A stretch of 64,000 bases of DNA from Microbacterium algeriense (GTDB lineage: Bacteria > Actinomycetota > Actinomycetes > Actinomycetales > Microbacteriaceae). Location: positions 496,001 through 560,000 of the forward strand of contig NZ_WAAO01000002.1 of the NCBI RefSeq assembly GCF_008868005.1, given 5' to 3'. Of the stretch, positions 1 through 64,000 are shown piece by piece. Under the pieces are notes generated by a model that had not been told where the DNA came from, made no database searches, and worked only from the letters and a program-made list of their open reading frames with translations. Position 1 is the first letter of the stretch, and each line of letters starts with the position of its first letter. Position numbers and translations under genes: made by a program.

Positions 1-325
1 ACTTCGTGAGGGTCCACAGCGTCTCGAAGATCACGTAGGGGAGGATGATGTCGGTGATGACCCGCGCCATCTGGGTGCGTGTGGGCGAGGCGGATTTCGA
101 GAAGTATCCGGAGATGATCGCGAATGCCGGCATGTGGAAGGCGTACAGCGCCAGGTAGAACGCGAACGCGATGTCCGAGTCGTAGATGAGGCGCTGGATC
201 GCATGGCCGAGGACCACCAGCACGATGCACGCGTAGCGGGCGTTGTCCCAGAAGGGCACGCGTCGTCGCCTGCGCTGAACGGATCCTGTCGTGGGCCCTG
301 CGATGTCCGCCCCGGCACTGCTCAT
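1..325 (-). CDS. Acyltransferase family 3 membrane protein (N-terminal part, cut by window edge)
   Basis: The first 108 codons are visible; the rest lies before base 1. After a basic cytoplasmic N-terminus (QRRRRVPFWDNARYACIVLV, from about residue 17) comes the family's characteristic opening: WDNARY, a hydrophobic helix, then VVLGHAIQ with the His of the proposed active site (about residue 43), and later AFHMPAFAIISGYF. Family members are multi-pass membrane enzymes that transfer acyl groups to sugars or other exported molecules. The substrate cannot be judged from this fragment. The ATG at 325 is the first in-frame start. It is divergent from the monooxygenase at 439. Confidence 0.8.
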   Translation of the reverse strand, partial: MSSAGADIAGPTTGSVQRRRRRVPFWDNARYACIVLVVLGHAIQRLIYDSDIAFAFYLALYAFHMPAFAIISGYFSKSASPTRTQMARVITDIILPYVIFETLWTLTK

Positions 326-380
326 CGTTCGAGATTACAGGCCGGGAATAAAGTTGCTCTGAGCGCGTTGACCCATATAC

Positions 381-392
381 ATTCAAATGAAT
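381..392. promoter_or_regulatory. Candidate operator inside the promoter of the monooxygenase operon
   Basis: ATTCA-AA-TGAAT is an inverted repeat (5-2-5) in an otherwise GC-rich stretch. It lies between a TTGACC -35-like hexamer (368-373) and a weak -10-like AATAGA (390-395), so a bound repressor would block polymerase. The regulator is unknown, and none is encoded next to it. Confidence 0.4.
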
Positions 393-438
393 AGAAACGG
401 ATGCCGAGTCATCCGGTTCGGAGAAACACGGAGCAATC

Positions 439-1665
439 ATGAGCGAGCAGTCCAGCGCGCAGGCGATGCAGTTCGGCATCATGTCGGTCAGCGACATCAC
501 CCGCGACCCCACGACGGGGATCACCCCCAGCGAGCAGGAGCGCATCAAGGCGACGACGGCCATCGCCGTGCACGCGGAGGAGGTCGGCCTCGACGTCTTC
601 GCGATCGGCGAGCACCACAACCCGCCCTTCTGGTCCTCGAGCCCCACGACCTTCCTCGCCGCCCTCGCGGCCCAGACCGAGCGTCTCATCGTCTCCACGT
701 CGACCACCCTCATCACGACGAACGACCCCGTGCGCATCGCCGAGGAGTATGCGATGCTGCAGCACGTCTCCGACGGACGCATGGACCTCATGCTCGGCCG
801 CGGCAACACCGGCCCCGTCTACCCGTGGTTCGGCCAGGACATCCGCCAGGGGCTTCCGCTGGCGATCGAGAACTACGCGCTCCTGCACAAGCTGTGGCGC
901 GAAGACGTCGTGGACTGGGAGGGCAAGTTCCGCACCCCGCTCCAGGGCTTCACCTCGACCCCGCGTCCGCTCGACGGCATCGCGCCGTTCGTGTGGCACG
1001 GCTCCATCCGCACGCCCGAGATCGCCGAGCAGGCGGCCTACTACGGTGACGGGTTCTTCGCGAACAACATCTTCTGGCCGAAGGAGCACTACCAGCGCCT
1101 GATCGAGCTGTACCGGCAGCGCTTCGAGCACTACGGGCACGGCACCCGCGAGCAGGCGATCGTCGGCCTCGGCGGCCAGGTGTTCATGGCCGCGAAGTCG
1201 CAGGACGCCGTGAACCAGTTCCGCCCGTACTTCGACAACGCGCCCGTCTACGGTCACGGTCCGAGCATGGAGGACTTCACCGAGATGACCCCGCTGACGG
1301 TGGGCTCGCCGCAGCAGGTCATCGACCGGTACGCCGCGATGCGCGAGCACTACGGCGACTACCAGCGCCAGCTGTTCCTCATCGACCACGCCGGGCTGCC
1401 GCTGAAGACCGTGCTCGAGCAGCTCGACATCCTCGGCTCCGAGGTGGTGCCCGTGCTGCGCAAGGAGCTCGCGAAGGACCGGCCGGCCGCCGTGCCGGAT
1501 GCCCCGACCCACGCGTCGCGTGTCAAGGCCCAGTACGGCGACGGACCCACCCGTCAGGCGCGTCCCGGTGCGAACCGGGGCGACAACCTGACCGGCGACT
1601 CGCCGTACCAGGACACGCCCGCACCGGCGGGCGCCGCATTCGGACTCGGCCGGAAGGAGGCCTGA
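439..1665 (+). CDS. LLM-class flavin-dependent monooxygenase, CE1758-like
   Basis: A 408-residue luciferase-like monooxygenase, expected to use reduced FMN and O2 to oxidise an unknown organic substrate in the cytoplasm. Family features are the N-terminal FGIMSVSDI strand, the GLDVFAIGEHH segment (about residues 49-59), the RLIVSTSTTL strand and the GRMDLMLGRGN loop (about 112-122). About 60 residues after the TIM-barrel (PGANRGDNLTGDSPYQDTPA) are low-complexity. The next gene, one base away, is the FMN reductase partner of this family, so the two form a two-component oxygenase operon. A GGAG ribosome site precedes the ATG. The family pairing is known; the substrate is not. Confidence 0.88.
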   Translation: MSEQSSAQAMQFGIMSVSDITRDPTTGITPSEQERIKATTAIAVHAEEVGLDVFAIGEHHNPPFWSSSPTTFLAALAAQTERLIVSTSTTLITTNDPVRIAEEYAMLQHVSDGRMDLMLGRGNTGPVYPWFGQDIRQGLPLAIENYALLHKLWREDVVDWEGKFRTPLQGFTSTPRPLDGIAPFVWHGSIRTPEIAEQAAYYGDGFFANNIFWPKEHYQRLIELYRQRFEHYGHGTREQAIVGLGGQVFMAAKSQDAVNQFRPYFDNAPVYGHGPSMEDFTEMTPLTVGSPQQVIDRYAAMREHYGDYQRQLFLIDHAGLPLKTVLEQLDILGSEVVPVLRKELAKDRPAAVPDAPTHASRVKAQYGDGPTRQARPGANRGDNLTGDSPYQDTPAPAGAAFGLGRKEA

Positions 1666-1666
1666 G

Positions 1667-2311
1667 ATGACCACGCGTCGCATCGCCGTCGTCGCGGCGG
1701 GACTGTCGAACCCCTCATCCACGAGGATGCTCGCGGATCGGCTCGCCGCGGAGACCGTCAAGGCGCTCGGCGAACACGACATCGAGGCCACCGTCGACGT
1801 GATCGAACTGCGCGACTACGCGCACGACATCACGAACAACATGCTGACCGGTTTCGCGCCGCCGGCGCTGGAGACCGCGATCAACACGGTGGTCTCGGCC
1901 GACGCCCTCATCGCCGTGACGCCGATCTTCTCGACGAGCTACTCGGGACTGTTCAAGTCGTTCATCGACGTGCTCGACCCCGACGCCCTCACCGGCAAGC
2001 CCGTGCTCATCGGTGCGAACGCGGGGACGGCTCGGCACTCGCTCGCCATCGACTATGCGATCCGGCCCCTGTTCGCCTACCTGCACGCGGAGGCCGTGTC
2101 GACCGGTGTGTTCGCGGCCTCCAGCGACTGGGGAGGCTCCGGAGACGACGTCGCCCCGCTCGCCAAGCGCGTGGAGAAGGGCGCCAGGGAGCTGGCGGAC
2201 GCGATCGCCCGCCGGGAGGTCACCGCCGTCGCCGATCCGTACGACCCGGCGACCTACCTCGGCGAAGGGCGATCCTTCGGCCACATGCTGGGTGGCCTCG
2301 CGGGGGAGTGA
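1667..2311 (+). CDS. LLM-partnered FMN reductase, CE1759-like
   Basis: A 214-residue NADPH-dependent FMN reductase of flavodoxin-like fold. It should supply reduced FMN to the monooxygenase directly upstream. The N-terminus (RRIAVVAAGLSNPSSTRMLA) is the phosphate-binding loop for FMN. TPIFSTSYSGLFKSFIDVLD (about residues 85-104) is the second conserved flavin-binding segment. It starts one base after the upstream stop, with GGAGG within the end of that gene acting as ribosome site, so the pair is translationally coupled. A strong terminator follows at 2330. Confidence 0.88.
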   Translation: MTTRRIAVVAAGLSNPSSTRMLADRLAAETVKALGEHDIEATVDVIELRDYAHDITNNMLTGFAPPALETAINTVVSADALIAVTPIFSTSYSGLFKSFIDVLDPDALTGKPVLIGANAGTARHSLAIDYAIRPLFAYLHAEAVSTGVFAASSDWGGSGDDVAPLAKRVEKGARELADAIARREVTAVADPYDPATYLGEGRSFGHMLGGLAGE

Positions 2312-2329
2312 CCCGCGCAGCACGATCGG

Positions 2330-2363
2330 AAGTGCCCCGCTCCTGACCCGGAGCGGGGCACTT
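2330..2363. terminator. Bidirectional intrinsic terminator
   Basis: A perfect 14-bp stem (AAGTGCCCCGCTCC with GGAGCGGGGCACTT) around a 6-base loop. It sits between two convergent genes, the FMN reductase and the phosphoribosyltransferase, and can serve both. Confidence 0.88.
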
Positions 2364-2376
2364 CGTCGTCTCGCGG

Positions 2377-3042
2377 TCAGGCGTCGTCACCCGCGGCGGC
2401 TCCACCGGCGAGGGCGGCCGTGACCTCGTCGTCCGCGACCTCGTCGAAGCGCCGGTAGTACTGCCCCACCGCGACGAAACCGGCGGGCTGCCGCACGCAC
2501 ACGACCGAGTCAGCCGCCGTGATCCGTGATGCCGCATCCGGGGCACCGACGGGCGCCGCGACGACGACCGTGCCGGCGCCGAGGGATCGGGCGACGAGGC
2601 ACGCCGCCTGCGCGGTCGCTCCCGTCGCGATGCCGTCATCCACGATCAACGCGGTGCGTCCGCCCAGGGGCCGGAGCGCGTGGCCGCGTCGGAGCATCTG
2701 CACTCGGGCGTCGAGCACGGCACGCTCCCGCTCCTCCACGGCGGCGACCTCGGACGCAGGGATCCGCAGGGAGTGCACCAGGCGATCGTCGAGGATGCGG
2801 ACGCCCGCTTCGCCGATCGCACCCATGGCCACCTCCGGCTGCCACGGGACGCCGAGCTTGCGGACGACGATGACGTCGAGGGGCGCCCCGAGGCGCCGGG
2901 CGATCACGGCCGCGACAGGCACGCCACCGCGCGGGAGCCCGAGGACCACGGGTTCCGGCAGGACGGAGCCGGACAGCAGCTCTGCGAGCTGTGCCGCCGC
3001 GTCGTCGCGGTCCTCGAAGACCGCTTCAGGGCTCGTGGTCAT
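2377..3042 (-). CDS. Phosphoribosyltransferase-domain protein
   Basis: A 221-residue type I phosphoribosyltransferase fold. The PRPP-binding signature is intact: ALIVDDGIATGATAQAA, about residues 131-147, two acidic residues then TGAT. The flexible-loop region is VVRKLGVPWQPEVAMGAIGE (about 60-79). Stand-alone proteins of this type are common in actinobacteria and often lie near stress or dormancy genes, but their base substrate is usually unknown. A terminator (3078-3103) separates it from the DUF5302 gene upstream. I cannot name its substrate. Confidence 0.85.
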   Translation of the reverse strand: MTTSPEAVFEDRDDAAAQLAELLSGSVLPEPVVLGLPRGGVPVAAVIARRLGAPLDVIVVRKLGVPWQPEVAMGAIGEAGVRILDDRLVHSLRIPASEVAAVEERERAVLDARVQMLRRGHALRPLGGRTALIVDDGIATGATAQAACLVARSLGAGTVVVAAPVGAPDAASRITAADSVVCVRQPAGFVAVGQYYRRFDEVADDEVTAALAGGAAAGDDA

Positions 3043-3077
3043 CGCTGCGTCGTGTCGTCGGATGACGGAGGGGGATA

Positions 3078-3103
3078 CGGGAGCCCGAAGAAGCGGGCTC
3101 CCG
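3078..3103 (-). terminator. Intrinsic terminator after the DUF5302 gene
   Basis: A 10-bp perfect stem, CGGGAGCCCG / CGGGCTCCCG, with a 6-base loop. It begins 12 bases past the stop codon at 3115 and precedes the next minus-strand gene. Confidence 0.82.
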
Positions 3104-3114
3104 CATCCGAGTGG

Positions 3115-3291
3115 TCAACCGCTCTTGCGTCGGAACTCGCGCCGCGTCTGCGGAGCGGCCGCACCGTGCACGGCGGAGTCGCCGTCGAGGTGGGCTTCGC
3201 CCTGCCGGTGGTGCGCGTTCTTCTTCTCGAGCGCTTCCTTGAACTTGCGCTTCATCTCCTCGGAGGAGCTGGCGCCTTCTTCGGTGCTCAT
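3115..3291 (-). CDS. DUF5302 family small protein
   Basis: A 58-residue, charged, soluble protein starting MSTEEGASSSEEMKRKFKEA and continuing LEKKNAHHRQGEAHLDGDSA. This matches what I know of DUF5302, an actinobacterial family of unknown function. The basic C-terminus reads TRREFRRKSG. No membrane segment or signal is present. The -10 hexamer TAGGCT (3298-3303) is six bases before the ATG, so the mRNA is probably leaderless. Its own terminator follows, so it is a monocistronic unit. Confidence 0.85.
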   Translation of the reverse strand: MSTEEGASSSEEMKRKFKEALEKKNAHHRQGEAHLDGDSAVHGAAAPQTRREFRRKSG

Positions 3292-3322
3292 GCCCCGAGC
3301 CTAGAGCACGCGTTGCGGCTGG

Positions 3323-3916
3323 TCACCCTCTCCTGCGGCGCACGCACAGGTCGATCAGCAGGCCCAGGCCGACAGCGCACACGATCGACACGGGCACGGC
3401 GACCAGCGGACCTCCGGGGACGACACTCGCGACGACCGCGCCCACGGCCGCCTGGTACAGCGCCCAGCCGGTCGCGGCGAGCGCGACGAGTCCGAGGTAG
3501 CGCGGCGGGTGGATGCGTGAGGCGCCAGCGACGAGATTGATGGCCAGCCGCGCGAACGGAACGAAACGGGCGGTGAACAGCACCGTGGCCGTCCCGCCGT
3601 CCAGCCGCTTCGCCGCCCAGCCGAGGGCCTGCCGCACCCGCGGGGTCCGCATCCACCGCCAGCGCTCGAGGCCGACCCGTCGTCCGATGACGTAGCAGCA
3701 CGCGTCGCCGACGGACGCGGCCAGCGCCGCGCACATCACGACGCTCCACAACGGCGGCGATCCGGACGTCACGGCGAGCGCTCCGAGCGCCGTCACCGCG
3801 ATCTCGCCGGGCACGACCACGAAGAAGGCGTCTCCGACGACGAGAAGGCTCATCAGACCCAGACTCCATGGAGACGTGAGCAGGTCGGTCAGCAGGTCCG
3901 TCGGCACGCGATCCAC
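3323..3916 (-). CDS. DedA family membrane protein
   Basis: A 197-residue integral membrane protein with about five hydrophobic segments. It has the VTT/DedA signature: an acidic residue in a membrane segment (VVVPGEIAVTALGAL, about residues 33-47) and the re-entrant-loop arginine motif TARFVPFARLAINLVAGAS (about 113-131). DedA proteins are linked to undecaprenyl-phosphate or phospholipid flipping and to membrane homeostasis. The start is GTG. It is divergent from the glycosyltransferase fusion at 4048, with 131 bases between. The C-terminus ends in a basic CVRRRRG tail. Confidence 0.82.
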   Translation of the reverse strand: MDRVPTDLLTDLLTSPWSLGLMSLLVVGDAFFVVVPGEIAVTALGALAVTSGSPPLWSVVMCAALAASVGDACCYVIGRRVGLERWRWMRTPRVRQALGWAAKRLDGGTATVLFTARFVPFARLAINLVAGASRIHPPRYLGLVALAATGWALYQAAVGAVVASVVPGGPLVAVPVSIVCAVGLGLLIDLCVRRRRG

Positions 3917-4047
3917 TGTGCCCGCCGAGGGTGAACGGCAACCAACGACGGGATAGCCGGTGACCTGCTGCCCAGCATCGGGTGAACATCCGGTGCCCTG
4001 CGTCGTTTCCGGGCGGAGGCACCGCCGATCGCCGTCATCCTGGGGCT

Positions 4048-5988
4048 GTGAGAGTAGCGATCGTCACGGAGTCCTTCCTTCCGCACATGAACGGCGTCAC
4101 CGGCTCGGTGCTGCAGATCCTCCGCCACCTCGAACGTCTCGGACACGAGGCGCATGTCATCGCCCCCTCCGCGCTCGGCGCCCCTGGCCAGGTCTCCGGC
4201 GCTCGGATCGAGGCGATCCCCAGCCTCCCGCTTCCCGGGTACCGCCACGTCCGGGTCGGCACCTCGAGCTCGTCCCGCATCGCCGCGTCCCTGCGCCGGT
4301 TCGACCCGGACGTCGTGCACCTCGCCTCGCCGTTCGCCCTGGGGTGGCGCGGTGTCCTGGCGGCCGACTCCCTCTCCGTCGCCTCCGTGGCCGCGTACCA
4401 GACCGATGTGGCGGCCTACACCGAGCGCTACCGGATCGCGGCGACCACCGGACTGGCGCAGACGCACATCGCCCGGCTGCACCGGCGGGCGACCCTCACC
4501 CTGGCGCCGTCCGCGGAGTCGGCGGGACAGCTCGCGGAACTCGGGGTCGACCGGGTCAGACGCTGGGGCAGAGGGGTGGACGCCGAGCGCTTCCACCCCT
4601 CGCACCGTTCCCTCCCGCTCCGGGCCGGTTGGGGTGCCGAGATCGTGGTCGGCTACGTGGGAAGGCTCGCGCCCGAGAAGCAGGTCGAGGATCTGGCCGC
4701 GCTGCGCGACATCCCGGGGAGCCGGCTCGTCATCGTCGGCGACGGTCCGAGCAGACCCCGCCTGGAGCGGCTGCTGCCCGACGCCCTCTTCCTCGGTCAC
4801 CTCGAGGGAGCCGAGCTCGCCACAGCGATGGCCTCGTTCGATCTGTTCGTGCACCCGGGGGAGAGCGAGACCTTCGGGCAGACGCTGCAGGAGGCGCACG
4901 CCAGCGGAGTGCCCGTGGTCGCCACAGGGCGCGGCGGCCCGTTGGACCTCGTGCGGATGGGGATCGACGGCTGGCTGTACCGCCCGGGCGACCTCGAGGA
5001 CCTGCGTCTGCGCGTGGCCGACCTCGCCGGCGATCAGCGCAAACGTCACGCTTTCGGGGAAGCCGGTCGCGAGGGCGTCCAGCACCGCGGCTGGGCGAGT
5101 GTCTGCGATCAGCTCCTGGAGCACTTCGACGAGGCACGGACCCTGCACCTGTCGGACGTGCGCGCCCGCGCTCGCCGCATCGTGCGACCCGAGCCGCCAC
5201 TCCCGGTCGCACCGCGGCGCTGGCATCGCTATGTCGCCCTGGGGGACTCCCTCACCGAGGGACTGTGCGACCCGGCACCCGATGGCGCGCTGCGCGGCTG
5301 GGCCGACCGTCTCGCGCTGCTCCTCGCCGCCCGAGGCGGGCTGCACTACGCGAACCTCGCCATCCGGTCGAAGCGTGTGCGAGACCTCTGCGGCGTCCAG
5401 CTCGAACGGGCGCTGGAGCTCCGCCCCGACCTGGTCTCGATCCTGATCGGAGCCAACGACCTCGTGAAGCACCGCGTCGACATCGCGGCGCTCGCCGCGG
5501 AGGTGGAGGATGCCGTCCGAAGGCTCCGGGGCACCGGCGCCGACGTCCTCCTCGTCACGCCGTTCCTCCCCGGGCGGCGGGCGGCGTCGATCTACACGCG
5601 CCGGTTCGCCGCGTTCGCCACCGCTCTCGCCGGCGTCGCCGCACGCACGGGAGCGATCCTGATCGACACCGACCTGCACCCGGAGCTGGCGGATCGACCG
5701 AACTGGGGTGAGGACCTGGTGCATCTCAGCAGCCGCGGCCACCGTTTCCTCGCGTACCGCGCGGGCGAGCTGCTCGGCGTGCCGGACGCCGACGCCCTCG
5801 GAGTGCTCGACGCCGCGCTGCACGAGCACGAGCCCGTCGGCGCCGGGGTGTGGTGGCGCCGGCACGCTCTGCCGTGGGTGTGGCGGCGGCTGCACGGTCG
5901 CACGGCCGGAGACGGACGGAACGCGAAGCACGACGATTACGTGTACCTGGGCCGATCCGCGGCGCCGCGGGGCGCGGTCGTCCGCTGA
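4048..5988 (+). CDS. Fusion of GT4 glycosyltransferase and SGNH/GDSL hydrolase
   Basis: A 646-residue two-domain protein. Residues 1-375 are a GT4 glycosyltransferase like the GDP-mannose-dependent mannosyltransferases of actinobacteria: RVAIVTESFLPHMNGVTGSV at the N-terminus, GYVGRLAPEKQ near 208, and GESETFGQTLQEA (about 271-283) with the E-x7-E acidic pair. Residues about 396-575 are an SGNH hydrolase: ALGDSLTEG (GDS at about 401), GANDLV (about 468) and DLVHLSSRGH (about 555) supply the Ser, Asn and Asp-His blocks. A basic tail of about 70 residues follows. I chose GTG 4048 because the protein then begins exactly where the family does; CATCCT lies six bases before it. A coupled mannosylation and deacylation role is inference. 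Confidence 0.85.
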   Translation: MRVAIVTESFLPHMNGVTGSVLQILRHLERLGHEAHVIAPSALGAPGQVSGARIEAIPSLPLPGYRHVRVGTSSSSRIAASLRRFDPDVVHLASPFALGWRGVLAADSLSVASVAAYQTDVAAYTERYRIAATTGLAQTHIARLHRRATLTLAPSAESAGQLAELGVDRVRRWGRGVDAERFHPSHRSLPLRAGWGAEIVVGYVGRLAPEKQVEDLAALRDIPGSRLVIVGDGPSRPRLERLLPDALFLGHLEGAELATAMASFDLFVHPGESETFGQTLQEAHASGVPVVATGRGGPLDLVRMGIDGWLYRPGDLEDLRLRVADLAGDQRKRHAFGEAGREGVQHRGWASVCDQLLEHFDEARTLHLSDVRARARRIVRPEPPLPVAPRRWHRYVALGDSLTEGLCDPAPDGALRGWADRLALLLAARGGLHYANLAIRSKRVRDLCGVQLERALELRPDLVSILIGANDLVKHRVDIAALAAEVEDAVRRLRGTGADVLLVTPFLPGRRAASIYTRRFAAFATALAGVAARTGAILIDTDLHPELADRPNWGEDLVHLSSRGHRFLAYRAGELLGVPDADALGVLDAALHEHEPVGAGVWWRRHALPWVWRRLHGRTAGDGRNAKHDDYVYLGRSAAPRGAVVR

Positions 5989-6000
5989 GCCGCGCCGTCG

Positions 6001-6465
6001 TCAGTGCGATCCCGCGCCGACGTGCTGCCACCCCGCAGCGCGCCACGCCGCCGCATCGAGAGCCCCGGAGACGTCGACGACGATGCGCCCTCGCACGAGT
6101 CCGCCCGCTCGTTCCGGCGACAGGGGAGAGCCGTCGTGGTCCCACGCGGTGACGACGAGGGCGTCCGCCTCGCGCAGGGCCTCATCGCGATCCCGCGCAG
6201 CGACGGATCTCGATGCCCCGGTGGCCGGGGCATCGACGACAGCGCCGTACACGGCCACGTCGGCTCCCAGTCCGCGGAGGCGCGTCGCCACCTCGCGGCC
6301 GAGGGGATGAGCTGGGTCATCGGACGCGTGACCCCGCGCGAGGACGGCGATCCGTCGTCCGAAGACGCGTCCGCCGAGGGCGTCGGCGGCGAGCCGGACG
6401 ACGTCGTCCCGCTGTCGGAGGCCGGTCGGGTCGAGGTCCGCGGAGTCGATCGTTGACGTTCGCAT
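6001..6465 (-). CDS. Stand-alone UDP-binding domain of the UDP-glucose/GDP-mannose dehydrogenase family
   Basis: A 154-residue protein resembling only the C-terminal Rossmann-like domain of UDP-sugar dehydrogenases: GRRIAVLARGHASDDPAHPL, then EVATRLRGLGADVAVYGAVV, then EALREADALVVTAWDHDGSP, and a closing strand GRIVVDVSGALD. The NAD-binding domain and the catalytic Cys domain of the full enzyme (about 430 residues) are absent. No clear ribosome site precedes the ATG at 6465. It could be a nucleotide-sugar-binding protein or the remnant of a truncated dehydrogenase. It ends 12 bases from the end of the glycosyltransferase fusion, with which it converges. Confidence 0.6.
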   Translation of the reverse strand: MRTSTIDSADLDPTGLRQRDDVVRLAADALGGRVFGRRIAVLARGHASDDPAHPLGREVATRLRGLGADVAVYGAVVDAPATGASRSVAARDRDEALREADALVVTAWDHDGSPLSPERAGGLVRGRIVVDVSGALDAAAWRAAGWQHVGAGSH

Positions 6466-6823
6466 CGGCCCAGCACAGCGGATGAGCGTCACGCCACGGC
6501 ATCCGCAGGGTGAACGGCGCGTTGCCGCGGTCTGTCGGCTCGGTGATCCGCGTCGGGAGTCGGATTCCAGGTGGGCGCTGGTAGGGTGGACGGGGTCGAC
6601 CTGCGTCGACTCCACAACTTCATATCGACTCATGGAGCGATCGGCGGAGAAGCTGGTCCCCTGTGGTGGGTTCCTCGGCAGGTGTCGGGTGGCTTTCTAC
6701 TGGTGGCCAGCGCAGGCGAGATTCGCGGGAGTGCCCGCGCGCCCGAACCCTTCCGTTCCGCTCCTTTGAACACGCTCGCGCGTCATACGGACTCGCGAGT
6801 CTAAACAAAGAAGGAGAGACCTC
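6466..6823. other. Intergenic region holding the pnp leader
   Basis: About 358 bases without a convincing gene. It contains the structured leader described at 6645-6715 and a 12-base palindrome GACTCGCGAGTC (6790-6801) shortly before the pnp ribosome site. No rpsO lies directly upstream of pnp here, unlike in many bacteria. The first ~150 bases have no signal I can read. Confidence 0.6.
6645..6715 (+). promoter_or_regulatory. Actino-pnp RNA motif (pnp 5' leader)
   Basis: The conserved-looking core CTGGTCCCCTGTGGTGGGTT (from 6653) and GGTGGCTTTCTACTGGTGGC are enclosed by a helix GCTGG (6652-6656) / CCAGC (6707-6711). They lie about 110 bases upstream of pnp. A structured RNA called Actino-pnp is known at this position in actinomycetes and probably mediates control of PNPase, by analogy with the leader processing seen in other bacteria. 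The outer boundaries are approximate. Confidence 0.65.
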
Positions 6824-9100
<2,277 letters not shown>

Positions 9101-9115
9101 TCGTCTCCCGGATCC

Positions 9116-9153
9116 GGAACCCGGGCCCGTCCTCGCGGATGGACCCGGGTTCC
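9116..9153 (+). terminator. Intrinsic terminator after pnp
   Basis: A 10-bp perfect stem, GGAACCCGGG / CCCGGGTTCC, with an 18-base loop, 16 bases after the pnp stop codon. Confidence 0.75.
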
Positions 9154-9317
9154 GTCGTCTTCGGTGTGACCGAATCGTTATCGGACGTTTCCGCGCCGTT
9201 CCCCGGATTGGTCGGGACGTTCGACGAAGTCGCTTACCCTCGAAGTACGCACCGGGGGGTGCAGAGTCAGCAGGTACGCAGGTCGGCACGCACCGACCGA
9301 GGCGGGGGTGAGAGAGT

Positions 9318-10346
9318 ATGCGGTTGTTCGGCGTAGGCGCAGGGGCGTCCGCAGACACTGCCCTGAACGAGGCTTCGGAGCACCCGTCTGCCCCGATCCC
9401 GATCGTGGGCCCTGGCGTGGGGGAGACCATCCGCGTGCCGCTCGGTGAGACGGGGTATGAAGCGTTCCCGCTGATCCTCGGCGCCGCGGAATTCGGCTGG
9501 AACGTCGATCTCGAGACCAGCCACGGCCTTCTCGACCGCTACATGGAGTTCGGCGGAAACGCGATCCACACGGCCGACGGGTTCTCCGGAGGGCGCAGCG
9601 AGCACATCATCGGACAGTGGCTGCGGTCGAGGGGTCGCCGGGATCGCACTCTTCTCAGCGTGCGCATCGGCGCGCATGCGGACAACCCCGGCCTGGGGTC
9701 GGTCAACCTGGTCCGTGCCGTCGAGGGTTCTCTGACGCGCCTGGGCGTCGAGCGCATCGACGTCGTCTACCTCGATGCCACGCTCGATGCCACCACGAAC
9801 CTCGAGGACACCCTCGCCACCGTCGAATGGCTGGCGGAGGCCGGCAAGATCGGCGCGCTCGGCGCCTACGGCTTCGCTCCGGAGCGTCTGGTCGAGGCGC
9901 GCATCCTCGCCGCTGCGGGCTACCCGCGTATCCATGTGATCGATGCGCCGTACAACCTCGTCAGACGACAGCCGTTCGAGGGGGATCTCCGGCTCGTCGC
10001 CGGTGCGCAGAACCTCGCGGTGACGCCATCCCACGCCCTCGAGCACGGGTTCCTCTCCGGCAGGCACCGCAACAAGGCGCTCACTTCGCGCGGCGTGCGG
10101 GGGGAGCAGCTGCGAGGTCACCTCAATCGACGGGGCATCAAGATCCTCCGGGCCCTCGACCAGGTGGCCGAGGAGCTCGGCGTGCCGGTGGCGGCCGTCT
10201 CGATCGCGTGGCTGCTCGCGCAGCGCACGGTCGCCGCCCCGATCGTGAACGCCTTCGCGGCCGATCACGTCGACGAGCTGATGCAGGGAGCAGGCGTCTC
10301 CCTGTCGCGGAGCCAGGTCGCCGAGCTCACCCGGGCAGGCAACTGA
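9318..10346 (+). CDS. Aldo/keto-reductase-fold protein lacking the catalytic tetrad
   Basis: A 342-residue AKR homologue (TIM-barrel) with a 40-residue N-terminal extension. The fold signatures are clear: GGNAIHTADGFSGGRSEHII (residues 79-98) and SLTRLGVERIDVVYL (138-152). Aligned with active AKRs, the Asp of xDTA is His84, the catalytic Tyr is Phe89, the Lys is Arg116 and the His is Asp153. The usual GVSN segment reads GAYG and AYSPL reads TPSHA. It is therefore probably not a normal NADPH reductase; a binding, scaffold or altered enzymatic role is inference. It follows pnp after a terminator and precedes a phosphatase on the same strand. Confidence 0.8.
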   Translation: MRLFGVGAGASADTALNEASEHPSAPIPIVGPGVGETIRVPLGETGYEAFPLILGAAEFGWNVDLETSHGLLDRYMEFGGNAIHTADGFSGGRSEHIIGQWLRSRGRRDRTLLSVRIGAHADNPGLGSVNLVRAVEGSLTRLGVERIDVVYLDATLDATTNLEDTLATVEWLAEAGKIGALGAYGFAPERLVEARILAAAGYPRIHVIDAPYNLVRRQPFEGDLRLVAGAQNLAVTPSHALEHGFLSGRHRNKALTSRGVRGEQLRGHLNRRGIKILRALDQVAEELGVPVAAVSIAWLLAQRTVAAPIVNAFAADHVDELMQGAGVSLSRSQVAELTRAGN

Positions 10347-10415
10347 GGACAGTCCCGCCCGTGACGTAGGGTGGAAGAGAAGACCGGCGGATGCTGGCGA
10401 TGAAGCGAGCGAGTT

Positions 10416-11018
10416 GTGACGCACTACATATATCTGGTCAGACATGGTGAACATCAGGATGCGGAGCATGGACTCGCAGACGGCCCCCTCTCCCCGCGGG
10501 GGCAGCGTCAGGCGGAGCTGATCGCGGACCGGCTCTCGGGCCTGCCGCTCGACGCCGTCTGGCATTCGCCGCTGCTCCGTGCGAACGAGACGGCGCGCGC
10601 GATCGCCGCTCGCCTGCCCTCGGTGGACCCCGAGCCCACCGCCCTGCTGTTCGACTGCGTGCCCACCGGGATGACCGAGGAGACCCCCGCGGTCTTCGAG
10701 CCGTTCTTCGGGTCGGTGACCGAGGCGGAGATCGAGGCGGGGCGCGCGCAGATGGCCGACGCCGTCAACGAGTTCCTGGTGCGCAAGACGGGCGACGTGC
10801 ACGAGGTGCTCATCACGCACAACTTCGTCATCTCCTGGTTCGTGCGCGAGGTGCTCGCCGCGCCCGAATGGCGGTGGATGACGCTCAACCAGTCGCACTG
10901 CGGTCTGACGGTCATCGCGCAGAAGCAGGGACGGCCGTGGACGCTCCTGACGCACAACGACACCGGTCACCTGCCGGTCGAGCTCCGCACGGGCATCCCC
11001 GACGCGCTGCTGGTCTGA
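10416..11018 (+). CDS. Histidine phosphatase family protein
   Basis: A 200-residue member of the phosphoglycerate-mutase-like superfamily. The catalytic motif YLVRHGEH is at residues 6-13, with His10 as the phosphate acceptor. The distal catalytic His lies in VLITHNFVISWF (about 131-142), and a conserved acidic/Arg segment WHSPLLRANETARAIA lies between. The length fits small phosphatases acting on sugar phosphates or phosphoproteins. The substrate is unknown. The start is GTG, followed by ACGCACTAC; the ribosome site is weak. A TAGGGT -10-like hexamer lies about 50 bases upstream. Confidence 0.85.
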   Translation: MTHYIYLVRHGEHQDAEHGLADGPLSPRGQRQAELIADRLSGLPLDAVWHSPLLRANETARAIAARLPSVDPEPTALLFDCVPTGMTEETPAVFEPFFGSVTEAEIEAGRAQMADAVNEFLVRKTGDVHEVLITHNFVISWFVREVLAAPEWRWMTLNQSHCGLTVIAQKQGRPWTLLTHNDTGHLPVELRTGIPDALLV

Positions 11019-11134
11019 TCGCGACGCGACGGGGCGCGAGGAGGTCCGCCCGAACGACGGCGGCACGATTGTTTCGCTCCCTCGGCCCGCGCGCCCCCGA
11101 CCGGACCCCGCGGCCCGCGAAATAGACTGGACAC

Positions 11135-11875
11135 ATGACCTACCAGGTGGCACTCGTCGGCGGAACCGGGAAGCTCGGCACCATCATCAACGGGGTGATC
11201 GACGAGCTCGAGGGCTTCGAAGTGAGCCGGGTGCTGACGTCGTCCAGCGATCTGTCGGAGGTGGACGGCGCCGACCTGGTCGTCGACGCGTCGACCCCGC
11301 AGGTGAGCATCGAAGTGGTCCGCGCGGCCGTCGACCGGGGGATCAACGTCCTGGTCGCCACGTCGGGCTGGTCCTCCGAGCGGATCGCACTGGTGCGTCC
11401 GCTCGTCGAGGCCGCAGGCACCGGAGCGGTGTTCATCCCGAACTTCTCCCTCGGATCCGTGCTCGGCTCGGCACTGGCCGCGGCGGCGGCGCCGTTCTTC
11501 GGATCCGCGGAGATCGTCGAGGCGCATCGGGAGACCAAGATCGACTCGCCCAGTGGGACGGCGGTGCGCACCGCCGAGCTCATCGCCGCGGCACGTGCGG
11601 AGCAGGGCCCGGTGAGCGCGCCCCACGCGGATCAGCGCGCGCGGGGACAGCAGGTGGGCAGCGTGCCCATCCACTCGCTGCGGCGTCCCGGCGTCGTCGC
11701 GAAGCAGGAGGTCATTCTCTCCGGCCCCGGCGAGTCCCTCACGTTCACGCATGACACGACGGACTCGGCACTCGCGTACGCGCCGGGCATCCGGCTCGCC
11801 GTTCCCTACGCGCTCTCGGCCACCGGGGTGGTCGTCGGGCTCGAGCACATGATCGACATCGGCATCCGCTCGTGA
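11135..11875 (+). CDS. dapB: 4-hydroxy-tetrahydrodipicolinate reductase
   Basis: A 246-residue enzyme that reduces the DapA product with NAD(P)H in the diaminopimelate/lysine pathway. It has the Rossmann loop VALVGGTGKLG (residues 5-15), the nucleotide segment VVDASTPQ, and the active-site motif EAHRETKIDSPSGTA. His131 and Lys135 match the catalytic His/Lys, while the second His found in most homologues is Arg132. The length is typical. TAGACT at 11123-11128, six bases before the ATG, predicts a leaderless mRNA. dapA and dapF lie further along in the same block. Confidence 0.94.
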   Translation: MTYQVALVGGTGKLGTIINGVIDELEGFEVSRVLTSSSDLSEVDGADLVVDASTPQVSIEVVRAAVDRGINVLVATSGWSSERIALVRPLVEAAGTGAVFIPNFSLGSVLGSALAAAAAPFFGSAEIVEAHRETKIDSPSGTAVRTAELIAAARAEQGPVSAPHADQRARGQQVGSVPIHSLRRPGVVAKQEVILSGPGESLTFTHDTTDSALAYAPGIRLAVPYALSATGVVVGLEHMIDIGIRS

Positions 11876-12309
11876 TGTCCCGCATCGGCGTCGGGCTGAT
11901 GGCGGCGGCGCTGCTGGTCTACCTCGCGGTCGCGATCTGGCTCGCCGTCATGTTCATCTCGGTCGGCACTCCCGTCTCCATCGGCATGGGCATCACGCTC
12001 CTGGTGCTGGCGCCGATCGGCGCCTGGGCGCTCGTCCGCGAGATGATGTTCGGCTTCGGCGCGGATCGTCTCGGCCGCATTCTCGACGCCGAGGGCGGGA
12101 TGCCGCCGGTCGAGACGGAGCTGACGCCGAGCGGCCGCATCGCCCGGGCCGACGCCGACCCGCTGATCGCGCGGTACGCGTCCGCCGCGGATGCGGCCGC
12201 CGACGACTGGCGCGCGCGGTACCGTCTCGGTGTCGTCCAGGATGCCGCGGGCCGCCGGAAGGACGCCAGGGCCAGCATCCGGGAAGCCATCCGACTCTCT
12301 CGGCGCTGA
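11875..12309 (+). CDS. Small membrane protein with TPR-like C-terminus
   Basis: 144 residues with two N-terminal membrane helices (GLMAAALLVYLAVAIWLAVM and GMGITLLVLAPIGAWALV), then a cytoplasmic part ending DDWRARYRLGVVQDAAGR and RKDARASIREAIRLSRR, which resembles a single tetratricopeptide repeat. The ATG overlaps the dapB stop by one base (TGATG), so it is translationally coupled; an in-frame GTG lies three bases earlier. The function is unknown. The repeat suggests protein binding at the membrane. Confidence 0.78.
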   Translation: MSRIGVGLMAAALLVYLAVAIWLAVMFISVGTPVSIGMGITLLVLAPIGAWALVREMMFGFGADRLGRILDAEGGMPPVETELTPSGRIARADADPLIARYASAADAAADDWRARYRLGVVQDAAGRRKDARASIREAIRLSRR

Positions 12310-12338
12310 CGGCTCCCGCCGACCCTGGTGGCCCGGGT

Positions 12339-12764
12339 TCAGGCGAGTGTGGCTTCGAGAGTGATCTCGATGCCGGCGAGGGCCTGCGACACGGGGCAGC
12401 CGGTCTTGGCTCCGTTCGCGATCTCCTGGAACGCCTCGGGGGTGAGACCGGGGACGGCGGCGTTCACATTGAGGTGACTGCCGGTGATCCCCACGCCGGG
12501 CTTGAAGGTGACGGACGCGGTGGTGTTGACGCGCTCCGGTGGCGTGCCGTTCTCCGCCAGTGCGTTCGACAGCGCCATGCTGAAGCAGGAGGCGTGCGCC
12601 GCGGCGATGAGTTCCTCGGGGGTCGTGGTGGTGTCGCTGCCCTCGCTGCGCGCCTTCCAGTCGATGGGGAAGGTGCCGAGGTGGGACGACGAGAACGCGA
12701 CCGTGCCGGATCCCTCCAGGAGCGATCCTGTCCACGTGCTGGCGGCTTCGCTGGTGACGGGCAT
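12339..12764 (-). CDS. OsmC family peroxiredoxin
   Basis: A 141-residue OsmC-type protein that reduces organic hydroperoxides with a thiol pair. The two catalytic cysteines are present: Cys60 in AAAHASCFSMAL and Cys123 in AKTGCPVSQAL. The N-terminal strand order and the length match the OsmC branch rather than Ohr. It is monocistronic and convergent with the gene at 11875. It neighbours the thioredoxin/DUF4395 pair, so three redox genes lie side by side, though on separate promoters. Confidence 0.9.
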   Translation of the reverse strand: MPVTSEAASTWTGSLLEGSGTVAFSSSHLGTFPIDWKARSEGSDTTTTPEELIAAAHASCFSMALSNALAENGTPPERVNTTASVTFKPGVGITGSHLNVNAAVPGLTPEAFQEIANGAKTGCPVSQALAGIEITLEATLA

Positions 12765-12847
12765 GATTCCTCCGGTTCTCGCGCTGCGCGACTGCAGCGT
12801 CGACTCGTGATCAGCCTAGCGAGAGCCTCGACCGGGCGGAACCGCTC

Positions 12848-13414
12848 TCAGGAGGCGGAGGCCTCGCGTCCGACGACCCCGGAGCGCTGCAGCAGCAGAT
12901 AGATCTGGCAGCCGAGGCAGAACGCGAAGGCGGCGTTGAGGAAGGCGGCGATGAAGGCGGCGGCCGTCGCGATCGGCAGTGCCCACGGCACACCGAGGAG
13001 GTGCAGCACGAGGCCGATCCCGACGACGAGGAGTCCGACGCCCTGCGCGAAGCGGGGCGGGCGGGGATCCTCGAGCTCGGTCGGCGGCGCGAGACGAGGA
13101 CGGACCACCGAGCGGAACAGCGCGCTCCACGGTGCGCTACGCGGGGAGAGCACGCCCCAGAGGAAGAGCAGCGCGAGCACGAGGGCCAGCAGGAACCCGG
13201 GGTCCAGCGCGCGCTGTGCGAGCGATGCGGACGAGATCGCCCAGGGCCCACCCGGGGGGAAGACGTCTCCCGACAAGGGAGCGGTCGCCACCCAGGTGGA
13301 CCGTGCCGTCGAGATGCCGATCAGCGCCAGGAACGTGGCGACCAGAAGGAGGACGGCGGTGATGGTCGCGGCGAAGCGGGGGCCTCGCGGGTCGATGCCG
13401 GCGGGTGTGGTCAT
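12848..13414 (-). CDS. DUF4395 membrane protein
   Basis: A 188-residue integral membrane protein of the DUF4395 family. Four or so hydrophobic segments are visible: AATITAVLLLVATFLALIGI, LLALVLALLFLWGVL, VGLLVVGIGLVLHLLGV and FIAAFLNAAFAFCLGCQIYL. The last carries the family's CxxC pair (CLGC) inside the membrane near the C-terminus. It starts 21 bases after the thioredoxin gene ends. The pairing with a membrane-tethered thioredoxin suggests thiol/disulfide electron transfer across the membrane, which is inference. Confidence 0.85.
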   Translation of the reverse strand: MTTPAGIDPRGPRFAATITAVLLLVATFLALIGISTARSTWVATAPLSGDVFPPGGPWAISSASLAQRALDPGFLLALVLALLFLWGVLSPRSAPWSALFRSVVRPRLAPPTELEDPRPPRFAQGVGLLVVGIGLVLHLLGVPWALPIATAAAFIAAFLNAAFAFCLGCQIYLLLQRSGVVGREASAS

Positions 13415-13435
13415 CTCTGCTCCTGTGTTCGTACC

Positions 13436-13849
13436 TCAGACGGCGGCGAGGGCCTCGGCAAGGGCCTGTGGCCGCGGCACTCCGTGGAATCGCGCACGGA
13501 CGGCACCGGAGCCGTCGACCACGAAGGTCGTCGGCGTCTGCAGCACCCGGTAGCGCGTCGAGAGATCGGGACGGTGCGTCAGGTCCACCTCCAGATGGCG
13601 GAGCCCGTCGTGCTCGGACGCGTATGCACCGAGAAGTCGACGCACCTGCGGGCACCTCGCGCACATCTCCGTGCTGAACTGCACCAGCGTCGCCCGAGCG
13701 CCGAGTTCGGTCGCCGCGGCATCGGCGGGATCGAAGCGCAGCGCACCACCGTCGCGCCGCCGCCCGTCACGGCGGCGCAGCACGATCCCCGCGACCGTCG
13801 CGAGCGCGAGAAGGGCTGCGGCGATCCCCAGGGCGAGCACGGGAGACAT
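13436..13849 (-). CDS. Membrane-anchored thioredoxin-like protein
   Basis: 137 residues. One N-terminal membrane helix (VLALGIAAALLALATVAGIV, residues 4-23) is followed by a basic stretch RRRDGRRR and a thioredoxin domain with the redox motif CARC (Cys63, Cys66) and the cis-proline region VLQTPTTFVV. The positive-inside rule puts the arginine stretch, and therefore the thioredoxin domain, in the cytoplasm. TACGCT (13856-13861) six bases before the ATG indicates a leaderless mRNA. The DUF4395 gene follows in the same operon. Confidence 0.85.
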   Translation of the reverse strand: MSPVLALGIAAALLALATVAGIVLRRRDGRRRDGGALRFDPADAAATELGARATLVQFSTEMCARCPQVRRLLGAYASEHDGLRHLEVDLTHRPDLSTRYRVLQTPTTFVVDGSGAVRARFHGVPRPQALAEALAAV

Positions 13850-13966
13850 GGCTCGAGCGTACGGGGCCTCGTCACCCGCCGGAGCCGATGTTTCAGACCA
13901 TGACGTGCGGCCGCTGCGTGCCGGGGATCCGCCCGAGAGGAGGAGCGGGAAGGTATCGTGGCTCCC

Positions 13967-14776
13967 ATGAGCGCAGCCGTTCCGACTCCCTATGAAGACC
14001 TGCTCCGTGACGTGCTGGAGACGGGCACGCATAAGTCGGACCGGACCGGCACCGGGACCACGAGCGTCTTCGGCAGGCAGATCCGCTTCGACCTGTCGAA
14101 GGGCTTCCCGCTGATCACCACCAAGCGCGTGCACTTCAAGTCGATCGCATACGAACTGCTCTGGTTCCTGCAGGGCGACTCCAACGTCCGCTGGCTCCAG
14201 GAGAACGGCGTCTCGATCTGGGATGAGTGGGCCGATGAGTCCGGTGACCTCGGTCCGGTGTACGGCGTGCAGTGGCGCTCCTGGCCGACCCCGGACGGGG
14301 GGAGCATCGACCAGCTCTCCGAGGTGATCGAGCAGATCCGCCGCTCTCCGGACTCGCGCAGACTGATCGTCTCGGCCTGGAACCCTGCCGACATCCCCGA
14401 CATGGCGCTCGCTCCCTGCCACGCGCTCTTCCAGTTCTACGTCGCAGACGGCCGGCTCTCGTGCCAGCTCTATCAGCGCAGCGCCGACATGTTCCTCGGC
14501 GTGCCGTTCAACATCGCCTCGTACGCGCTGCTCACGATGATGATCGCCCAGCAGGTGGGTCTGGAGCCCGGAGACTTCGTCTGGACGGGCGGCGACTGCC
14601 ACATCTACGACAATCACGTCGAGCAGGTGCGCGAGCAGCTGTCGCGGGACCCCTACCCCTACCCGACGCTGCGCTTCGCCCGAAAGCCGGAATCCATCCT
14701 CGACTACACGTACGACGATCTCGTGGTCGAGGACTACCAGCACCACGCCCCGATCCGCGCGGCGGTGGCGGTATGA
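13967..14776 (+). CDS. thyA: Thymidylate synthase
   Basis: A 269-residue ThyA: dUMP plus methylene-tetrahydrofolate to dTMP plus dihydrofolate. It has the N-terminal [12 protein letters not shown] arginine loop, the catalytic Cys151 in [27 protein letters not shown] and the nucleotide-binding [10 protein letters not shown]. The ATG at 13967 fits homologue length; an in-frame GTG nine bases earlier (13958) is also possible, since AGGAG-like sequences precede both. Its stop overlaps the folA start by four bases (ATGA), so the producer and the recycler of dihydrofolate are co-translated. Confidence 0.96.
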
Positions 14777-15249
14777 CCTGGGTCGGCCTGATCTGGGCCG
14801 AGGCGCACGGCGGCGTGATCGGTGCCGAGGGCGGCATGCCCTGGCACGTTCCGGAGGATCTCGCCCACTTCAAGGAGACCACCCTCGGCGCACCCGTCGT
14901 GATGGGGCGCAAGACCTGGGACTCCCTGCCCGAGCGGTTCCGTCCCCTCGCCGGCCGCGAGAACATCGTGGTGACGCGGCAGCAGGACTGGGCGGCGGAG
15001 GGCGCTCGGCGCGCCGCGACGGTCGCGGAAGCCGTGCGGGGTCTCGACCGGGTGTGGATCATCGGCGGGGCGGAGATCTTCCGCCAGGTGATCGGCGATG
15101 CCGACCGCCTGGAGGTCACGGAGCTCGACCTCGACGTCGACGGCGATGCCTACGCTCCCTCGAAGTCCGGCTGGCGCCTGATCGATGAGGGCGAGTGGCA
15201 GACCTCCCGCTCCGGAGTCCGCTACCGCTTCCTCGGATACGAGCGCTGA
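14773..15249 (+). CDS. folA: Dihydrofolate reductase
   Basis: A 158-residue DHFR that reduces dihydrofolate with NADPH. Motifs: [20 protein letters not shown] (substrate loop with the conserved P-W and acidic residue), [23 protein letters not shown] and [10 protein letters not shown], which is the second nucleotide loop. It overlaps thyA by four bases and the SDR gene by one (TGATG), so thyA-folA-SDR is an operon. The second DHFR-fold protein at 29160 lacks these exact motifs. Confidence 0.95.
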
Positions 15250-16010
15250 TGCCCACCGCGCTGATCACCGGTGCCAGTGCCGGCCTGGGTGCCGAGTTCG
15301 CCCGTCAGCTGGCTCGACGCCGCGCCGATCTCGTCCTCGTCGCGCGAACCGAGGACGCACTGAACGCACTGGGGGCCGAGTTGCGCAGCGAATACGGCGT
15401 GGCCGTCGAGGTCCTCGCCGCGGATCTGGCGGACGAGTCGGGGGTGGAGAAGGTCGCCGAGCGGCTGCGTGACACGACCGATCCCATCGACCTGCTGGTC
15501 AACAACGCCGGTTTCGGTCTTCCGCTGCAGTTCGCCGACAACGACATCGACGACGAGGTCCGTCACCTCCGCGTGCACGTCGAGGCACCCATGCGGCTCA
15601 TGCACGCGGCCCTGCAGTCCATGCGAGGACGCGGTGGACGCATCATCAACGTGGCCTCCGTCGCCGGGTTCATCTCGCGGTCGACCTATTCCGCCTGCAA
15701 GTCGTGGCTGATCGGATTCAGCCGGTGGGCCAACGCCGAGTACGCGAGCGACGGGGTCACCGTCACCGCCCTGTGCCCCGGCTTCACGCACACGTCCTTC
15801 CACGAGCGCATGGGCCTGGCCGTCGGCGACGAGGGTGTTCCCGGCTTCCTGTGGCTGAACGCCCGCGATGTCGTGCGCGCGGGCCTGCGGGACGCCGCGC
15901 TCGGCCGGTCGGTCTCGGTGCCGTCGCTGCGATACAAGCTGATCGTGGGGATCTCCCGTTCCCTGCCCAGCGCCCTCACGTCCCGCGTGGCGCGTCGCGG
16001 ACGGGTCTGA
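15249..16010 (+). CDS. Short-chain dehydrogenase/reductase
   Basis: A 253-residue classical SDR. Cofactor loop TGASAGLG (residues 6-13), VLVARTEDAL (Arg after the second strand favours NADP), NNAG (about 84-87), the catalytic Ser in INVASVAGF and the Tyr/Lys pair in YSACKSWLIGFS. Homologues are usually annotated only as oxidoreductases; the SCPGFT-like step (ALCPGFTHTSF) is typical. The start overlaps the folA stop. A link to folate metabolism is not established; it may simply ride in the operon. Confidence 0.88.
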   Translation: MPTALITGASAGLGAEFARQLARRRADLVLVARTEDALNALGAELRSEYGVAVEVLAADLADESGVEKVAERLRDTTDPIDLLVNNAGFGLPLQFADNDIDDEVRHLRVHVEAPMRLMHAALQSMRGRGGRIINVASVAGFISRSTYSACKSWLIGFSRWANAEYASDGVTVTALCPGFTHTSFHERMGLAVGDEGVPGFLWLNARDVVRAGLRDAALGRSVSVPSLRYKLIVGISRSLPSALTSRVARRGRV

Positions 16011-16019
16011 GCCCGCGGC

Positions 16020-16571
16020 TCAGCGGAACCTTCCGAGCGCGATCCCCGCCTTGGCGATGGCCGCGATCGTCTCTCCGTCCGTGATCCCGCCTCGGCCGAT
16101 CATGGCCAGCACCTCCGGGAACGGAACCCACGACACCGCCTCGATGCCCTCCTCCGCCTGACTCTCGGCCGCCTCGTGCGCGGACGAGACGGGTCGGAGG
16201 CCGCGGGCCAGGAAGACGTGCTCCGGCGCCTCGGCGATGCCGTTGAGAGCGTTCATCCTGCCCAGCGGAGTCCAGGCGTCGGCCGCGTAGCCGGTCTCCT
16301 CGAGCAACTCGCGCTGGGCCGCCACCAGCGGGTCCTCTCCGTCGCTTCCGCCGGCAGGGATCTCCGTCGTCATGCCGACGGTGTAGCGGTCGATCGTGAC
16401 GAGACACACGCGCTCATCATCATCCACGGCGACGACGAACACCGCCGGATGCCGCATCGTGACGACGCCGTAGATGCCTTCGTCTCCGTTCGGTCCGGTG
16501 ACGCGGTCCTCGCGCACGCGGATCCAGGCATTCTCGTATGCGGTCTCCGACTCGCGTGTCACCCAACCCAT
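16020..16571 (-). CDS. NUDIX hydrolase, ADP-ribose pyrophosphatase-like
   Basis: A 183-residue Nudix protein. The Nudix box is visible as EDPLVAAQRELLEETGY (about residues 81-97), with REL-EE-G metal ligands. EIPAGG before it is typical of the ADP-ribose pyrophosphatase group. Substrate assignment is by family only. TACGCT (16578-16583) lies six bases before the ATG, a leaderless arrangement. It is divergent from dapA with 64 bases between starts, and both have the same TACGCT hexamer. Confidence 0.86.
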   Translation of the reverse strand: MGWVTRESETAYENAWIRVREDRVTGPNGDEGIYGVVTMRHPAVFVVAVDDDERVCLVTIDRYTVGMTTEIPAGGSDGEDPLVAAQRELLEETGYAADAWTPLGRMNALNGIAEAPEHVFLARGLRPVSSAHEAAESQAEEGIEAVSWVPFPEVLAMIGRGGITDGETIAAIAKAGIALGRFR

Positions 16572-16635
16572 CTCTCGAGCGTAGAGTGCGTCACCGCGTC
16601 TGCAGCAGCACCATTCGAACCGATACGCTGGACGC

Positions 16636-17613
16636 ATGACGCACTCGGGCAACCCTTTCGGACAGGTTCTCGTCGCGCTCGTCACTCCGATGACGGCCGA
16701 CGGCGAAGTCGACTGGCCCGCCGTCGAGAAGCACATCGATGACGTGATCACCGCAGGAGCGGACGGCATCGTCGTGACGGGAACGACCGGCGAGACCTCG
16801 ACGCTGACGGACCCCGAGAAGCTCAAGCTCGTCGAGGTGGGCAAGTCCGTCTCGGCGGGTCGCGCCAAGATCATCACCGGCGGCGGTTCCAACGAGACCG
16901 CCCACGCGATCGAGCTGTACAAGGCGAGCGAGAAGGCCGGCGCCGACGGCATCATGATCGTCACGCCGTACTACAACAAGCCGACCCAGGCCGGCATCCT
17001 GACGCATTTCCGGCTCGTCGCCGATGCGACCGACCTTCCGGTGATCCTCTACGACATCCCCGGCCGCACGGGCGTGCCGATCAAGTACGAGACGATCCTG
17101 CGTCTTGCGAAGCACCCGAACATCCTCGCGGTAAAGGACGCCAAGGGCGACTTCTCCGAGGTGAGCCGCGTGCTCAACCAGACCGACCTCATGTACTTCT
17201 CCGGCGACGACGCGAACGTGCTGCCGCACCTCGCGATCGGCGCCACCGGCCTCATCGGCGTCACGGCGAACGTCGCGGCCGCGCCGTACCGCACGATCAT
17301 CGACGCGGTCAACGCGGGGGACCTGGCCACCGCGACCGCCGAGCACAAGCGCCTCGAACCGCTCGTCCGTGCGGTGATGACGCACGTGCCGGGCACGGTC
17401 GCCGCGAAGTACATCCTGCACGGCCTCGGGCGCATCACGAGCCCGCGTGTCCGCCTGCCCCTGGTCGGCCCCGAGGAATGGGAGGCCGCGCTCATCGAGG
17501 ATGAGCTCGACCTCGTCAAGAACGTCCCCGGCGCCGACTTCTCGAACTTCCGACCCGACCGCAACGCGGCTGCGGGTGGTGCCCTGCCCAAGGTGCACGG
17601 CACGACGCGCTGA
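16636..17613 (+). CDS. dapA: 4-hydroxy-tetrahydrodipicolinate synthase
   Basis: 325 residues; condenses pyruvate with aspartate semialdehyde as the first committed step of lysine/diaminopimelate synthesis. TIM-barrel features: GTTGETSTLT (residues about 49-58), VTPYYNKPTQAG, the proton-relay Tyr139 in LYDIPGRTG, and the Schiff-base Lys167 in AVKDAKGD. The C-terminal extension (NFRPDRNAAAGGALPKVHG) is modest. TACGCT six bases before the ATG indicates leaderless transcription. rnj follows after 53 bases, the same dapA-rnj order known in mycobacteria. Confidence 0.96.
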   Translation: MTHSGNPFGQVLVALVTPMTADGEVDWPAVEKHIDDVITAGADGIVVTGTTGETSTLTDPEKLKLVEVGKSVSAGRAKIITGGGSNETAHAIELYKASEKAGADGIMIVTPYYNKPTQAGILTHFRLVADATDLPVILYDIPGRTGVPIKYETILRLAKHPNILAVKDAKGDFSEVSRVLNQTDLMYFSGDDANVLPHLAIGATGLIGVTANVAAAPYRTIIDAVNAGDLATATAEHKRLEPLVRAVMTHVPGTVAAKYILHGLGRITSPRVRLPLVGPEEWEAALIEDELDLVKNVPGADFSNFRPDRNAAAGGALPKVHGTTR

Positions 17614-17666
17614 GCCGCGTCCCCATGAACGAACGGACGCGCGGAGTGTCCGACTGAGGAGACAGC

Positions 17667-19343
17667 ATGTCCATTCCCCTGGTAGCACCGACCGCTCTCG
17701 ACGAGGGGACGCTGCGGGTCATCCCGATCGGCGGTCTCGGCGAGATCGGCCGGAACATGACCATGTTCGAGTACGACGGCAAGATCCTGATCGTGGACTG
17801 CGGCGTGCTCTTCCCCGAGGAGCACCAGCCCGGCGTCGACCTGATCCTGCCCGACTTCGAGCCGATCCGTGACCGGCTCGACGACATCGTCGGCGTCGTG
17901 CTGACGCATGGACATGAGGACCACATCGGCGCGGTGCCCTACCTGCTGCGCCTGAAGAGCGACATCCCCCTCATCGGATCCGGGCTCACGCTCGCGCTGG
18001 TCGAGGCGAAGCTCAAGGAGCACCGCATCAAGGCCTTCACCCTCACCGTGAAGGAAGGCCAGCAGGAGAAGGTCGGCCCGTTCGACCTGGAGTTCGTCGC
18101 GGTCAACCACTCGATCCCGGACGCCCTCGCCGTGGCGATCCGCACGCCTGCCGGCATGGTGCTCGCGACCGGCGACTTCAAGATGGACCAGCTGCCGCTG
18201 GACGGTCGGATCACCGACCTGCGTGCGTTCTCGCGGCTCGGCGAAGAGGGGGTCGACCTCTTCCTCGTCGACTCGACCAACGCCGACGTCCCCGGCTTCA
18301 CCCCGACCGAGCGCTCGATCGGCCCCGTGCTCGATCAGGTGATCGGCAAGGCGCCCCGTCGCGTCATCGTCGCGAGCTTCTCCAGCCACGTCCACCGTGT
18401 CCAGCAGGTGATCGACGCCGCAGCCGCCCACGGCCGCCGCGTGGCCTTCCTCGGCCGCAGCATGGTGCGCAACATGACGATCGCGGAGCAGTTGGGCTAC
18501 CTGAAGGTGCCGGACGGCGTGCTCATCGACTTCAAGAAGGCGCGCGATCTCCCCGACGAGCAGATCGTCTACATGTCGACCGGATCGCAGGGCGAGCCGA
18601 TGGCGGTGCTCAGCCGCATGGCCAACATGGACCACGCGATCGAGGTCAGCGAGGGCGACACCGTGATCCTCGCGTCCAGCCTCATCCCCGGCAACGAGAA
18701 CGCGGTCTACCGCGTGATCGACGGCCTCACCAAGCTCGGTGCGAATGTGGTGCACAAGGCCAACGCCCGGGTGCACGTCTCGGGGCACGCGGCCGCCGGC
18801 GAACTGCTGTACTGCTACAACATCCTGAAGCCGAAGAACGTCCTTCCCGTGCACGGCGAGTACCGTCACCTGATCGCGAACGCGAAGCTCGCGCAGGACA
18901 CGGGCATCTCCGAGGACAACACGATCATCGCCTCGAACGGCACCGTGATCGACCTGAAGGACGGCGTCGCGAAGGTCGCCGGCCAGCTCGACCTCGGATT
19001 CGTGTATGTCGACGGCTCGACCGTCGGCGAGATCACCGATGCCGACCTCAAGGACCGCCGGATCCTCGGCGAGGAGGGGTTCATCTCCGTGATCGTGGTC
19101 GTCGACGCTGCGACGGGACGCATCATCTCCGGTCCCGAGATCCACGCCCGCGGCGTGGCAGAGGACGACTCGGTGTTCGACGACGTGACGCCGAAGATCG
19201 TGGCAGCCCTCAAGGAGGCCTCCGGCAACGGCGTGCGCGACACGCATGCCCTGTCGCAGATCGTGCGCCGGACCATCGGCCGCTGGGTCAACCAGCGTCT
19301 GCGTCGTCGTCCCATGATCGTGCCGCTCGTCATCGAGGCGTGA
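17667..19343 (+). CDS. rnj: Ribonuclease J
   Basis: A 558-residue metallo-beta-lactamase/beta-CASP ribonuclease with endo- and 5'-exonuclease activity. GGLGEIGRNM opens the fold, and the zinc motif HGHEDH is at residues 81-86, followed by NHSIPDA and ATGDFKMD. The beta-CASP part carries ASFSSHVHRVQQ and YMSTGSQGEPMA, and VHVSGHA plus PVHGEYRHL complete the site. The length matches other actinobacterial RNase J. The ribosome site GAGGAGAC precedes the ATG. With pnp in the same block, two of the main RNA-decay enzymes are nearby. Confidence 0.96.
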   Translation: MSIPLVAPTALDEGTLRVIPIGGLGEIGRNMTMFEYDGKILIVDCGVLFPEEHQPGVDLILPDFEPIRDRLDDIVGVVLTHGHEDHIGAVPYLLRLKSDIPLIGSGLTLALVEAKLKEHRIKAFTLTVKEGQQEKVGPFDLEFVAVNHSIPDALAVAIRTPAGMVLATGDFKMDQLPLDGRITDLRAFSRLGEEGVDLFLVDSTNADVPGFTPTERSIGPVLDQVIGKAPRRVIVASFSSHVHRVQQVIDAAAAHGRRVAFLGRSMVRNMTIAEQLGYLKVPDGVLIDFKKARDLPDEQIVYMSTGSQGEPMAVLSRMANMDHAIEVSEGDTVILASSLIPGNENAVYRVIDGLTKLGANVVHKANARVHVSGHAAAGELLYCYNILKPKNVLPVHGEYRHLIANAKLAQDTGISEDNTIIASNGTVIDLKDGVAKVAGQLDLGFVYVDGSTVGEITDADLKDRRILGEEGFISVIVVVDAATGRIISGPEIHARGVAEDDSVFDDVTPKIVAALKEASGNGVRDTHALSQIVRRTIGRWVNQRLRRRPMIVPLVIEA

Positions 19344-19416
19344 GGGCGGGGGAGCGGCGCCGGCACTCACGGCTGCCCGACATCGCGACGTAACACCTCG
19401 GTCCTATGCTCGCGTC

Positions 19417-19911
19417 ATGGACAGCGGGTTCGCCCTCCGGAGGGCCGCGCAGACGGATGCCGTGTTCCTCGGTGACATGCTCGTCGAGGCGGCGAACTGG
19501 CGCGCCGGGGGAATGCGTCCGCGGCACGAGGTGCTGATGTCCCCGGACCATCGGAGATACCTGGCGGGGTGGAAGCGCGCCGCCGACGAGGGCCTCGTCG
19601 CGACCGGTGCCGACGGTGTTCCCGTCGGCGCCGCGTGGTATCGCATGCTTCCACAGGATGCGCCGGGACTCGGCTTCGTCGGCGTCGCAGTCCCGGAGCT
19701 GATCCTCGGCGTGCATCCTCTCTGGCGGGCTCGAGGAGTCGGCCGAGCTCTGCTGCGTGGTCTCATCGAGCTGGCGGGAACGCAGGGGCACGCTCGGATC
19801 AGCCTCAGCGTCGAGCGCGACAACTTCGCGCGCAATCTCTACCGGGCGGAGGGTTTCGCTGTCGTCGCCGAGGGGCTCGCGCGTGACACGATGGTGCGTC
19901 GCACGGCGTAG
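19417..19911 (+). CDS. GNAT family N-acetyltransferase
   Basis: 164 residues with a single GNAT fold. The acetyl-CoA pyrophosphate loop reads ARGVGRALLRGLIE (about residues 107-120), preceded by the strand ELILGVHPLWR and followed by ARISLSVERDNFARNLYRAE and GF, the usual C-terminal beta-bulge motif. The substrate is unknown. TATGCT (19405-19410) sits six bases before the ATG, predicting a leaderless mRNA and its own promoter between rnj and ftsK. Confidence 0.88.
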   Translation: MDSGFALRRAAQTDAVFLGDMLVEAANWRAGGMRPRHEVLMSPDHRRYLAGWKRAADEGLVATGADGVPVGAAWYRMLPQDAPGLGFVGVAVPELILGVHPLWRARGVGRALLRGLIELAGTQGHARISLSVERDNFARNLYRAEGFAVVAEGLARDTMVRRTA

Positions 19912-19984
19912 CCGAGTGGCTTCGGATCCGTGGAAAGCCGCGTCATTACGCGGAGATGTCGGCTGTTGGTCGTAGCGTGGGAGC

Positions 19985-22702
19985 ATGGCCAGGAGCACCA
20001 CGAAGACTGAGCGCGCGTCGACGAGCGCACCGTCACGCCCCAAGCGGCAGACGGCTCCCAAGGCCCAGCCCGCGCCCAAGAAGTACATCGACGAGGCCGA
20101 CAAGCCTCCCGTGATCGTGCGCGCCTGGGTCGGGCTGGCGCACGGGGTCGGCGGGCTCTTCCGCGCGTTCGGGCCCGAGACGCTTGAGAAGGACGACCGT
20201 CGCGACGGCTTCCCCTTCCTGCTCGTGCTGCTCGCCGTGCTCGGTGCGGTCAACGAGTGGTTCTTCATCGGCAACGAGGTCGCCGCGAACATCAGCGCCT
20301 ACTCCGTCGGACTCTTCGTCGGCCGCGTGGCCTTCATCATGCCGGTGCTGCTTCTGCTCCTCGCCGGGTGGCTGTTCCGCCATCCCTCCTCGGTGCATGA
20401 CAACGGGCGCATCGGGATCGGTTTCGGCATGTTCGTGCTCGCACTCGCGGGCATCTTCCATGTCGCCGGCCCGCGACCTCATCCCAACCAGGGCATGCCG
20501 GCCCTCAGTGAATCGGGCGGACTGCTGGGCTGGCTCGTCGGTCAGCCGCTGACGTACCTCACCGACATCCCCGCCTACATCGTGCTGTCGCTCCTCGTGG
20601 CACTCAGCATCCTGATCCTCACCAAGACGCCACCGAACCGCATCGGCGCGCGTCTCGGCGACCTGTACGCGTGGATGTTCGACGCCGAGCGTCCCGAGAA
20701 GCCCGCCAAAGATGCCGCCACGATCGACGAGGCCGACAAGGTCGACGACCCCGACGTGCTGCCGTGGTGGCGACGCAACAAGACAGGCCGTGAGGAAGAC
20801 CCGGACGAGGGCACGCTCGGCTCCGACGACATCACCGCGCTGCTGACGACCTCTGACCCCACGCCGGCCTACGACCAGGCCGTCGTCGTCGAGAACCCGT
20901 ACGATGCGGCCACCGAGGTGCTGTCCGAGGTCAGGTCGGTCGCCGACTCGCTCGCCGAGCAGCAGACGACCGCGCTGCTCGACGACTCCTCGGAGACGGG
21001 GGAGGTGCCAGAGCTTCCCGGCCTGGACGGATTCGGCACCGATGGGCCCGGCGACCGAGGTCCGCAGGCCCCGGTCGCGCCGTACATCCTCCCGTCACCC
21101 GGACTGCTCGTCGAAGGACCGCCGCCCGTTCTGCGTTCGGAGGCCACCGACAAGGTGATCGAGCAGATCACCAGCGTCCTGACGCAGTTCAAGGTCGATG
21201 CGAAGGTGACCGGGTTCTCCCGCGGACCGACGGTCACGCAGTACGAGGTCGAGGTCGGACATGGCGTCAAGGTCGAGAAGATCCTCCAGCTGAGCAACAA
21301 CTTCGCCTACGCGGTGGCGTCGAACGATGTGCGCATCCTGTCGCCGATCCCCGGCAAGAGCGCGATCGGCATCGAGATCCCGAACGCCGACAAGGAGATG
21401 GTCGCGCTCGGTGATGTGCTCCGGTCTCCGGCCGCGCAGAAGAGCACCCACCCCATGACCATCGGGGTGGGCAAGGACGTCGGCGGCAACATCGTGATCG
21501 CGAACCTCGCCAAGATGCCCCACCTTCTGGTCGCGGGATCCACGGGTTCCGGTAAGTCCAGCTTCGTGAACTCCATGATCACCAGCCTGCTGATGCGAGC
21601 ACGCCCGTCCGACGTGCGCATGGTGCTGATCGACCCGAAGCGCGTGGAGCTCACCAGCTACGCCGGCGTCCCGCATCTGATCACGCCCATCATCACGAAC
21701 CCGAAGAAGGCCGCCGAGGCGCTGCAGTGGGTCGTGAAGGAGATGGACATGCGGTACGACGACCTCGCGTCGTTCGGGTTCCGCCATATCGACGACTTCA
21801 ACCGCGCCGTCCGTGCCGGAGAGGTCGAGGTGCCCGTCGGCAGCGAGCGGGTGCTCAAGCCCTACCCGTACCTCCTCGTCGTGGTCGATGAGCTCGCTGA
21901 CCTTATGATGGTGGCCCCGCGCGACGTCGAGGACTCGATCGTTCGCATCACGCAGCTCGCTCGCGCCTCCGGGATCCACCTGGTCCTGGCCACGCAGCGA
22001 CCCAGCGTCGACGTCGTCACCGGTCTGATCAAGGCGAACGTGCCGTCTCGGCTGGCGTTCGCCGTCACCAGCGTCACCGACAGCCGCGTGATCCTCGACG
22101 CGCCGGGCGCGGACAAGCTCATCGGACAGGGTGACGCGCTGTTCTCGCCGATGGGCTCGTCGAAGCCGTTCCGTCTGCAGGGCGCCTGGGTCGACGAGAA
22201 GGAGATCGACGCGGTCGTCAAGCATGTGACCCGTCAGGCGCGTCCGGACTACCGGCCCGACGTCCAGGAGGCTCTCGAGCCGTCCAAGAAGAAGGAAGTC
22301 GACGAGGACATCGGCGACGACCTCGAGCTGCTGCTGGCGGCCGCCGAGCTCATCGTCTCGTCTCAGTTCGGATCGACGTCGATGCTGCAGCGCAAACTGC
22401 GCGTCGGCTTCGCGAAGGCGGGTCGGCTGATGGATCTGCTCGAGTCCCGGGAGATCGTCGGTCCGTCCGAGGGGTCGAAGGCCCGTGACGTGCTCGCGAC
22501 GGCGGAGCAGCTGCCGCAGGTGATGGCGAAGCTGCGGGGCGAGGACGTGCCGTCGGCCTCCGCTCCGTCCGCCGCTCCGGCCGCTCCTCCCGTCCCGCCG
22601 CTGCCGGCGCAGCACGATCCGATCGCCGCGCAGTACGAGGGACTCCCCGAGGTCGAAGCAGAGGGCGACGAAGACGCCTGGGGCCTGACGGGACGCGACT
22701 GA
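19985..22702 (+). CDS. ftsK: DNA translocase FtsK
   Basis: A 905-residue septum-anchored ATPase that pumps chromosomal DNA during division. Four membrane helices lie in residues about 75-215, after a basic N-terminus. An acidic, proline-poor linker (about 240-365) follows, then the motor: Walker [15 protein letters not shown] (about 517-530), Walker [14 protein letters not shown], and the arginine-finger region [20 protein letters not shown]. The C-terminal gamma winged helix, which reads polar DNA motifs, is at about 780-845 ([20 protein letters not shown]). It overlaps pgsA by one base, so ftsK-pgsA-cinA is an operon. Confidence 0.96.
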
Positions 22703-23277
22703 TGGCGATCCCACGGCAGCTGCCCAACGCCATCACCGTCGCGCGCATCCCGCTCGCGGTCGTCTTCTTCGTGCTGCTGCTGCTCGGCGGCACGTACGGC
22801 GACCTGGAGCCGGCGCTGCGCTGGACGGCGGCGATCCTCTTCATCGTCGGCATCTCGACCGACTGGGTCGACGGTTACCTCGCCCGCAGGTACGACATCG
22901 TCAGCGACTTCGGCAAGCTGTGGGATCCGATCGCCGACAAGCTGCTCACCGGAGCGGGATTCGTCGGGCTCGCCATCCTCGGCGAGGTGAACTGGTGGAT
23001 CGTCGCGATCATCCTCGTCCGCGAATGGGGGATCACGATCCATCGACTGATGGTCGCGAGCGAGCATGTCGTCGCGGCAGCCTGGATGGGCAAGATCAAG
23101 ACCGCGTTCCAGGGGGTGGCCCTCGGCTGGGCGCTGCTTCCGCTGCATTACCTCATCGGGCTGGATGCGTGGACGCTCATCACCTTCATCCTCATGCTCA
23201 TCGTGCTCGTCCTCACCGTCGCCAGCGGGATCGACTACATCGTGGCGCAGGTCCGCGGCTCGCGACGGAAGCCATGA
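22702..23277 (+). CDS. pgsA: CDP-diacylglycerol--glycerol-3-phosphate 3-phosphatidyltransferase
   Basis: A 191-residue membrane enzyme that makes phosphatidylglycerol phosphate. The CDP-alcohol phosphatidyltransferase signature is complete: DWVDGYLAR followed by DFGKLWDPIADK, with the four metal-binding Asp residues (residues about 54-80). Five to six hydrophobic helices are visible. Several CDP-alcohol transferases exist in actinobacteria; the position between ftsK and cinA and the PNAITVARIPLA start fit PgsA. It overlaps both neighbours (one base with ftsK, four with the CinA-like gene). Confidence 0.92.
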   Translation: MAIPRQLPNAITVARIPLAVVFFVLLLLGGTYGDLEPALRWTAAILFIVGISTDWVDGYLARRYDIVSDFGKLWDPIADKLLTGAGFVGLAILGEVNWWIVAIILVREWGITIHRLMVASEHVVAAAWMGKIKTAFQGVALGWALLPLHYLIGLDAWTLITFILMLIVLVLTVASGIDYIVAQVRGSRRKP

Positions 23278-23756
23278 CCGGTGCGGCGCCCGCACTGGCG
23301 GAGTTGCAGCGGCGCGGATGGACCCTGGGCGTCGCGGAGTCGCTCACCGGAGGCGCGCTGTGTGCGGAGCTCGTCTCCGTCCCCGGGGCCTCGGCGGTGC
23401 TGTTCGGCGCCGTCGTGGCGTATGCGACTCCCGTCAAGGCGTCCCTGCTGGGTGTCGACGCCGATCTCCTCGCTGCACACGGCCCGGTGCATCCTCTCGT
23501 CGCGACCCAGATGGCCGACGGGGTGCGGCGCGCCGTGAGCGTGGCAGGACGCCCGGCGGACGTCGGCATGTCCACGACAGGGATCGCCGGTCCCGATTCG
23601 CCGGACGGGCAGCCGGTCGGCACGGTCCACATCGGGATCGTGACTCCGACGGCATCGCGGACGGCCGCCTTTCACTTCGCGGGCGACCGCGCCTCGATCC
23701 GTCGGCAGACGGTCGATGCCGCCATCGGGCAGCTGCTCGACACGCTCCAGGAATAG
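23274..23756 (+). CDS. CinA C-terminal domain protein (nicotinamide-nucleotide amidase family)
   Basis: 160 residues consisting of the CinA C-terminal domain only. LGVAESLTGGALCAELVS (about residues 18-35) and STTGIAGPDSPDGQPVGTVH (about 100-119) are the catalytic segments of the PncC/CinA nicotinamide-nucleotide deamidases that recycle pyridine nucleotides. The N-terminal MoCF domain of full CinA is absent, which is the common form. The ATG overlaps the pgsA stop by four bases. Its place just before clgR and recA is conserved in actinobacteria, though the competence link is historical only. Confidence 0.9.
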   Translation: MTGAAPALAELQRRGWTLGVAESLTGGALCAELVSVPGASAVLFGAVVAYATPVKASLLGVDADLLAAHGPVHPLVATQMADGVRRAVSVAGRPADVGMSTTGIAGPDSPDGQPVGTVHIGIVTPTASRTAAFHFAGDRASIRRQTVDAAIGQLLDTLQE

Positions 23757-23897
23757 CGCCGGGGTCTCGCGGGTTATCTCTGATGTGCTCACATTCAAAC
23801 CACAGAGTGCAGGGGTAGATTCTGTGCAGGTCAGCAGTACTAGACTGGCTGTCTCTTCGGGGGAGACCTCGACCGAACACATGGGGAGGAGGTTCCG

Positions 23898-24206
23898 ATG
23901 ATTCTTGTACGACAGGAAATCGGCGATGTGCTGAGGGACTTCCGCCTGCAGAAGGGGCGTACGCTCCGGCAGGTCGCAAGCAAGGCGTCGGTCGCGCTCG
24001 GCTACCTCAGTGAGGTCGAGCGCGGGCAGAAGGAAGCATCGAGCGAGATCCTCGCGTCGGTCGCTGATGCCCTCGACGTGCCCATCTCGACGATCATGCG
24101 TGAGGTCGGAGATCGCATCTCCGTGCTCGAAGGCATCCAGGTGTTCCCGGATGTCGTTCCGGACGACCTCGTCGCGTCGGTCGAGCCGCAGCTCTCGCTG
24201 CACTGA
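23898..24206 (+). CDS. clgR: ClgR-type helix-turn-helix regulator
   Basis: A 102-residue Xre/Cro-family DNA-binding protein. The HTH runs over residues about 11-65: LRDFRLQKGRTLRQVASKAS, then VALGYLSEVERGQKEASSEI. In other actinobacteria ClgR activates clp protease and stress genes and is itself degraded by Clp. The start ATG is set by GGGGAGGAGG seven bases upstream. The 141 bases before it include a TAGACT hexamer (about 23842-23847), a candidate -10. The gene sits in the expected place between cinA and recA, but no pspA follows it here, unlike in mycobacteria. Confidence 0.9.
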   Translation: MILVRQEIGDVLRDFRLQKGRTLRQVASKASVALGYLSEVERGQKEASSEILASVADALDVPISTIMREVGDRISVLEGIQVFPDVVPDDLVASVEPQLSLH

Positions 24207-24224
24207 CGCGCGGACCGCGAAGCG

Positions 24225-24449
24225 ATGCGTCGCAGCGAGTTCCTTCGCGCCGTGGACACGGAGTTCCAGGCGCGTGCGACTTCTCTCGTCAACGACCTCG
24301 GGCTGACGGCGCTTCGGGGACGCACGGCCGTGGAGGCGCTGGCCGACGGCACGCCGCCGCGCGACATCTGGCTGGCCCTGTGCTCCGAGATGGACGTTCC
24401 CGAGAGCCGGCGCTACGGCGTCGGTCGGCAGGAGCCCCGCGGGCGCTGA
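24225..24449 (+). CDS. DUF3046 family protein
   Basis: A 74-residue soluble protein: MRRSEFLRAVDTEFQARATS, LVNDLGLTALRGRTAVEALA, DGTPPRDIWLALCSEMDVPE. This is the DUF3046 pattern (FLR..D..F, GGRT..EAL..G..PR..W...CD..DVP), known as a short actinobacterial protein commonly encoded just upstream of recA. The function is unknown. It starts 18 bases after clgR and probably shares its mRNA. Confidence 0.85.
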   Translation: MRRSEFLRAVDTEFQARATSLVNDLGLTALRGRTAVEALADGTPPRDIWLALCSEMDVPESRRYGVGRQEPRGR

Positions 24450-24507
24450 GCGCGTGCGCCGTGTGTCCGGAACGTACGGGACATGGGTGACGATATTCGG
24501 CGTGTCG

Positions 24508-24523
24508 TCGAAGATGTGTTCGA
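24508..24523. promoter_or_regulatory. LexA-binding SOS box of recA
   Basis: TCGAAG-ATGT-GTTCGA differs from the Gram-positive/actinobacterial consensus TCGAAC-N4-GTTCGA at one base. It lies 196 bases before the recA ATG. It should mediate repression by LexA, released on DNA damage. lexA itself is not in this window. Confidence 0.85.
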
Positions 24524-24593
24524 AACGGGCGTAGTCTTCTGCACAAGTGGTTCAGGGAAGCGGATCTGCACATCAGGTGAGATCGCCGACGCG

Positions 24594-24616
24594 ATGTCGG
24601 TGGCCCCTCCTACGGT
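24594..24616 (+). promoter_or_regulatory. RecA-NDp-type promoter, candidate PafBC target
   Basis: ATGTCGGTGGC (24594-24604), a six-base gap, then TACGGT (24611-24616). This matches the LexA-independent, damage-inducible promoter of mycobacterial recA (TTGTCRGTGGC, gap, TAG-G-T), which the PafBC regulator controls there. The six-base gap equals that of the mycobacterial recA P1 as I remember it. It begins 125 bases upstream of recA. Confidence 0.7.
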
Positions 24617-24718
24617 GGAGAACAAGCCAAGAGCCATACGCCTTGTCGGAGAGTTTCTCCCAGCCGGGAGCGCCGCGACAGCCTACAGGCGGCACCACGC
24701 GCGCAGAAGGAGCACATC

Positions 24719-25765
24719 ATGCCATCACCCGCCGACCGCGAGAAGTCCCTCGAGACCGCCCTCGCCCAGATCGACCGCCAGTTCGGGAAGGGCTCGGTCA
24801 TGCGGCTGGGCAGCGATGAGCGCGCCCCTGTGGCCGTCATCCCGACCGGCTCCATCGCCCTCGACGTCGCGCTCGGCGTCGGAGGTCTCCCGCGTGGTCG
24901 TATCGTCGAGATCTACGGCCCGGAATCCTCCGGTAAGACGACGCTGACCCTGCACGCGATCGCGAACGCGCAGCGTGCGGGTGGAATCGCCGCCTTCATC
25001 GACGCCGAGCACGCGCTCGACCCCGATTACGCAGCCAAGCTCGGCGTCGACATCGACGCCCTGCTGGTCTCCCAGCCCGACACCGGAGAGCAGGCGCTCG
25101 AGATCGCCGACATGCTCGTGCGGTCCGGCGCCATCGACCTCATCGTCATCGACTCGGTTGCGGCTCTGGTGCCGCGCGCCGAGATCGAGGGCGAGATGGG
25201 TGACTCGCACGTGGGTCTGCAGGCCCGCCTCATGTCGCAGGCGCTGCGGAAGCTCACCGGTGGTCTGAACCAGACGAACACCACGATGATCTTCATCAAC
25301 CAGCTGCGCGAGAAGATCGGTGTCTTCTTCGGCTCGCCGGAGACCACGGCCGGTGGTAAGGCGCTGAAGTTCTACGCCTCGGTCCGCATGGACATCCGCC
25401 GCATCGAGACGCTCAAGGACGGAACCGACGCCGTCGGAAACCGCACGCGCGTCAAGGTGGTCAAGAACAAGATGGCTCCGCCGTTCAAGCAGGCGGAGTT
25501 CGACATCCTCTACGGCGTCGGCATCTCGCGGGAAGGCAGCCTGATCGACTTCGGCGTCGAGCACGCGATCGTCAAGAAGTCGGGTTCGTGGTACACCTAC
25601 GAAGGCGATCAGCTGGGCCAGGGCAAGGAAAACGCTCGCACGTTCCTGCTCAACAACCCCGATATCGCCCTGGCCATCGAGACGCAGATCAAGCAGAAGC
25701 TCGGCATCGGCGGCCCGGCGGCCGCTCCAGCCGCAGACGAGCTCGCTGAGCGTCGTCCGGCCTAA
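24719..25765 (+). CDS. recA: Recombinase RecA
   Basis: 348 residues; forms filaments on single-stranded DNA for homologous recombination and triggers LexA self-cleavage. Walker A is GPESSGKTT (about residues 68-76), [20 protein letters not shown] contains Walker B, loop 1 is [20 protein letters not shown], and [19 protein letters not shown] covers the loop 2 entry. No intein is present. AAGGAG precedes the ATG. Two damage-responsive control sites lie upstream (24508 and 24594). The stop codon overlaps the recX start (TAATG). Confidence 0.98.
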
Positions 25766-26616
25766 TGAGTGACACCCGTGGGGGCGATTCCGAGCGGATC
25801 GCCCCCATCATTCCTCTGTTCGGCGATTCCTCGCGAAGGTCCGGCGACGTCGCACCGCCTTCTGGTGCGGACTCCGCGGGGGAGAAGCCCGGACATCGGG
25901 CAGGCGCCGAGCTCTGGCGTTCGACCTGGGATGAGCCGCCAGCCTCGGCCGCGGGTGCCGATCGGAGCGACGGCACGCCGAGCGAGAGGCACCCCGCCAG
26001 GGGGGCCTCCGCGCGCACGGCGTCGGAGAGATCGCCGTCCGCCCCGGCCACACCGCGGTTGCGTGCCCTGCCGGATACCGGGACGGAGACAGCCGACGTC
26101 GATGCCGCGGACGACCGTCGCGCGACCGCCGAGGAAGCGCTGGTCCGAAAGCTCCGCGCCCGCTCGCTCTCCGTTTCGGAGGCTCGGACCGTGTTGCGCG
26201 GACACGAACTCGACGCGGGCGCGGTCGACGACGTGATCGACGACTTCTGCCGCCGCGGATACCTCGACGACGACGCTCTCGCTTCGGCGCTCGTGACGTC
26301 GGGCGTGGAGCGCAAGGGACAGGGGCGCGTCGCGCTCTCCCGTTCCCTCTCGCAGCGCGGGATCCCCCGCGAAGTGATCGATCGCGCGCTGGACGAACTG
26401 CCCGATGACGACGACGAGCGAGCCCTCGACTTCGCCCGGACGAAGGCTCGATCACTGAGTCGGCTCGACCCCGACACCGCGCTGCGTCGCCTGGTGGGGC
26501 AGCTCGCCCGACGCGGCTACAACGGCGCCGTCGCGATGAAGGCCGCGAAGACGGCGCTGCGCGAGACGACGTTCGGCTCGACGACGTCCGGGGTGCGTTT
26601 CGTCGATTCCGACTGA
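25765..26616 (+). CDS. recX: RecX, RecA regulator, with a long N-terminal extension
   Basis: 283 residues. The three-helix repeats of RecX begin near residue 122 (ATAEEALVRKLRARSLSVSE) and continue with VIDDFCRRGYLDDDALASAL and SRSLSQRGIPREVIDRALDE to the end. RecX binds RecA filaments and dampens their activity. The first ~120 residues are Pro/Ala/Ser/Arg-rich and probably disordered; typical RecX is 150-200 residues. The ATG shares a base with the recA stop, so translation is coupled. Confidence 0.92.
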   Translation: MSDTRGGDSERIAPIIPLFGDSSRRSGDVAPPSGADSAGEKPGHRAGAELWRSTWDEPPASAAGADRSDGTPSERHPARGASARTASERSPSAPATPRLRALPDTGTETADVDAADDRRATAEEALVRKLRARSLSVSEARTVLRGHELDAGAVDDVIDDFCRRGYLDDDALASALVTSGVERKGQGRVALSRSLSQRGIPREVIDRALDELPDDDDERALDFARTKARSLSRLDPDTALRRLVGQLARRGYNGAVAMKAAKTALRETTFGSTTSGVRFVDSD

Positions 26617-26664
26617 GTCGGGCCACCGCTCCGGCCGCGCAACGGCTCGTACAATGGGATCATC

Positions 26665-28212
26665 ATGACTATCCCGCGCAGTGAACCGACGATCATCAGC
26701 GCGTCGTCGGCGGCCGTCGACGACGACGGGCGACAGCGATCATATGAAGTGCGCACCTTCGGGTGCCAGATGAACGTGCACGACTCCGAGCGGCTCTCCG
26801 GATCGCTGGAGAGTGCCGGCTATGTCCGGGCCGCAGATGGCGCCGAGGCCGACGTCGTCATCATCAACACCTGCGCCGTGCGCGACAACGCCGCGGGCAA
26901 GCTGTACGGCACGCTCGGGCACCTCGCCGCCGTCAAGCGCCGCAAAGAGGGGATGCAGATCGCGGTCGGCGGATGCCTGGCGCAGATGGACAAGCAGGCC
27001 GTCCTCGACAAGGCGCCCTGGGTGGACGTCGTCTTCGGCACGCACAACATGGGCTCCCTGCCCGGTCTGCTCGAGCGCGCTCGTCACAACGGCGACGCCG
27101 AGCTCGAGATCCTCGAATCCCTCGAGGTATTCCCCTCGACCCTCCCGACCAAGCGCGACTCCGCCCACAGCGGCTGGGTGTCGATCTCCGTCGGCTGCAA
27201 CAACACCTGCACGTTCTGCATCGTCCCGAGCCTGCGGGGCAAGGAGAAGGACCGTCGCCCCGGCGACATCCTGAACGAGATCCGTCTCCTCGTCGAGGAC
27301 GGCGCGATCGAGGTCACCCTGCTCGGACAGAACGTGAACTCCTACGGCGTCGAATTCGGAGACCGGCAGGCTTTCGGGAAGCTGCTGCGTGCGGCAGGCG
27401 AGATCGAGGGCCTCGAGCGGATCCGTTTCACCAGTCCGCATCCCGCCGCCTTCACGGATGACGTGATCGACGCGATGGCCGAGACGCCCAGCGTGATGCC
27501 GCAGCTGCACATGCCGCTGCAGTCGGGAAGCGACCGCATCCTGAAGGCCATGCGGCGGTCCTACCGGAGCGAGCGCTTCCTCGGGATCCTCGAGCGCGTC
27601 CGTGCCCGCATCCCGAACGCCGCCATCACGACCGACATCATCGTCGGCTTCCCCGGCGAGACCGAGGAGGACTTCGAGGACACCATGCGCGTCGTCGAAC
27701 AGGCGCGCTTCTCCGGAGCGTTCACCTTCCAGTACTCGATCCGTGAGGGCACTCCCGCCGCGACGATGGAGAACCAGGTTCCGAAGGACGTCGTTCAGGC
27801 TCGATACAACCGCCTGATCGCCCTGCAGGAGCGCATCTCTCTCGAGGAGAACCAGAAGCAGGTCGGCCGCGAGGTCGAACTCCTCGTCTCGACCGGAGAA
27901 GGCAAGAAGGACGCGGAGACCCACCGTCTCACCGGCCGCGCCGAAGACAACCGTCTCGTGCACTTCGAAGTGACCCCCGGTTCGGATCTTCCTCGACCGG
28001 GAGACGTGGTCACCGTCGTCATCACGCATGCGGCCCCCTTCCACCTGCTCGCGGACGATCCGACGGGACGACCGCTGCGCATCCGTCGCACCCGCGGTGG
28101 CGACGCCTGGGACCGCAGTCAGTCCGAGTCGTGCGCTGTGCCGACGGCGAGCAGCGACGGTGCACCGCGCGCCGTCTCCCTGGGCCTGCCGACGCTGCGC
28201 GTGGGCGTGTGA
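26665..28212 (+). CDS. miaB: tRNA-2-methylthio-N6-dimethylallyladenosine synthase
   Basis: A 515-residue radical SAM methylthiotransferase that adds a methylthio group to i6A37 of tRNA, using MiaA product as substrate. The N-terminal domain has the three cluster cysteines Cys34 (FGCQMN), Cys70 (NTCAV) and Cys104 (GGCLAQ). The radical SAM cluster is Cys178-x3-Cys182-x2-Cys185 ([12 protein letters not shown]). The TRAM domain follows at about 385-450. The last ~50 residues are extra. A consensus-like TACAAT (26650-26655) lies nine bases before the ATG. The stop overlaps the miaA start. Confidence 0.96.
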
Positions 28213-29123
28213 CCGCAGGACCGACCCTCTGGGCCGTGGTCGGCGCCACCGGCACCGGCAAGAGCGATCTCGCGATCGGCCTCGCCGAGCGACTGCGCGC
28301 CCGGGGGAACCCCGCAGAGATCGTCAATGCGGATGCCATGCAGCTGTATCGCGGCATGGACATCGGCACGGCGAAGGTGCCGCACGAGGAGCGGCGCGGA
28401 ATCCCGCATCACCTCTTCGACGTCCGCGAGGTCCACGAGGATGCCGCCGTCGCCTGGTACCAGCCGAGAGCGCGAGAGGCTGTGGAGGACATCCAGCGGC
28501 GTGGCGGCGACGCGATCCTCGTCGGCGGATCGGGCCTCTACGTCTCGAGTGTGATCTACGACTTCCGGTTCCCGCCGCGAGATGCCGCGCTCCGCGACCG
28601 GCTCGAGCGCGAGTTCGAATCGAAGGGATCCGCACCCCTGCTGGAGCGGTTGCGAGCGCTCGACCCCGACGCCGCTTCCCGTGTCGATCCCCGCAACCCC
28701 CGGCGCATCATCCGCGCGCTCGAGGTCCGCGAGCAGGGGAGTGCGACCCACGGTGCCGCGCTTCCCGAGAAGCCGACGCTCTGGCTGCCGCACACGCGCG
28801 TGATCGGCCTGCGTGTCGAACGGGAGCAGCTCGTGGAGCGGCTCGACGCCCGCGTGCGGAGAATGTGGGAGGACGGCCTGCTCGATGAGGTCTCCGGGCT
28901 TCGTCGGAACGGACTCGAGCGCGGGGTCACCGCCCCGCGGGCGATCGGCTATGCGCAGGCGCTCGCCCAGCTCGACGGAGCCCTCTCGGAAGCCGAGGCC
29001 ATCGCGCAGACGCAGGCGCTCACCCGCCGCTACGCGCGCCGCCAGGTGTCCTGGTTCAAGCGCTATCCCGAGATCGAGTGGTGGGATGCTCCGGCCGACG
29101 CGGACGCGGTCCTCCAGAGCTGA
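28209..29123 (+). CDS. miaA: tRNA dimethylallyltransferase
   Basis: 304 residues; transfers dimethylallyl to A37 of tRNAs reading UNN codons, the step before MiaB. The P-loop GATGTGKS is at residues 12-19, with the substrate Asp in [17 protein letters not shown] (about 37-53), VGGSGLYV (about 102-109) and the C-terminal [15 protein letters not shown]. The GTG at 28209 overlaps the miaB stop (GTGA) and starts the protein exactly at the family position. The order miaB-miaA-dapF-hflX is conserved in actinobacteria, here with one inserted gene. Confidence 0.96.
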
Positions 29124-29159
29124 CGAACCAGTGTCGGCGGCTCGTGGCACGCTTGCGGC

Positions 29160-29708
29160 ATGACGACCCACTTCTACACCGCGTCCAGTCTCGACGGGTT
29201 CATCGCCACCGAGGAGCATTCACTGGACTGGCTGCTGAAACAGGACATCGACGAGGACGGCCCGATGGCGTACCCGGGATTCGAGAAGAACATCGGGGCG
29301 CTTGCGATGGGCGCATCGACGTACGAATGGGTGATGCGCCACGAAGAGGGCGTCTGGGGTTACGCGCAGCCGACCTGGGTCTTCACCCACAGGGAGCTGG
29401 CGCTGCCCGCCGACGCGGACGTCCGGCTGACCAGGGACGACGTCCGGTCGGTGCATGCCGAGATGGTCGCGGCGGCAGGGGAGCGCGACATCTGGGTCGT
29501 GGGCGGCGGCGATCTGGCGGGCCAGTTCGCGGACGCGGGGCTGCTCGACGAGGTGTGGGTGCAGTACGCACCGGTGACACTCGGCGCCGGAGCACCGCTC
29601 CTGCCTCGCCGTCTCGATCTCGAGCTCCTGGATGTGGCGCGCAACCGCAGCTTCCTGTGCGGCCGGTACCGCGTCGTCCGGGACGGAACCCCTGGCGGGG
29701 ATCTCTAG
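29160..29708 (+). CDS. Dihydrofolate-reductase-fold protein (RibD C-terminal-like)
   Basis: A 182-residue protein of the RibD C-terminal/DHFR superfamily: FYTASSLDGFIATEEHSLDW at the N-terminus, GALAMGASTYEWVM in the middle and the nucleotide loop WVVGGGDLAGQFADAGLLDE. Such stand-alone proteins are widespread in actinobacteria and their substrate is unknown; they are not housekeeping DHFR. CACGCT lies six bases before the ATG. Its TAG stop is part of the -10 hexamer of dapF. It interrupts the otherwise conserved miaA-dapF order. Confidence 0.85.
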   Translation: MTTHFYTASSLDGFIATEEHSLDWLLKQDIDEDGPMAYPGFEKNIGALAMGASTYEWVMRHEEGVWGYAQPTWVFTHRELALPADADVRLTRDDVRSVHAEMVAAAGERDIWVVGGGDLAGQFADAGLLDEVWVQYAPVTLGAGAPLLPRRLDLELLDVARNRSFLCGRYRVVRDGTPGGDL

Positions 29709-29717
29709 ACTGGGACC

Positions 29718-30590
29718 ATGGTCGCATTCACCAAGGGGCACGGCACGGGCAACGACTTCATCATCATCGCCGACCCCGACGGACGGCTCGAGCTGACCTC
29801 GGAGCAGGTCGCGGTGCTGTGCGATCGACACTTCGGCATCGGGGCTGACGGCGTCCTGCGCGTCGTCCGTTCCTCCGCGATCCCCGAGGGCGCGTCCGCT
29901 CTCCAGGAAGAGGCGGACGCCGAGTGGTTCATGGACTACCGCAACGCCGACGGGTCGATCGCGGAGATGTGCGGAAACGGCATCCGTGTTTTCGCGCATT
30001 ACCTCGTCCGGTCCGGCCTCGCCGTCATCGAGCCCGGGTCGACGCTGCCGATCGGCACGCGGGCCGGCGTGCGCGATGTGACGGCCGGCGCGACCGGCTA
30101 CCAGGTCGACCTGGGACGGTGGAAGCTCTCCGGTGACGATCCCCTCGTGCGCGTCGATGGCCTGTCCGTCACGCGTCCGGGACTCGGTATCGACGTGGGG
30201 AACCCGCACGTGGTGGTCGCGCTCGCGTCCGAGAGCGAGCTCGCGGCTCTCGAGCTGCATCGCGCGCCCGGGCTGGAGCCGGTGCTCCCCGCCGGGGCGA
30301 ACATCGAGTTCGTCGTGCCGGAGGAGCCGCTCGTGCGCAACGGCATCGGTCACGTGCGCATGCGCGTGCACGAGCGCGGCGTCGGCGAGACGCTGAGCTG
30401 CGGCACCGGAGTGGCCGCGACTGCTCTCGCCGTGCGCTACTGGGCAGGCGCCGATGCCCCCGACAACTGGCAGGTCGAGGTTCCCGGCGGAACTCTCGGC
30501 GTGCGGATGTTCCCTGCGGAAGACGGCGAGCACGTCGCGCTCTCCGGCCCTGCGCAGCTCGTCTACCAGGGTGAGGTCGACCTCCTCTGA
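29718..30590 (+). CDS. dapF: Diaminopimelate epimerase
   Basis: A 290-residue cofactor-independent epimerase that converts LL- to meso-diaminopimelate for peptidoglycan and lysine. The two catalytic cysteines are Cys85 ([10 protein letters not shown]) and Cys228 ([12 protein letters not shown]). [14 protein letters not shown] opens the protein and [11 protein letters not shown] marks the domain junction. TAGACT (29706-29711), six bases before the ATG, predicts a leaderless mRNA; the TAG of this hexamer is also the stop of the previous gene. Confidence 0.96.
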
Positions 30591-30612
30591 GCGTCGCACC
30601 CGCCGCTCGGCG

Positions 30613-31254
30613 TCAGCTCAGGGTGATCGGTTCGGTCGGCGGGTTCCCGTGCTTGCGGACCTTGAGGATCCGGTAGCCCTTGCCCGTCGCGGTGCGGAAC
30701 ACGCTGTAACCGGGGTGGAAGGTCGAGCCGATCCACCGCTGGAGCGAGTCGGCGCCGAGGTTGCGCTGGACGACGAGCCAGGCATCGCTGCGCTCGTCGA
30801 GCCGGGGGATCCACCGCTCCAGGAGGCCGTGGAGCTCATTCTTGCCGACCCGGATCGGCGGATTGGAGCGGATCGTGCGGAAGGACACGTGCTCGGGAAC
30901 ATCGTCGGGCAATGATGCGTTGACATTGGTGAGACCGAGAGCCGCAGCATTGCGTCGGACGAGATCGAGCGCACGCTCGTTCACGTCCACCGCCCACACC
31001 GTCGCGTGAGGAGAGGCCAGGGCCATCGCCAGACTGATGGGGCCCCAGCCGCTTCCGAGGTCGAGAAGATCGCCGCCCGGGGGGACCGGGGGCATGTTGG
31101 CGAGGAGCACTGCAGTGCCGGCATCCAGACGGTCCGGGCTGAAGACTCCACCGGCGGTGGTGACTTCCAGCTCGCGGCCTGCGAGCGATACGCGGATCTT
31201 ACGCAGGTTCTCGGGGCTTGCCGGGGCCGCAGTGAAGTAGTGATCGGACCCCAT
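30613..31254 (-). CDS. Class I SAM methyltransferase, RsmC/RlmG-like
   Basis: 213 residues of the small-methyltransferase (MTS) domain type. SAM motif I is LLDLGSGWGPISLAMA (about residues 63-78), motif II AVDVNERAL, and the catalytic NPPIR tetrapeptide marks an N2-guanine or N6-adenine methyltransferase. RsmC/RlmG homologues modify 16S or 23S rRNA guanines. The N-terminal pseudo-domain of full RsmC is missing, as in many actinobacteria. TACGCT (31261-31266) lies six bases before the ATG. It is divergent from hflX. Confidence 0.85.
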   Translation of the reverse strand: MGSDHYFTAAPASPENLRKIRVSLAGRELEVTTAGGVFSPDRLDAGTAVLLANMPPVPPGGDLLDLGSGWGPISLAMALASPHATVWAVDVNERALDLVRRNAAALGLTNVNASLPDDVPEHVSFRTIRSNPPIRVGKNELHGLLERWIPRLDERSDAWLVVQRNLGADSLQRWIGSTFHPGYSVFRTATGKGYRILKVRKHGNPPTEPITLS

Positions 31255-31298
31255 ACGGTGAGCGTACCGGACAGCGCGGGCTAAGGTTAAGGCTCGCT

Positions 31299-32834
31299 AT
31301 GAATCCCAGAGATCAGGAACGGATGACGGAGACCACGACACCCTCCACGGATGACCAGGCAGTCGAGCGCGTGCTCCTGAACGCAGAGAAGCGCTCCGAG
31401 GTGCACGTCTTCGGCGCGGCCCAGGCCTTGCAGGACGAATCGACCGCGGCGCACGCCACGACCGACGGAGCGCAATGGGACCTCGAGGACCGGCACGCGC
31501 TGCGCCGGGTCGGAGGTCTTTCGACCGAGCTCGAAGACGTCACCGAGGTCGAGTACCGGCAGCTCCGTCTGGAGAACGTCGTTCTCGTCGGGGTATACCC
31601 GCAGGGCGCTCAGGAGGACGCAGAGAACTCGCTCCGCGAACTCGCCGCGCTGGCAGAGACCGCGGGCGCCGTGGTGCTGGACGGCGTGCTCCAGCGACGC
31701 CCGCACCCGGACGCGGCCACCTATCTCGGTCGCGGCAAGGCGCAGGAGCTCAAGGACATCGTCGCCGCCGTCGGCGCGGACACGGTCATCGCCGACACCG
31801 AGCTCGCGCCCAGTCAGCGGCGCGCTCTGGAAGACGTCGTCAAGGTCAAGGTCATCGACCGGACGACCGTCATCCTCGACATCTTCAGCCAGCACGCGAA
31901 GAGCCGCGAGGGCAAGGCTCAGGTCGAGCTCGCTCAGCTCGAGTACCTGCTCCCGCGTCTGCGTGGATGGGGTGAGTCGATGAGCCGGCAGGCCGGTGGC
32001 CAGGTGGGCGCCGGCGGGGCGGGCATGGGCTCGCGTGGTCCCGGTGAGACGAAGATCGAACTCGACCGGCGACGCATCCGAACCAAGATGGCCCTGCTGC
32101 GTCGGCAGATCCGCGACTTCGGTCCGGCTCGGGAGGCGAAGCGCGCCGAGCGCAAGCGCAACACGATCCCCTCGGTGGCGATCGCCGGATACACGAACGC
32201 CGGCAAGTCGAGCCTGCTGAATGCGCTCACCAGCGCCGGAGTGCTCGTCGAGAACGCGCTGTTCGCCACGCTCGACGCGACCGTGCGTCGAGCGGAGACG
32301 GAAGACGGTCGTGTGTACACGCTGACCGATACGGTCGGCTTCGTCCGCAACCTGCCGCACCAGCTCGTCGAGGCGTTCCGCTCCACGCTGGAAGAGGTCG
32401 GCGAGGCCGACGTCGTGCTGCACGTCGTCGACGGCTCCCACCCCGACCCCGCGGGCCAGCTGCAGACGGTGCGCGATGTCCTCGGCGACGTCGGAGTGCG
32501 TGACCTGCCGGAGATCGTCGTCTTCAACAAGGCGGACCTGATCGACGATGACGAGAGACTGGTGCTGCGCGGGCTGCAGCCCAAGGCCCACTTCGTCTCG
32601 TCGCGCTCCGGGGAGGGCATCGACGAACTCCGGGCGGCCATCGAAGCGGCGCTGCCGAAGCCCGCCGTGGAGATCCACGCCGTGGTGCCGTACGACCGCG
32701 GAGACCTGGTGGCGGCGATCCATGAGAGCGGCATGCTGCTGTCCGTGGAGCACCGGGAGGAAGGCACGGCGGTGCACGCTCGGGTCTCCGAACGCCTCGC
32801 GGCGGATCTCGCTCCGTTCACCGGTCGGGACTGA
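31299..32834 (+). CDS. hflX: GTPase HflX
   Basis: A 511-residue ribosome-associated GTPase that splits stalled 70S ribosomes. The N-terminal HflX domain (about 75-280) includes LQRRPHPDAATYLGRGKAQE and the glycine-rich GQVGAGGAGMGSRGPGETKI. The G domain has G1 GYTNAGKS (297-304), G3 DTVGFV and G4 FNKADL. A terminal domain follows. An ATG at 31299 is preceded by TAAGGT (31282-31287), suggesting a very short 5' end. The usual neighbour lexA of many actinobacteria does not follow; a SIMPL gene and ssrA do. Confidence 0.95.
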   Translation: MNPRDQERMTETTTPSTDDQAVERVLLNAEKRSEVHVFGAAQALQDESTAAHATTDGAQWDLEDRHALRRVGGLSTELEDVTEVEYRQLRLENVVLVGVYPQGAQEDAENSLRELAALAETAGAVVLDGVLQRRPHPDAATYLGRGKAQELKDIVAAVGADTVIADTELAPSQRRALEDVVKVKVIDRTTVILDIFSQHAKSREGKAQVELAQLEYLLPRLRGWGESMSRQAGGQVGAGGAGMGSRGPGETKIELDRRRIRTKMALLRRQIRDFGPAREAKRAERKRNTIPSVAIAGYTNAGKSSLLNALTSAGVLVENALFATLDATVRRAETEDGRVYTLTDTVGFVRNLPHQLVEAFRSTLEEVGEADVVLHVVDGSHPDPAGQLQTVRDVLGDVGVRDLPEIVVFNKADLIDDDERLVLRGLQPKAHFVSSRSGEGIDELRAAIEAALPKPAVEIHAVVPYDRGDLVAAIHESGMLLSVEHREEGTAVHARVSERLAADLAPFTGRD

Positions 32835-32840
32835 CCGGCG

Positions 32841-33506
32841 TCAGCGCGCGAGGAATCGGGCCTCCACGGTGGCGGAGACGGTGATCTCCTCCGGCTCGTA
32901 TTCCATCGCGGGGCCGGATTCGGCCGCGAAAGCCACCGCATCGCGGGCCTTCATCAGCGGGGCGCCCGGGGCCGAGGGACCGGGGGAGATCAACCCGACG
33001 TCGGCGATCTCGAGAGGCGTGACCTCGTCGAGACCGAGCGCGCTCGCGTACGCCTGCGCCCGGGTCACGGCGACACCCACGGCCCGGGCTGCGACGTCAC
33101 GCTCGAGATCCGCACGCGTCTCCGGCGTGAGGTGCCAGTCGACCCAGCCGACCTCGACGCCGTCCCAGGGTGAGATGTCGGACACCCAGAGGGACAGCTC
33201 GGAGGCTTCCGAGAACGTCGCCGTGAAGTCGATGCTGGCGTAGTAGACCGGGGCGAGGCGCTTGCCTTCGCTGTTCCAAGGGCGCTCGGCGCGGACGGCG
33301 AGTCGCTTGCTGGTCCAGTCCACGACGGTCCCCGCGTCTGCGCGTTCCGTGATGCTCCGCCGCACCGGCTCCGCGAGCCGCATGGCCGTGTCGACGACGG
33401 CAGCGCGATCCGGTCCCTCGGCGCGGACGCCGACGCGGATGGTGGCGCGCTCGGGCGCGACGCGCGCCTCATGCTCGCCGCGGACGGTGACGGTGACTTC
33501 GCTCAT
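32841..33506 (-). CDS. SIMPL domain (DUF541) protein
   Basis: 221 residues of the SIMPL/DUF541 family: VTVRGEHEARVAPERATIRV at the start and EEITVSATVEARFLAR at the end, with alternating strands and helices between. Unlike many family members it has no signal peptide, so it should be cytoplasmic. The function of the family is unclear; some members act in oxidative stress or signalling. TAGAGT (33513-33518) six bases before the ATG implies a leaderless mRNA. It converges on hflX with six bases between the stops. Confidence 0.85.
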   Translation of the reverse strand: MSEVTVTVRGEHEARVAPERATIRVGVRAEGPDRAAVVDTAMRLAEPVRRSITERADAGTVVDWTSKRLAVRAERPWNSEGKRLAPVYYASIDFTATFSEASELSLWVSDISPWDGVEVGWVDWHLTPETRADLERDVAARAVGVAVTRAQAYASALGLDEVTPLEIADVGLISPGPSAPGAPLMKARDAVAFAAESGPAMEYEPEEITVSATVEARFLAR

Positions 33507-33647
33507 GCGGCGACTCTACGCCAGCAGTCTCGGCGGGCGCGGAATGGCGGAGCCGGCGCGAACGTTGTAGTCTGTGATGCTCGGGTGTTCGTCATCCGAG
33601 TTGGTAATTCCACAGTGTGACAGCGGCTCCTTCGAGAGAAGGACCAC

Positions 33648-34017
33648 GGGGCTGATCGGTTTCGACAGCGCCTGTGAATCCACGAGAAGCGGGCCGAGGA
33701 TGCAGAGTTATCTCGTAAACGCTCTCTGCAAAAAAATAGTTGCCGAAACCAAGCGCAACGACTTCGCCCTCGCTGCATAAGCGAGCCCGATAGTCCGTCA
33801 GGCCGTATGTGATTCCGGTACGGATCCTGGCGTCATCTAGGAATCTTGCTGCGTGACGGCGTCTGGACGTCACGTGGGACTCTTCCCAGGCTGGGCTCGT
33901 CGACTTAGGTGTCTGTGACAAAGGTCGGAGCCGAGTAGAACGTCTTCACAGACTGCGCCCGGAGAAGGCGTGGAGACTCAGCGTTGGACGGGGGTTCGAT
34001 TCCCCCCAGCTCCACCA
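33648..34017 (+). ncRNA. ssrA: Transfer-messenger RNA (tmRNA)
   Basis: A one-piece tmRNA of about 370 bases. The tRNA-like ends pair as GGGGCTG (33648-33654) with CAGCTCC (34007-34013), followed by A and an encoded CCA. The T-arm GGGTTCGATTCCC is intact. The reading frame starts after AATAGTT at GCC 33742 and stops at TAA 33778, giving the tag AETKRNDFALAA after the charged alanine. The tag marks stalled proteins for Clp degradation. Pseudoknot segments lie between 33781 and 33960. A 16-bp terminator follows. Confidence 0.97.
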
Positions 34018-34036
34018 GGTCGCTGTCACAAGCATG

Positions 34037-34076
34037 AAGGCCCGCCTCCCTAGTAACCATTAGGGAGGCGGGCCTT
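34037..34076 (+). terminator. Intrinsic terminator of ssrA
   Basis: A perfect 16-bp stem, AAGGCCCGCCTCCCTA / TAGGGAGGCGGGCCTT, an 8-base loop, then TTCTGG. It is 20 bases after the tmRNA 3' end and also faces the convergent lipoprotein gene. Confidence 0.92.
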
Positions 34077-34101
34077 TCTGGAATCGGGACAGGCTCCCGC
34101 G

Positions 34102-34524
34102 TCATCCGCTGAGCTGGTCGGTGCAGAGAGTGAGACGCGCGGACGAGATGATGGCGCTGCTGTCGGCGTAGATGTCGGCGTCGTTCTTCTGCTCACCTTC
34201 GATCAGAGACATGGTGTCTGGCACTTCTCCCGCGCGGAGCCGGTCGCATGCTTCCTGACCTGCTGCGAGGAGTTGTGCATCGGTGACGTCAGGGATGATC
34301 GTCTCCACGGGCAGGCTTTCGCCGACGAGGGCGAGGAACGCCGCTTCAGCGTCTGACGCCTCCGGCTCAGCGGTCGGCGATTCCGTCACATGGGGTGGCG
34401 CCGGTTCGCTCGCTGCTGGCGCTGTGCTCTCGTTCCCCGCGCTCGGCGTCGTCCCGGTGCACCCGGTGAGTCCGACGAGAAGCAGGGCCGTCACCGCGAT
34501 GGTGGTGGCTGTCACTTTGGGCAT
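34102..34524 (-). CDS. Putative lipoprotein, DUF732-like
   Basis: 140 residues with a lipoprotein signal: hydrophobic TTIAVTALLLVGLTGC with lipobox LTGC, lipid-modified Cys22 predicted. A Pro/Ala/Glu/Ser/Thr linker follows (about 23-57). The folded part, AEAAFLALVGESLPVETIIP to SSARLTLCTD, has a pair of cysteines (CDRL and LCTD) spaced as in DUF732 proteins, an assignment I hold loosely. GGGAGGATC precedes the ATG. It faces the ssrA terminator. The function is unknown. Confidence 0.78.
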   Translation of the reverse strand: MPKVTATTIAVTALLLVGLTGCTGTTPSAGNESTAPAASEPAPPHVTESPTAEPEASDAEAAFLALVGESLPVETIIPDVTDAQLLAAGQEACDRLRAGEVPDTMSLIEGEQKNDADIYADSSAIISSARLTLCTDQLSG

Positions 34525-34597
34525 CTCGATCCTCCCGATCGGCGTCTGACCCTCATCAGCGACGGCTGGTGAGGGAGGTGGTCGCAGGTTCTGCTGT

Positions 34598-35050
34598 TCA
34601 GCCGTGCTCGCTGAGCTTCATGTGGAGCAGTGGGTACGGCCGACCCGCTTCATCGGTCTCGCTGCGGCTGACGACCTCGAACCCGCGGTGCGCGTAGAAG
34701 CCCGCAGCGGAATCGTTCTGCTCGTTGACATCCACCGCGGTGACACCGTGCTCCGTGATCGCATGGCTCAGGAGAGCGGTGCCGATTCCTCCGCCGCGCT
34801 GCGCCGCATCCACGAACAGCATCTCCAGATTGCCGTCGAGAACGCCGGAGAATCCCACCGGGCGACCATCGAGATCAGCGACCGAGAGAGTCACGGCAGG
34901 GAAGTAGTCCGACTGCAGGTGGCTCTCGATCTCGTCGCGGTGAGCTTCCGCGAGGAAGCCGTGAGTCGCGTCCACAGCGCTGCGCCAGATCGCAACGAGT
35001 GCCGGATACTCCTCAGCGCCAAGGGACGATCGAATGCTCAAGGCGGTCAT
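34598..35050 (-). CDS. GNAT family N-acetyltransferase
   Basis: A 150-residue GNAT protein. MLFVDAAQRGGGIGTALLSH (about residues 74-93) is the acetyl-CoA loop (QRGGGIG), with VDVNEQNDSAAGFYAHRGFE as the C-terminal motif. TRP-like DATHGFLAEAHRDEIESHL at the start resembles the acetyltransferases that modify small molecules. The substrate is unknown. GGAAGGACC precedes the ATG. It is transcribed in line with the hypothetical gene at 35094. Confidence 0.88.
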   Translation of the reverse strand: MTALSIRSSLGAEEYPALVAIWRSAVDATHGFLAEAHRDEIESHLQSDYFPAVTLSVADLDGRPVGFSGVLDGNLEMLFVDAAQRGGGIGTALLSHAITEHGVTAVDVNEQNDSAAGFYAHRGFEVVSRSETDEAGRPYPLLHMKLSEHG

Positions 35051-35093
35051 GAGGGGTCCTTCCTGGCGGACATAGACATCGTCCTCTCAGAGC

Positions 35094-35420
35094 CTATGCC
35101 CGGCTGTCGACGTCGTCGAGCGTGACGGCGTTCCCCCACACCCAGCAGCGGAACGTCCGATCGCCCGCGCGGAACTCGATTCCGGCGGCGAGGGGAGAGG
35201 AGCGGACGAGTCTCGCATCCACTCGGATCGCCTCAGGCCCGAAGCGCACCCACGCTCGCACGGACTTCGGTCGCGGGTGGATCGTCAACGGCTGTTCGCG
35301 CACGTCGAGCTCGCGATCGGTGAGCGACTGGAGCGGGCCGCGCTTCGCAGCCTCGAGAATCGATCGGGCCTGCGACTGCTTGTCGCGGTACGCGGAGAGC
35401 GTCGCCCCAGGGGTCCCCAT
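35094..35420 (-). CDS. Hypothetical protein
   Basis: 108 residues, no signal or membrane segment. A helical, charged N-terminus (SAYRDKQSQARSILEAAKRG) is followed by a beta-rich part: RAWVRFGPEAIRVDARLVRS and GDRTFRCWVWGNAVTLDDVD. I recognise no family. The tryptophan-rich WVRFG and CWVWGNAV strands suggest a small beta-barrel or binding fold. GGAAGGA precedes the ATG by about 14 bases, so the start is reasonable but not certain. Confidence 0.65.
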   Translation of the reverse strand: MGTPGATLSAYRDKQSQARSILEAAKRGPLQSLTDRELDVREQPLTIHPRPKSVRAWVRFGPEAIRVDARLVRSSPLAAGIEFRAGDRTFRCWVWGNAVTLDDVDSRA

Positions 35421-35539
35421 TGCCGGTGTGTTCCTTCCTCCGGCCGAGAGATCGATTCTACGTCGAGGCCTCCGACGTCGACGCCGGTGTCGCAGCAGCA
35501 GCCGAGGGTCTTTCCCCGGGTTAGGGCATGATGTAGCGC

Positions 35540-36004
35540 ATGATCAACGCTGGATCCGGCGGAGCGACGAACGGGATCTGCGTCTTCTGCGAGATCGTCG
35601 CGGGGCGGGTTCCCAGTGACAAGGTCGCGGAAGACGCAGAGACGCTGGCGTTCATGGACATCGACCCGGGCGCGGACGGGCACCTCCTCGTCATCCCGAA
35701 ACGGCACAGTGCCGACCTGCTCAGCGTCCCGACGGACGATCTCGTGGCGACGACGGTGCTCGCCCAGCGGATCACCAAAGTCATGTACTCCGAGCTCGGA
35801 GCAGACGGCGTGAACCTCCTCAACTGCTGCGGCACCGCCGGCTGGCAGACGGTCTTCCACTTCCACCTGCACGTGATCCCGCGCTACATCGACAGGAGCA
35901 AGGACAGGATGGAACTGCCCTTCACCCCGGGGGCGCCGTCGGACGCCGAGGCCAGGAAGAGGTACGCAAGAACGCTCGCTTCCGCTCTTCAGACGGACGT
36001 GTAG
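35540..36004 (+). CDS. HIT family hydrolase
   Basis: A 154-residue histidine-triad nucleotide hydrolase or transferase. CVFCEIVAGRVP (about residues 14-25) carries the zinc-type cysteines of the HIT/HINT group, and the catalytic triad HFHLHVIPRY is at about 107-116 (H-x-H-x-H). Substrates of this group are AMP-lysine or other nucleoside phosphoramidates and dinucleotides. CATGAT lies seven bases before the ATG. Its last 16 bases overlap the end of trpS on the other strand. Confidence 0.92.
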   Translation: MINAGSGGATNGICVFCEIVAGRVPSDKVAEDAETLAFMDIDPGADGHLLVIPKRHSADLLSVPTDDLVATTVLAQRITKVMYSELGADGVNLLNCCGTAGWQTVFHFHLHVIPRYIDRSKDRMELPFTPGAPSDAEARKRYARTLASALQTDV

Positions 36005-37032
36005 TCCATGCCCATCGCCGTCCGCACTTCCCGCAGCGTCGCCGTGGCGATGTCGCGCGCTCGCTCGTGCCCCACACGGAGGACCTCCTGTGCGTCGCGG
36101 ACCGTGAGGGCGGCAAGGCGGCTGCGGTGATCGGCGAGGAACTCGTTGACCGCCTCGATGGCGAGGCGCTTGAGCGCGCCGGCTCCTGCTGCCCCCAGTT
36201 CGTCCGCGATACTCTGCGGGCTGCGTCCGAGGACGACCGCGGCTGTCTCGAGCAAGGCGGAGACGCCCGGCCGATCATCGGGATCATAGGTGATCGCGCG
36301 CTCGGAATCGGTGCGGGCGCGGTTGATCGCCGCGGCAGTCTCATCGGCGGTCATGCCCAGAGCGATCGCGTTGCCATAGCTCTTCGACATCTTCCTGCCG
36401 TCGAGCCCCGGCAGCTCGGGGGCGTCGGAGAGGAGCGCCTGCGGCTCGGGGAACACCCGACCATAGCGCTCGTTGAAGCGACGCGCGATGGTGCGGGTGA
36501 CTTCCACATGCGGCAGGTTGTCTTTTCCGACCGGCACGAGATTCCCCTTGCAGAAGAGGATGTCGGCGGCCTGATGCACGGGATAGGTGAGCAGAAGACC
36601 GCTGAGCGCGCGACCGGAGGCGGCGAGCTCCGCCTTGACGGTGGGATTCCTGTGCAACTCGGATTCCGTCACCAGACTCAGGAAGGGCAGCAGGAGCTGA
36701 TGCAGAGCCGGCACGGCGGAGTGGGTGAAGATCGTCGTCGACCGCGGATCCAATCCGGCGGCGAGGTAGTCCAGAACGGCGCCGTGGACGTTCTCCCGGA
36801 GGTTGCCGGCGGAGTCGCGATCGGTGATCACCTGGTAGTCGGCCAGCACCACGAACGTCTCGACCCCGTGCGCTTGGAGGCGGACGCGCTCCCTGATCGT
36901 GCCGAAGTAGTGCCCCAGATGCAGTCGCCCGGTCGGGCGTTCTCCGGTGAGCACCCGGAAACGCTCCGGATGATCGATGGTCGCCTGACGAAGGTCGGGC
37001 ATGCGCGCCGCGGTAGCGCTGAATGAGTCCAT
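35989..37032 (-). CDS. trpS: Tryptophan--tRNA ligase
   Basis: A 347-residue class I synthetase charging tRNA-Trp. The HIGH-type motif is in TGRLHLGHYFGT (about residues 31-42), and the KMSKS loop is intact in GRKMSKSYGN. The length is normal. The ATG at 37032 is set by GAGGAG seven bases upstream; the open frame continues further but only as leader RNA. Upstream lies an attenuator with a Trp-rich leader peptide (37084-37163), so expression should rise when charged tRNA-Trp is scarce. The 3' end overlaps the HIT gene by 16 bases. Confidence 0.95.
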   Translation of the reverse strand: MDSFSATAARMPDLRQATIDHPERFRVLTGERPTGRLHLGHYFGTIRERVRLQAHGVETFVVLADYQVITDRDSAGNLRENVHGAVLDYLAAGLDPRSTTIFTHSAVPALHQLLLPFLSLVTESELHRNPTVKAELAASGRALSGLLLTYPVHQAADILFCKGNLVPVGKDNLPHVEVTRTIARRFNERYGRVFPEPQALLSDAPELPGLDGRKMSKSYGNAIALGMTADETAAAINRARTDSERAITYDPDDRPGVSALLETAAVVLGRSPQSIADELGAAGAGALKRLAIEAVNEFLADHRSRLAALTVRDAQEVLRVGHERARDIATATLREVRTAMGMDYTSV

Positions 37033-37083
37033 CTCTGCTCCTCGATAAGAGAGCTGCGCCGACCCTCGAGGCCGGATGGACTC

Positions 37084-37135
37084 GCGGACTGCCGGGCAGC
37101 CCGCGCGTGAAAGCGTTACGGCTGCTCGTGCAGCC
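37084..37135 (-). promoter_or_regulatory. Tryptophan attenuator hairpins of trpS
   Basis: On the minus-strand transcript: segment 1 GGCTGC (37135-37130) pairs with segment 2 GCAGCC (37125-37120). Segment 3 GGGCTGCC (37102-37095) pairs with segment 4 GGCAGTCC (37093-37086) in a 9-bp hairpin. Segment 2 can instead pair with GGCTGC of segment 3. A ribosome stalled on the Trp codons would cover segment 1, free segment 2 for 2:3 pairing and prevent 3:4. No U-run follows 3:4, so how it stops transcription is unclear. Confidence 0.75.
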
Positions 37136-37163
37136 ACCACCAGGACGAAACGGTGAAACGCAT
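37116..37163 (-). CDS. trpS leader peptide with three consecutive Trp codons
   Basis: A 15-residue reading frame, MRFTVSSWWWLHEQP, ending in TAA 84 bases before the trpS start. Codons 8-10 are TGG TGG TGG, a run very unlikely by chance. TATCCT (37171-37176) lies seven bases before the ATG and no ribosome site is present, as expected for a leaderless mRNA that starts at this codon. Its last six codons form the first hairpin of the attenuator. Trp attenuation upstream of trp genes is known in actinobacteria; this one senses charging for the synthetase itself. Confidence 0.82.
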   Translation of the reverse strand: MRFTVSSWWWLHEQP

Positions 37164-37238
37164 AGGCCACAGGATACAGAGACTTCAGCAGCCGCCGTCA
37201 TCCGTAAAGATTCGGCACTGCGCGATAGCGTGGGGACG

Positions 37239-37883
37239 GTGAGCAATCCCTTCGGAGAGGTGCCGGTCCTCCCGGTCGTCGTCCCTCTCGCCCTCGTGGT
37301 CTTCATCGTGCTGCTGTGGCGTCTGCATGCCCGGCGTCTCTTCTCCGTGCCGCGGGCGTCGGTCGCCGCCGCGATGGCCGTCTATGCAGCGGGCATCGTC
37401 GGGAACACCGTCTTCCCGATCTACCTCGACGCGCCGCAGACGGGCGAACCGTGGATCCCCGCGGTCGCGCTGATCCCGTTCGCCGACTACGAGATCGAAG
37501 ACGCGGTGACGAACCTGCTGGTGTTCGTGCCCCTCGGTGTGCTCATCGCCCTGTTGATGGCACGGCCCACAGCAGTCAAGGTCATCGCGGTGGCTGCCGG
37601 GACGAGCCTGGGCATCGAGCTCGCCCAGCTGGCGGCGCAGGACTTCTTCTCGGGCGGCCACATCGCGGACATCAACGACTTCCTGTCGAACGTGGCAGGA
37701 GGGGCGGTGGGCTACGGTCTGTTCGTGCTCCTGTCACGCATCCCGCCTCTCGGACGCTTCCTCGAGCGGTTCCGCTGGCGAACCGGCGGAGGAGCCCCCG
37801 CCCAACCGCGGGACACGGCCGGACGGGCCACCCCGGCGGCCGGGTCCGCGGTGTCGGATCGGGACGCAGCGCCCTCGATCTGA
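37239..37883 (+). CDS. VanZ family membrane protein
   Basis: 214 residues with five hydrophobic segments: VLPVVVPLALVVFIVLLW, VAAAMAVYAAGIVGNTVF, NLLVFVPLGVLIALLMA, VIAVAAGTSLGIELAQL and the last near VAGGAVGYGLFVLL. VTNLLVFVPLG and ADINDFLSNVAGGAVGY are the VanZ-family signatures. Some members affect glycopeptide tolerance, most are uncharacterised. TAGCGT (37226-37231) seven bases before the GTG implies a leaderless mRNA. It is divergent from the trpS leader peptide with 75 bases between. The C-terminal tail is Pro/Ala-rich. Confidence 0.82.
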   Translation: MSNPFGEVPVLPVVVPLALVVFIVLLWRLHARRLFSVPRASVAAAMAVYAAGIVGNTVFPIYLDAPQTGEPWIPAVALIPFADYEIEDAVTNLLVFVPLGVLIALLMARPTAVKVIAVAAGTSLGIELAQLAAQDFFSGGHIADINDFLSNVAGGAVGYGLFVLLSRIPPLGRFLERFRWRTGGGAPAQPRDTAGRATPAAGSAVSDRDAAPSI

Positions 37884-37965
37884 GCCGGCCTCGTGGCGGG
37901 TCTTCGCCGGTATGGACGGCCGCACGACCCTAGGGCAGTGGCCGGTGCCACCTATATTGAAGTCT

Positions 37966-40812
37966 GTGGACACCACCGCAGCGGTCGCGACCGGCCTCAC
38001 GTCCGCGGAGGTCGCAGACCGCGTCGCGGCCGGAACCACGAACGCCTTCGCACCGGATACGAGCCGAAGTGCCTGGAGCATCGTCCGTGCGAACGTGTTC
38101 ACGCTGTTCAACGGGATCGTGTTCGCCTGCTTCTTCGTGCTGTTCCTCGTCGGCCGCTGGCAGGACGCGCTCTTCGGGCTGGCGGCGTTCGCCAACGCGA
38201 TCATCGGCTGCGTCCAGGAGTTCCGGGCGAAACGTGCGCTCGACCGACTGGCGCTGATGAACGTCCCCCGCGCTCTCGTGTTCCGAGAGGGATCCGAGGA
38301 AGAGGTCGCATCCGCTGACGTCGTGCTCGACGACGTCCTCGTCCTGCGCGCCGGTGAGCAGGTCCCCGCGGACGCGGTGATCCTGACAGCCCACGGCTTG
38401 CAGATCGACGAGTCGATGCTCACCGGGGAGTCGGACCCTGTCGAGAAGCTGCCCGGAGATGACGCGCTGTCGGGAGCGATCGTCGTCGCGGGCGAGGGCA
38501 TGGCGCGGGCCACGCGCGTCGGCGCCGAGTCGTATGCGAATCGCTTCGCCGGAGAGGCGCGTCGATTCTCGCTCGTCAGCAGCGAGCTCCGCTCCTCGGT
38601 CGATCGGGTGCTGAAGTGGGTGAGCTGGATCATCGGTCCGGTGGGACTCCTCGTGCTCAACGCCCAGATCATCGTCACCGGCGGCTACAGCACGGTGTTC
38701 TCGAGCGGGGCCTGGGTGCAGGCGGTCGTCAACACGATCGCGGCGCTGACCGCGATGATCCCGCTCGGGCTCGTGCTCATGACGAGCATCGCCTTCGCGG
38801 TCGGCGCCTCCCGATTGGCCCGGCGGCAGGTGCTCGTGAACGAGCTCCCCGCGGTCGAAGGGCTCGCGCGGGTCGACGTCGTCTGCCTCGACAAGACCGG
38901 CACCCTGACGGTGGGGGAGATTGCGTTCGACGCCGCCCACACGCTTCCCGGCGCGGAATCCGCCGCGCAGGACGCGGCTGTGGTCCTCGCCTGGTACGCG
39001 GACTCGCCCGATGCGAACGCGACCGCGCGATCGATGGCGGTCGAGTACCCGGTCGGGGAGCCGCTCGTCGTGGCAGGGTACGTTCCGTTCTCCTCGGCAC
39101 GGAAGTGGAGCGCGGTGTCGTTCGCCGAGCCCGCCGGGACCTGGGTGATGGGGGCGCCGGAGATGGTCTTCGGCGACAGGGCGACGGACACGGGGGAGGC
39201 GCTCGGCCGCACGGTCACGGCCCTCGCGGAGTCCGGTCGCCGCACGCTGGTGCTCGGCCGTTCGGAGCAGCCGTTGACCGCGGAGGACATCGAGGCCGAG
39301 CGGCTTCCCGTCGGCGTCTCGCCCGTCCTCGTGCTCACGTTCCGGGAGCAGGTGCGGGCGGACGCCGCGCAGACCTTGGAGTACTTCGCCCGCCAGGATG
39401 TCGGCATCCGCATCATCTCCGGCGACAACCCGCGCACGGTCGCGGCGATCGCCCGCGAGGTCGGACTCGACGTCGCCGAGGGCTTCGACGCCCGTTCGCT
39501 TCCGGAGGACGACGCCGAACTCGCCGATGTGCTCGACCGGCACGCCGTGTTCGGCCGCGTGACACCCGAGCAGAAGAAGCGCATGGTCACGGCTCTGCAG
39601 AGCCACGGACACACCGTCGCCATGACGGGCGACGGGGTGAACGACGCTCTCGCCATCAAGGCGGCGGACATCGGCATCGCGATGAACTCGGGCTCGCCGG
39701 CCACGAAAGCTGTCGCGCGGCTGGTCCTTCTCGACGGACAGTTCTCGCATCTGCCGGATGTCGTCGCGGAGGGGCGTCAGGTCATCGCGAACATCGAGCG
39801 GGTCTCGATGCTGTTCCTCAACAAGACGGTGTACGCGACCCTTCTCGCGATCATCTTCGGGGTGCTCGTGCTCGAGTTCCCGTTCCTGCCGCGTCAGCTG
39901 TCCATCACCGATGGGCTCACGATCGGCATTCCCGCGTTCTTCCTGGCGCTCATGCCGAACGCCGCGCGGTACGTTCCCGGCTTCCTCCGCCGATCGTTGA
40001 GCTTCGCCGTGCCCTCGGGCATCGTCGTCGCGCTCGGCCTGACGTGGTACTCCTTCGTCGCGCGGGGTCTCGGAGCGCATCAGGACCAGCTGCGCACCGG
40101 AGCGACCGTGATCCTGGCCGTGGTCGGCATCTGGGTGCTGGCCGTCCTCGCCCGCCCCCTCAACCGGTTCAAGGTGCTCGTCGTCGGCGCGATGTTCGTC
40201 CTGCTCATCGCCGTGTTCTCGATTCCGCTCGCCCGCCGGTTCTTCGTCCTCGTCGACCCCGGTGAGGAGCTGGCGGTCGCGCTCACCGGCATCACGGTCC
40301 TCATGGTGGTCGCGATCGAGGTCGTGCGATCAGTGCATCGCCGGTTCGTGCTCCACGACGGTGCGCGGCAGACGAATCCGCGCATCTCGGCGGCATCGAC
40401 CCCGCGTATCGTCTCGATCGTCACGACGGCCGTCGCGGCGCTCGCCTACGTCTCCGGAGTGCTGGCGACGGGCTTCGGCATCGTGGTCTTCCTCGGCCGG
40501 TACGATCCGGACGTCAGCACGTCGGCGTTCTCGCTGTCCGGAGCCGCCATCGCGCTGTTCGGGCTGCTCGTGCTGGCCGTCGCCGCGGGCGTCCGTCGCG
40601 GCAGCGGGCTCTCGCGACTCATGATCACGATCTTCCTCGGACTGCTCATCGCCGTGAGCGCGAGCGTGCTGATCTTCGGCGACCGCTGGGACTGGGGAGC
40701 GGCCGTCGCGATGGCGGGAGCGGCCGGGGTGATCACCCTGCTGTGGACGCCGCCGGTCACGCGTGGATTCGGACCGATCCGCGAGAGTTCGATGGGTACG
40801 GCGCGGACGTGA
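37966..40812 (+). CDS. Cation-translocating P-type ATPase, CtpE-like
   Basis: 948 residues. N-terminal actuator loop DESMLTGESDPVEK, TM4 segment TAMIPLGLVLMTS, phosphorylation motif DKTGTLT with Asp309, and hinge MTGDGVNDALAIKAADIGIA. About ten membrane helices, with four or more after the catalytic part. The overall form resembles the actinobacterial CtpE group, linked to calcium uptake in mycobacteria; the ion here is inferred. TATATT (37953-37958) ends seven bases before the GTG at 37966, with no ribosome site, so a leaderless GTG start is likely; an in-frame TTG at 37957 lies inside the hexamer. Confidence 0.88.
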   Translation: MDTTAAVATGLTSAEVADRVAAGTTNAFAPDTSRSAWSIVRANVFTLFNGIVFACFFVLFLVGRWQDALFGLAAFANAIIGCVQEFRAKRALDRLALMNVPRALVFREGSEEEVASADVVLDDVLVLRAGEQVPADAVILTAHGLQIDESMLTGESDPVEKLPGDDALSGAIVVAGEGMARATRVGAESYANRFAGEARRFSLVSSELRSSVDRVLKWVSWIIGPVGLLVLNAQIIVTGGYSTVFSSGAWVQAVVNTIAALTAMIPLGLVLMTSIAFAVGASRLARRQVLVNELPAVEGLARVDVVCLDKTGTLTVGEIAFDAAHTLPGAESAAQDAAVVLAWYADSPDANATARSMAVEYPVGEPLVVAGYVPFSSARKWSAVSFAEPAGTWVMGAPEMVFGDRATDTGEALGRTVTALAESGRRTLVLGRSEQPLTAEDIEAERLPVGVSPVLVLTFREQVRADAAQTLEYFARQDVGIRIISGDNPRTVAAIAREVGLDVAEGFDARSLPEDDAELADVLDRHAVFGRVTPEQKKRMVTALQSHGHTVAMTGDGVNDALAIKAADIGIAMNSGSPATKAVARLVLLDGQFSHLPDVVAEGRQVIANIERVSMLFLNKTVYATLLAIIFGVLVLEFPFLPRQLSITDGLTIGIPAFFLALMPNAARYVPGFLRRSLSFAVPSGIVVALGLTWYSFVARGLGAHQDQLRTGATVILAVVGIWVLAVLARPLNRFKVLVVGAMFVLLIAVFSIPLARRFFVLVDPGEELAVALTGITVLMVVAIEVVRSVHRRFVLHDGARQTNPRISAASTPRIVSIVTTAVAALAYVSGVLATGFGIVVFLGRYDPDVSTSAFSLSGAAIALFGLLVLAVAAGVRRGSGLSRLMITIFLGLLIAVSASVLIFGDRWDWGAAVAMAGAAGVITLLWTPPVTRGFGPIRESSMGTART

Positions 40813-40825
40813 GGTGCGAAGGGGC

Positions 40826-41395
40826 TCAGCCGGCCCATTCGATGAGGATCAGTCCCTGACGGGTGTCGGCGAAGCGGACCCAGCCGTCTCCGAAGAGGTA
40901 GGTCATGCCGTAGCCCTCCTCATCCGTACCCATCGAGTAGCGGGGGTCTTCGGTGATGTACGTCCCGTCCGGGCCGTCTTCGCGCTTCCAGCCTTCAGCG
41001 AGCAGACCCGCTTGTGCCTCGGCTGCCGCTTCTGCGCCCAGCGCGGCCCACCCGTAGAGCTGCCCGTGGTCCGAGGCGACCGAGTAGTCCGCCCAGAAGC
41101 ACAGGAGCCCTTCCGTGAGCTCGACGCCTCCCGCGACGAACTCCTTCGGCTTCGCCGTCCACCCGGCCTCGGTGAGGGCCGCGACGGTGCCCGCCGAGAT
41201 CATCGACTCGCAGGTGAGCTCCGTGGCGGTGGCACTCGGCTCCGGCGACGCAGCGGTGTCGCCCCCGGATGACGGGGTCGGCGTGATGACGTTCGGCGTC
41301 GGCGCGGGAGCAGGTTCCGCGGGTGCCGCGCACGCGGTGAGGGCGGCGAGCAGAAGCAGCGTGCCCGCGGTCGCGGCAGTGATGCGGGGGATCAT
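40826..41395 (-). CDS. Putative lipoprotein
   Basis: 189 residues. Signal MIPRITAATAGTLLLLAALT ends in lipobox LTAC (Cys22 lipidated), followed by a Pro/Ala/Thr linker to about residue 55. The exported domain has two cysteines (TCESM and LCFWADYS) and a repeated GW/YG pattern: EAGWTAKPKEF, LYGWAALGAE, EGWKRED, GDGWVRFADTRQG. I know no family for it. It follows the phosphatase gene after 19 bases on the same strand and probably shares its transcript. Confidence 0.78.
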   Translation of the reverse strand: MIPRITAATAGTLLLLAALTACAAPAEPAPAPTPNVITPTPSSGGDTAASPEPSATATELTCESMISAGTVAALTEAGWTAKPKEFVAGGVELTEGLLCFWADYSVASDHGQLYGWAALGAEAAAEAQAGLLAEGWKREDGPDGTYITEDPRYSMGTDEEGYGMTYLFGDGWVRFADTRQGLILIEWAG

Positions 41396-41414
41396 CGCAG
41401 GCCTCGCGGTTCGT

Positions 41415-42212
41415 TCAGTCCTGCAGGAGTGCCAGGAAATCGTCGTGGAGCACGCCGTTGGTGGCGAGCGTGGATCGCGCGGAGATCGTCTCGGCCCCGT
41501 CGATCGCGGTCATCCTTCCGCCGGCCTCGCGGACGATCGCCACGGCGGCGGCGATGTCGTACTCCTTGACGCCGAACTCCGCGACCATGTCGATCCGCCC
41601 CTCGGCGAGCAGCATGTAGGCGTAGACGTCGCCGTACGCCCGGTCGCGCCAGACGCGCTCGGCCAGCGCGAGCAGGGAGTCCAGGCGGCCCGCCTCCGAC
41701 CATTGCGCGATGCTCTGGAAGCTGACGCTGGCATCATCGAGGGTCGACACCGAGGAGGTCTGCAGGCGGCGGATCTCGCCTTCGGCGGCGGTCCACGAGC
41801 CCGCGCCGGCGGAACCCCACCAGCGTCGTCCGAGGGCGGGCATGCTCACGACTCCGACCTGAGGGACGCCATCGATCGCAAGGGCGATCATCGTGCCCCA
41901 CAGCGGGACGCCGCGGAGGAAGTTGGCGGTGCCGTCGATCGGGTCGATGATCCACTGCCGGTGGGTGCTGCCCTCTGCGCCGAACTCCTCGCCGAAGATG
42001 CCGTCCTCCGGGCGTTCCTGCGCCAGGATCGCGCGGATCGCGCGCTCCGTCGCGAGGTCAGCATCCGTGACATGCGAATTGTCGGCCTTGGTCGAGATCT
42101 CGAGGTCGGCGGCGTCGAAACGGGGGAGGGATTCGGCGTCTGCGGCATCGGCGAGGCGGAGCGCGAGTTCGAGATCGCTGGACAGGTCATCGGCGCGGGG
42201 GGAGGCGGTCAC
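41415..42212 (-). CDS. Inositol monophosphatase-family phosphatase, probably histidinol-phosphatase (HisN-like)
   Basis: 265 residues with the IMPase metal motifs: GEEFGAEG (first Glu site), WIIDPIDGTANFLRGVP (DPxDGT core) and KEYDIAAAVAIVREAGGRMT near the C-terminus. STKADNSHVTDADLATERAI is the mobile loop. In Corynebacterium and Microbacteriaceae, proteins of this type supply histidinol-phosphate phosphatase (HisN), but inositol phosphate or related substrates are possible and no his gene is nearby. The start is GTG 42212, with TATTCT (42219-42224) six bases before it, so leaderless. Confidence 0.85.
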   Translation of the reverse strand: MTASPRADDLSSDLELALRLADAADAESLPRFDAADLEISTKADNSHVTDADLATERAIRAILAQERPEDGIFGEEFGAEGSTHRQWIIDPIDGTANFLRGVPLWGTMIALAIDGVPQVGVVSMPALGRRWWGSAGAGSWTAAEGEIRRLQTSSVSTLDDASVSFQSIAQWSEAGRLDSLLALAERVWRDRAYGDVYAYMLLAEGRIDMVAEFGVKEYDIAAAVAIVREAGGRMTAIDGAETISARSTLATNGVLHDDFLALLQD

Positions 42213-42307
42213 GCTCTCAGAATAGTCGGCGGATCCGGCGCCCCAGAGGGACCGATGGCCATGTTTCCCCCCGCGTCGACGGAGGGCCACGCCCGGGCCG
42301 AGCTCGA

Positions 42308-42337
42308 TTTCGCGTGGGGCCGGTCGGCTGGTAATGT
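42308..42337 (+). promoter_or_regulatory. Probable promoter of tRNA-Lys
   Basis: TTTCGC (42308-42313), an 18-base spacer and TAATGT (42332-42337), 31 bases before the mature tRNA. The -10 is good, the -35 moderate. Confidence 0.5.
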
Positions 42338-42367
42338 AATTCCTCGGTCGGGGTTATCCCGGGCCAC

Positions 42368-42440
42368 GCACCTCTAGCTCAATCGGCAGAGCAACTGACT
42401 CTTAATCAGTGGGTTCAGGGTTCAAGTCCCTGGGGGTGCA
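42368..42440 (+). tRNA. tRNA-Lys (CTT anticodon)
   Basis: A 73-base cloverleaf. Acceptor arms GCACCTC (42368-42374) and GGGGTGC (42433-42439), with discriminator A42440. D-arm AGCTCAATCGGCAGAGC; anticodon stem ACTGA/TCAGT with the loop CTCTTAA, anticodon CTT reading AAG; T-arm CAGGGTTCAAGTCCCTG. CCA is not encoded. No duplicated 3' end or integrase is nearby. Confidence 0.97.
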
Positions 42441-42550
42441 CGGATCAGCCTCGGAATCTCTCGCCAGATTCCGGGGCTTTTTCGCATCCGCGAACGGGCG
42501 CTATTTTTGTGCAGGAGTGCCGGATGGCGCTCGCACTCGGAAGGCACTCC

Positions 42551-43306
42551 ATGCAGTTTCTCTCGGAACGGATCCTCGACGGCGGTGTCGTCGAGCGGGA
42601 GTTCCTTCTCGACGACTTTCCCGGCATCCTCTGGACACCGCCCGCAGCGTCCCCGGCTGCTCCCGTTCCGCTGATCCTGATGGGCCAGCCGGGCGGTATC
42701 GGCCTCCGACGGATGCATCCTCGTCTGGCGTCCCGTGCGCAGAGCTCCGCCGCGCAGGGATTCGCCTCCGTCGCCATCGAAGCCCCCGGGGCGGGGGAGC
42801 GTCCACCGCTTCCCGGAGCAGAGCAGGTGCGCGCGGAGCTCCGCCGCGTGCTCGGTGCCGGCGAGCGACCAACCGATGACCTCATCGACCGGTTGATCCT
42901 CCCTCTCGTCGAGCAGGCGGTGCCGGAGTGGCAGCGCACCCTCGACGAGGTCCTCGAGCTTCCGGAGATCGACGAGCGCGTCGGATTCTCCGGAGGTGTG
43001 ATCGCCGTCGCCACACGCCTTGCCGTCGTCGACACGCGCATCCGGGCTGCGGGACTCTTCGCCGGCAGCTACGTGCCGCGCGTGACGATGGACGAGGCGC
43101 GCCTCGTCACCATCCCGCTGCACGTCCTCCTGCAGTGGGACGACGAAGGCAACGACCGAGGGATGGCGCTGGAGCTGTTCGACGCCTTCGGGTCAGAGGA
43201 GAAGACGCTCTACGCCAACATGCGCGGCCATACCGGCGTTCCGCGGTTCGCGGGTGAGGACGCGGCCCGCTTCTTCTCTCGCCACCTCGGCACGCCCGCA
43301 GGGTGA
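42551..43306 (+). CDS. Alpha/beta hydrolase
   Basis: A 251-residue alpha/beta-hydrolase-fold protein of a subfamily frequent in actinobacteria. FPGILWTPPAASPAAPVPLI leads to LILMGQPGG (oxyanion strand), RVGFSGGVIAVA carries the nucleophile elbow G-F-S-G-G, and HVLLQWDDEGNDRGMALELF provides the acid, followed by the His in MRGHTGVP. It resembles dienelactone-hydrolase-type enzymes; the substrate is unknown. The ATG at 42551 is supported by GGAAGG eight bases upstream. The gene starts 110 bases after the tRNA. Confidence 0.8.
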   Translation: MQFLSERILDGGVVEREFLLDDFPGILWTPPAASPAAPVPLILMGQPGGIGLRRMHPRLASRAQSSAAQGFASVAIEAPGAGERPPLPGAEQVRAELRRVLGAGERPTDDLIDRLILPLVEQAVPEWQRTLDEVLELPEIDERVGFSGGVIAVATRLAVVDTRIRAAGLFAGSYVPRVTMDEARLVTIPLHVLLQWDDEGNDRGMALELFDAFGSEEKTLYANMRGHTGVPRFAGEDAARFFSRHLGTPAG

Positions 43307-43325
43307 CCTCGACCCGGTGAAGCGC

Positions 43326-43808
43326 TCAGGCGACGGGGACGACCGTGCCGCCGGTGAGCTCCCGCAACTGCGCGAAGGTCAGCGGCATCACTGTGTGCGG
43401 GTGTCCCGCCGCCGCCCATAGCTCGTCATGCTCCTGCAGCGCTTCGTCGATGAACGTGCGCAGCGGTGCGGGGTGGCCGACGGGTGCGACGCCGCCGATC
43501 GCCTGACCGGTGGCCGACCGCACGACGGGTGCCGGGGCCATCGTCACCTCCTCCGCTCCCATGCTCCGCGTCAGGACAGCGAGATCGACCCGATGACCGC
43601 CGCTGGTCATGACCAGCACCGGCTCGCCGTCGGCGACGAACACCAGGCTGTTCGCGATGGCGGCGACGTCGCATTCGATGGCCGCCGCCGCCTCTGCGGC
43701 CGTGCGGGCGGAGTCGGGCAGGACTCGGATCGTGGTCTCGACACCGGCCGCGGTCAGCTGGTCCTGCACAGGTCGGCTGCGTTCGGGAAGGGGCGCATCG
43801 ATGCTCAT
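43326..43808 (-). CDS. YbaK/EbsC-type aminoacyl-tRNA deacylase
   Basis: 160 residues of the YbaK/ProX fold, which hydrolyses mischarged aminoacyl-tRNA. IANSLVFVADGEPVLVMTSG and GAEEVTMAPAPVVRSATGQA contain the conserved Lys/Gly-based site; the usual Lys of the family is in a position read here as Asn/Ser (IANSLVF), which may alter specificity. GGVAPVGHPAPLRTFIDEAL is a hallmark of the group. ATG 43808 has TATCGT (43815-43820) six bases upstream, so leaderless; a GTG three bases earlier is the alternative. Confidence 0.85.
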   Translation of the reverse strand: MSIDAPLPERSRPVQDQLTAAGVETTIRVLPDSARTAAEAAAAIECDVAAIANSLVFVADGEPVLVMTSGGHRVDLAVLTRSMGAEEVTMAPAPVVRSATGQAIGGVAPVGHPAPLRTFIDEALQEHDELWAAAGHPHTVMPLTFAQLRELTGGTVVPVA

Positions 43809-43881
43809 CACCCCACGATATCCATCTGGCAGCGACGCCCGGCCGGTCGTCGCTGACCCGCCGGGCGCCGCAGTCCTGAGC

Positions 43882-45117
43882 TCAGGCGGCGTCGCCCAAG
43901 AGGATGGCCTCGGCGTCCTCGGTCACGGCGTCCGTCGGCTCGTCGTCGATGTGGGCCAGCACGCGGCGGCCGAGGAAGACGGTGAGCGCGGCGAGCAGCA
44001 CCGACACGGCGGCGAAGACATACGGAACCGTCGCGTTGAACGCGTGCCACAGCAGAGCGGCGAGCGGGGGAGCCATCGCGCCGCCGAGGAAGCGCACCGC
44101 GGAGTACGCGGAGGACGCGACGGAGCGGGGAAGATCCGTGGCCTCCATCACCGCTTCCGTGAGGACGGTGTTCATCACGCCGAGCAGGAGTCCGCCGATG
44201 ACGATGCAGACCACCAGCGCGGCCGCGCTGCCGACGACGAGTCCGGCCGCGACGAGGTCGACGGCGAGCAGCGGCAGCACGATCAGGATGATGCGCGTGC
44301 GCGGCATCCGACGCATCAGGACGGGTGCGACCCAGACGCTCGTGACGGCGAGGGCGACACCCCAGCCGAAGAAGGTGAAGCCGATGCCGAGCGCACCGAA
44401 TCCGAGGGGGAACGGCGAGAAGGCCAGGAGCACGAAGAACCCGATGTTGTAGAACAGGGCGGCGACGGCGAGGATCGCGAGGGCCGGACGACGCAGCGCC
44501 GTGAACGGTGCGGAGAACGGCACCGGCACCCGCTTCTCGCCGGGGCCGCGCAGCAGGACGAGGACGGCGACGAAGGCGATGGCCATGAGGGCGACGACGC
44601 CGAAGAACGGTCCGCGCCAGCTCTGCTCGCCGAGGATGCCGCCGAGAAGCGGGCCGATCGCGATGCCGAGACCGAGCGCGGCCTCGTACAGGATGATCGC
44701 CGCGCTGCTGCCGCCGGAGGCGGCTCCGACGATCGTGGCGAGTGCTGTCGAGATGAACAGTGCGTTTCCGAGGCCCCATCCGGCACGGAACCCGATGACG
44801 GCGTCGACGCTGCCGCTCAGCGCGCACAGGAGCGAGAAGCAGACGATCAGCGCGAGGCCGATGAGCAGGGTTGCCTTCGCGCCGATGCGGCTCGAGATCC
44901 AGCTCGTGACGAGCATCGCCAGGCCGGTCACGAGCAGGTAGCTGGTGAACAGCAGCTCTGTCTCGACGGGCGTCGCCTCGAGGGACTCGGCGATCGCGGG
45001 GAGGATCGGGTCGACGAGCCCGATGCCCATGAAGGCGACGACGCACGCGAAGGCGACGGCCCAGACCTGTGCGGGCTGCTTCCACACCGATGGCGTGGTG
45101 GGGGCGGATGAGTTCAC
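43882..45117 (-). CDS. MFS transporter under MarR control
   Basis: 411 residues, twelve hydrophobic segments. The MFS loop after helix 2 reads SRIGAKATLLIGLALIV, and an Arg-bearing GFRAGWGLGNALFIST lies in helix 4, as in drug/proton antiporters of the 12-TM group. GTG at 45117 overlaps the MarR stop (GTGA), so regulator and pump are translated together. This arrangement is typical of multidrug efflux induced by the drug through MarR. The C-terminus is acidic (DDEPTDAVTEDAEA). Confidence 0.88.
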   Translation of the reverse strand: MNSSAPTTPSVWKQPAQVWAVAFACVVAFMGIGLVDPILPAIAESLEATPVETELLFTSYLLVTGLAMLVTSWISSRIGAKATLLIGLALIVCFSLLCALSGSVDAVIGFRAGWGLGNALFISTALATIVGAASGGSSAAIILYEAALGLGIAIGPLLGGILGEQSWRGPFFGVVALMAIAFVAVLVLLRGPGEKRVPVPFSAPFTALRRPALAILAVAALFYNIGFFVLLAFSPFPLGFGALGIGFTFFGWGVALAVTSVWVAPVLMRRMPRTRIILIVLPLLAVDLVAAGLVVGSAAALVVCIVIGGLLLGVMNTVLTEAVMEATDLPRSVASSAYSAVRFLGGAMAPPLAALLWHAFNATVPYVFAAVSVLLAALTVFLGRRVLAHIDDEPTDAVTEDAEAILLGDAA

Positions 45118-45551
45118 CGGGATTCTCCTGTCCGGTCGGCGATGGTACGAGCGGCGAGGATCTCCGCCGCCCGGGTGAGGGCAGCCCAGTCGTCGTCGCT
45201 CAGGTCGATGAATCGTGGGGCGATCGTGTCGCGGAACTCCGTGCGCCAGGCGCTGAGCGCGTCCGAGCCGTCGGGCGTGATGCCGACGACGATGGCTCGG
45301 GAGTCATCGGGGTCGGGGGAGCGGTGAACGAGTCCGTCCCGCTCCAGGCCGCCGATCAGTCGCGTCATGCCCGGCTGTGTGGTCCGCGCGGCTGCGGCGA
45401 GTTCTCCGACGCGCCGGGGCCCGGTCTGATCCAGGAGGCTCAGAACGCGCCACTGCGCGGCGGGTGCCTCGTTCCCGGCGTCCTGCGCGGCGATCCTCCC
45501 GAGCGCGTAGCCCGAGAGGACGAGTGAGGGGATGACCTCCGAACGATTCAT
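45114..45551 (-). CDS. MarR family transcriptional regulator
   Basis: A 145-residue winged-helix repressor. AAQWRVLSLLDQTGPRRVGE is the start of the DNA-binding domain, RTTQPGMTRLIGGLERDGLV the recognition helix, and HRSPDPDDSRAIVVGITPDG the wing. It is the first gene of an operon with the MFS pump. The ATG at 45551 has TATACT (45559-45564) seven bases before it, and a perfect inverted repeat (45549-45578) covers the promoter and the start codon, indicating autorepression. Confidence 0.93.
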   Translation of the reverse strand: MNRSEVIPSLVLSGYALGRIAAQDAGNEAPAAQWRVLSLLDQTGPRRVGELAAAARTTQPGMTRLIGGLERDGLVHRSPDPDDSRAIVVGITPDGSDALSAWRTEFRDTIAPRFIDLSDDDWAALTRAAEILAARTIADRTGESR

Positions 45552-45578
45552 ACCAAGAAGTATATACCTGTTGGTATG
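45549..45578. promoter_or_regulatory. Operator of the MarR-MFS operon
   Basis: CATACCAA and TTGGTATG form a perfect 8-bp inverted repeat separated by 14 bases that contain the -10 and a GTATATAC palindrome. The left arm includes the MarR start codon (CAT on the plus strand). It is the most obvious target of the MarR protein encoded here. Confidence 0.8.
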
Positions 45579-45586
45579 TATGTGTC

Positions 45587-46375
45587 TTACCGCCTGGCGT
45601 TGGCGATCCGCGCGGAGAGCTGGTGCGCATGCGCCAGGAGGATGCGCCCGAGCTCCGCACGGCGCTCCGGCCCGAACCGGAACTCGACCCCCGTCAGGCT
45701 CAGCGCCCACTCCGGTCGTCCTGCCCGGTCGAAGACGGCCGCGCCCAGCCCCCAGCTGCCCTCGACGATCAAGCCGGGGTTGACGGCATAGCCGCGTTCC
45801 TTCGTCTCGGCGAGGCGCGTGCGAAGGGGCCGGACACCGTGCGCACGGCCCCAGCCGGTCTCGAGCTCGGGATGGCGTTCGAGGTAGGCATCCACATCGT
45901 GGTCAGGGAGGAAGGCGAGGATGGCCAGGCCGGCACTGGCGACACCGAGGGGGAACCGCACGCCCTCGCTGAGGACGAAGGAGCGGATCGGGAAGGATCC
46001 CTCTTCGCGAAGAAGGCACACGGTCTCGTCCGCCCGGCGAACCGAGAAGAACGCGCTCTCCTCGGTCTTGACGGCGAGCGAGCGGACGATGTCCCTGGCG
46101 AGGGCGGTCACGTCGTACCGAGCCGCCGCGACCGATCCCATCAGGAAGAGCTCGGGGCCGGGCATCCACCGAGCGCTCTCCTCGTCGCGGTCGACGAGTC
46201 CCTCGGCCTTCAGGGCGCTGAGGAGACGGTGAGCCGTCGAGCGCGAGAGCTGAGCGGCCTCGGCGAGCTCCTGCAGGGGGACGCCCTCCGCCCCTCCTGC
46301 GGTGACGAGTCGCAGCAGGCGAGCCGCCCGCGCGATCGCCTGGGCTCCGGCGACGGGAGTGGCCACCTGTTCCAT
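45587..46375 (-). CDS. IclR family transcriptional regulator
   Basis: 262 residues. N-terminal winged helix: AARLLRLVTAGGAEGVPLQE then SRSTAHRLLSALKAEGLVDR (about 42-61). The C-terminal effector domain contains SEGVRFPLGVASAGLAILAF and GYAVNPGLIVEGSWGLGAAV (about 175-194). It is divergent from the CoA-transferase/thiolase operon and probably controls it with a ketone-body-related effector (inference). ATG 46375 has TAGCGT (46383-46388) seven bases before it, a leaderless form. A further ATG 30 bases upstream would sit before the promoter. Confidence 0.9.
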   Translation of the reverse strand: MEQVATPVAGAQAIARAARLLRLVTAGGAEGVPLQELAEAAQLSRSTAHRLLSALKAEGLVDRDEESARWMPGPELFLMGSVAAARYDVTALARDIVRSLAVKTEESAFFSVRRADETVCLLREEGSFPIRSFVLSEGVRFPLGVASAGLAILAFLPDHDVDAYLERHPELETGWGRAHGVRPLRTRLAETKERGYAVNPGLIVEGSWGLGAAVFDRAGRPEWALSLTGVEFRFGPERRAELGRILLAHAHQLSARIANARR

Positions 46376-46376
46376 A

Positions 46377-46407
46377 ATGTGGACGCTACCGGTCGATTCG
46401 GCCACAT
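46377..46407. promoter_or_regulatory. Candidate IclR operator
   Basis: ATGTGG (46377-46382) and CCACAT (46402-46407) form a 6-bp inverted repeat in the divergent region between the IclR gene and scoA. It overlaps the -10 of the IclR gene (46383-46388), consistent with autorepression plus control of the operon. Confidence 0.5.
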
Positions 46408-46479
46408 CGCAAGATGCTGGTTCCGTCGACCCCGGTCACGGGCGGATGCTGGAGGGAGCACGGAATCGAAGGAGCTGAC

Positions 46480-47253
46480 GTGATCGACAAGCAATGGGAG
46501 TCCGCGGCGCACGCCGTCGCGGACATCGAGGACGGATCCTCGCTCGCGGTCGGCGGATTCGGCCTGTCCGGCAACCCGATCGCCCTGATCGAGGCTCTGC
46601 TCGCGCAGGGCACCAGGGATCTCCGTGTCGTGAGCAACAACTGCGGCGTGGACGACTGGGGCCTGGGGGTCCTGCTCGCGGCCCAGCGCATCCGCAAGAT
46701 GACCTCGTCCTACGTGGGGGAGAACAAGGAGTTCGAGCGGCAGTTCCTCAGCGGCGAGCTCGAGCTGGAGCTGACGCCCCAGGGGACTCTGGCGGAGAAG
46801 CTCCGCGCCGGCGGGTCGGGCATCGCCGCCTTCTACACCCAGACGGGCGTGGGCACCCAGGTCGCCGAGGGCGGCCTCCCTCGTCGCTACGGTGCCGACG
46901 GCAGCATCGCCGTGGCGTCGCCGGTCAAGGACGTCCGTTCCTTCCTCGTCGACGGCGAAGAGCGCGAGTTCGTGCTCGAAGAAGCCATCACCACCGACTT
47001 CTCGCTGGTGCACGCCGCGCGCGGTGACCGGCACGGCAACCTCGTGTTCAACAAGGCCGCGCGCAACTTCAACCCGCTCGCCGCGATGGCCGGTCGCATC
47101 TGCATCGCGCAGGTCGAGGAACTGGTCGAACCCGGCGAGCTCGACCCGGACGCCGTGCATCTTCCCGGTGTCTTCGTGCATCGCATCATCGAGGTCGGCG
47201 TCGACATCCCGAAACGCATCGAACGGCGCACCGTCGCCGCGGAAGGAGCCTGA
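46480..47253 (+). CDS. scoA: 3-oxoacid CoA-transferase subunit A
   Basis: 257 residues; alpha half of the CoA-transferase that moves CoA from succinyl-CoA to acetoacetate. [20 protein letters not shown] is the CoA-binding glycine segment, [34 protein letters not shown] and [20 protein letters not shown] are strong SCOT-type markers, more so than for 3-oxoadipate transferases. GAAGGAG lies six to seven bases before the GTG. The stop is one base from the scoB start, so both subunits are made together. Confidence 0.92.
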
Positions 47254-47254
47254 G

Positions 47255-47923
47255 ATGGCGCTCACGCGCGACCAGATGGCCGCCCGCGCGGCGGCGGAGC
47301 TCGAGGACGGCGCCTACGTCAATCTCGGCATCGGCCTTCCCACGCTGGTACCGAACCACGTGCCGCCGGACGTCACGGTGGTGCTGCAGTCCGAGAACGG
47401 CATCCTCGGGGTCGGGCCGTATCCCACGGAGGACGCCGTCGACCCGGACCTCATCAATGCGGGCAAGGAGACGGTGACGACCTTGCCGGGAGCCGCCTTC
47501 TTCGACTCCGCGACCAGCTTCGGGATGATCCGCGGAGGGAAGATCGACGCGGCGATCCTCGGCGCGATGCAGGTCTCCTCGTCCGGCGATCTCGCGAACT
47601 GGATGATCCCCGGCAAGATGGTGAAGGGCCCCGGCGGCGCCATGGACCTCGTGCACGGTGCCGGGCGGGTGATCGTGCTCATGGAGCACGTGGCGAAGGA
47701 CGGATCCGCGAAGATCGTGGATTCGTGCACGCTCCCGCTGACCGGACGCGGAGTCGTCGATCGCATCATCACCGATCTGGCCGTGATCGACGTCACGGAA
47801 GCCGGACTCATCCTCGTCGAGACGGCCCCCGGCGTCGCCGTCGAGGACGTCATCGCCGCCACGGAACCGCCGCTCACCGTGGCCCCCGAACTGCTCACCG
47901 GAAGGACCAAGGACCATGACTGA
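47255..47923 (+). CDS. scoB: 3-oxoacid CoA-transferase subunit B
   Basis: 222 residues; beta half of the same transferase. [15 protein letters not shown] (about 23-37) is the glycine loop and [12 protein letters not shown] carries the catalytic Glu that forms the CoA thioester. [20 protein letters not shown] and [20 protein letters not shown] are typical of the subunit. GGAAGGAG precedes the ATG. Its last eight bases overlap the thiolase gene. Confidence 0.93.
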
Positions 47924-49100
47924 GAACGATGTCGTCATCGTCGCCGCTGCCCGCACCCCGCAGGGACGGCTGAAAGGACAGCTCGCCGCCTTCACCGCGC
48001 CGCAACTCGGGTCCTTCGCGATCCGCGGTGCGCTGGAGCAGGCCGCCATCGACCCCGAGACGATCGATGCGGTGATCGTGGGGCAGGTGCTCGCCGCGGG
48101 CTCAGGGCAGAACGCCGCGCGACAGGCCGCGATCGGAGCAGGTATCGGCTGGGATGTCCCCGCCCACTCCGTGAACAAGGTGTGCCTGTCCGGTCTGACG
48201 GCGATCATCGACGCGGCCCGGATGATCCGCACCGGTGACGCCGAGGTCGTGGTCGCGGCGGGCATGGAGTCCATGACCCGCGCACCGCACCTGCTGATGG
48301 GCTCTCGCGAGGGGTGGACGTACGGCAGCGTCGAGGTGCTCGACCACATGGCCTACGACGGTCTCACCGACGCCTACGACAGGGAGAGCATGGGGGCATC
48401 GACCGAACGTCACAACGCCCGCTACGAGCTCACCCGCGAGGCCCAGGACCGCGTGGCCGCGCTGTCGCACCAGCGCGCCGCCGCGGCGCAGGAGGCCGGG
48501 GTGTTCGACGCCGAGATCGTCGCCGTCGACGTCCCGCAGCGCCGGGGCGAACCCGTGCGTGTGACGAAGGACGAGGGCGTCCGTCCCGAGACCACGGTCG
48601 AGACGCTCGCGGGACTGCGCCCCGCCTTCGCCGAGGGCGGCTCCATCACGGCGGGAAACTCCTCCCAGATCTCGGACGGCGCGTCGGCCGTGGTCGTCAC
48701 GACGCGCGGCATCGCCGAGGCGAACGGGTGGCCGGTGCTCGTCACGGTCGGTGCGAGCGGGCAGACCGCCGGTCCGGACAACTCGCTGCAGGCGCAGCCG
48801 GCGCGGGCTATCCAACGGGCCTGCGAGAAGCAGGGCATCTCGCCGTCGGACCTGGACCTCGTGGAGATCAACGAGGCGTTCGGCGCGGTCGTCGCGCGCT
48901 CGGAGGTCGAGCTCGGACTGGACGACGAGATCGTGAACATCCACGGCGGCGGCATCGCGATCGGTCACCCCATCGGGGCGTCCGGCAATCGCCTCGTCGT
49001 GCACATCGCCCACGAACTGGTCCGCCGCGGGAGTGGGACGGCTGCCGTGGGACTGTGCGGCGGCGGCGGTCAGGGCGAAGCGCTCATCCTCACCCGGTGA
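47916..49100 (+). CDS. Acetyl-CoA C-acetyltransferase (thiolase)
   Basis: 394 residues. The nucleophile Cys is in [11 protein letters not shown] (about residue 90), and the C-terminal [16 protein letters not shown] and [13 protein letters not shown] supply the His and second Cys. The acyl-loop segment [20 protein letters not shown] resembles acetoacetyl-CoA thiolases. With ScoAB it would turn acetoacetate into two acetyl-CoA, a short-chain 3-oxoacid catabolic route. The start overlaps scoB by eight bases. 3-Oxoadipyl-CoA as substrate is the alternative. Confidence 0.9.
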
Positions 49101-49121
49101 GCGCGCGGTTCGCCGCCCCGC

Positions 49122-49421
49122 TCAGGAGCGCTCGTCCTTGGCGTGGTCCTGCGTGTCGGCCAGGGCCTTCTGCGAGCGGAACTGCAGGCGCTGCGCCTTC
49201 TTCGCCTTCTTGACCGACTGGGGCGAGTCGGCGTCGACCAGCACGCCGCGTCGCTCGCGGTTCATGTCGATCACGGCGCCGACGGCCAGGGCCATCGTGA
49301 TGCCCCAGCTCACCCAGGACAGCACGGCGCGCCAGGTGATGGGCTGCTCGCGGGTGCCGCGCAACAGCGAGATTCCTGCGGAGATCGCAGCGACGAGTCC
49401 GGTGCTGAAGAGGTAGCGCAT
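49122..49421 (-). CDS. Small two-helix membrane protein
   Basis: 99 residues. Two predicted membrane helices (YLFSTGLVAAISAGISLL and TWRAVLSWVSWGITMALAVG) are followed by a highly charged cytoplasmic tail with SVKKAKKAQRLQFRSQKALA and DTQDHAKDERS. I know no domain for it. It follows the aminotransferase gene on the same strand after nine bases and may share its mRNA. Confidence 0.7.
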   Translation of the reverse strand: MRYLFSTGLVAAISAGISLLRGTREQPITWRAVLSWVSWGITMALAVGAVIDMNRERRGVLVDADSPQSVKKAKKAQRLQFRSQKALADTQDHAKDERS

Positions 49422-49430
49422 GTCCTTACG

Positions 49431-50636
49431 CTACCCGCCCGCACCCCAGCTCGCACCGAGCCTTGACAAGCCCTCCTCGATCCTGGCAGGGGAGTATGTC
49501 GTGAACGAGAGGCGGAGGGTGCGCACATCGGGGGTCCCGGAGAAGAAGGACGCGCCGGGGACGAACGCGACGTCGTGTCGGAGCGCCCGGCCGAGGGCTG
49601 CGGAGGCGTCCATTCCCTGCGGGAGCCGCGCCCAGACGAACATCCCGCCCTCCGGCCGATTCCAGGTGCTGTCCTGCGGGAGAGCCGCGGGCAGAGCCGC
49701 GAGCATGGCATCGCGGCGCTCCCTGTAAGCCTCCCGGATGCGTGCGAGGGCCGGTTCGCCGCGGCCGGAGAGCAGATAGTGTGCCGCCGCCGCCTGATCG
49801 ATCGTCGAGGTGTGCAGGTCAGCGGCCTGCTTGGCGATCGTCACGGACGGACGCACGTCCGCGCTCATCCGGATCCAGCCGATGCGCAGACCGGGCGCGA
49901 TCACCTTGGAGAAGCTGCCCAGGCTGATCACGTGGTCCGGCGCTGACGCCGCCAACGAGGGAAGCGCCTCGCCCGAGTAGCGCAGCTGACGGTACGGCTC
50001 GTCCTCGATGACGCGGAATCCGCGGCGCTCGGCGATCTCGGCGATCCGGCGTCGCGCCTCGAGTCCGTGTGTGCGGCCGGTGGGGTTCTGGAAGGTCGGC
50101 ACCGTGTAGAAGAACTTCGGGGCGTGCGCGGCGGCGAGGCGGTCCAGCTCGTCCAGTTGGAGCTCGTCCTCCGCATACGGCACACCGATGACGCGGGCGC
50201 CCGCCAGCGCGAACGTCTGCAACGCAGCGAGGTAGCAGGGCTCCTCGACCAGCACCGTGTCGCCAGGGTCGACGAGCGCCGTCGCGAGCAGCCCGAGGCC
50301 CTGCTGGGAACCGGTGGTGATGAGCACGTCGGCGGCGGCCGTCGGGAGTCCGTCGGCGCTGTATCGACGGGCCACCTCCTCGCGCAGCACCGGGTTGCCC
50401 TCCGACGTGGAGTACTGCAGCACGGCGGGGGAGGTGAGCACCGCGTCGAACGCGGCACGGATGCCCTCGAGATCGAACAGCTCCGGCGCCGGAAGACCGC
50501 CCGCGAACGAGATCACCTCCGGCCGTTCGGTGAGGGCGAGCAGGTCGCGCACCGGCGATGTCCTGGTCTCGCCGACCCTCCGCGAGCGCAGTGGAAGGGC
50601 GGTGCGGGCGGCGCTGACCTGGGGGACGTTCGGCAA
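49431..50636 (-). CDS. PLP-dependent aminotransferase (fold type I, 2-aminoadipate aminotransferase-like)
   Basis: 401 residues. VISFAGGLPAPELFDLEGI and QYSTSEGNPVLREEVARRY are the opening motifs of this group, followed by ITTGSQQGLGLLATAL, YTVPTFQNPTGRTHG and the PLP lysine Lys244 in SLGSFSKVIAPGLRIGW. No N-terminal winged helix is present, so it is an enzyme rather than a MocR regulator. The substrate may be 2-aminoadipate or branched/aromatic amino acids. The TTG start at 50636 is supported by GAGGAG eight bases upstream; no in-frame ATG suits. Confidence 0.88.
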   Translation of the reverse strand: MPNVPQVSAARTALPLRSRRVGETRTSPVRDLLALTERPEVISFAGGLPAPELFDLEGIRAAFDAVLTSPAVLQYSTSEGNPVLREEVARRYSADGLPTAAADVLITTGSQQGLGLLATALVDPGDTVLVEEPCYLAALQTFALAGARVIGVPYAEDELQLDELDRLAAAHAPKFFYTVPTFQNPTGRTHGLEARRRIAEIAERRGFRVIEDEPYRQLRYSGEALPSLAASAPDHVISLGSFSKVIAPGLRIGWIRMSADVRPSVTIAKQAADLHTSTIDQAAAAHYLLSGRGEPALARIREAYRERRDAMLAALPAALPQDSTWNRPEGGMFVWARLPQGMDASAALGRALRHDVAFVPGASFFSGTPDVRTLRLSFTTYSPARIEEGLSRLGASWGAGG

Positions 50637-50840
50637 TGGATCTCTCCTCGAGCTGGGCGCAGAGCCTGACAGGTGTCGCCAGACTAGTCCTCGCGTGCTC
50701 ACGGCAGTCACCCGAGCACGCCCGGTATCATGGATGCCGTCGCGGCATGTCCGCGGCCGCACAACCGTGTATCTACCGGCCGTCGGCGCTCCGACGGACA
50801 GCGGCGGCACCCGACACCGCGTCTCCGACGCGCGAGAGCC

Positions 50841-52106
50841 ATGACACACGTATCGACACATGCCTCGGAGGAGCAGCTCCACGAGCCGAGCCTTCTCCGC
50901 ATCGCAGGCTTCCCGTACTTCCTGATCGCCTTCATCGCACGGCTGCCGTTCGCCATGATGGTCGTCGGCGTCCTGACCGTCGTGGTCGCGGCGCGCGGCT
51001 CCCTCTCCCTGGGCGGGCTCACCTCGGCGGCCGTCGGCCTCGGCACGGCCTGTTTCGGCCCCCTCCTCGGCGCGGCGGCCGACCGCTTCGGGCAACGCGC
51101 CGTGCTGGTCGTCCTCGCGCTCGCGAACGGGGCGATGCTGCTGCTGTTCACGCTGGTGGTCTACGGCACGGCTCCCGACGGCTTCGTCCTCCTGGCCGCC
51201 GTCGGCATCGGCGCCACCGCACCGCAGGTCGCTCCGCTCTCGCGTTCGCGGCTCGTGACGATCATCGGCGAGCGGATGCCGGAATCCCGCCGCGCCAGGA
51301 CCGTGTCGGGCACGATGGCGTACGAGTCGGCGGCGGACGAGACGGTCTTCGTGTTCGGGCCGTTCCTGGTCGGGATCCTGGCATCGGCGATCGCTCCCTG
51401 GGCCCCGCTGGTGGGAGCAGCCGCCCTCACCGTGCTCTTCGTCGGTGCGTTCGCGTTGCACCCCAGCGGGCGCCATGTCTCCGCGGACCGCGACGCCGCG
51501 GGAAGGGCGCCCTCAGCGGTATCGGACCTGTTCCGTCCGCAGCTGCTCATCGTGGTCCTCGGCATTCTCGGCGTCGGCATCTTCTTCGGCACCATGCTGA
51601 CCTCGCTCACGTCCTTCATGGCCGACCGCGGCGCTGCAGAGCAGGCCGGACTCCTCTACGGCGTGATGGGGGTGGGCTCCGCCGCGCTCGCCCTGGGCGT
51701 CGCCTGGCTGCCCGCGGCGTTCTCGCTCCGCGCGCGCTGGCTCGTCTTCTCCGGGATCCTGCTCGCCGGGACGCTCCTGCTCGGTTTCGTGGACTCCCCG
51801 GCGACCATGATGGTGGCCCTTGGGATCATGGGGATCGGCATCGGCCCGACCCTCGTCACGCAGTACAGCTTCGGTGCCGCGCGCAGTCCGCGCGGACGCT
51901 CGGCCACCGTCATGACGATGCTCGGATCCGGTGTCGTCGTGGGGCAGTCCCTCGGCGCGGCCGTGGCGGGCGAGATCGCCGAGAGCGTCGGCACGTCGGC
52001 GGCTCTGGTGCTGCCGATGGTCGCCGCCGCCATCGCGTTCGCGGCCGGTGTCGCGAACTGGTTCCTGAGTCGAGAGCACCCTCGTCAGGCGTCTGTCAAG
52101 GGATGA
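50841..52106 (+). CDS. MFS transporter
   Basis: 421 residues with twelve hydrophobic segments. The loop after helix 2 reads AAADRFGQRAVLVVLAL (D-R-x-G-x-R signature), and GATAPQVAPLSRSRLVTIIG and GTMAYESAADETVFVFGPFL follow. No substrate can be assigned. It lies about 200 bases from the divergent aminotransferase; a stable hairpin CCGTCGG-CGCT-CCGACGG (50780-50797) is in the leader. The ATG at 50841 is the family-length start; TATCAT (about 50727) may be the -10, giving a ~110-base leader. Confidence 0.85.
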   Translation: MTHVSTHASEEQLHEPSLLRIAGFPYFLIAFIARLPFAMMVVGVLTVVVAARGSLSLGGLTSAAVGLGTACFGPLLGAAADRFGQRAVLVVLALANGAMLLLFTLVVYGTAPDGFVLLAAVGIGATAPQVAPLSRSRLVTIIGERMPESRRARTVSGTMAYESAADETVFVFGPFLVGILASAIAPWAPLVGAAALTVLFVGAFALHPSGRHVSADRDAAGRAPSAVSDLFRPQLLIVVLGILGVGIFFGTMLTSLTSFMADRGAAEQAGLLYGVMGVGSAALALGVAWLPAAFSLRARWLVFSGILLAGTLLLGFVDSPATMMVALGIMGIGIGPTLVTQYSFGAARSPRGRSATVMTMLGSGVVVGQSLGAAVAGEIAESVGTSAALVLPMVAAAIAFAAGVANWFLSREHPRQASVKG

Positions 52107-52168
52107 CCCGCACTCCGGCGCCGATCGCGGAACCTGGGTAGGTTGGAATCAACCGTGAGGAGTCATAC

Positions 52169-53575
52169 GTGACCGCTGCAGATTTCGTCGTCGTCGCAAA
52201 CCGGCTGCCTGTCGACCGGGTGGAGGGGCCCGACGGCGAGGAGATCTGGCGCACTTCACCCGGCGGCCTGGTCGCCGCGCTCGAGCCCATGATGCGCAGT
52301 GTGCACGGGGCCTGGGTCGGCTGGCCGGGGCAGGCCGACGTGGAGCTCGAGCCGTTCGACGCCGATGGGATCCACCTCATTCCCGTGCCGCTCAGCGCGG
52401 AGGAGGTCGCCGACTACTACGAGGGCTTCGCGAACGACACGATCTGGCCGCTGTACCACGACGTCATCGCCCCTCCGCAGTACCACCGCGAGTGGTGGGA
52501 AGCGTACGTGATCGTGAACCAGCGGTTCGCGGAAGCCGCTGCCGCGGCCGTCGCCGAGAACGGCACGGTTTGGGTGCACGACTATCAGCTGCAGCTCGTC
52601 CCGCAGATGGTCCGTGACCTGCGCCCCGACGTCACGATCGGATACTTCCACCACATCCCGTTCCCCGCGCACGGCCTCTACGCCCAGCTACCCTGGCGGG
52701 ACCAGGTGCTCCGTGGACTCCTGGGTGCCGATGTCATCGGCTTCCAGCGCGCGCAGGATGCCACGTACTTCCTCACGGCTGTGCGCCGTCGACTGCGCTA
52801 CGAGGTCAAGGGCTCGAACATCGCGGTCCCCGAGGGCGACACCACCCGTACCGCGCTCGCCAGGGCGTTCCCGATCTCCATCGACACCGAGCCCTACCTG
52901 GAGCTCGCGGCGCGGGAGGACGTGCAGGCGCGTGCCGCCGAGATCCGCGCCAGCCTCGGCAACCCGAAGCGCATTTTGCTCGGCGTCGACCGCCTCGACT
53001 ACACCAAGGGCATCGGGCACCGGATCAAGGCGTACGGCGAGCTCCTCGAGGACGGCCGGCTCGACCCCGAGGACGTCACCCTCATCCAGGTCGCGAGCCC
53101 GAGCCGGGAGCGCGTCGACGCGTACGCTCACCTGCGCGACGAGATCGAGCTGGCCGTGAGCCGCATCAACGGCGACCACGACACCGTGGGGCACTCGGCC
53201 ATCCGCTACCTCCACCAGGGGTACCCGCGCGAGGAGATGGTCGCGCTCTATCTGGCGGCCGACGTGATGCTGGTCACGGCGTTGCGCGACGGGATGAACC
53301 TCGTCGCCAAGGAGTACATCGCGACCCGCGCCGACAACAGGGGAGTGCTGGTGCTCAGCGAGTTCACGGGCGCAGCGGATGAACTGCGTCAGGCGGTTCG
53401 GGTGAACCCGCATGACATCGCCGGCCTGAAGGACGCGATCATGACGGCGATCGAGATGCCGCCGGCGGAGCAGGCCAGGCGCATGCGCTCGCTGCGACGC
53501 CGCGTCCTCGACAACGACGTCAACGCCTGGTCGTCGTCGTTCCTCGCGGCCCTGGCCGACGTGCGCCGTCGCTGA
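52169..53575 (+). CDS. otsA: Trehalose-6-phosphate synthase
   Basis: 468 residues, GT20. Makes trehalose-6-phosphate from a nucleotide-glucose and glucose-6-phosphate. [14 protein letters not shown] opens the protein; [38 protein letters not shown] and [20 protein letters not shown] are catalytic and donor segments, and [16 protein letters not shown] is the C-terminal donor site. GAGGAG precedes the GTG and TAGGTT lies about 25 bases upstream. otsB follows, so the complete OtsAB trehalose route is here. Confidence 0.95.
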
Positions 53576-53626
53576 CGCACGCGTCTCCGCGATACTGGGA
53601 TCATCCCCTCTGTGATTGGAGCACCC

Positions 53627-54424
53627 GTGACGCGCGCCTGGATTCCCGGAACACCCGACGCCGAGCTGAGCGCCCTGGCGGCGACGCCCCGGCTCGTCGT
53701 GGCCCTCGACTTCGACGGCACGGCCTCCCCGCTGGTCGCCGATCCGATGGCGGCGCGCGCGCTTCCGGAGGTCGCAGCCCAGGTCGCGCGCCTCGCCGCC
53801 CTGCCGGACACGGTGGTCGCCTACGTCTCCGGGCGCAGCATGCACGACCTCCGCGTGATCACCGAGCACGACGACGACTCCGCGATCGCTCTGGCCGGGT
53901 CTCACGGCGCGCAGTACTGGTTCCCCGGCGCGGGCGCTGCCGATGCGCCGGGCGAGGCCACCGAGGATGGAGCGCGCGAGGAGCTGTGGGCAGCGGCTCA
54001 GCCCATCATCGCCCGCTACGAGGGTGCGGAGTTCGAGCCCAAGACCTTCGGGATGGGCGTGCACACGCGTCGTGCCGACCGCGAGACCGAGCAGCAGGTG
54101 TTCGCCGAGATCGACGCCCTCGTCGCCGAGCGCTTCCCGCACTGGCGTCGGCGAGCGGGGCACCGCGTGCTCGAGTTCTCCTCGCGTGCCGAGGGCAAGG
54201 ACGCCGCGATGACGACGCTCCGAGAGCGCTTCGCGGCGACGGGCATCCTGTTCGCGGGCGACGACGTCACGGATGAGGATGCGATGCGCGTGCTCGGCCC
54301 CGGAGACCTGGGGGTCCGTGTGGGACCGGGGGAGAGCGCTGCCGCACTGCGTGTGGACTCTCCACAACAGATCGCCGCGCTTCTGGAGACGCTGGCGGAC
54401 GAACGGGCCGCCGCGCAGGAATAG
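53627..54424 (+). CDS. otsB: Trehalose-6-phosphate phosphatase
   Basis: A 265-residue HAD phosphatase. ALDFDGTASPL holds the nucleophile Asp28 and Asp30. SGRSMHDLRVI is the cap entry, GSHGAQYW the substrate loop, RVLEFSSRAEGKDAAM the Lys-containing motif and FAGDDVTDEDAMRVL the metal motif. GGAGCACCC before the GTG at 53627 sets the start; an in-frame GTG at 53612 lies at the ribosome site. It follows otsA by 51 bases. Its stop TAG is part of the ilvD -10. Confidence 0.94.
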   Translation: MTRAWIPGTPDAELSALAATPRLVVALDFDGTASPLVADPMAARALPEVAAQVARLAALPDTVVAYVSGRSMHDLRVITEHDDDSAIALAGSHGAQYWFPGAGAADAPGEATEDGAREELWAAAQPIIARYEGAEFEPKTFGMGVHTRRADRETEQQVFAEIDALVAERFPHWRRRAGHRVLEFSSRAEGKDAAMTTLRERFAATGILFAGDDVTDEDAMRVLGPGDLGVRVGPGESAAALRVDSPQQIAALLETLADERAAAQE

Positions 54425-54433
54425 ACTCTCGTC

Positions 54434-56152
54434 ATGTCCTCGCATGATCCCTCCTCCAGCGCGCCCATCGACATCAAGCCCCGCAGCCGCGTCGTCACCG
54501 ACGGCATCGAGGCCACGACCTCCCGAGGCATGCTGCGTGCCGTCGGCATGGGAGACGCGGACTGGGACAAGCCCCAGATCGGCATCGCCTCCAGCTGGAA
54601 CGAGATCACGCCCTGCAACCTGAGCCTGGATCGGCTCGCGCAGGGTGCGAAGGAGGGCGTGCACTCGGGGGGCGGCTACCCGCTGCAGTTCGGCACGATC
54701 TCCGTCTCGGACGGCATCTCGATGGGCCACGAGGGGATGCACTTCTCGCTGGTCTCGCGTGAGGTCATCGCCGACTCGGTCGAGACCGTGATGATGGCGG
54801 AGCGCCTCGACGGCTCGGTGCTGCTCGCCGGCTGCGACAAGTCCATCCCCGGCATGCTCATGGCCAGCGCGCGCCTCGACCTGTCGAGCGTGTTCCTCTA
54901 CGCCGGATCGATCGCACCCGGCTGGGTCAAGCTCTCCGACGGCACCGAGAAGGACGTCACGATCATCGACTCGTTCGAGGCGGTCGGCGCCTGCCGTGCC
55001 GGGCTCATGAGCGAAGAGGACCTCAAGCGCATCGAGTGCGCTATCGCTCCCGGTGAGGGCGCGTGCGGCGGCATGTACACGGCCAACACGATGGCCTCGG
55101 TCGCGGAGGCGCTCGGCCTGAGCCTTCCCGGCTCAGCTGCTCCGCCCGCGGCCGACCGTCGCCGCGACTACTTCGCCCACCGCTCGGGCGAGGCCGTGGT
55201 GAACCTCCTGCGCCAGGGCATCACGACGCGCGACATCCTCACCCCGGAGGCGTTCGAGAACGCGATCGCGCTGGCGATGGCGCTCGGCGGCTCCACGAAC
55301 GTCGTCCTCCACCTGCTCGCCATCGCGCGCGAGGCCGAGGTCGAGCTGAACCTCCACGACTTCAACCGCATCGGCGACAAGGTCCCGCACGTGGCGGACA
55401 TGAAGCCCTTCGGCAAGTACGTCATGAACGACGTCGACCGTCACGGCGGCATCCCCGTCATCATGAAGGCCATGCTCGACGAAGGCCTGCTGCACGGCGA
55501 CGCGCTCACCGTCACCGGCAAGACCCTCGCCGAGAACCTCGCCGAGCTCGACCCGCAGCCCATCGACGGCGAGGTCATCCACACGTTCGACAACCCGATC
55601 CACGCCACCGGCGGCCTGACGATCCTGCACGGCTCGCTCGCTCCCGAGGGCGCCGTCGTGAAGACCGCTGGCTTCGATGCGGCGGTGTTCGAGGGACCCG
55701 CCCGCGTCTTCGAGCGGGAGCGCGCCGCGATGGACGCCGTGGCCGAGGGCACGATCGAGCCCGGCACCGTCATCGTCATCCGCTACGAAGGACCCAAGGG
55801 CGGACCGGGTATGCGCGAGATGCTGGCGATCACCGCGGCCATCAAGGGCGCGGGGCTCGGAAAAGATGTACTACTCTTGACGGACGGACGATTCTCAGGC
55901 GGCACAACCGGCCTGTGCATCGGCCACATAGCACCCGAAGCGGTGGACGCAGGTCCTATCGCCTTCGTGCGCGATGGTGATCTGATACGGGTCGATATCG
56001 CAGCTCGCTCTCTCGACCTACTCGTCGACGACGCAGAGCTCGCCTCCCGCCGCTCTGGCTGGGAGCCGCTTCCCCCGCGCTACACCCGAGGCGTTCTCGC
56101 CAAGTACTCGCGCCTCGTGCGGTCCGCCGCCGAGGGAGCGACCACAGGCTGA
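54434..56152 (+). CDS. ilvD: Dihydroxy-acid dehydratase
   Basis: A 572-residue Fe-S dehydratase of valine/isoleucine synthesis. [20 protein letters not shown] contains the first cluster Cys, [15 protein letters not shown] the second, and [20 protein letters not shown] the third (CGGMYTANT). [20 protein letters not shown] is the C-terminal signature. The length is normal. TAGACT (54422-54427) six bases before the ATG predicts a leaderless mRNA. From about 55859 on, codon use changes (ATA, CTA, GTA, AAA, TTG), see findings. It is the first of ilvD-ilvB-ilvN-ilvC. Confidence 0.95.
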
Positions 56153-56223
56153 TCCATCGACAGGCTCAGGATCCCGTCTCCTCGGGCCTCCGCCTTCCTG
56201 CACCGTTCATCAGAAGGAAAGTC

Positions 56224-58026
56224 ATGACTGCTGACTCCGTCTCGGCCGTGCCGAGGCCGCCCGCCCGTCAACCCTCTGCCCCGGAGATCACGGGTGCCGA
56301 GGCCGTCGTCCGCTCACTGGAGCTCCTCGGGGTCACCGACGTCTTCGGTCTTCCCGGCGGCGCGATCCTCCCGGTGTACGACCCGCTCATGGACGCCTCC
56401 GAGCTGCGCCACATCCTGGTGCGACACGAGCAGGGTGCCGGTCACGCGGCAGAGGGCTACGCCTCCGCTTCCGGCAAGGTCGGCGTCTGCATCGCGACGT
56501 CCGGCCCCGGCGCGACCAACCTCGTCACGGCGATCGCGGACGCCTACATGGACTCGGTGCCGCTGCTGGCGATCACCGGCCAGGTCTTCTCCACCCTGAT
56601 GGGGACGGACGCGTTCCAGGAGGCCGACATCGTGGGCATCACGATGCCGATCACTAAGCACTCCTTCCTGGTGAAGGACGCCGCGGACATCCCCGGCGCG
56701 ATCGCGGCCGCCTACGAGATCGCCGGCACCGGTCGTCCCGGGCCCGTGCTCGTGGACATCACGAAGGACGCGCAGCAGGCGACCGCGCCGTTCGTGTGGC
56801 CGCCCAAGATCGACCTGCCCGGATACCGCCCGGTGACGAAGGCCCACGGCAAGCAGATCCAGGCTGCGGCAGCGCTGCTCGCCGAAGCCAAGAAGCCGGT
56901 GCTGTACGTCGGCGGCGGGGTGATCCGCGGTCGCGCTGCGGCCGAGCTCCTCGAGCTGGCGGAGTCGACCGGCGCGCCCGTGGTGACGACTCTCATGGCG
57001 CGCGGTGCCTTCCCCGACTCGCACCCGCAGCACCTCGGCATGCCGGGAATGCACGGTACGGTTCCCGCCGTGCTCGCGCTGCAGGAGGCCGACCTCCTGG
57101 TCTCCCTCGGTGCTCGCTTCGACGATCGGGTGACCGGCAAGGCCGCGCTCTTCGCGCCGAACGCGAAGGTCGTGCACGTCGACATCGACCCGGCCGAGAT
57201 CTCCAAGATCCGGACGGCGGACGTCCCGATCGTCGGCGACGTGCGCGATGTGCTCATCGACCTCGACGCGGCATTCCGCGGAGCGACCGCCGGGGGAAAG
57301 CCCGACATCGACGAGTGGTGGTCGTACCTCGACGGGCTGCGCACCGAGTTCCCGCTCGGATACGCCCCGACCACCGACGGCCTGCTGGCCCCGCAGTACG
57401 TGATCCAGCGCATCGGCGAGCTCACCGGACCCGAGGGCATCTTCGCCTCGGGTGTCGGGCAGCATCAGATGTGGGCGGCGCAGTTCATCAAGTACGAGCG
57501 TCCGAACGCCTGGCTGAACTCGGGCGGCGCCGGCACCATGGGGTACTCGGTGCCCGCAGCCATGGGCGCCAAGGTCGCCGAGCCGGATCGTCCGGTCTGG
57601 GCGATCGACGGCGACGGCTGCTTCCAGATGACCAATCAGGAGCTCGCGACCTGCACGATCAACAACATCCCGATCAAGGTCGCGATCATCAACAACTCCT
57701 CGCTGGGCATGGTGCGCCAGTGGCAGACGCTGTTCTACGACGGCCGCCACTCGAACACCGACCTGAACACGGGCCACGGCACGATCCGCATCCCCGACTT
57801 CGTGAAGCTGGCCGAAGCCTACGGCTGCCTCGCGATCCGCGTGGAGAAGGAGGACGAGGTCGACGCCGCCATCAAGCTCGCACTCGAGACGAACGACCGC
57901 CCCGTGGTGATCGACTTCGTCGTGAGCGCCGACTCCATGGTGTGGCCGATGGTGCCGCAGGGCGTGAGCAACAGCTACGTCCAGTACGCCCGCGACCACG
58001 CGCCCGCATTCGACGAGGAGGACTGA
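56224..58026 (+). CDS. ilvB: Acetolactate synthase large subunit
   Basis: A 600-residue thiamine-diphosphate enzyme that makes acetolactate and acetohydroxybutyrate. [20 protein letters not shown] at the N-terminus, the ThDP-activating Glu69 in [28 protein letters not shown] in the FAD-binding region, and [15 protein letters not shown] with [12 protein letters not shown] for the diphosphate site. AGAAGGAAAG precedes the ATG. It starts 71 bases after ilvD and is two bases from the small subunit gene. Confidence 0.97.
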
Positions 58027-58028
58027 CC

Positions 58029-58538
58029 ATGTCGACCCACGTGCTGAGCCTGCTGGTGGAGAACACCCCCGGCCTCCTCACCCGCGTCGCCGGCCTGTTC
58101 GCCCGCCGCGGCTTCAACATCGACTCCCTCGCCGTCGGCGTGACCGAGGTGCCCGGCATCTCGCGCATCACCGTCGTCGTGGACGTCGACGAGCTCCCGC
58201 TCGAGCAGGTGACGAAGCAGCTCAACAAGCTGATCAACGTGATCAAGATCGTCGAGCTCGACTTCGCCACGTCGGTGCAGCGCGAGCACATGCTCGTGAA
58301 GGTCCGCACCGACAACGCCACCCGCTCGAACGTGATCGAGGTCGTGAACCTCTTCCGCGCTTCCGTCGTGGACTATGCCGCCGACGCCCTGGTCATCGAG
58401 GTCACGGGAGACAAAGGCAAGGTCGACGCGATGCTGCGGGCGCTCGAGCCGTTCGGGATCAAGGAGATCGCGCAGTCGGGTCTTCTCGCGATCGGTCGCG
58501 GCGGCAAGAGCATCACCGAACGCGTCCTGCGCGGCTGA
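58029..58538 (+). CDS. ilvN: Acetolactate synthase small (regulatory) subunit
   Basis: 169 residues. The N-terminal ACT domain (HVLSLLVENTPGLLTRVAGL, about residues 4-23, then FARRGFNIDSLAVGVTEVPG) binds valine for feedback inhibition. The C-terminal domain (about 80-169) stimulates the large subunit. The length and order are those of actinobacterial IlvN. It lies two bases after the ilvB stop. Confidence 0.96.
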   Translation: MSTHVLSLLVENTPGLLTRVAGLFARRGFNIDSLAVGVTEVPGISRITVVVDVDELPLEQVTKQLNKLINVIKIVELDFATSVQREHMLVKVRTDNATRSNVIEVVNLFRASVVDYAADALVIEVTGDKGKVDAMLRALEPFGIKEIAQSGLLAIGRGGKSITERVLRG

Positions 58539-58550
58539 CCCTTCGAATAG

Positions 58551-59627
<1,077 letters not shown>

Positions 59628-59640
59628 TTCGATCCTCGAA

Positions 59641-59672
59641 CGAACGGGCGTCCCTTCGGGGGCGCCCGTTCG
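59641..59672 (+). terminator. Intrinsic terminator of the ilv cluster
   Basis: CGAACGGGCG / CGCCCGTTCG, a 10-bp perfect stem extended by TCCC/GGGG pairs inside, 14 bases past the ilvC stop. Confidence 0.88.
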
Positions 59673-59728
59673 GCGTTCTCCGCTCGAATTCCTCCGCAGA
59701 CATCCGATGTCTATGCCAGGATGGACGC

Positions 59729-60994
59729 ATGCGACAGGAATGGTTTGACCGGGCTCGGTTCGGCATGTTCGTCCACTTCGGGCTCTACAGCGGCGCTGCC
59801 CGGCACGAATGGGTGCAGAACTACGAGCGCCTCACCGACGAGGACTACCGGCCGTACTTCGAGCACTTCGACCCCGATCTCTTCGACGCCGCCGCTCTCG
59901 CGCGCACGGCGAAGGAGACCGGGATGGGCTACGTCGTGCTCACGACGAAGCACCACGAGGGCTTCTGCCTGTGGGACTCGAAGCTGACCGACTTCACCTC
60001 CGTGTCCAACGTCGGGCGCGACCTCGTGCGCGAGTACGTGGACGCTCTCCGCGCGGAAGGGCTCAAGGTCGGGCTCTACCACTCGGTGATCGACTGGCAT
60101 CACCCGGACTTCACGATCGACTGGAACCACCCACGTCGCGACGACGAGAACGCGCAGGCGCTCAACGAGGGCCGCGACATGTCGCGCTACCGCGACTACC
60201 TGCACGGCCAGGTGCGGGAGCTGCTCACCCAGTACGGCGAGATCGACTACCTGTTCTTCGACTTCACCTATCCGGAGGAGAAGGACGGCTGGGCGGGCAA
60301 GGGACCCGAGGACTGGGATGCGACGGCGCTCCTCGCGCTGTGCCGCGAACTGCAGCCCGCCATGCTGGTGAACGATCGGCTGGGGATCCCCGCCGACTTC
60401 GTCACGCCGGAGCAGTATCAGCCGACGTCGCCCCTCACCAGGGACGGTGCGCCGCTGACGTGGGAGGCCTGCCAGACGCTGAACGGCTCCTGGGGCTACG
60501 ACCGCGACAACACGGACCAGAAGTCGTCCACGCTCCTCGTCCAGATGCTCGTCGACTCGGTCTCCATGGACGGCAACATGCTGCTGAACATCGGGCCGGA
60601 CGGGCGCGGTGCGATCGCGCCCCGTGATGCGGGCACGCTCGCGGAGATCGGCGAATGGATGCGCCTGCACCGCGACGCCGTGGTCGGGGCGGGGCATGCG
60701 CCGTTCGCCCCTCCGCGGGAAGGCGTGTACACGCGGCGCGGCGACCGCCTCTACCTGAGCCTGTTCAGCTGGCCGATGGGATTCGTGCACCTTCCGGGAC
60801 TCGCCGACAGGGTGTCGTACGCCCGGCTGCTGAATGACGGATCGTGGCTGCGCACGAGCGTGTCTGATCCGGATCGCGAAGCCGATCTGATGACGCCGGC
60901 GGGGGAGGCGGAGGGCACCTTGACCGTGCACCTCCCGGTGCGGCGTCCGGACGTGCTCGTCCCCGTGATCGAGCTGACGCTCACCAGGGAGTGA
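59729..60994 (+). CDS. GH29 alpha-L-fucosidase family protein
   Basis: 421 residues without a signal peptide, so cytoplasmic. WFDRARFGMFVHFGLYSGAA at the N-terminus, VLTTKHHEGFCLWDSKLTDF (about 70-89), GLYHSVIDWHHPDF and the probable nucleophile Asp178 in YLFFDFTYPEE are the family marks; TLNGSWGYDRDN follows. The C-terminal beta-domain (about 330-421) is present. It releases L-fucose or a related sugar from oligosaccharides that the adjacent importer may bring in. The -10-like CAGGAT lies six bases before the ATG. Confidence 0.88.
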   Translation: MRQEWFDRARFGMFVHFGLYSGAARHEWVQNYERLTDEDYRPYFEHFDPDLFDAAALARTAKETGMGYVVLTTKHHEGFCLWDSKLTDFTSVSNVGRDLVREYVDALRAEGLKVGLYHSVIDWHHPDFTIDWNHPRRDDENAQALNEGRDMSRYRDYLHGQVRELLTQYGEIDYLFFDFTYPEEKDGWAGKGPEDWDATALLALCRELQPAMLVNDRLGIPADFVTPEQYQPTSPLTRDGAPLTWEACQTLNGSWGYDRDNTDQKSSTLLVQMLVDSVSMDGNMLLNIGPDGRGAIAPRDAGTLAEIGEWMRLHRDAVVGAGHAPFAPPREGVYTRRGDRLYLSLFSWPMGFVHLPGLADRVSYARLLNDGSWLRTSVSDPDREADLMTPAGEAEGTLTVHLPVRRPDVLVPVIELTLTRE

Positions 60995-61013
60995 CGCCGG
61001 CGGTGGCGGCGGC

Positions 61014-62165
61014 TCAGGCCGTCGCCACCGGGATCTCCATGCCCTCCAGGGCGAGTCGAGCCGCCCCGAAGAGGATCGCGTCGGCTCCCGTGGCCGCCGA
61101 TTCGATGCGCAGCCGCTGGGTCGCGAGCGGGTGGCACGCCTCGTAGACGCGGCTGCGGACGGCCGCGATGAACGGCTCCGACGCGCTCATGCTGCCGGTG
61201 AGGAACACGGCGTGCGGGTTGAAGAAGTTCACGACGCCGGACAGTGCCTGTCCGAGGTGGGTCCCGGCGGTCCGGACGAGGGTGGTCGCGAGGGGATCCG
61301 CGTCGCGCGCGAGGGCGAGCACGTCGGTGGTCGCCCGCACGCTCTGGTTGCCGCGCTCGCGCATCTGCCGGACGAGGCTCGCCCCGCTCGCGACCGTCTC
61401 GAGACACCCCGTGTTGCCGCAGGAGCAGGGGATGTCGCCGCTGCCGTCGATGCGGGTGTGGGTGATGTCTCCGGCTGCGGACGTCGCGCCGCGGTGGACG
61501 TGTCCGTCGACGATGATGCCGCTGCCGATCGCCGTCCCCGCCTTGACGGTGATGCTGTGGCCGGTGTGTCCGAAGCGTTCGCGGTGCTCGCCGAGCGCGG
61601 CGAGATTGGCGTCGTTGTCGACCGCGACGGGGACGCCGTAGCGCGCGGAGAGGTGCTCGCCGACGCGGAATCCGGGCCATCCGGGCATTCGTGAGGGCTG
61701 GTCGACGGACCCCGTGGCGATGTCGACGGGGCCGGGGAGGCTGATGCCGATCGCATGGACCCTGCCCCCGGTGCCGAGGCGGTCGAAGACGTCGGCGAGA
61801 CGGTCGAGGGTCGCCTCAGGGCCCTCGGTCACGTCGACGGAGATCGACTCGCTGCCCAGCAGCGTGCCGCTGAGGGAGTGTCGGCCGATGCGGGCATGGC
61901 CGCCGCCGAGGTCGGCCGTGAGGACGAAGCCGTCCGCGGCTATCCGCAGCACCCGCGGCCGCCGACCGCCTCGGGATGTGCCGTCTCCTGCTTCTCGGAG
62001 GACGCCGGCGTCGAGCAGGGACTGCACCCGGAGCCCGACCGTCGATGCCGCCACGCCGAGCCGGGAGGCGAGCTCCGAACGGGACTGCGCCTCGCCGCGC
62101 GCGACGAGGTCGAGGATCCGCCGCGTATGGGGATCGTCGACGGTGGTGTCAGCGGTGTTCGTCAT
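61014..62165 (-). CDS. ROK family transcriptional regulator
   Basis: 383 residues. An N-terminal winged helix (ILDLVARGEAQSRSELASRL, then GVAASTVGLRVQSLLDAGVL) is joined to a ROK sugar-binding domain: LTADLGGGHARIGRHSLSG, VAVDNDANLAALGEHRERFG and the zinc site IPCSCGNTGCLETVA (CxCGxxGCxE). Members repress sugar-uptake genes until the sugar binds. It is divergent from the ABC importer. AGGAAAG lies nine bases before the ATG at 62165. It converges on the fucosidase gene with 19 bases between. Confidence 0.93.
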   Translation of the reverse strand: MTNTADTTVDDPHTRRILDLVARGEAQSRSELASRLGVAASTVGLRVQSLLDAGVLREAGDGTSRGGRRPRVLRIAADGFVLTADLGGGHARIGRHSLSGTLLGSESISVDVTEGPEATLDRLADVFDRLGTGGRVHAIGISLPGPVDIATGSVDQPSRMPGWPGFRVGEHLSARYGVPVAVDNDANLAALGEHRERFGHTGHSITVKAGTAIGSGIIVDGHVHRGATSAAGDITHTRIDGSGDIPCSCGNTGCLETVASGASLVRQMRERGNQSVRATTDVLALARDADPLATTLVRTAGTHLGQALSGVVNFFNPHAVFLTGSMSASEPFIAAVRSRVYEACHPLATQRLRIESAATGADAILFGAARLALEGMEIPVATA

Positions 62166-62242
62166 GGGAGCACTTTCCTGTCGGAGCATCGTCAGCGTAG
62201 CGGGGGATGGTCATGTTTCCCGGGAGTTACGAATTATCAAGG

Positions 62243-62258
62243 TCCGATAAACATCGGA
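62243..62258. promoter_or_regulatory. Candidate operator 1 of the sugar locus
   Basis: TCCGAT-AAAC-ATCGGA, a perfect 6-bp inverted repeat with a 4-base spacer, in the AT-rich divergent region between the ROK gene and the binding-protein gene. Confidence 0.55.
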
Positions 62259-62284
62259 TGTTCAGCTTGCGGCCCGTTGCGAAC

Positions 62285-62304
62285 TATGAAACGGTAACTT
62301 CATA
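62285..62304. promoter_or_regulatory. Candidate operator 2 of the sugar locus
   Basis: TATGAA-ACGGTAAC-TTCATA, a perfect 6-bp inverted repeat with an 8-base spacer, 62 bases before the binding-protein ATG. It overlaps a possible -35/-10 pair (TTGCGA 62277-62282 and TCATAC 62300-62305). Confidence 0.55.
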
Positions 62305-62365
62305 CGAAATCCTACTAGGTTGCTTCGGCTCTCGAAATAACCAGTTCCCTTCCAGGAGGCATTCA

Positions 62366-63622
62366 ATGAAGAAGTTGCGTGTAGGGGCTGTGGTCGCCGT
62401 CACCGGCGTCGCAGTCGCGATGACCGGCTGCGCGAGCAGCAACAGCGGCGGGTCCGCCGACGGCGACACCATCGTCGTCGACATGTGGGCCGGCAGCGAG
62501 TCGGACGTGGACGCCCTCGAGGCCCAGGTCGCGTTCGCGCAGGAGCAGAACCCCGACATCACCATCAAGCTCCAGACGTCGCCGTGGAGCGACTTCTTCA
62601 CGAAGCTGACCACGAACATGGCCAGCGGCAACATGGCCTGCGTCACCGGGATGAGCGGCGCCCAGTTGGGCGGGTACACGGGCGGTTTCCGCGAGCTCAG
62701 CGAGGACGACCTCAAGACGGCCGGCATCGACTGGGATGAGTTCAACCCGAGCGCCGACGGCATCCTGAGCTTCGAGGGCAAGGTCTACGGCGTCCCGTTC
62801 GACGTCGCGACGATGCTCGTGTACTACAACCAGGACCTGCTGACCGCGGCCGGTGCGGCGACCCCGGAGATCGGCTGGACGTTCGACGACTTCGACGCCA
62901 TCGCCGCCGACGCCACGAAGGACGGCAAGTACGGCTTCGGCATGGGCATGGGCGGGTACCAGTGGATGTCGATGCCGATCGCGTACTCCGCGACCCAGCC
63001 GGCCTCCGAGGACGGAACGCTGCACATCGACGATGAGGACTTCGTCGACGCGGCCTCCTGGTACGCCGGACTGGTCACCGAGAAGAAGGTCGCCGCTCCC
63101 GTGGCTTCGGCCTCCGACACCGGCTGGGGCGAGAACCAGTACACCGGCGCCAACGCGGCGATGGCTGTCGACGGAACCTGGAACGCGGTCAGCTACCTGA
63201 ACAACGAGTCCGGATTCGCCGCCGGCATGGTGCCGCTGCCCGCCGGCGTGGACGGCAACCCCGGTCCGATCCTCGGCTCCGGCTACGGCATCTCCGCCAA
63301 CTGCAAGAACCCGGAGGCCGCGCTCAAGGTCATGGGATCGCTGCTCGGTGAGGACGCGCAGGACTACATCGCCTCGTCCGGTCGGTCGTACCCGGCGCGC
63401 ATCTCGTCGCAGCCGCTGTACTTCGAGTCCATCGACGAGCAGTACCGCGACCAGGTGCAGTCCGTCTTCGAGGCAGCGTTCGGCGACACCGTCCCGCTCT
63501 ACATGACGAAGAACTGGCAGAAGCTCGACAGCTACATCCAGCCCAACCTCGTCAGCGTCTACAACGGGCAGATGACGATGGAAGAGCTGCTGTCGAACGC
63601 GCAGGCGCAGTTCGGCGAGTGA
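62366..63622 (+). CDS. Sugar ABC transporter substrate-binding lipoprotein
   Basis: 418 residues, cluster for oligosaccharide import. Signal [20 protein letters not shown] with lipobox MTGC (Cys22). The mature part begins [40 protein letters not shown] and [20 protein letters not shown] are typical of the MalE-like group. AGGAGG lies seven bases before the ATG. It is followed by the permease gene, and it is divergent from the ROK regulator, which probably controls it. Confidence 0.93.
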
Positions 63623-63673
63623 CCCGGCTCCGGCCACCGCAGCAGCAGTGCAGTAACAGAGAAAGAAACTGAG

Positions 63674-64000
63674 ATGACGATCACGACGAGACGTCGACGA
63701 TCGCTCGCCAAGGTGGAGGCCGGTCAGGCGCTGGGATTCGCAAGCCCAGCCCTGATCGGGCTCGCCCTGTTCACGATCGTGCCCGTCGGGCTGTCCATCG
63801 TGATGAGCGTCTTCGACTGGCCGACCTTCGGCGAGCGGACCTTCAACGGCGTGGACAACTACGTCAAGCTGTTCACCAGCAGCCCCGACTTCTGGCCGGC
63901 GCTGCGCAACTCGGCGGTGTACACCCTGCTGTACGTGCCGCTGAGCGTCGCTCTCTCGCTCGTGCTCGCCCTCGGCCTCAACTCGCGGATCCGCGGCCGC
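63674..64000 (+). CDS. Sugar ABC transporter permease (N-terminal part, cut by window edge)
   Basis: The first 109 codons are visible. A basic N-terminus (TRRRRSLAKVEAGQALGFAS) precedes helix 1 (PALIGLALFTIVPVGLSIVM), then the MalF-type loop FDWPTFGERTFNGVDNYVKL and FWPALRNSAVYTLLYVPLSV. The rest of the permease, the second permease and the ATPase lie beyond the window. It starts 51 bases after the binding-protein gene. Confidence 0.9.
   Translation, partial: MTITTRRRRSLAKVEAGQALGFASPALIGLALFTIVPVGLSIVMSVFDWPTFGERTFNGVDNYVKLFTSSPDFWPALRNSAVYTLLYVPLSVALSLVLALGLNSRIRGR

Follow-up and report, generated by a model that had tools for sequence, protein, structure and literature searches.

The leader of the Escherichia coli trp operon, with its 1:2, 2:3 and 3:4 pairing logic, and the attenuators of the ermC type, in which a hidden ribosome site is released, are two familiar forms of attenuation. 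In actinobacteria, Seliverstov et al. (2005) placed a predicted attenuator of the classical kind upstream of the trpS2 gene of Streptomyces avermitilis (PMC1262725); the Microbacteriaceae genome in that study was Leifsonia xyli, for which the parts of the text available to us mention no trp element. An indolmycin-resistant auxiliary tryptophanyl-tRNA synthetase (TrpRS1) has been described in Streptomyces coelicolor (Kitabatake 2002; Vecchione and Sello 2009, as cited in PMC9437257), and leaderless polycysteine short ORFs in mycobacteria have been associated with attenuation of downstream genes (Canestrari 2020, as described in PMC9031893).

The element considered here precedes a trpS gene of Microbacterium algeriense. 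It lies in a stretch of 64,000 nucleotides, hereafter the window (assembly GCF_008868005.1, contig NZ_WAAO01000002.1, positions 496,001 to 560,000), and all coordinates without further qualification are positions in that stretch. A sequence-only reading had proposed a Trp leader peptide and attenuator at this place, and our comparative analysis has led us to a more specific proposal, namely a ribosome-mediated Trp attenuator of an auxiliary trpS, with an output falling mainly on the translation of that gene. To this statement as a whole we give a probability of roughly 0.6.

The leader and its alternative pairings

On the minus strand the leader ORF, MRFTVSSWWWLHEQP, comprises 15 codons and extends from its ATG at 37163 to the end of its stop codon at 37116, with three consecutive Trp codons, TGGTGGTGG, at 37142-37134, just as first described; 83 bases then intervene before the trpS ATG at 37032. 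Upstream, TATCCT (37176-37171) is followed by GTGGCCT and then the leader ATG, and would be the -10 box of a probable promoter. The suggestion that this mRNA is leaderless finds support on sequence grounds. A TAnnnT motif precedes the leader ATG by 4-9 nt in 61 of the 62 non-redundant leaders, and does so for 79 of the 2743 ATGs that these loci contain at large; in the leaders its distance is 6 nt in 38 leaders, 7 nt in 21 (59 of 62 at one or the other) and 9 nt in two. Because this distance is fixed at 6-7 nt, the comparison argues for a leaderless transcript, lacking a Shine-Dalgarno sequence and driven by a -10 element at that spacing, which probably starts at, or adjacent to, the leader ATG itself.

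In the fold of the window copy, segment 1 (GGCUGC, 37135-37130), which overlaps the Trp codons, and segment 2 (GCAGCC, 37125-37120) form a hairpin of 6 bp at the end of the leader. A second hairpin joins segment 3 (CGCGGGCUGC, 37105-37096) to segment 4 (GCAGUCCGCG, 37092-37083); this too had been recognised, but it has 10 bp around a CCG loop and not the 9 bp originally counted. The GCAGCC of segment 2 is complementary to GGCUGC both in segment 1 and in segment 3, so that the 1:2, 2:3 and 3:4 alternatives envisaged in the sequence-only reading are indeed present. Further downstream, segment 5 (CGGCGCAGCUCUC, 37061-37049) is an alternative partner for segment 3, with one bulge in the window, and in most relatives it is also complementary to the ribosome-binding site, a hairpin that is weak in the window; the Shine-Dalgarno sequence of trpS, AGGAG, is at 37042-37038. 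An outer stem (37113-37163) between segment 0 (GCGUU, 37161-37157) and segment 0' (AACGC, 37117-37113) encloses the leader ORF, joining its start to the stretch past its stop; this stem varies in step between relatives and in some would cover the leaderless start codon. The element as a whole reaches to the trpS start at 37032. The range first assigned to it, 37084-37170, omits segment 5 and the ribosome-binding site (37061-37034) at one end and the -10 box (37171-37176) at the other.

Folding energy alone is unconvincing as proof of such an element, since the window copy exceeds its shuffles only mildly (z -1.78; 9 of 200 did as well), and the case therefore rests on conservation. No Rfam family reaches its gathering score in this region, and a T-box or other known RNA family was rejected, there being only three sub-threshold matches to unrelated families. 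The leader pattern matches once in its own genome, at this locus; a reversed control pattern matches twice, and the match count is therefore no measure of chance.

Comparison of related loci began from 74 candidates, of which two with a different architecture (L040, L131) and two identical copies of L188 (L189, L190) were omitted, leaving 70 leaders in 70 loci. Sixty-eight of these are distinct; 47 have three Trp codons and 23 have two. They were thinned by similarity to non-redundant sets of 62 and 44, and two loci with a divergent leader type (L012, L013) were kept out of the alignments. Loss of the Trp codons or hairpins in close relatives would have counted against the sequence-only reading; instead, a leader with two or three Trp codons proves to be kept in 48 of the 49 Microbacterium genomes that have this trpS (46 in the leader set and the two with a divergent WWW leader). 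The exception, L195 (genome G929), has no leader and a decayed-looking trpS, the first 73 codons of which are unmatched. Elsewhere in the family sample the leader is present in 15 of 16 genomes, L040 included, the exception being L032, described below. Before the housekeeping trpS, an upstream ORF with the pattern W.?W was found at none of 19 loci. A covariance model built from the set of 44 gave 12 matches in 119 Microbacterium genomes, one place in each and all directly before this trpS by their coordinates. Since members of the model match by construction, the weight of this result lies on the absence of matches elsewhere, under search filters so strict that weak matches may have been lost.

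The RNAalifold consensus of 44 relatives contains only hairpins 1:2 and 3:4, and four of their 16 pairs show double changes. The alternative pairing 2:3 makes standard pairs in 98.9% of 264 cells; because its pairs are mostly invariant it shows little covariation, and 38-39 of 500 shuffles score as high on the covariation measures. In a permutation test on 62 sequences, which compared the duplex energy of own and permuted partners, z was -9.6 for 0:0', -7.5 for 3:4, -6.7 for the anti-Shine-Dalgarno pairing and -5.1 for 1:2, falling to -3.1 for 4:R, -3.0 for 3:5 and -1.1 for the nearly constant 2:3. Among pairs that the model has no use for, 4:5, 2:5, R:5, R:6 and 1:4 give no signal, whereas 0:R has a z of -3.0; values near -3, including that of 3:5, must therefore be considered weak.

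A second test exchanged segments between relatives of 70-92% identity and scored the energy cost. The outer stem 0:0' came out well (69 for and 13 against, of 139; 9 for and 3 against, of 27, when restricted to disjoint nearest pairs), and 3:4 was neutral (2 for and 2 against, of 96). Exchange within 3:5 cost energy in 22 of 111 pairs and gained it in none, the disjoint pairs dividing 2 against 2 of 18. The anti-Shine-Dalgarno pairing varies in step among distant relatives, as its permutation score indicates, but shows the reverse among close ones (37 positive and 104 negative, of 205; 6 against 6 of 26 disjoint pairs). A stem 4:4', the 4:R of the permutation test, which would join segment 4 to the sequence following it, was rejected; its z of -3.1 was obtained once, but its swaps divided into 40 for and 41 against, of 129, and 1679 of 2000 permutations were as good. 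A joint duplex of 3-4 with 4'-5 beats all 2000 permutations, with 7 disjoint pairs for and 4 against, of 22, and has a z of -0.35 in the window copy.

These comparisons also bear on the view that nothing is regulated here, and that the region is either the start of a longer TrpRS, beginning at a GTG at 37170 and having 393 codons, or a chance ORF. The frame from this GTG is open into trpS in the window, but in L006 and L009 the corresponding frame contains stops within 60 nt of the trpS ATG, and among relatives the distance from the end of the leader stop to trpS varies between 76 and 106 nt, a variation incompatible with a coding extension; conservation, moreover, tracks RNA pairing. The stops and the variable spacing led us to reject an N-terminal extension, and absence of regulation in either form has, in our estimate, almost no probability. 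A leader of Trp codons with 1:2, 2:3 and 3:4 alternatives before trpS is borne out comparatively, and we consider it very probable that it constitutes a ribosome-mediated attenuator of this trpS.

An auxiliary trpS and the distribution of its leader

The target had been identified as the synthetase gene trpS, which is right as far as it goes, but the gene (35989-37032, minus strand; 347 aa) is an auxiliary copy and not the housekeeping trpS. Two TrpRS genes are present in the genome, with 36% identity to each other, and that in the window is the second. Its product scores above the NCBIfam trpS cut-off and has as its best solved relatives the TrpRS II entries 1yi8 and 2a4m of Deinococcus radiodurans; from its sequence we class it as an auxiliary, TrpRS-II-like tryptophan--tRNA ligase. 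The gene occurs in 49 of 366 genomes of Microbacterium, in 18 of 398 in the family sample (2 of the 18 being Microbacterium) and in 164 of 396 in the order sample. All 72 auxiliary copies, and all 20 copies from family f4, contain the motif ADYQVIT. The corresponding stretch reads DLHAIT in two of 19 housekeeping copies, the search pattern having picked up nothing in the remaining 17. The histidine of DLHAIT, replaced in ADYQVIT, presumably has a role in indolmycin tolerance, and the motif is a possible lead to such tolerance in the auxiliary enzyme.

A search with the housekeeping TrpRS divided 30 genomes of the order that have this gene type into 14 with two TrpRS and 16 with one. A leader of two or three Trp codons together with a -10 box precedes the gene in 11 of the 14; one-Trp leaders were recognised by eye in two more (L131, L213) and none was seen in L208. 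In the single-TrpRS genomes no such leader was found in the 15 upstream regions examined (G493 being left out). Two upstream ORFs that have W..W without a -10 box (L137, L203) did not qualify as leaders in this comparison. Genome G748 has two genes of this type, with a leader before the copy of 73% identity and none before the other (L214). In a family member with a genome of 2.1 Mb (L032, genome G168), the relative of 76% identity is leaderless, with TATCGT immediately before the trpS ATG, and no other TrpRS was found in that genome. Whether a leader is present tracks whether the gene is auxiliary, and it is absent where this enzyme type is the only TrpRS; the switch would therefore be tied to back-up use and not to housekeeping.

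Some copies are carried by mobile elements. At loci L188-L190 and L216 the auxiliary trpS and its attenuator are passengers of an IS21-family element (istA, istB), forming a 3.9 kb unit that has five equal-score matches on one chromosome; the three compared are 99.95-100% identical. Each of two plasmids has two trpS places, L216 belonging to plasmid A of Microbacterium sp. No. 7 (NZ_CP012698.1). Another plasmid trpS, with 71% identity, occurs on plasmid p1 of Rhodococcus sp. DN22 (L217, 2764-2995); its Trp leader starts with GTG, a U-run is lacking and 3:5 pairs over 10 bp. In the window, a VanZ-like gene (Pfam PF04892; 37023-37883, plus strand) diverges from trpS; the genuine start of that gene probably falls within the ORF as listed, in which case the two genes would share a short intergenic promoter region. 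The plus strand also carries a tmRNA with the tag AETKRNDFALAA (33648-34017) and a tRNA-Lys (42368-42441).

The level of control

We propose a model in which the stall, the switch, and the direction and level of control are all inferred from the anatomy described above. Given the position of the promoter, the transcript would begin at the leader ATG and a ribosome would start there without a Shine-Dalgarno sequence. When charged tRNA-Trp is ample the ribosome would reach the stop codon and hairpin 3:4 would form, leaving segment 5 to pair with the Shine-Dalgarno sequence and start codon of trpS, and the gene would be off. When charged tRNA-Trp is short, because the cell is starved or the housekeeping enzyme is inhibited by a drug, the ribosome would stall on the Trp codons and, judging from usual ribosome footprints, cover segment 1; segment 2 would be freed to hold segment 3, and 3:4 would not form. 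Segment 3 could then take segment 5 instead, exposing the Shine-Dalgarno sequence and start codon.

The pairing on which this second switch would depend, 3:5, is found in 97.1% of 483 cells across 44 sequences, with all 11 pairs varying, while slid controls give 33-51%. Among 500 shuffles, one reached this percentage, four the covariation score and 52 the number of pairs with double changes; the changes are mostly one-sided, to G-U, with double changes at two of the pairs, in three sequences. The outgroups L217 and L131 retain 3:5 in other letters, over 10 and 9 bp respectively. The stretch running from segment 5 up to the start codon folds better than shuffles, with a mean z of -2.43, and falls below -2 in 39 of 62 sequences, although in the window copy it is no better than shuffles (z 0.05). 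With 3:4 blocked, the computed opening cost of the ribosome site averages 8.1 kcal/mol in the 62 sequences, down from 10.4; the drop exceeds 0.5 in 44 of these and 3 in 25, and there is no lowering in 18. For the window copy the cost is 11.9 with 3:4 and 3.9 without it.

Holding segment 3 with segment 2 gives an opening cost of 12.2 kcal/mol, which is above that with 3:4 formed, and 2:3 and 3:5 are mutually exclusive, so that 2:3 could only be a placeholder. Equilibrium folding gave an accessibility of 0.14-0.20 and no switch whether segment 1, segments 1 and 2 or nothing was covered; showing no difference between ribosome positions, it was rejected as proof of the switch. With the site closed at equilibrium and costlier to open when 2:3 is formed, the switch would have to be kinetic, with 2:3 as the placeholder.

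What follows hairpin 3:4 bears on the level at which this operates. The sequence-only reading was correct that the window copy has no U-run there, but this is no oddity of that single copy, being common to 62 of 62 relatives: over the 12 nt downstream of 3:4 no T run in the 62 sequences is longer than three, and the mean is 1.55 T in 10 nt, with a maximum of 6 of 10 (L191). A U-run immediately after 3:4 is found in relatives outside the main set, namely L131 (CCCUUUUUUG), L040 (AUUUUUUUUG) and L210 (GUUUUGC). With U-runs absent from all 62 and present in these outgroups, we favour a translational output.

The same sensor might instead govern transcription termination at 3:4, with the actinobacterial polymerase stopping at a strong hairpin without a U-run, or through Rho, and with segment 5 and the ribosome-site hairpin setting only a basal level. 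We regard this as unlikely, though to be taken seriously. The U-runs of the three outgroups, which make it probable that the element was ancestrally an attenuator of transcription, are in its favour, as is the stability of 3:4, the most stable helix of the set with a mean of -20.3 kcal/mol; among published systems, as far as the sections available to us go, what has been predicted before Streptomyces trpS2 is attenuation of the classical kind (PMC1262725), and the leaderless trpL2 of Streptomyces lividans, which also has no U-rich stretch, is described in terms of termination (PMC8079986). Termination is harder to reconcile with the lack of any T run longer than three in the 62 sequences, and it leaves the complementarity of segment 5 to both segment 3 and the ribosome site unexplained. 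Control might also be mixed, a translational block being followed by Rho-dependent polarity within the untranslated trpS, such that protein and mRNA both change. This would fit the anatomy, and Rho has been suggested for actinobacterial cysteine leaders without U-runs in the portion of that survey we could consult (PMC1262725); however, the 83 nt that separate the leader stop from trpS form a short, structured stretch, and we consider mixed control very improbable.

Under the translational output that we prefer there is also the idea, put forward tentatively and at a little under even odds, that the attenuator changed its output during evolution. The outgroups would have kept the U-run, while here the terminator would have disappeared and the decision would be relayed through a further switch, segment 5 pairing with either segment 3 or the ribosome site. 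The result would be a leaderless element of at least six segments that both senses and controls translation, turns on a spare, drug-tolerant TrpRS, and travels with its gene even inside an IS21-type element.

Comparison with described attenuators

The trpRS1 gene of S. coelicolor is comparable in being an auxiliary, induced gene that stands beside a housekeeping TrpRS of about 30% identity. Ribosome-mediated transcriptional attenuation has reportedly been shown for it by experiment, in a paper of 2010, and it would differ from our proposal in this level of control.

The predicted attenuators of S. avermitilis trpS2 and of the trp operons of Corynebacterium and Streptomyces share with the Microbacterium element a short leader with double or triple UGG and overlapping antiterminator and terminator hairpins, and that of S. 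avermitilis likewise precedes a second trpS; in the parts of the study available to us the trp-operon terminators carry poly-U, which is missing here, where there is in addition a putative ribosome-site hairpin with segment 5 (PMC1262725). The trpL2-trpS locus of S. lividans TK24 is alike in having a leader before trpS, a leaderless transcript according to its RNA-seq start and hairpins without a U-rich stretch, but its leader has one Trp codon (MMTRTCTQLWRAA) and, in the passages we consulted, it is interpreted as acting by termination (PMC8079986). The mycobacterial polycysteine ORFs, in the description to hand, are similarly leaderless and short, with a run of one codon and attenuation of what follows, but they concern cysteine and not tryptophan, and operon genes and not a synthetase (PMC9031893).

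In the literature searched, mainly by titles and abstracts and with subscription papers largely outside it, we found no description of an element in Microbacteriaceae that lacks a U-run and has a segment 5. Attenuators before actinobacterial trpS genes have already been published; the form without a U-run and with segment 5 would be new. With it, trp attenuation reaches an auxiliary synthetase in Microbacteriaceae and near relatives, and the roughly 70 natural variants could serve to test the mechanism; the presence of a U-run in outgroups and its absence here make this family well suited to testing how an attenuator of transcription might turn into one of translation. Set against the E. coli trp leader, whose 1:2, 2:3 and 3:4 logic it shares, and attenuators of the ermC type, which it would resemble in releasing a hidden ribosome site, the Microbacterium element is distinguished by its five or six alternative segments and its probably leaderless start; and where the ermC type senses a ribosome stalled by a drug, what would be sensed here is charged tRNA.
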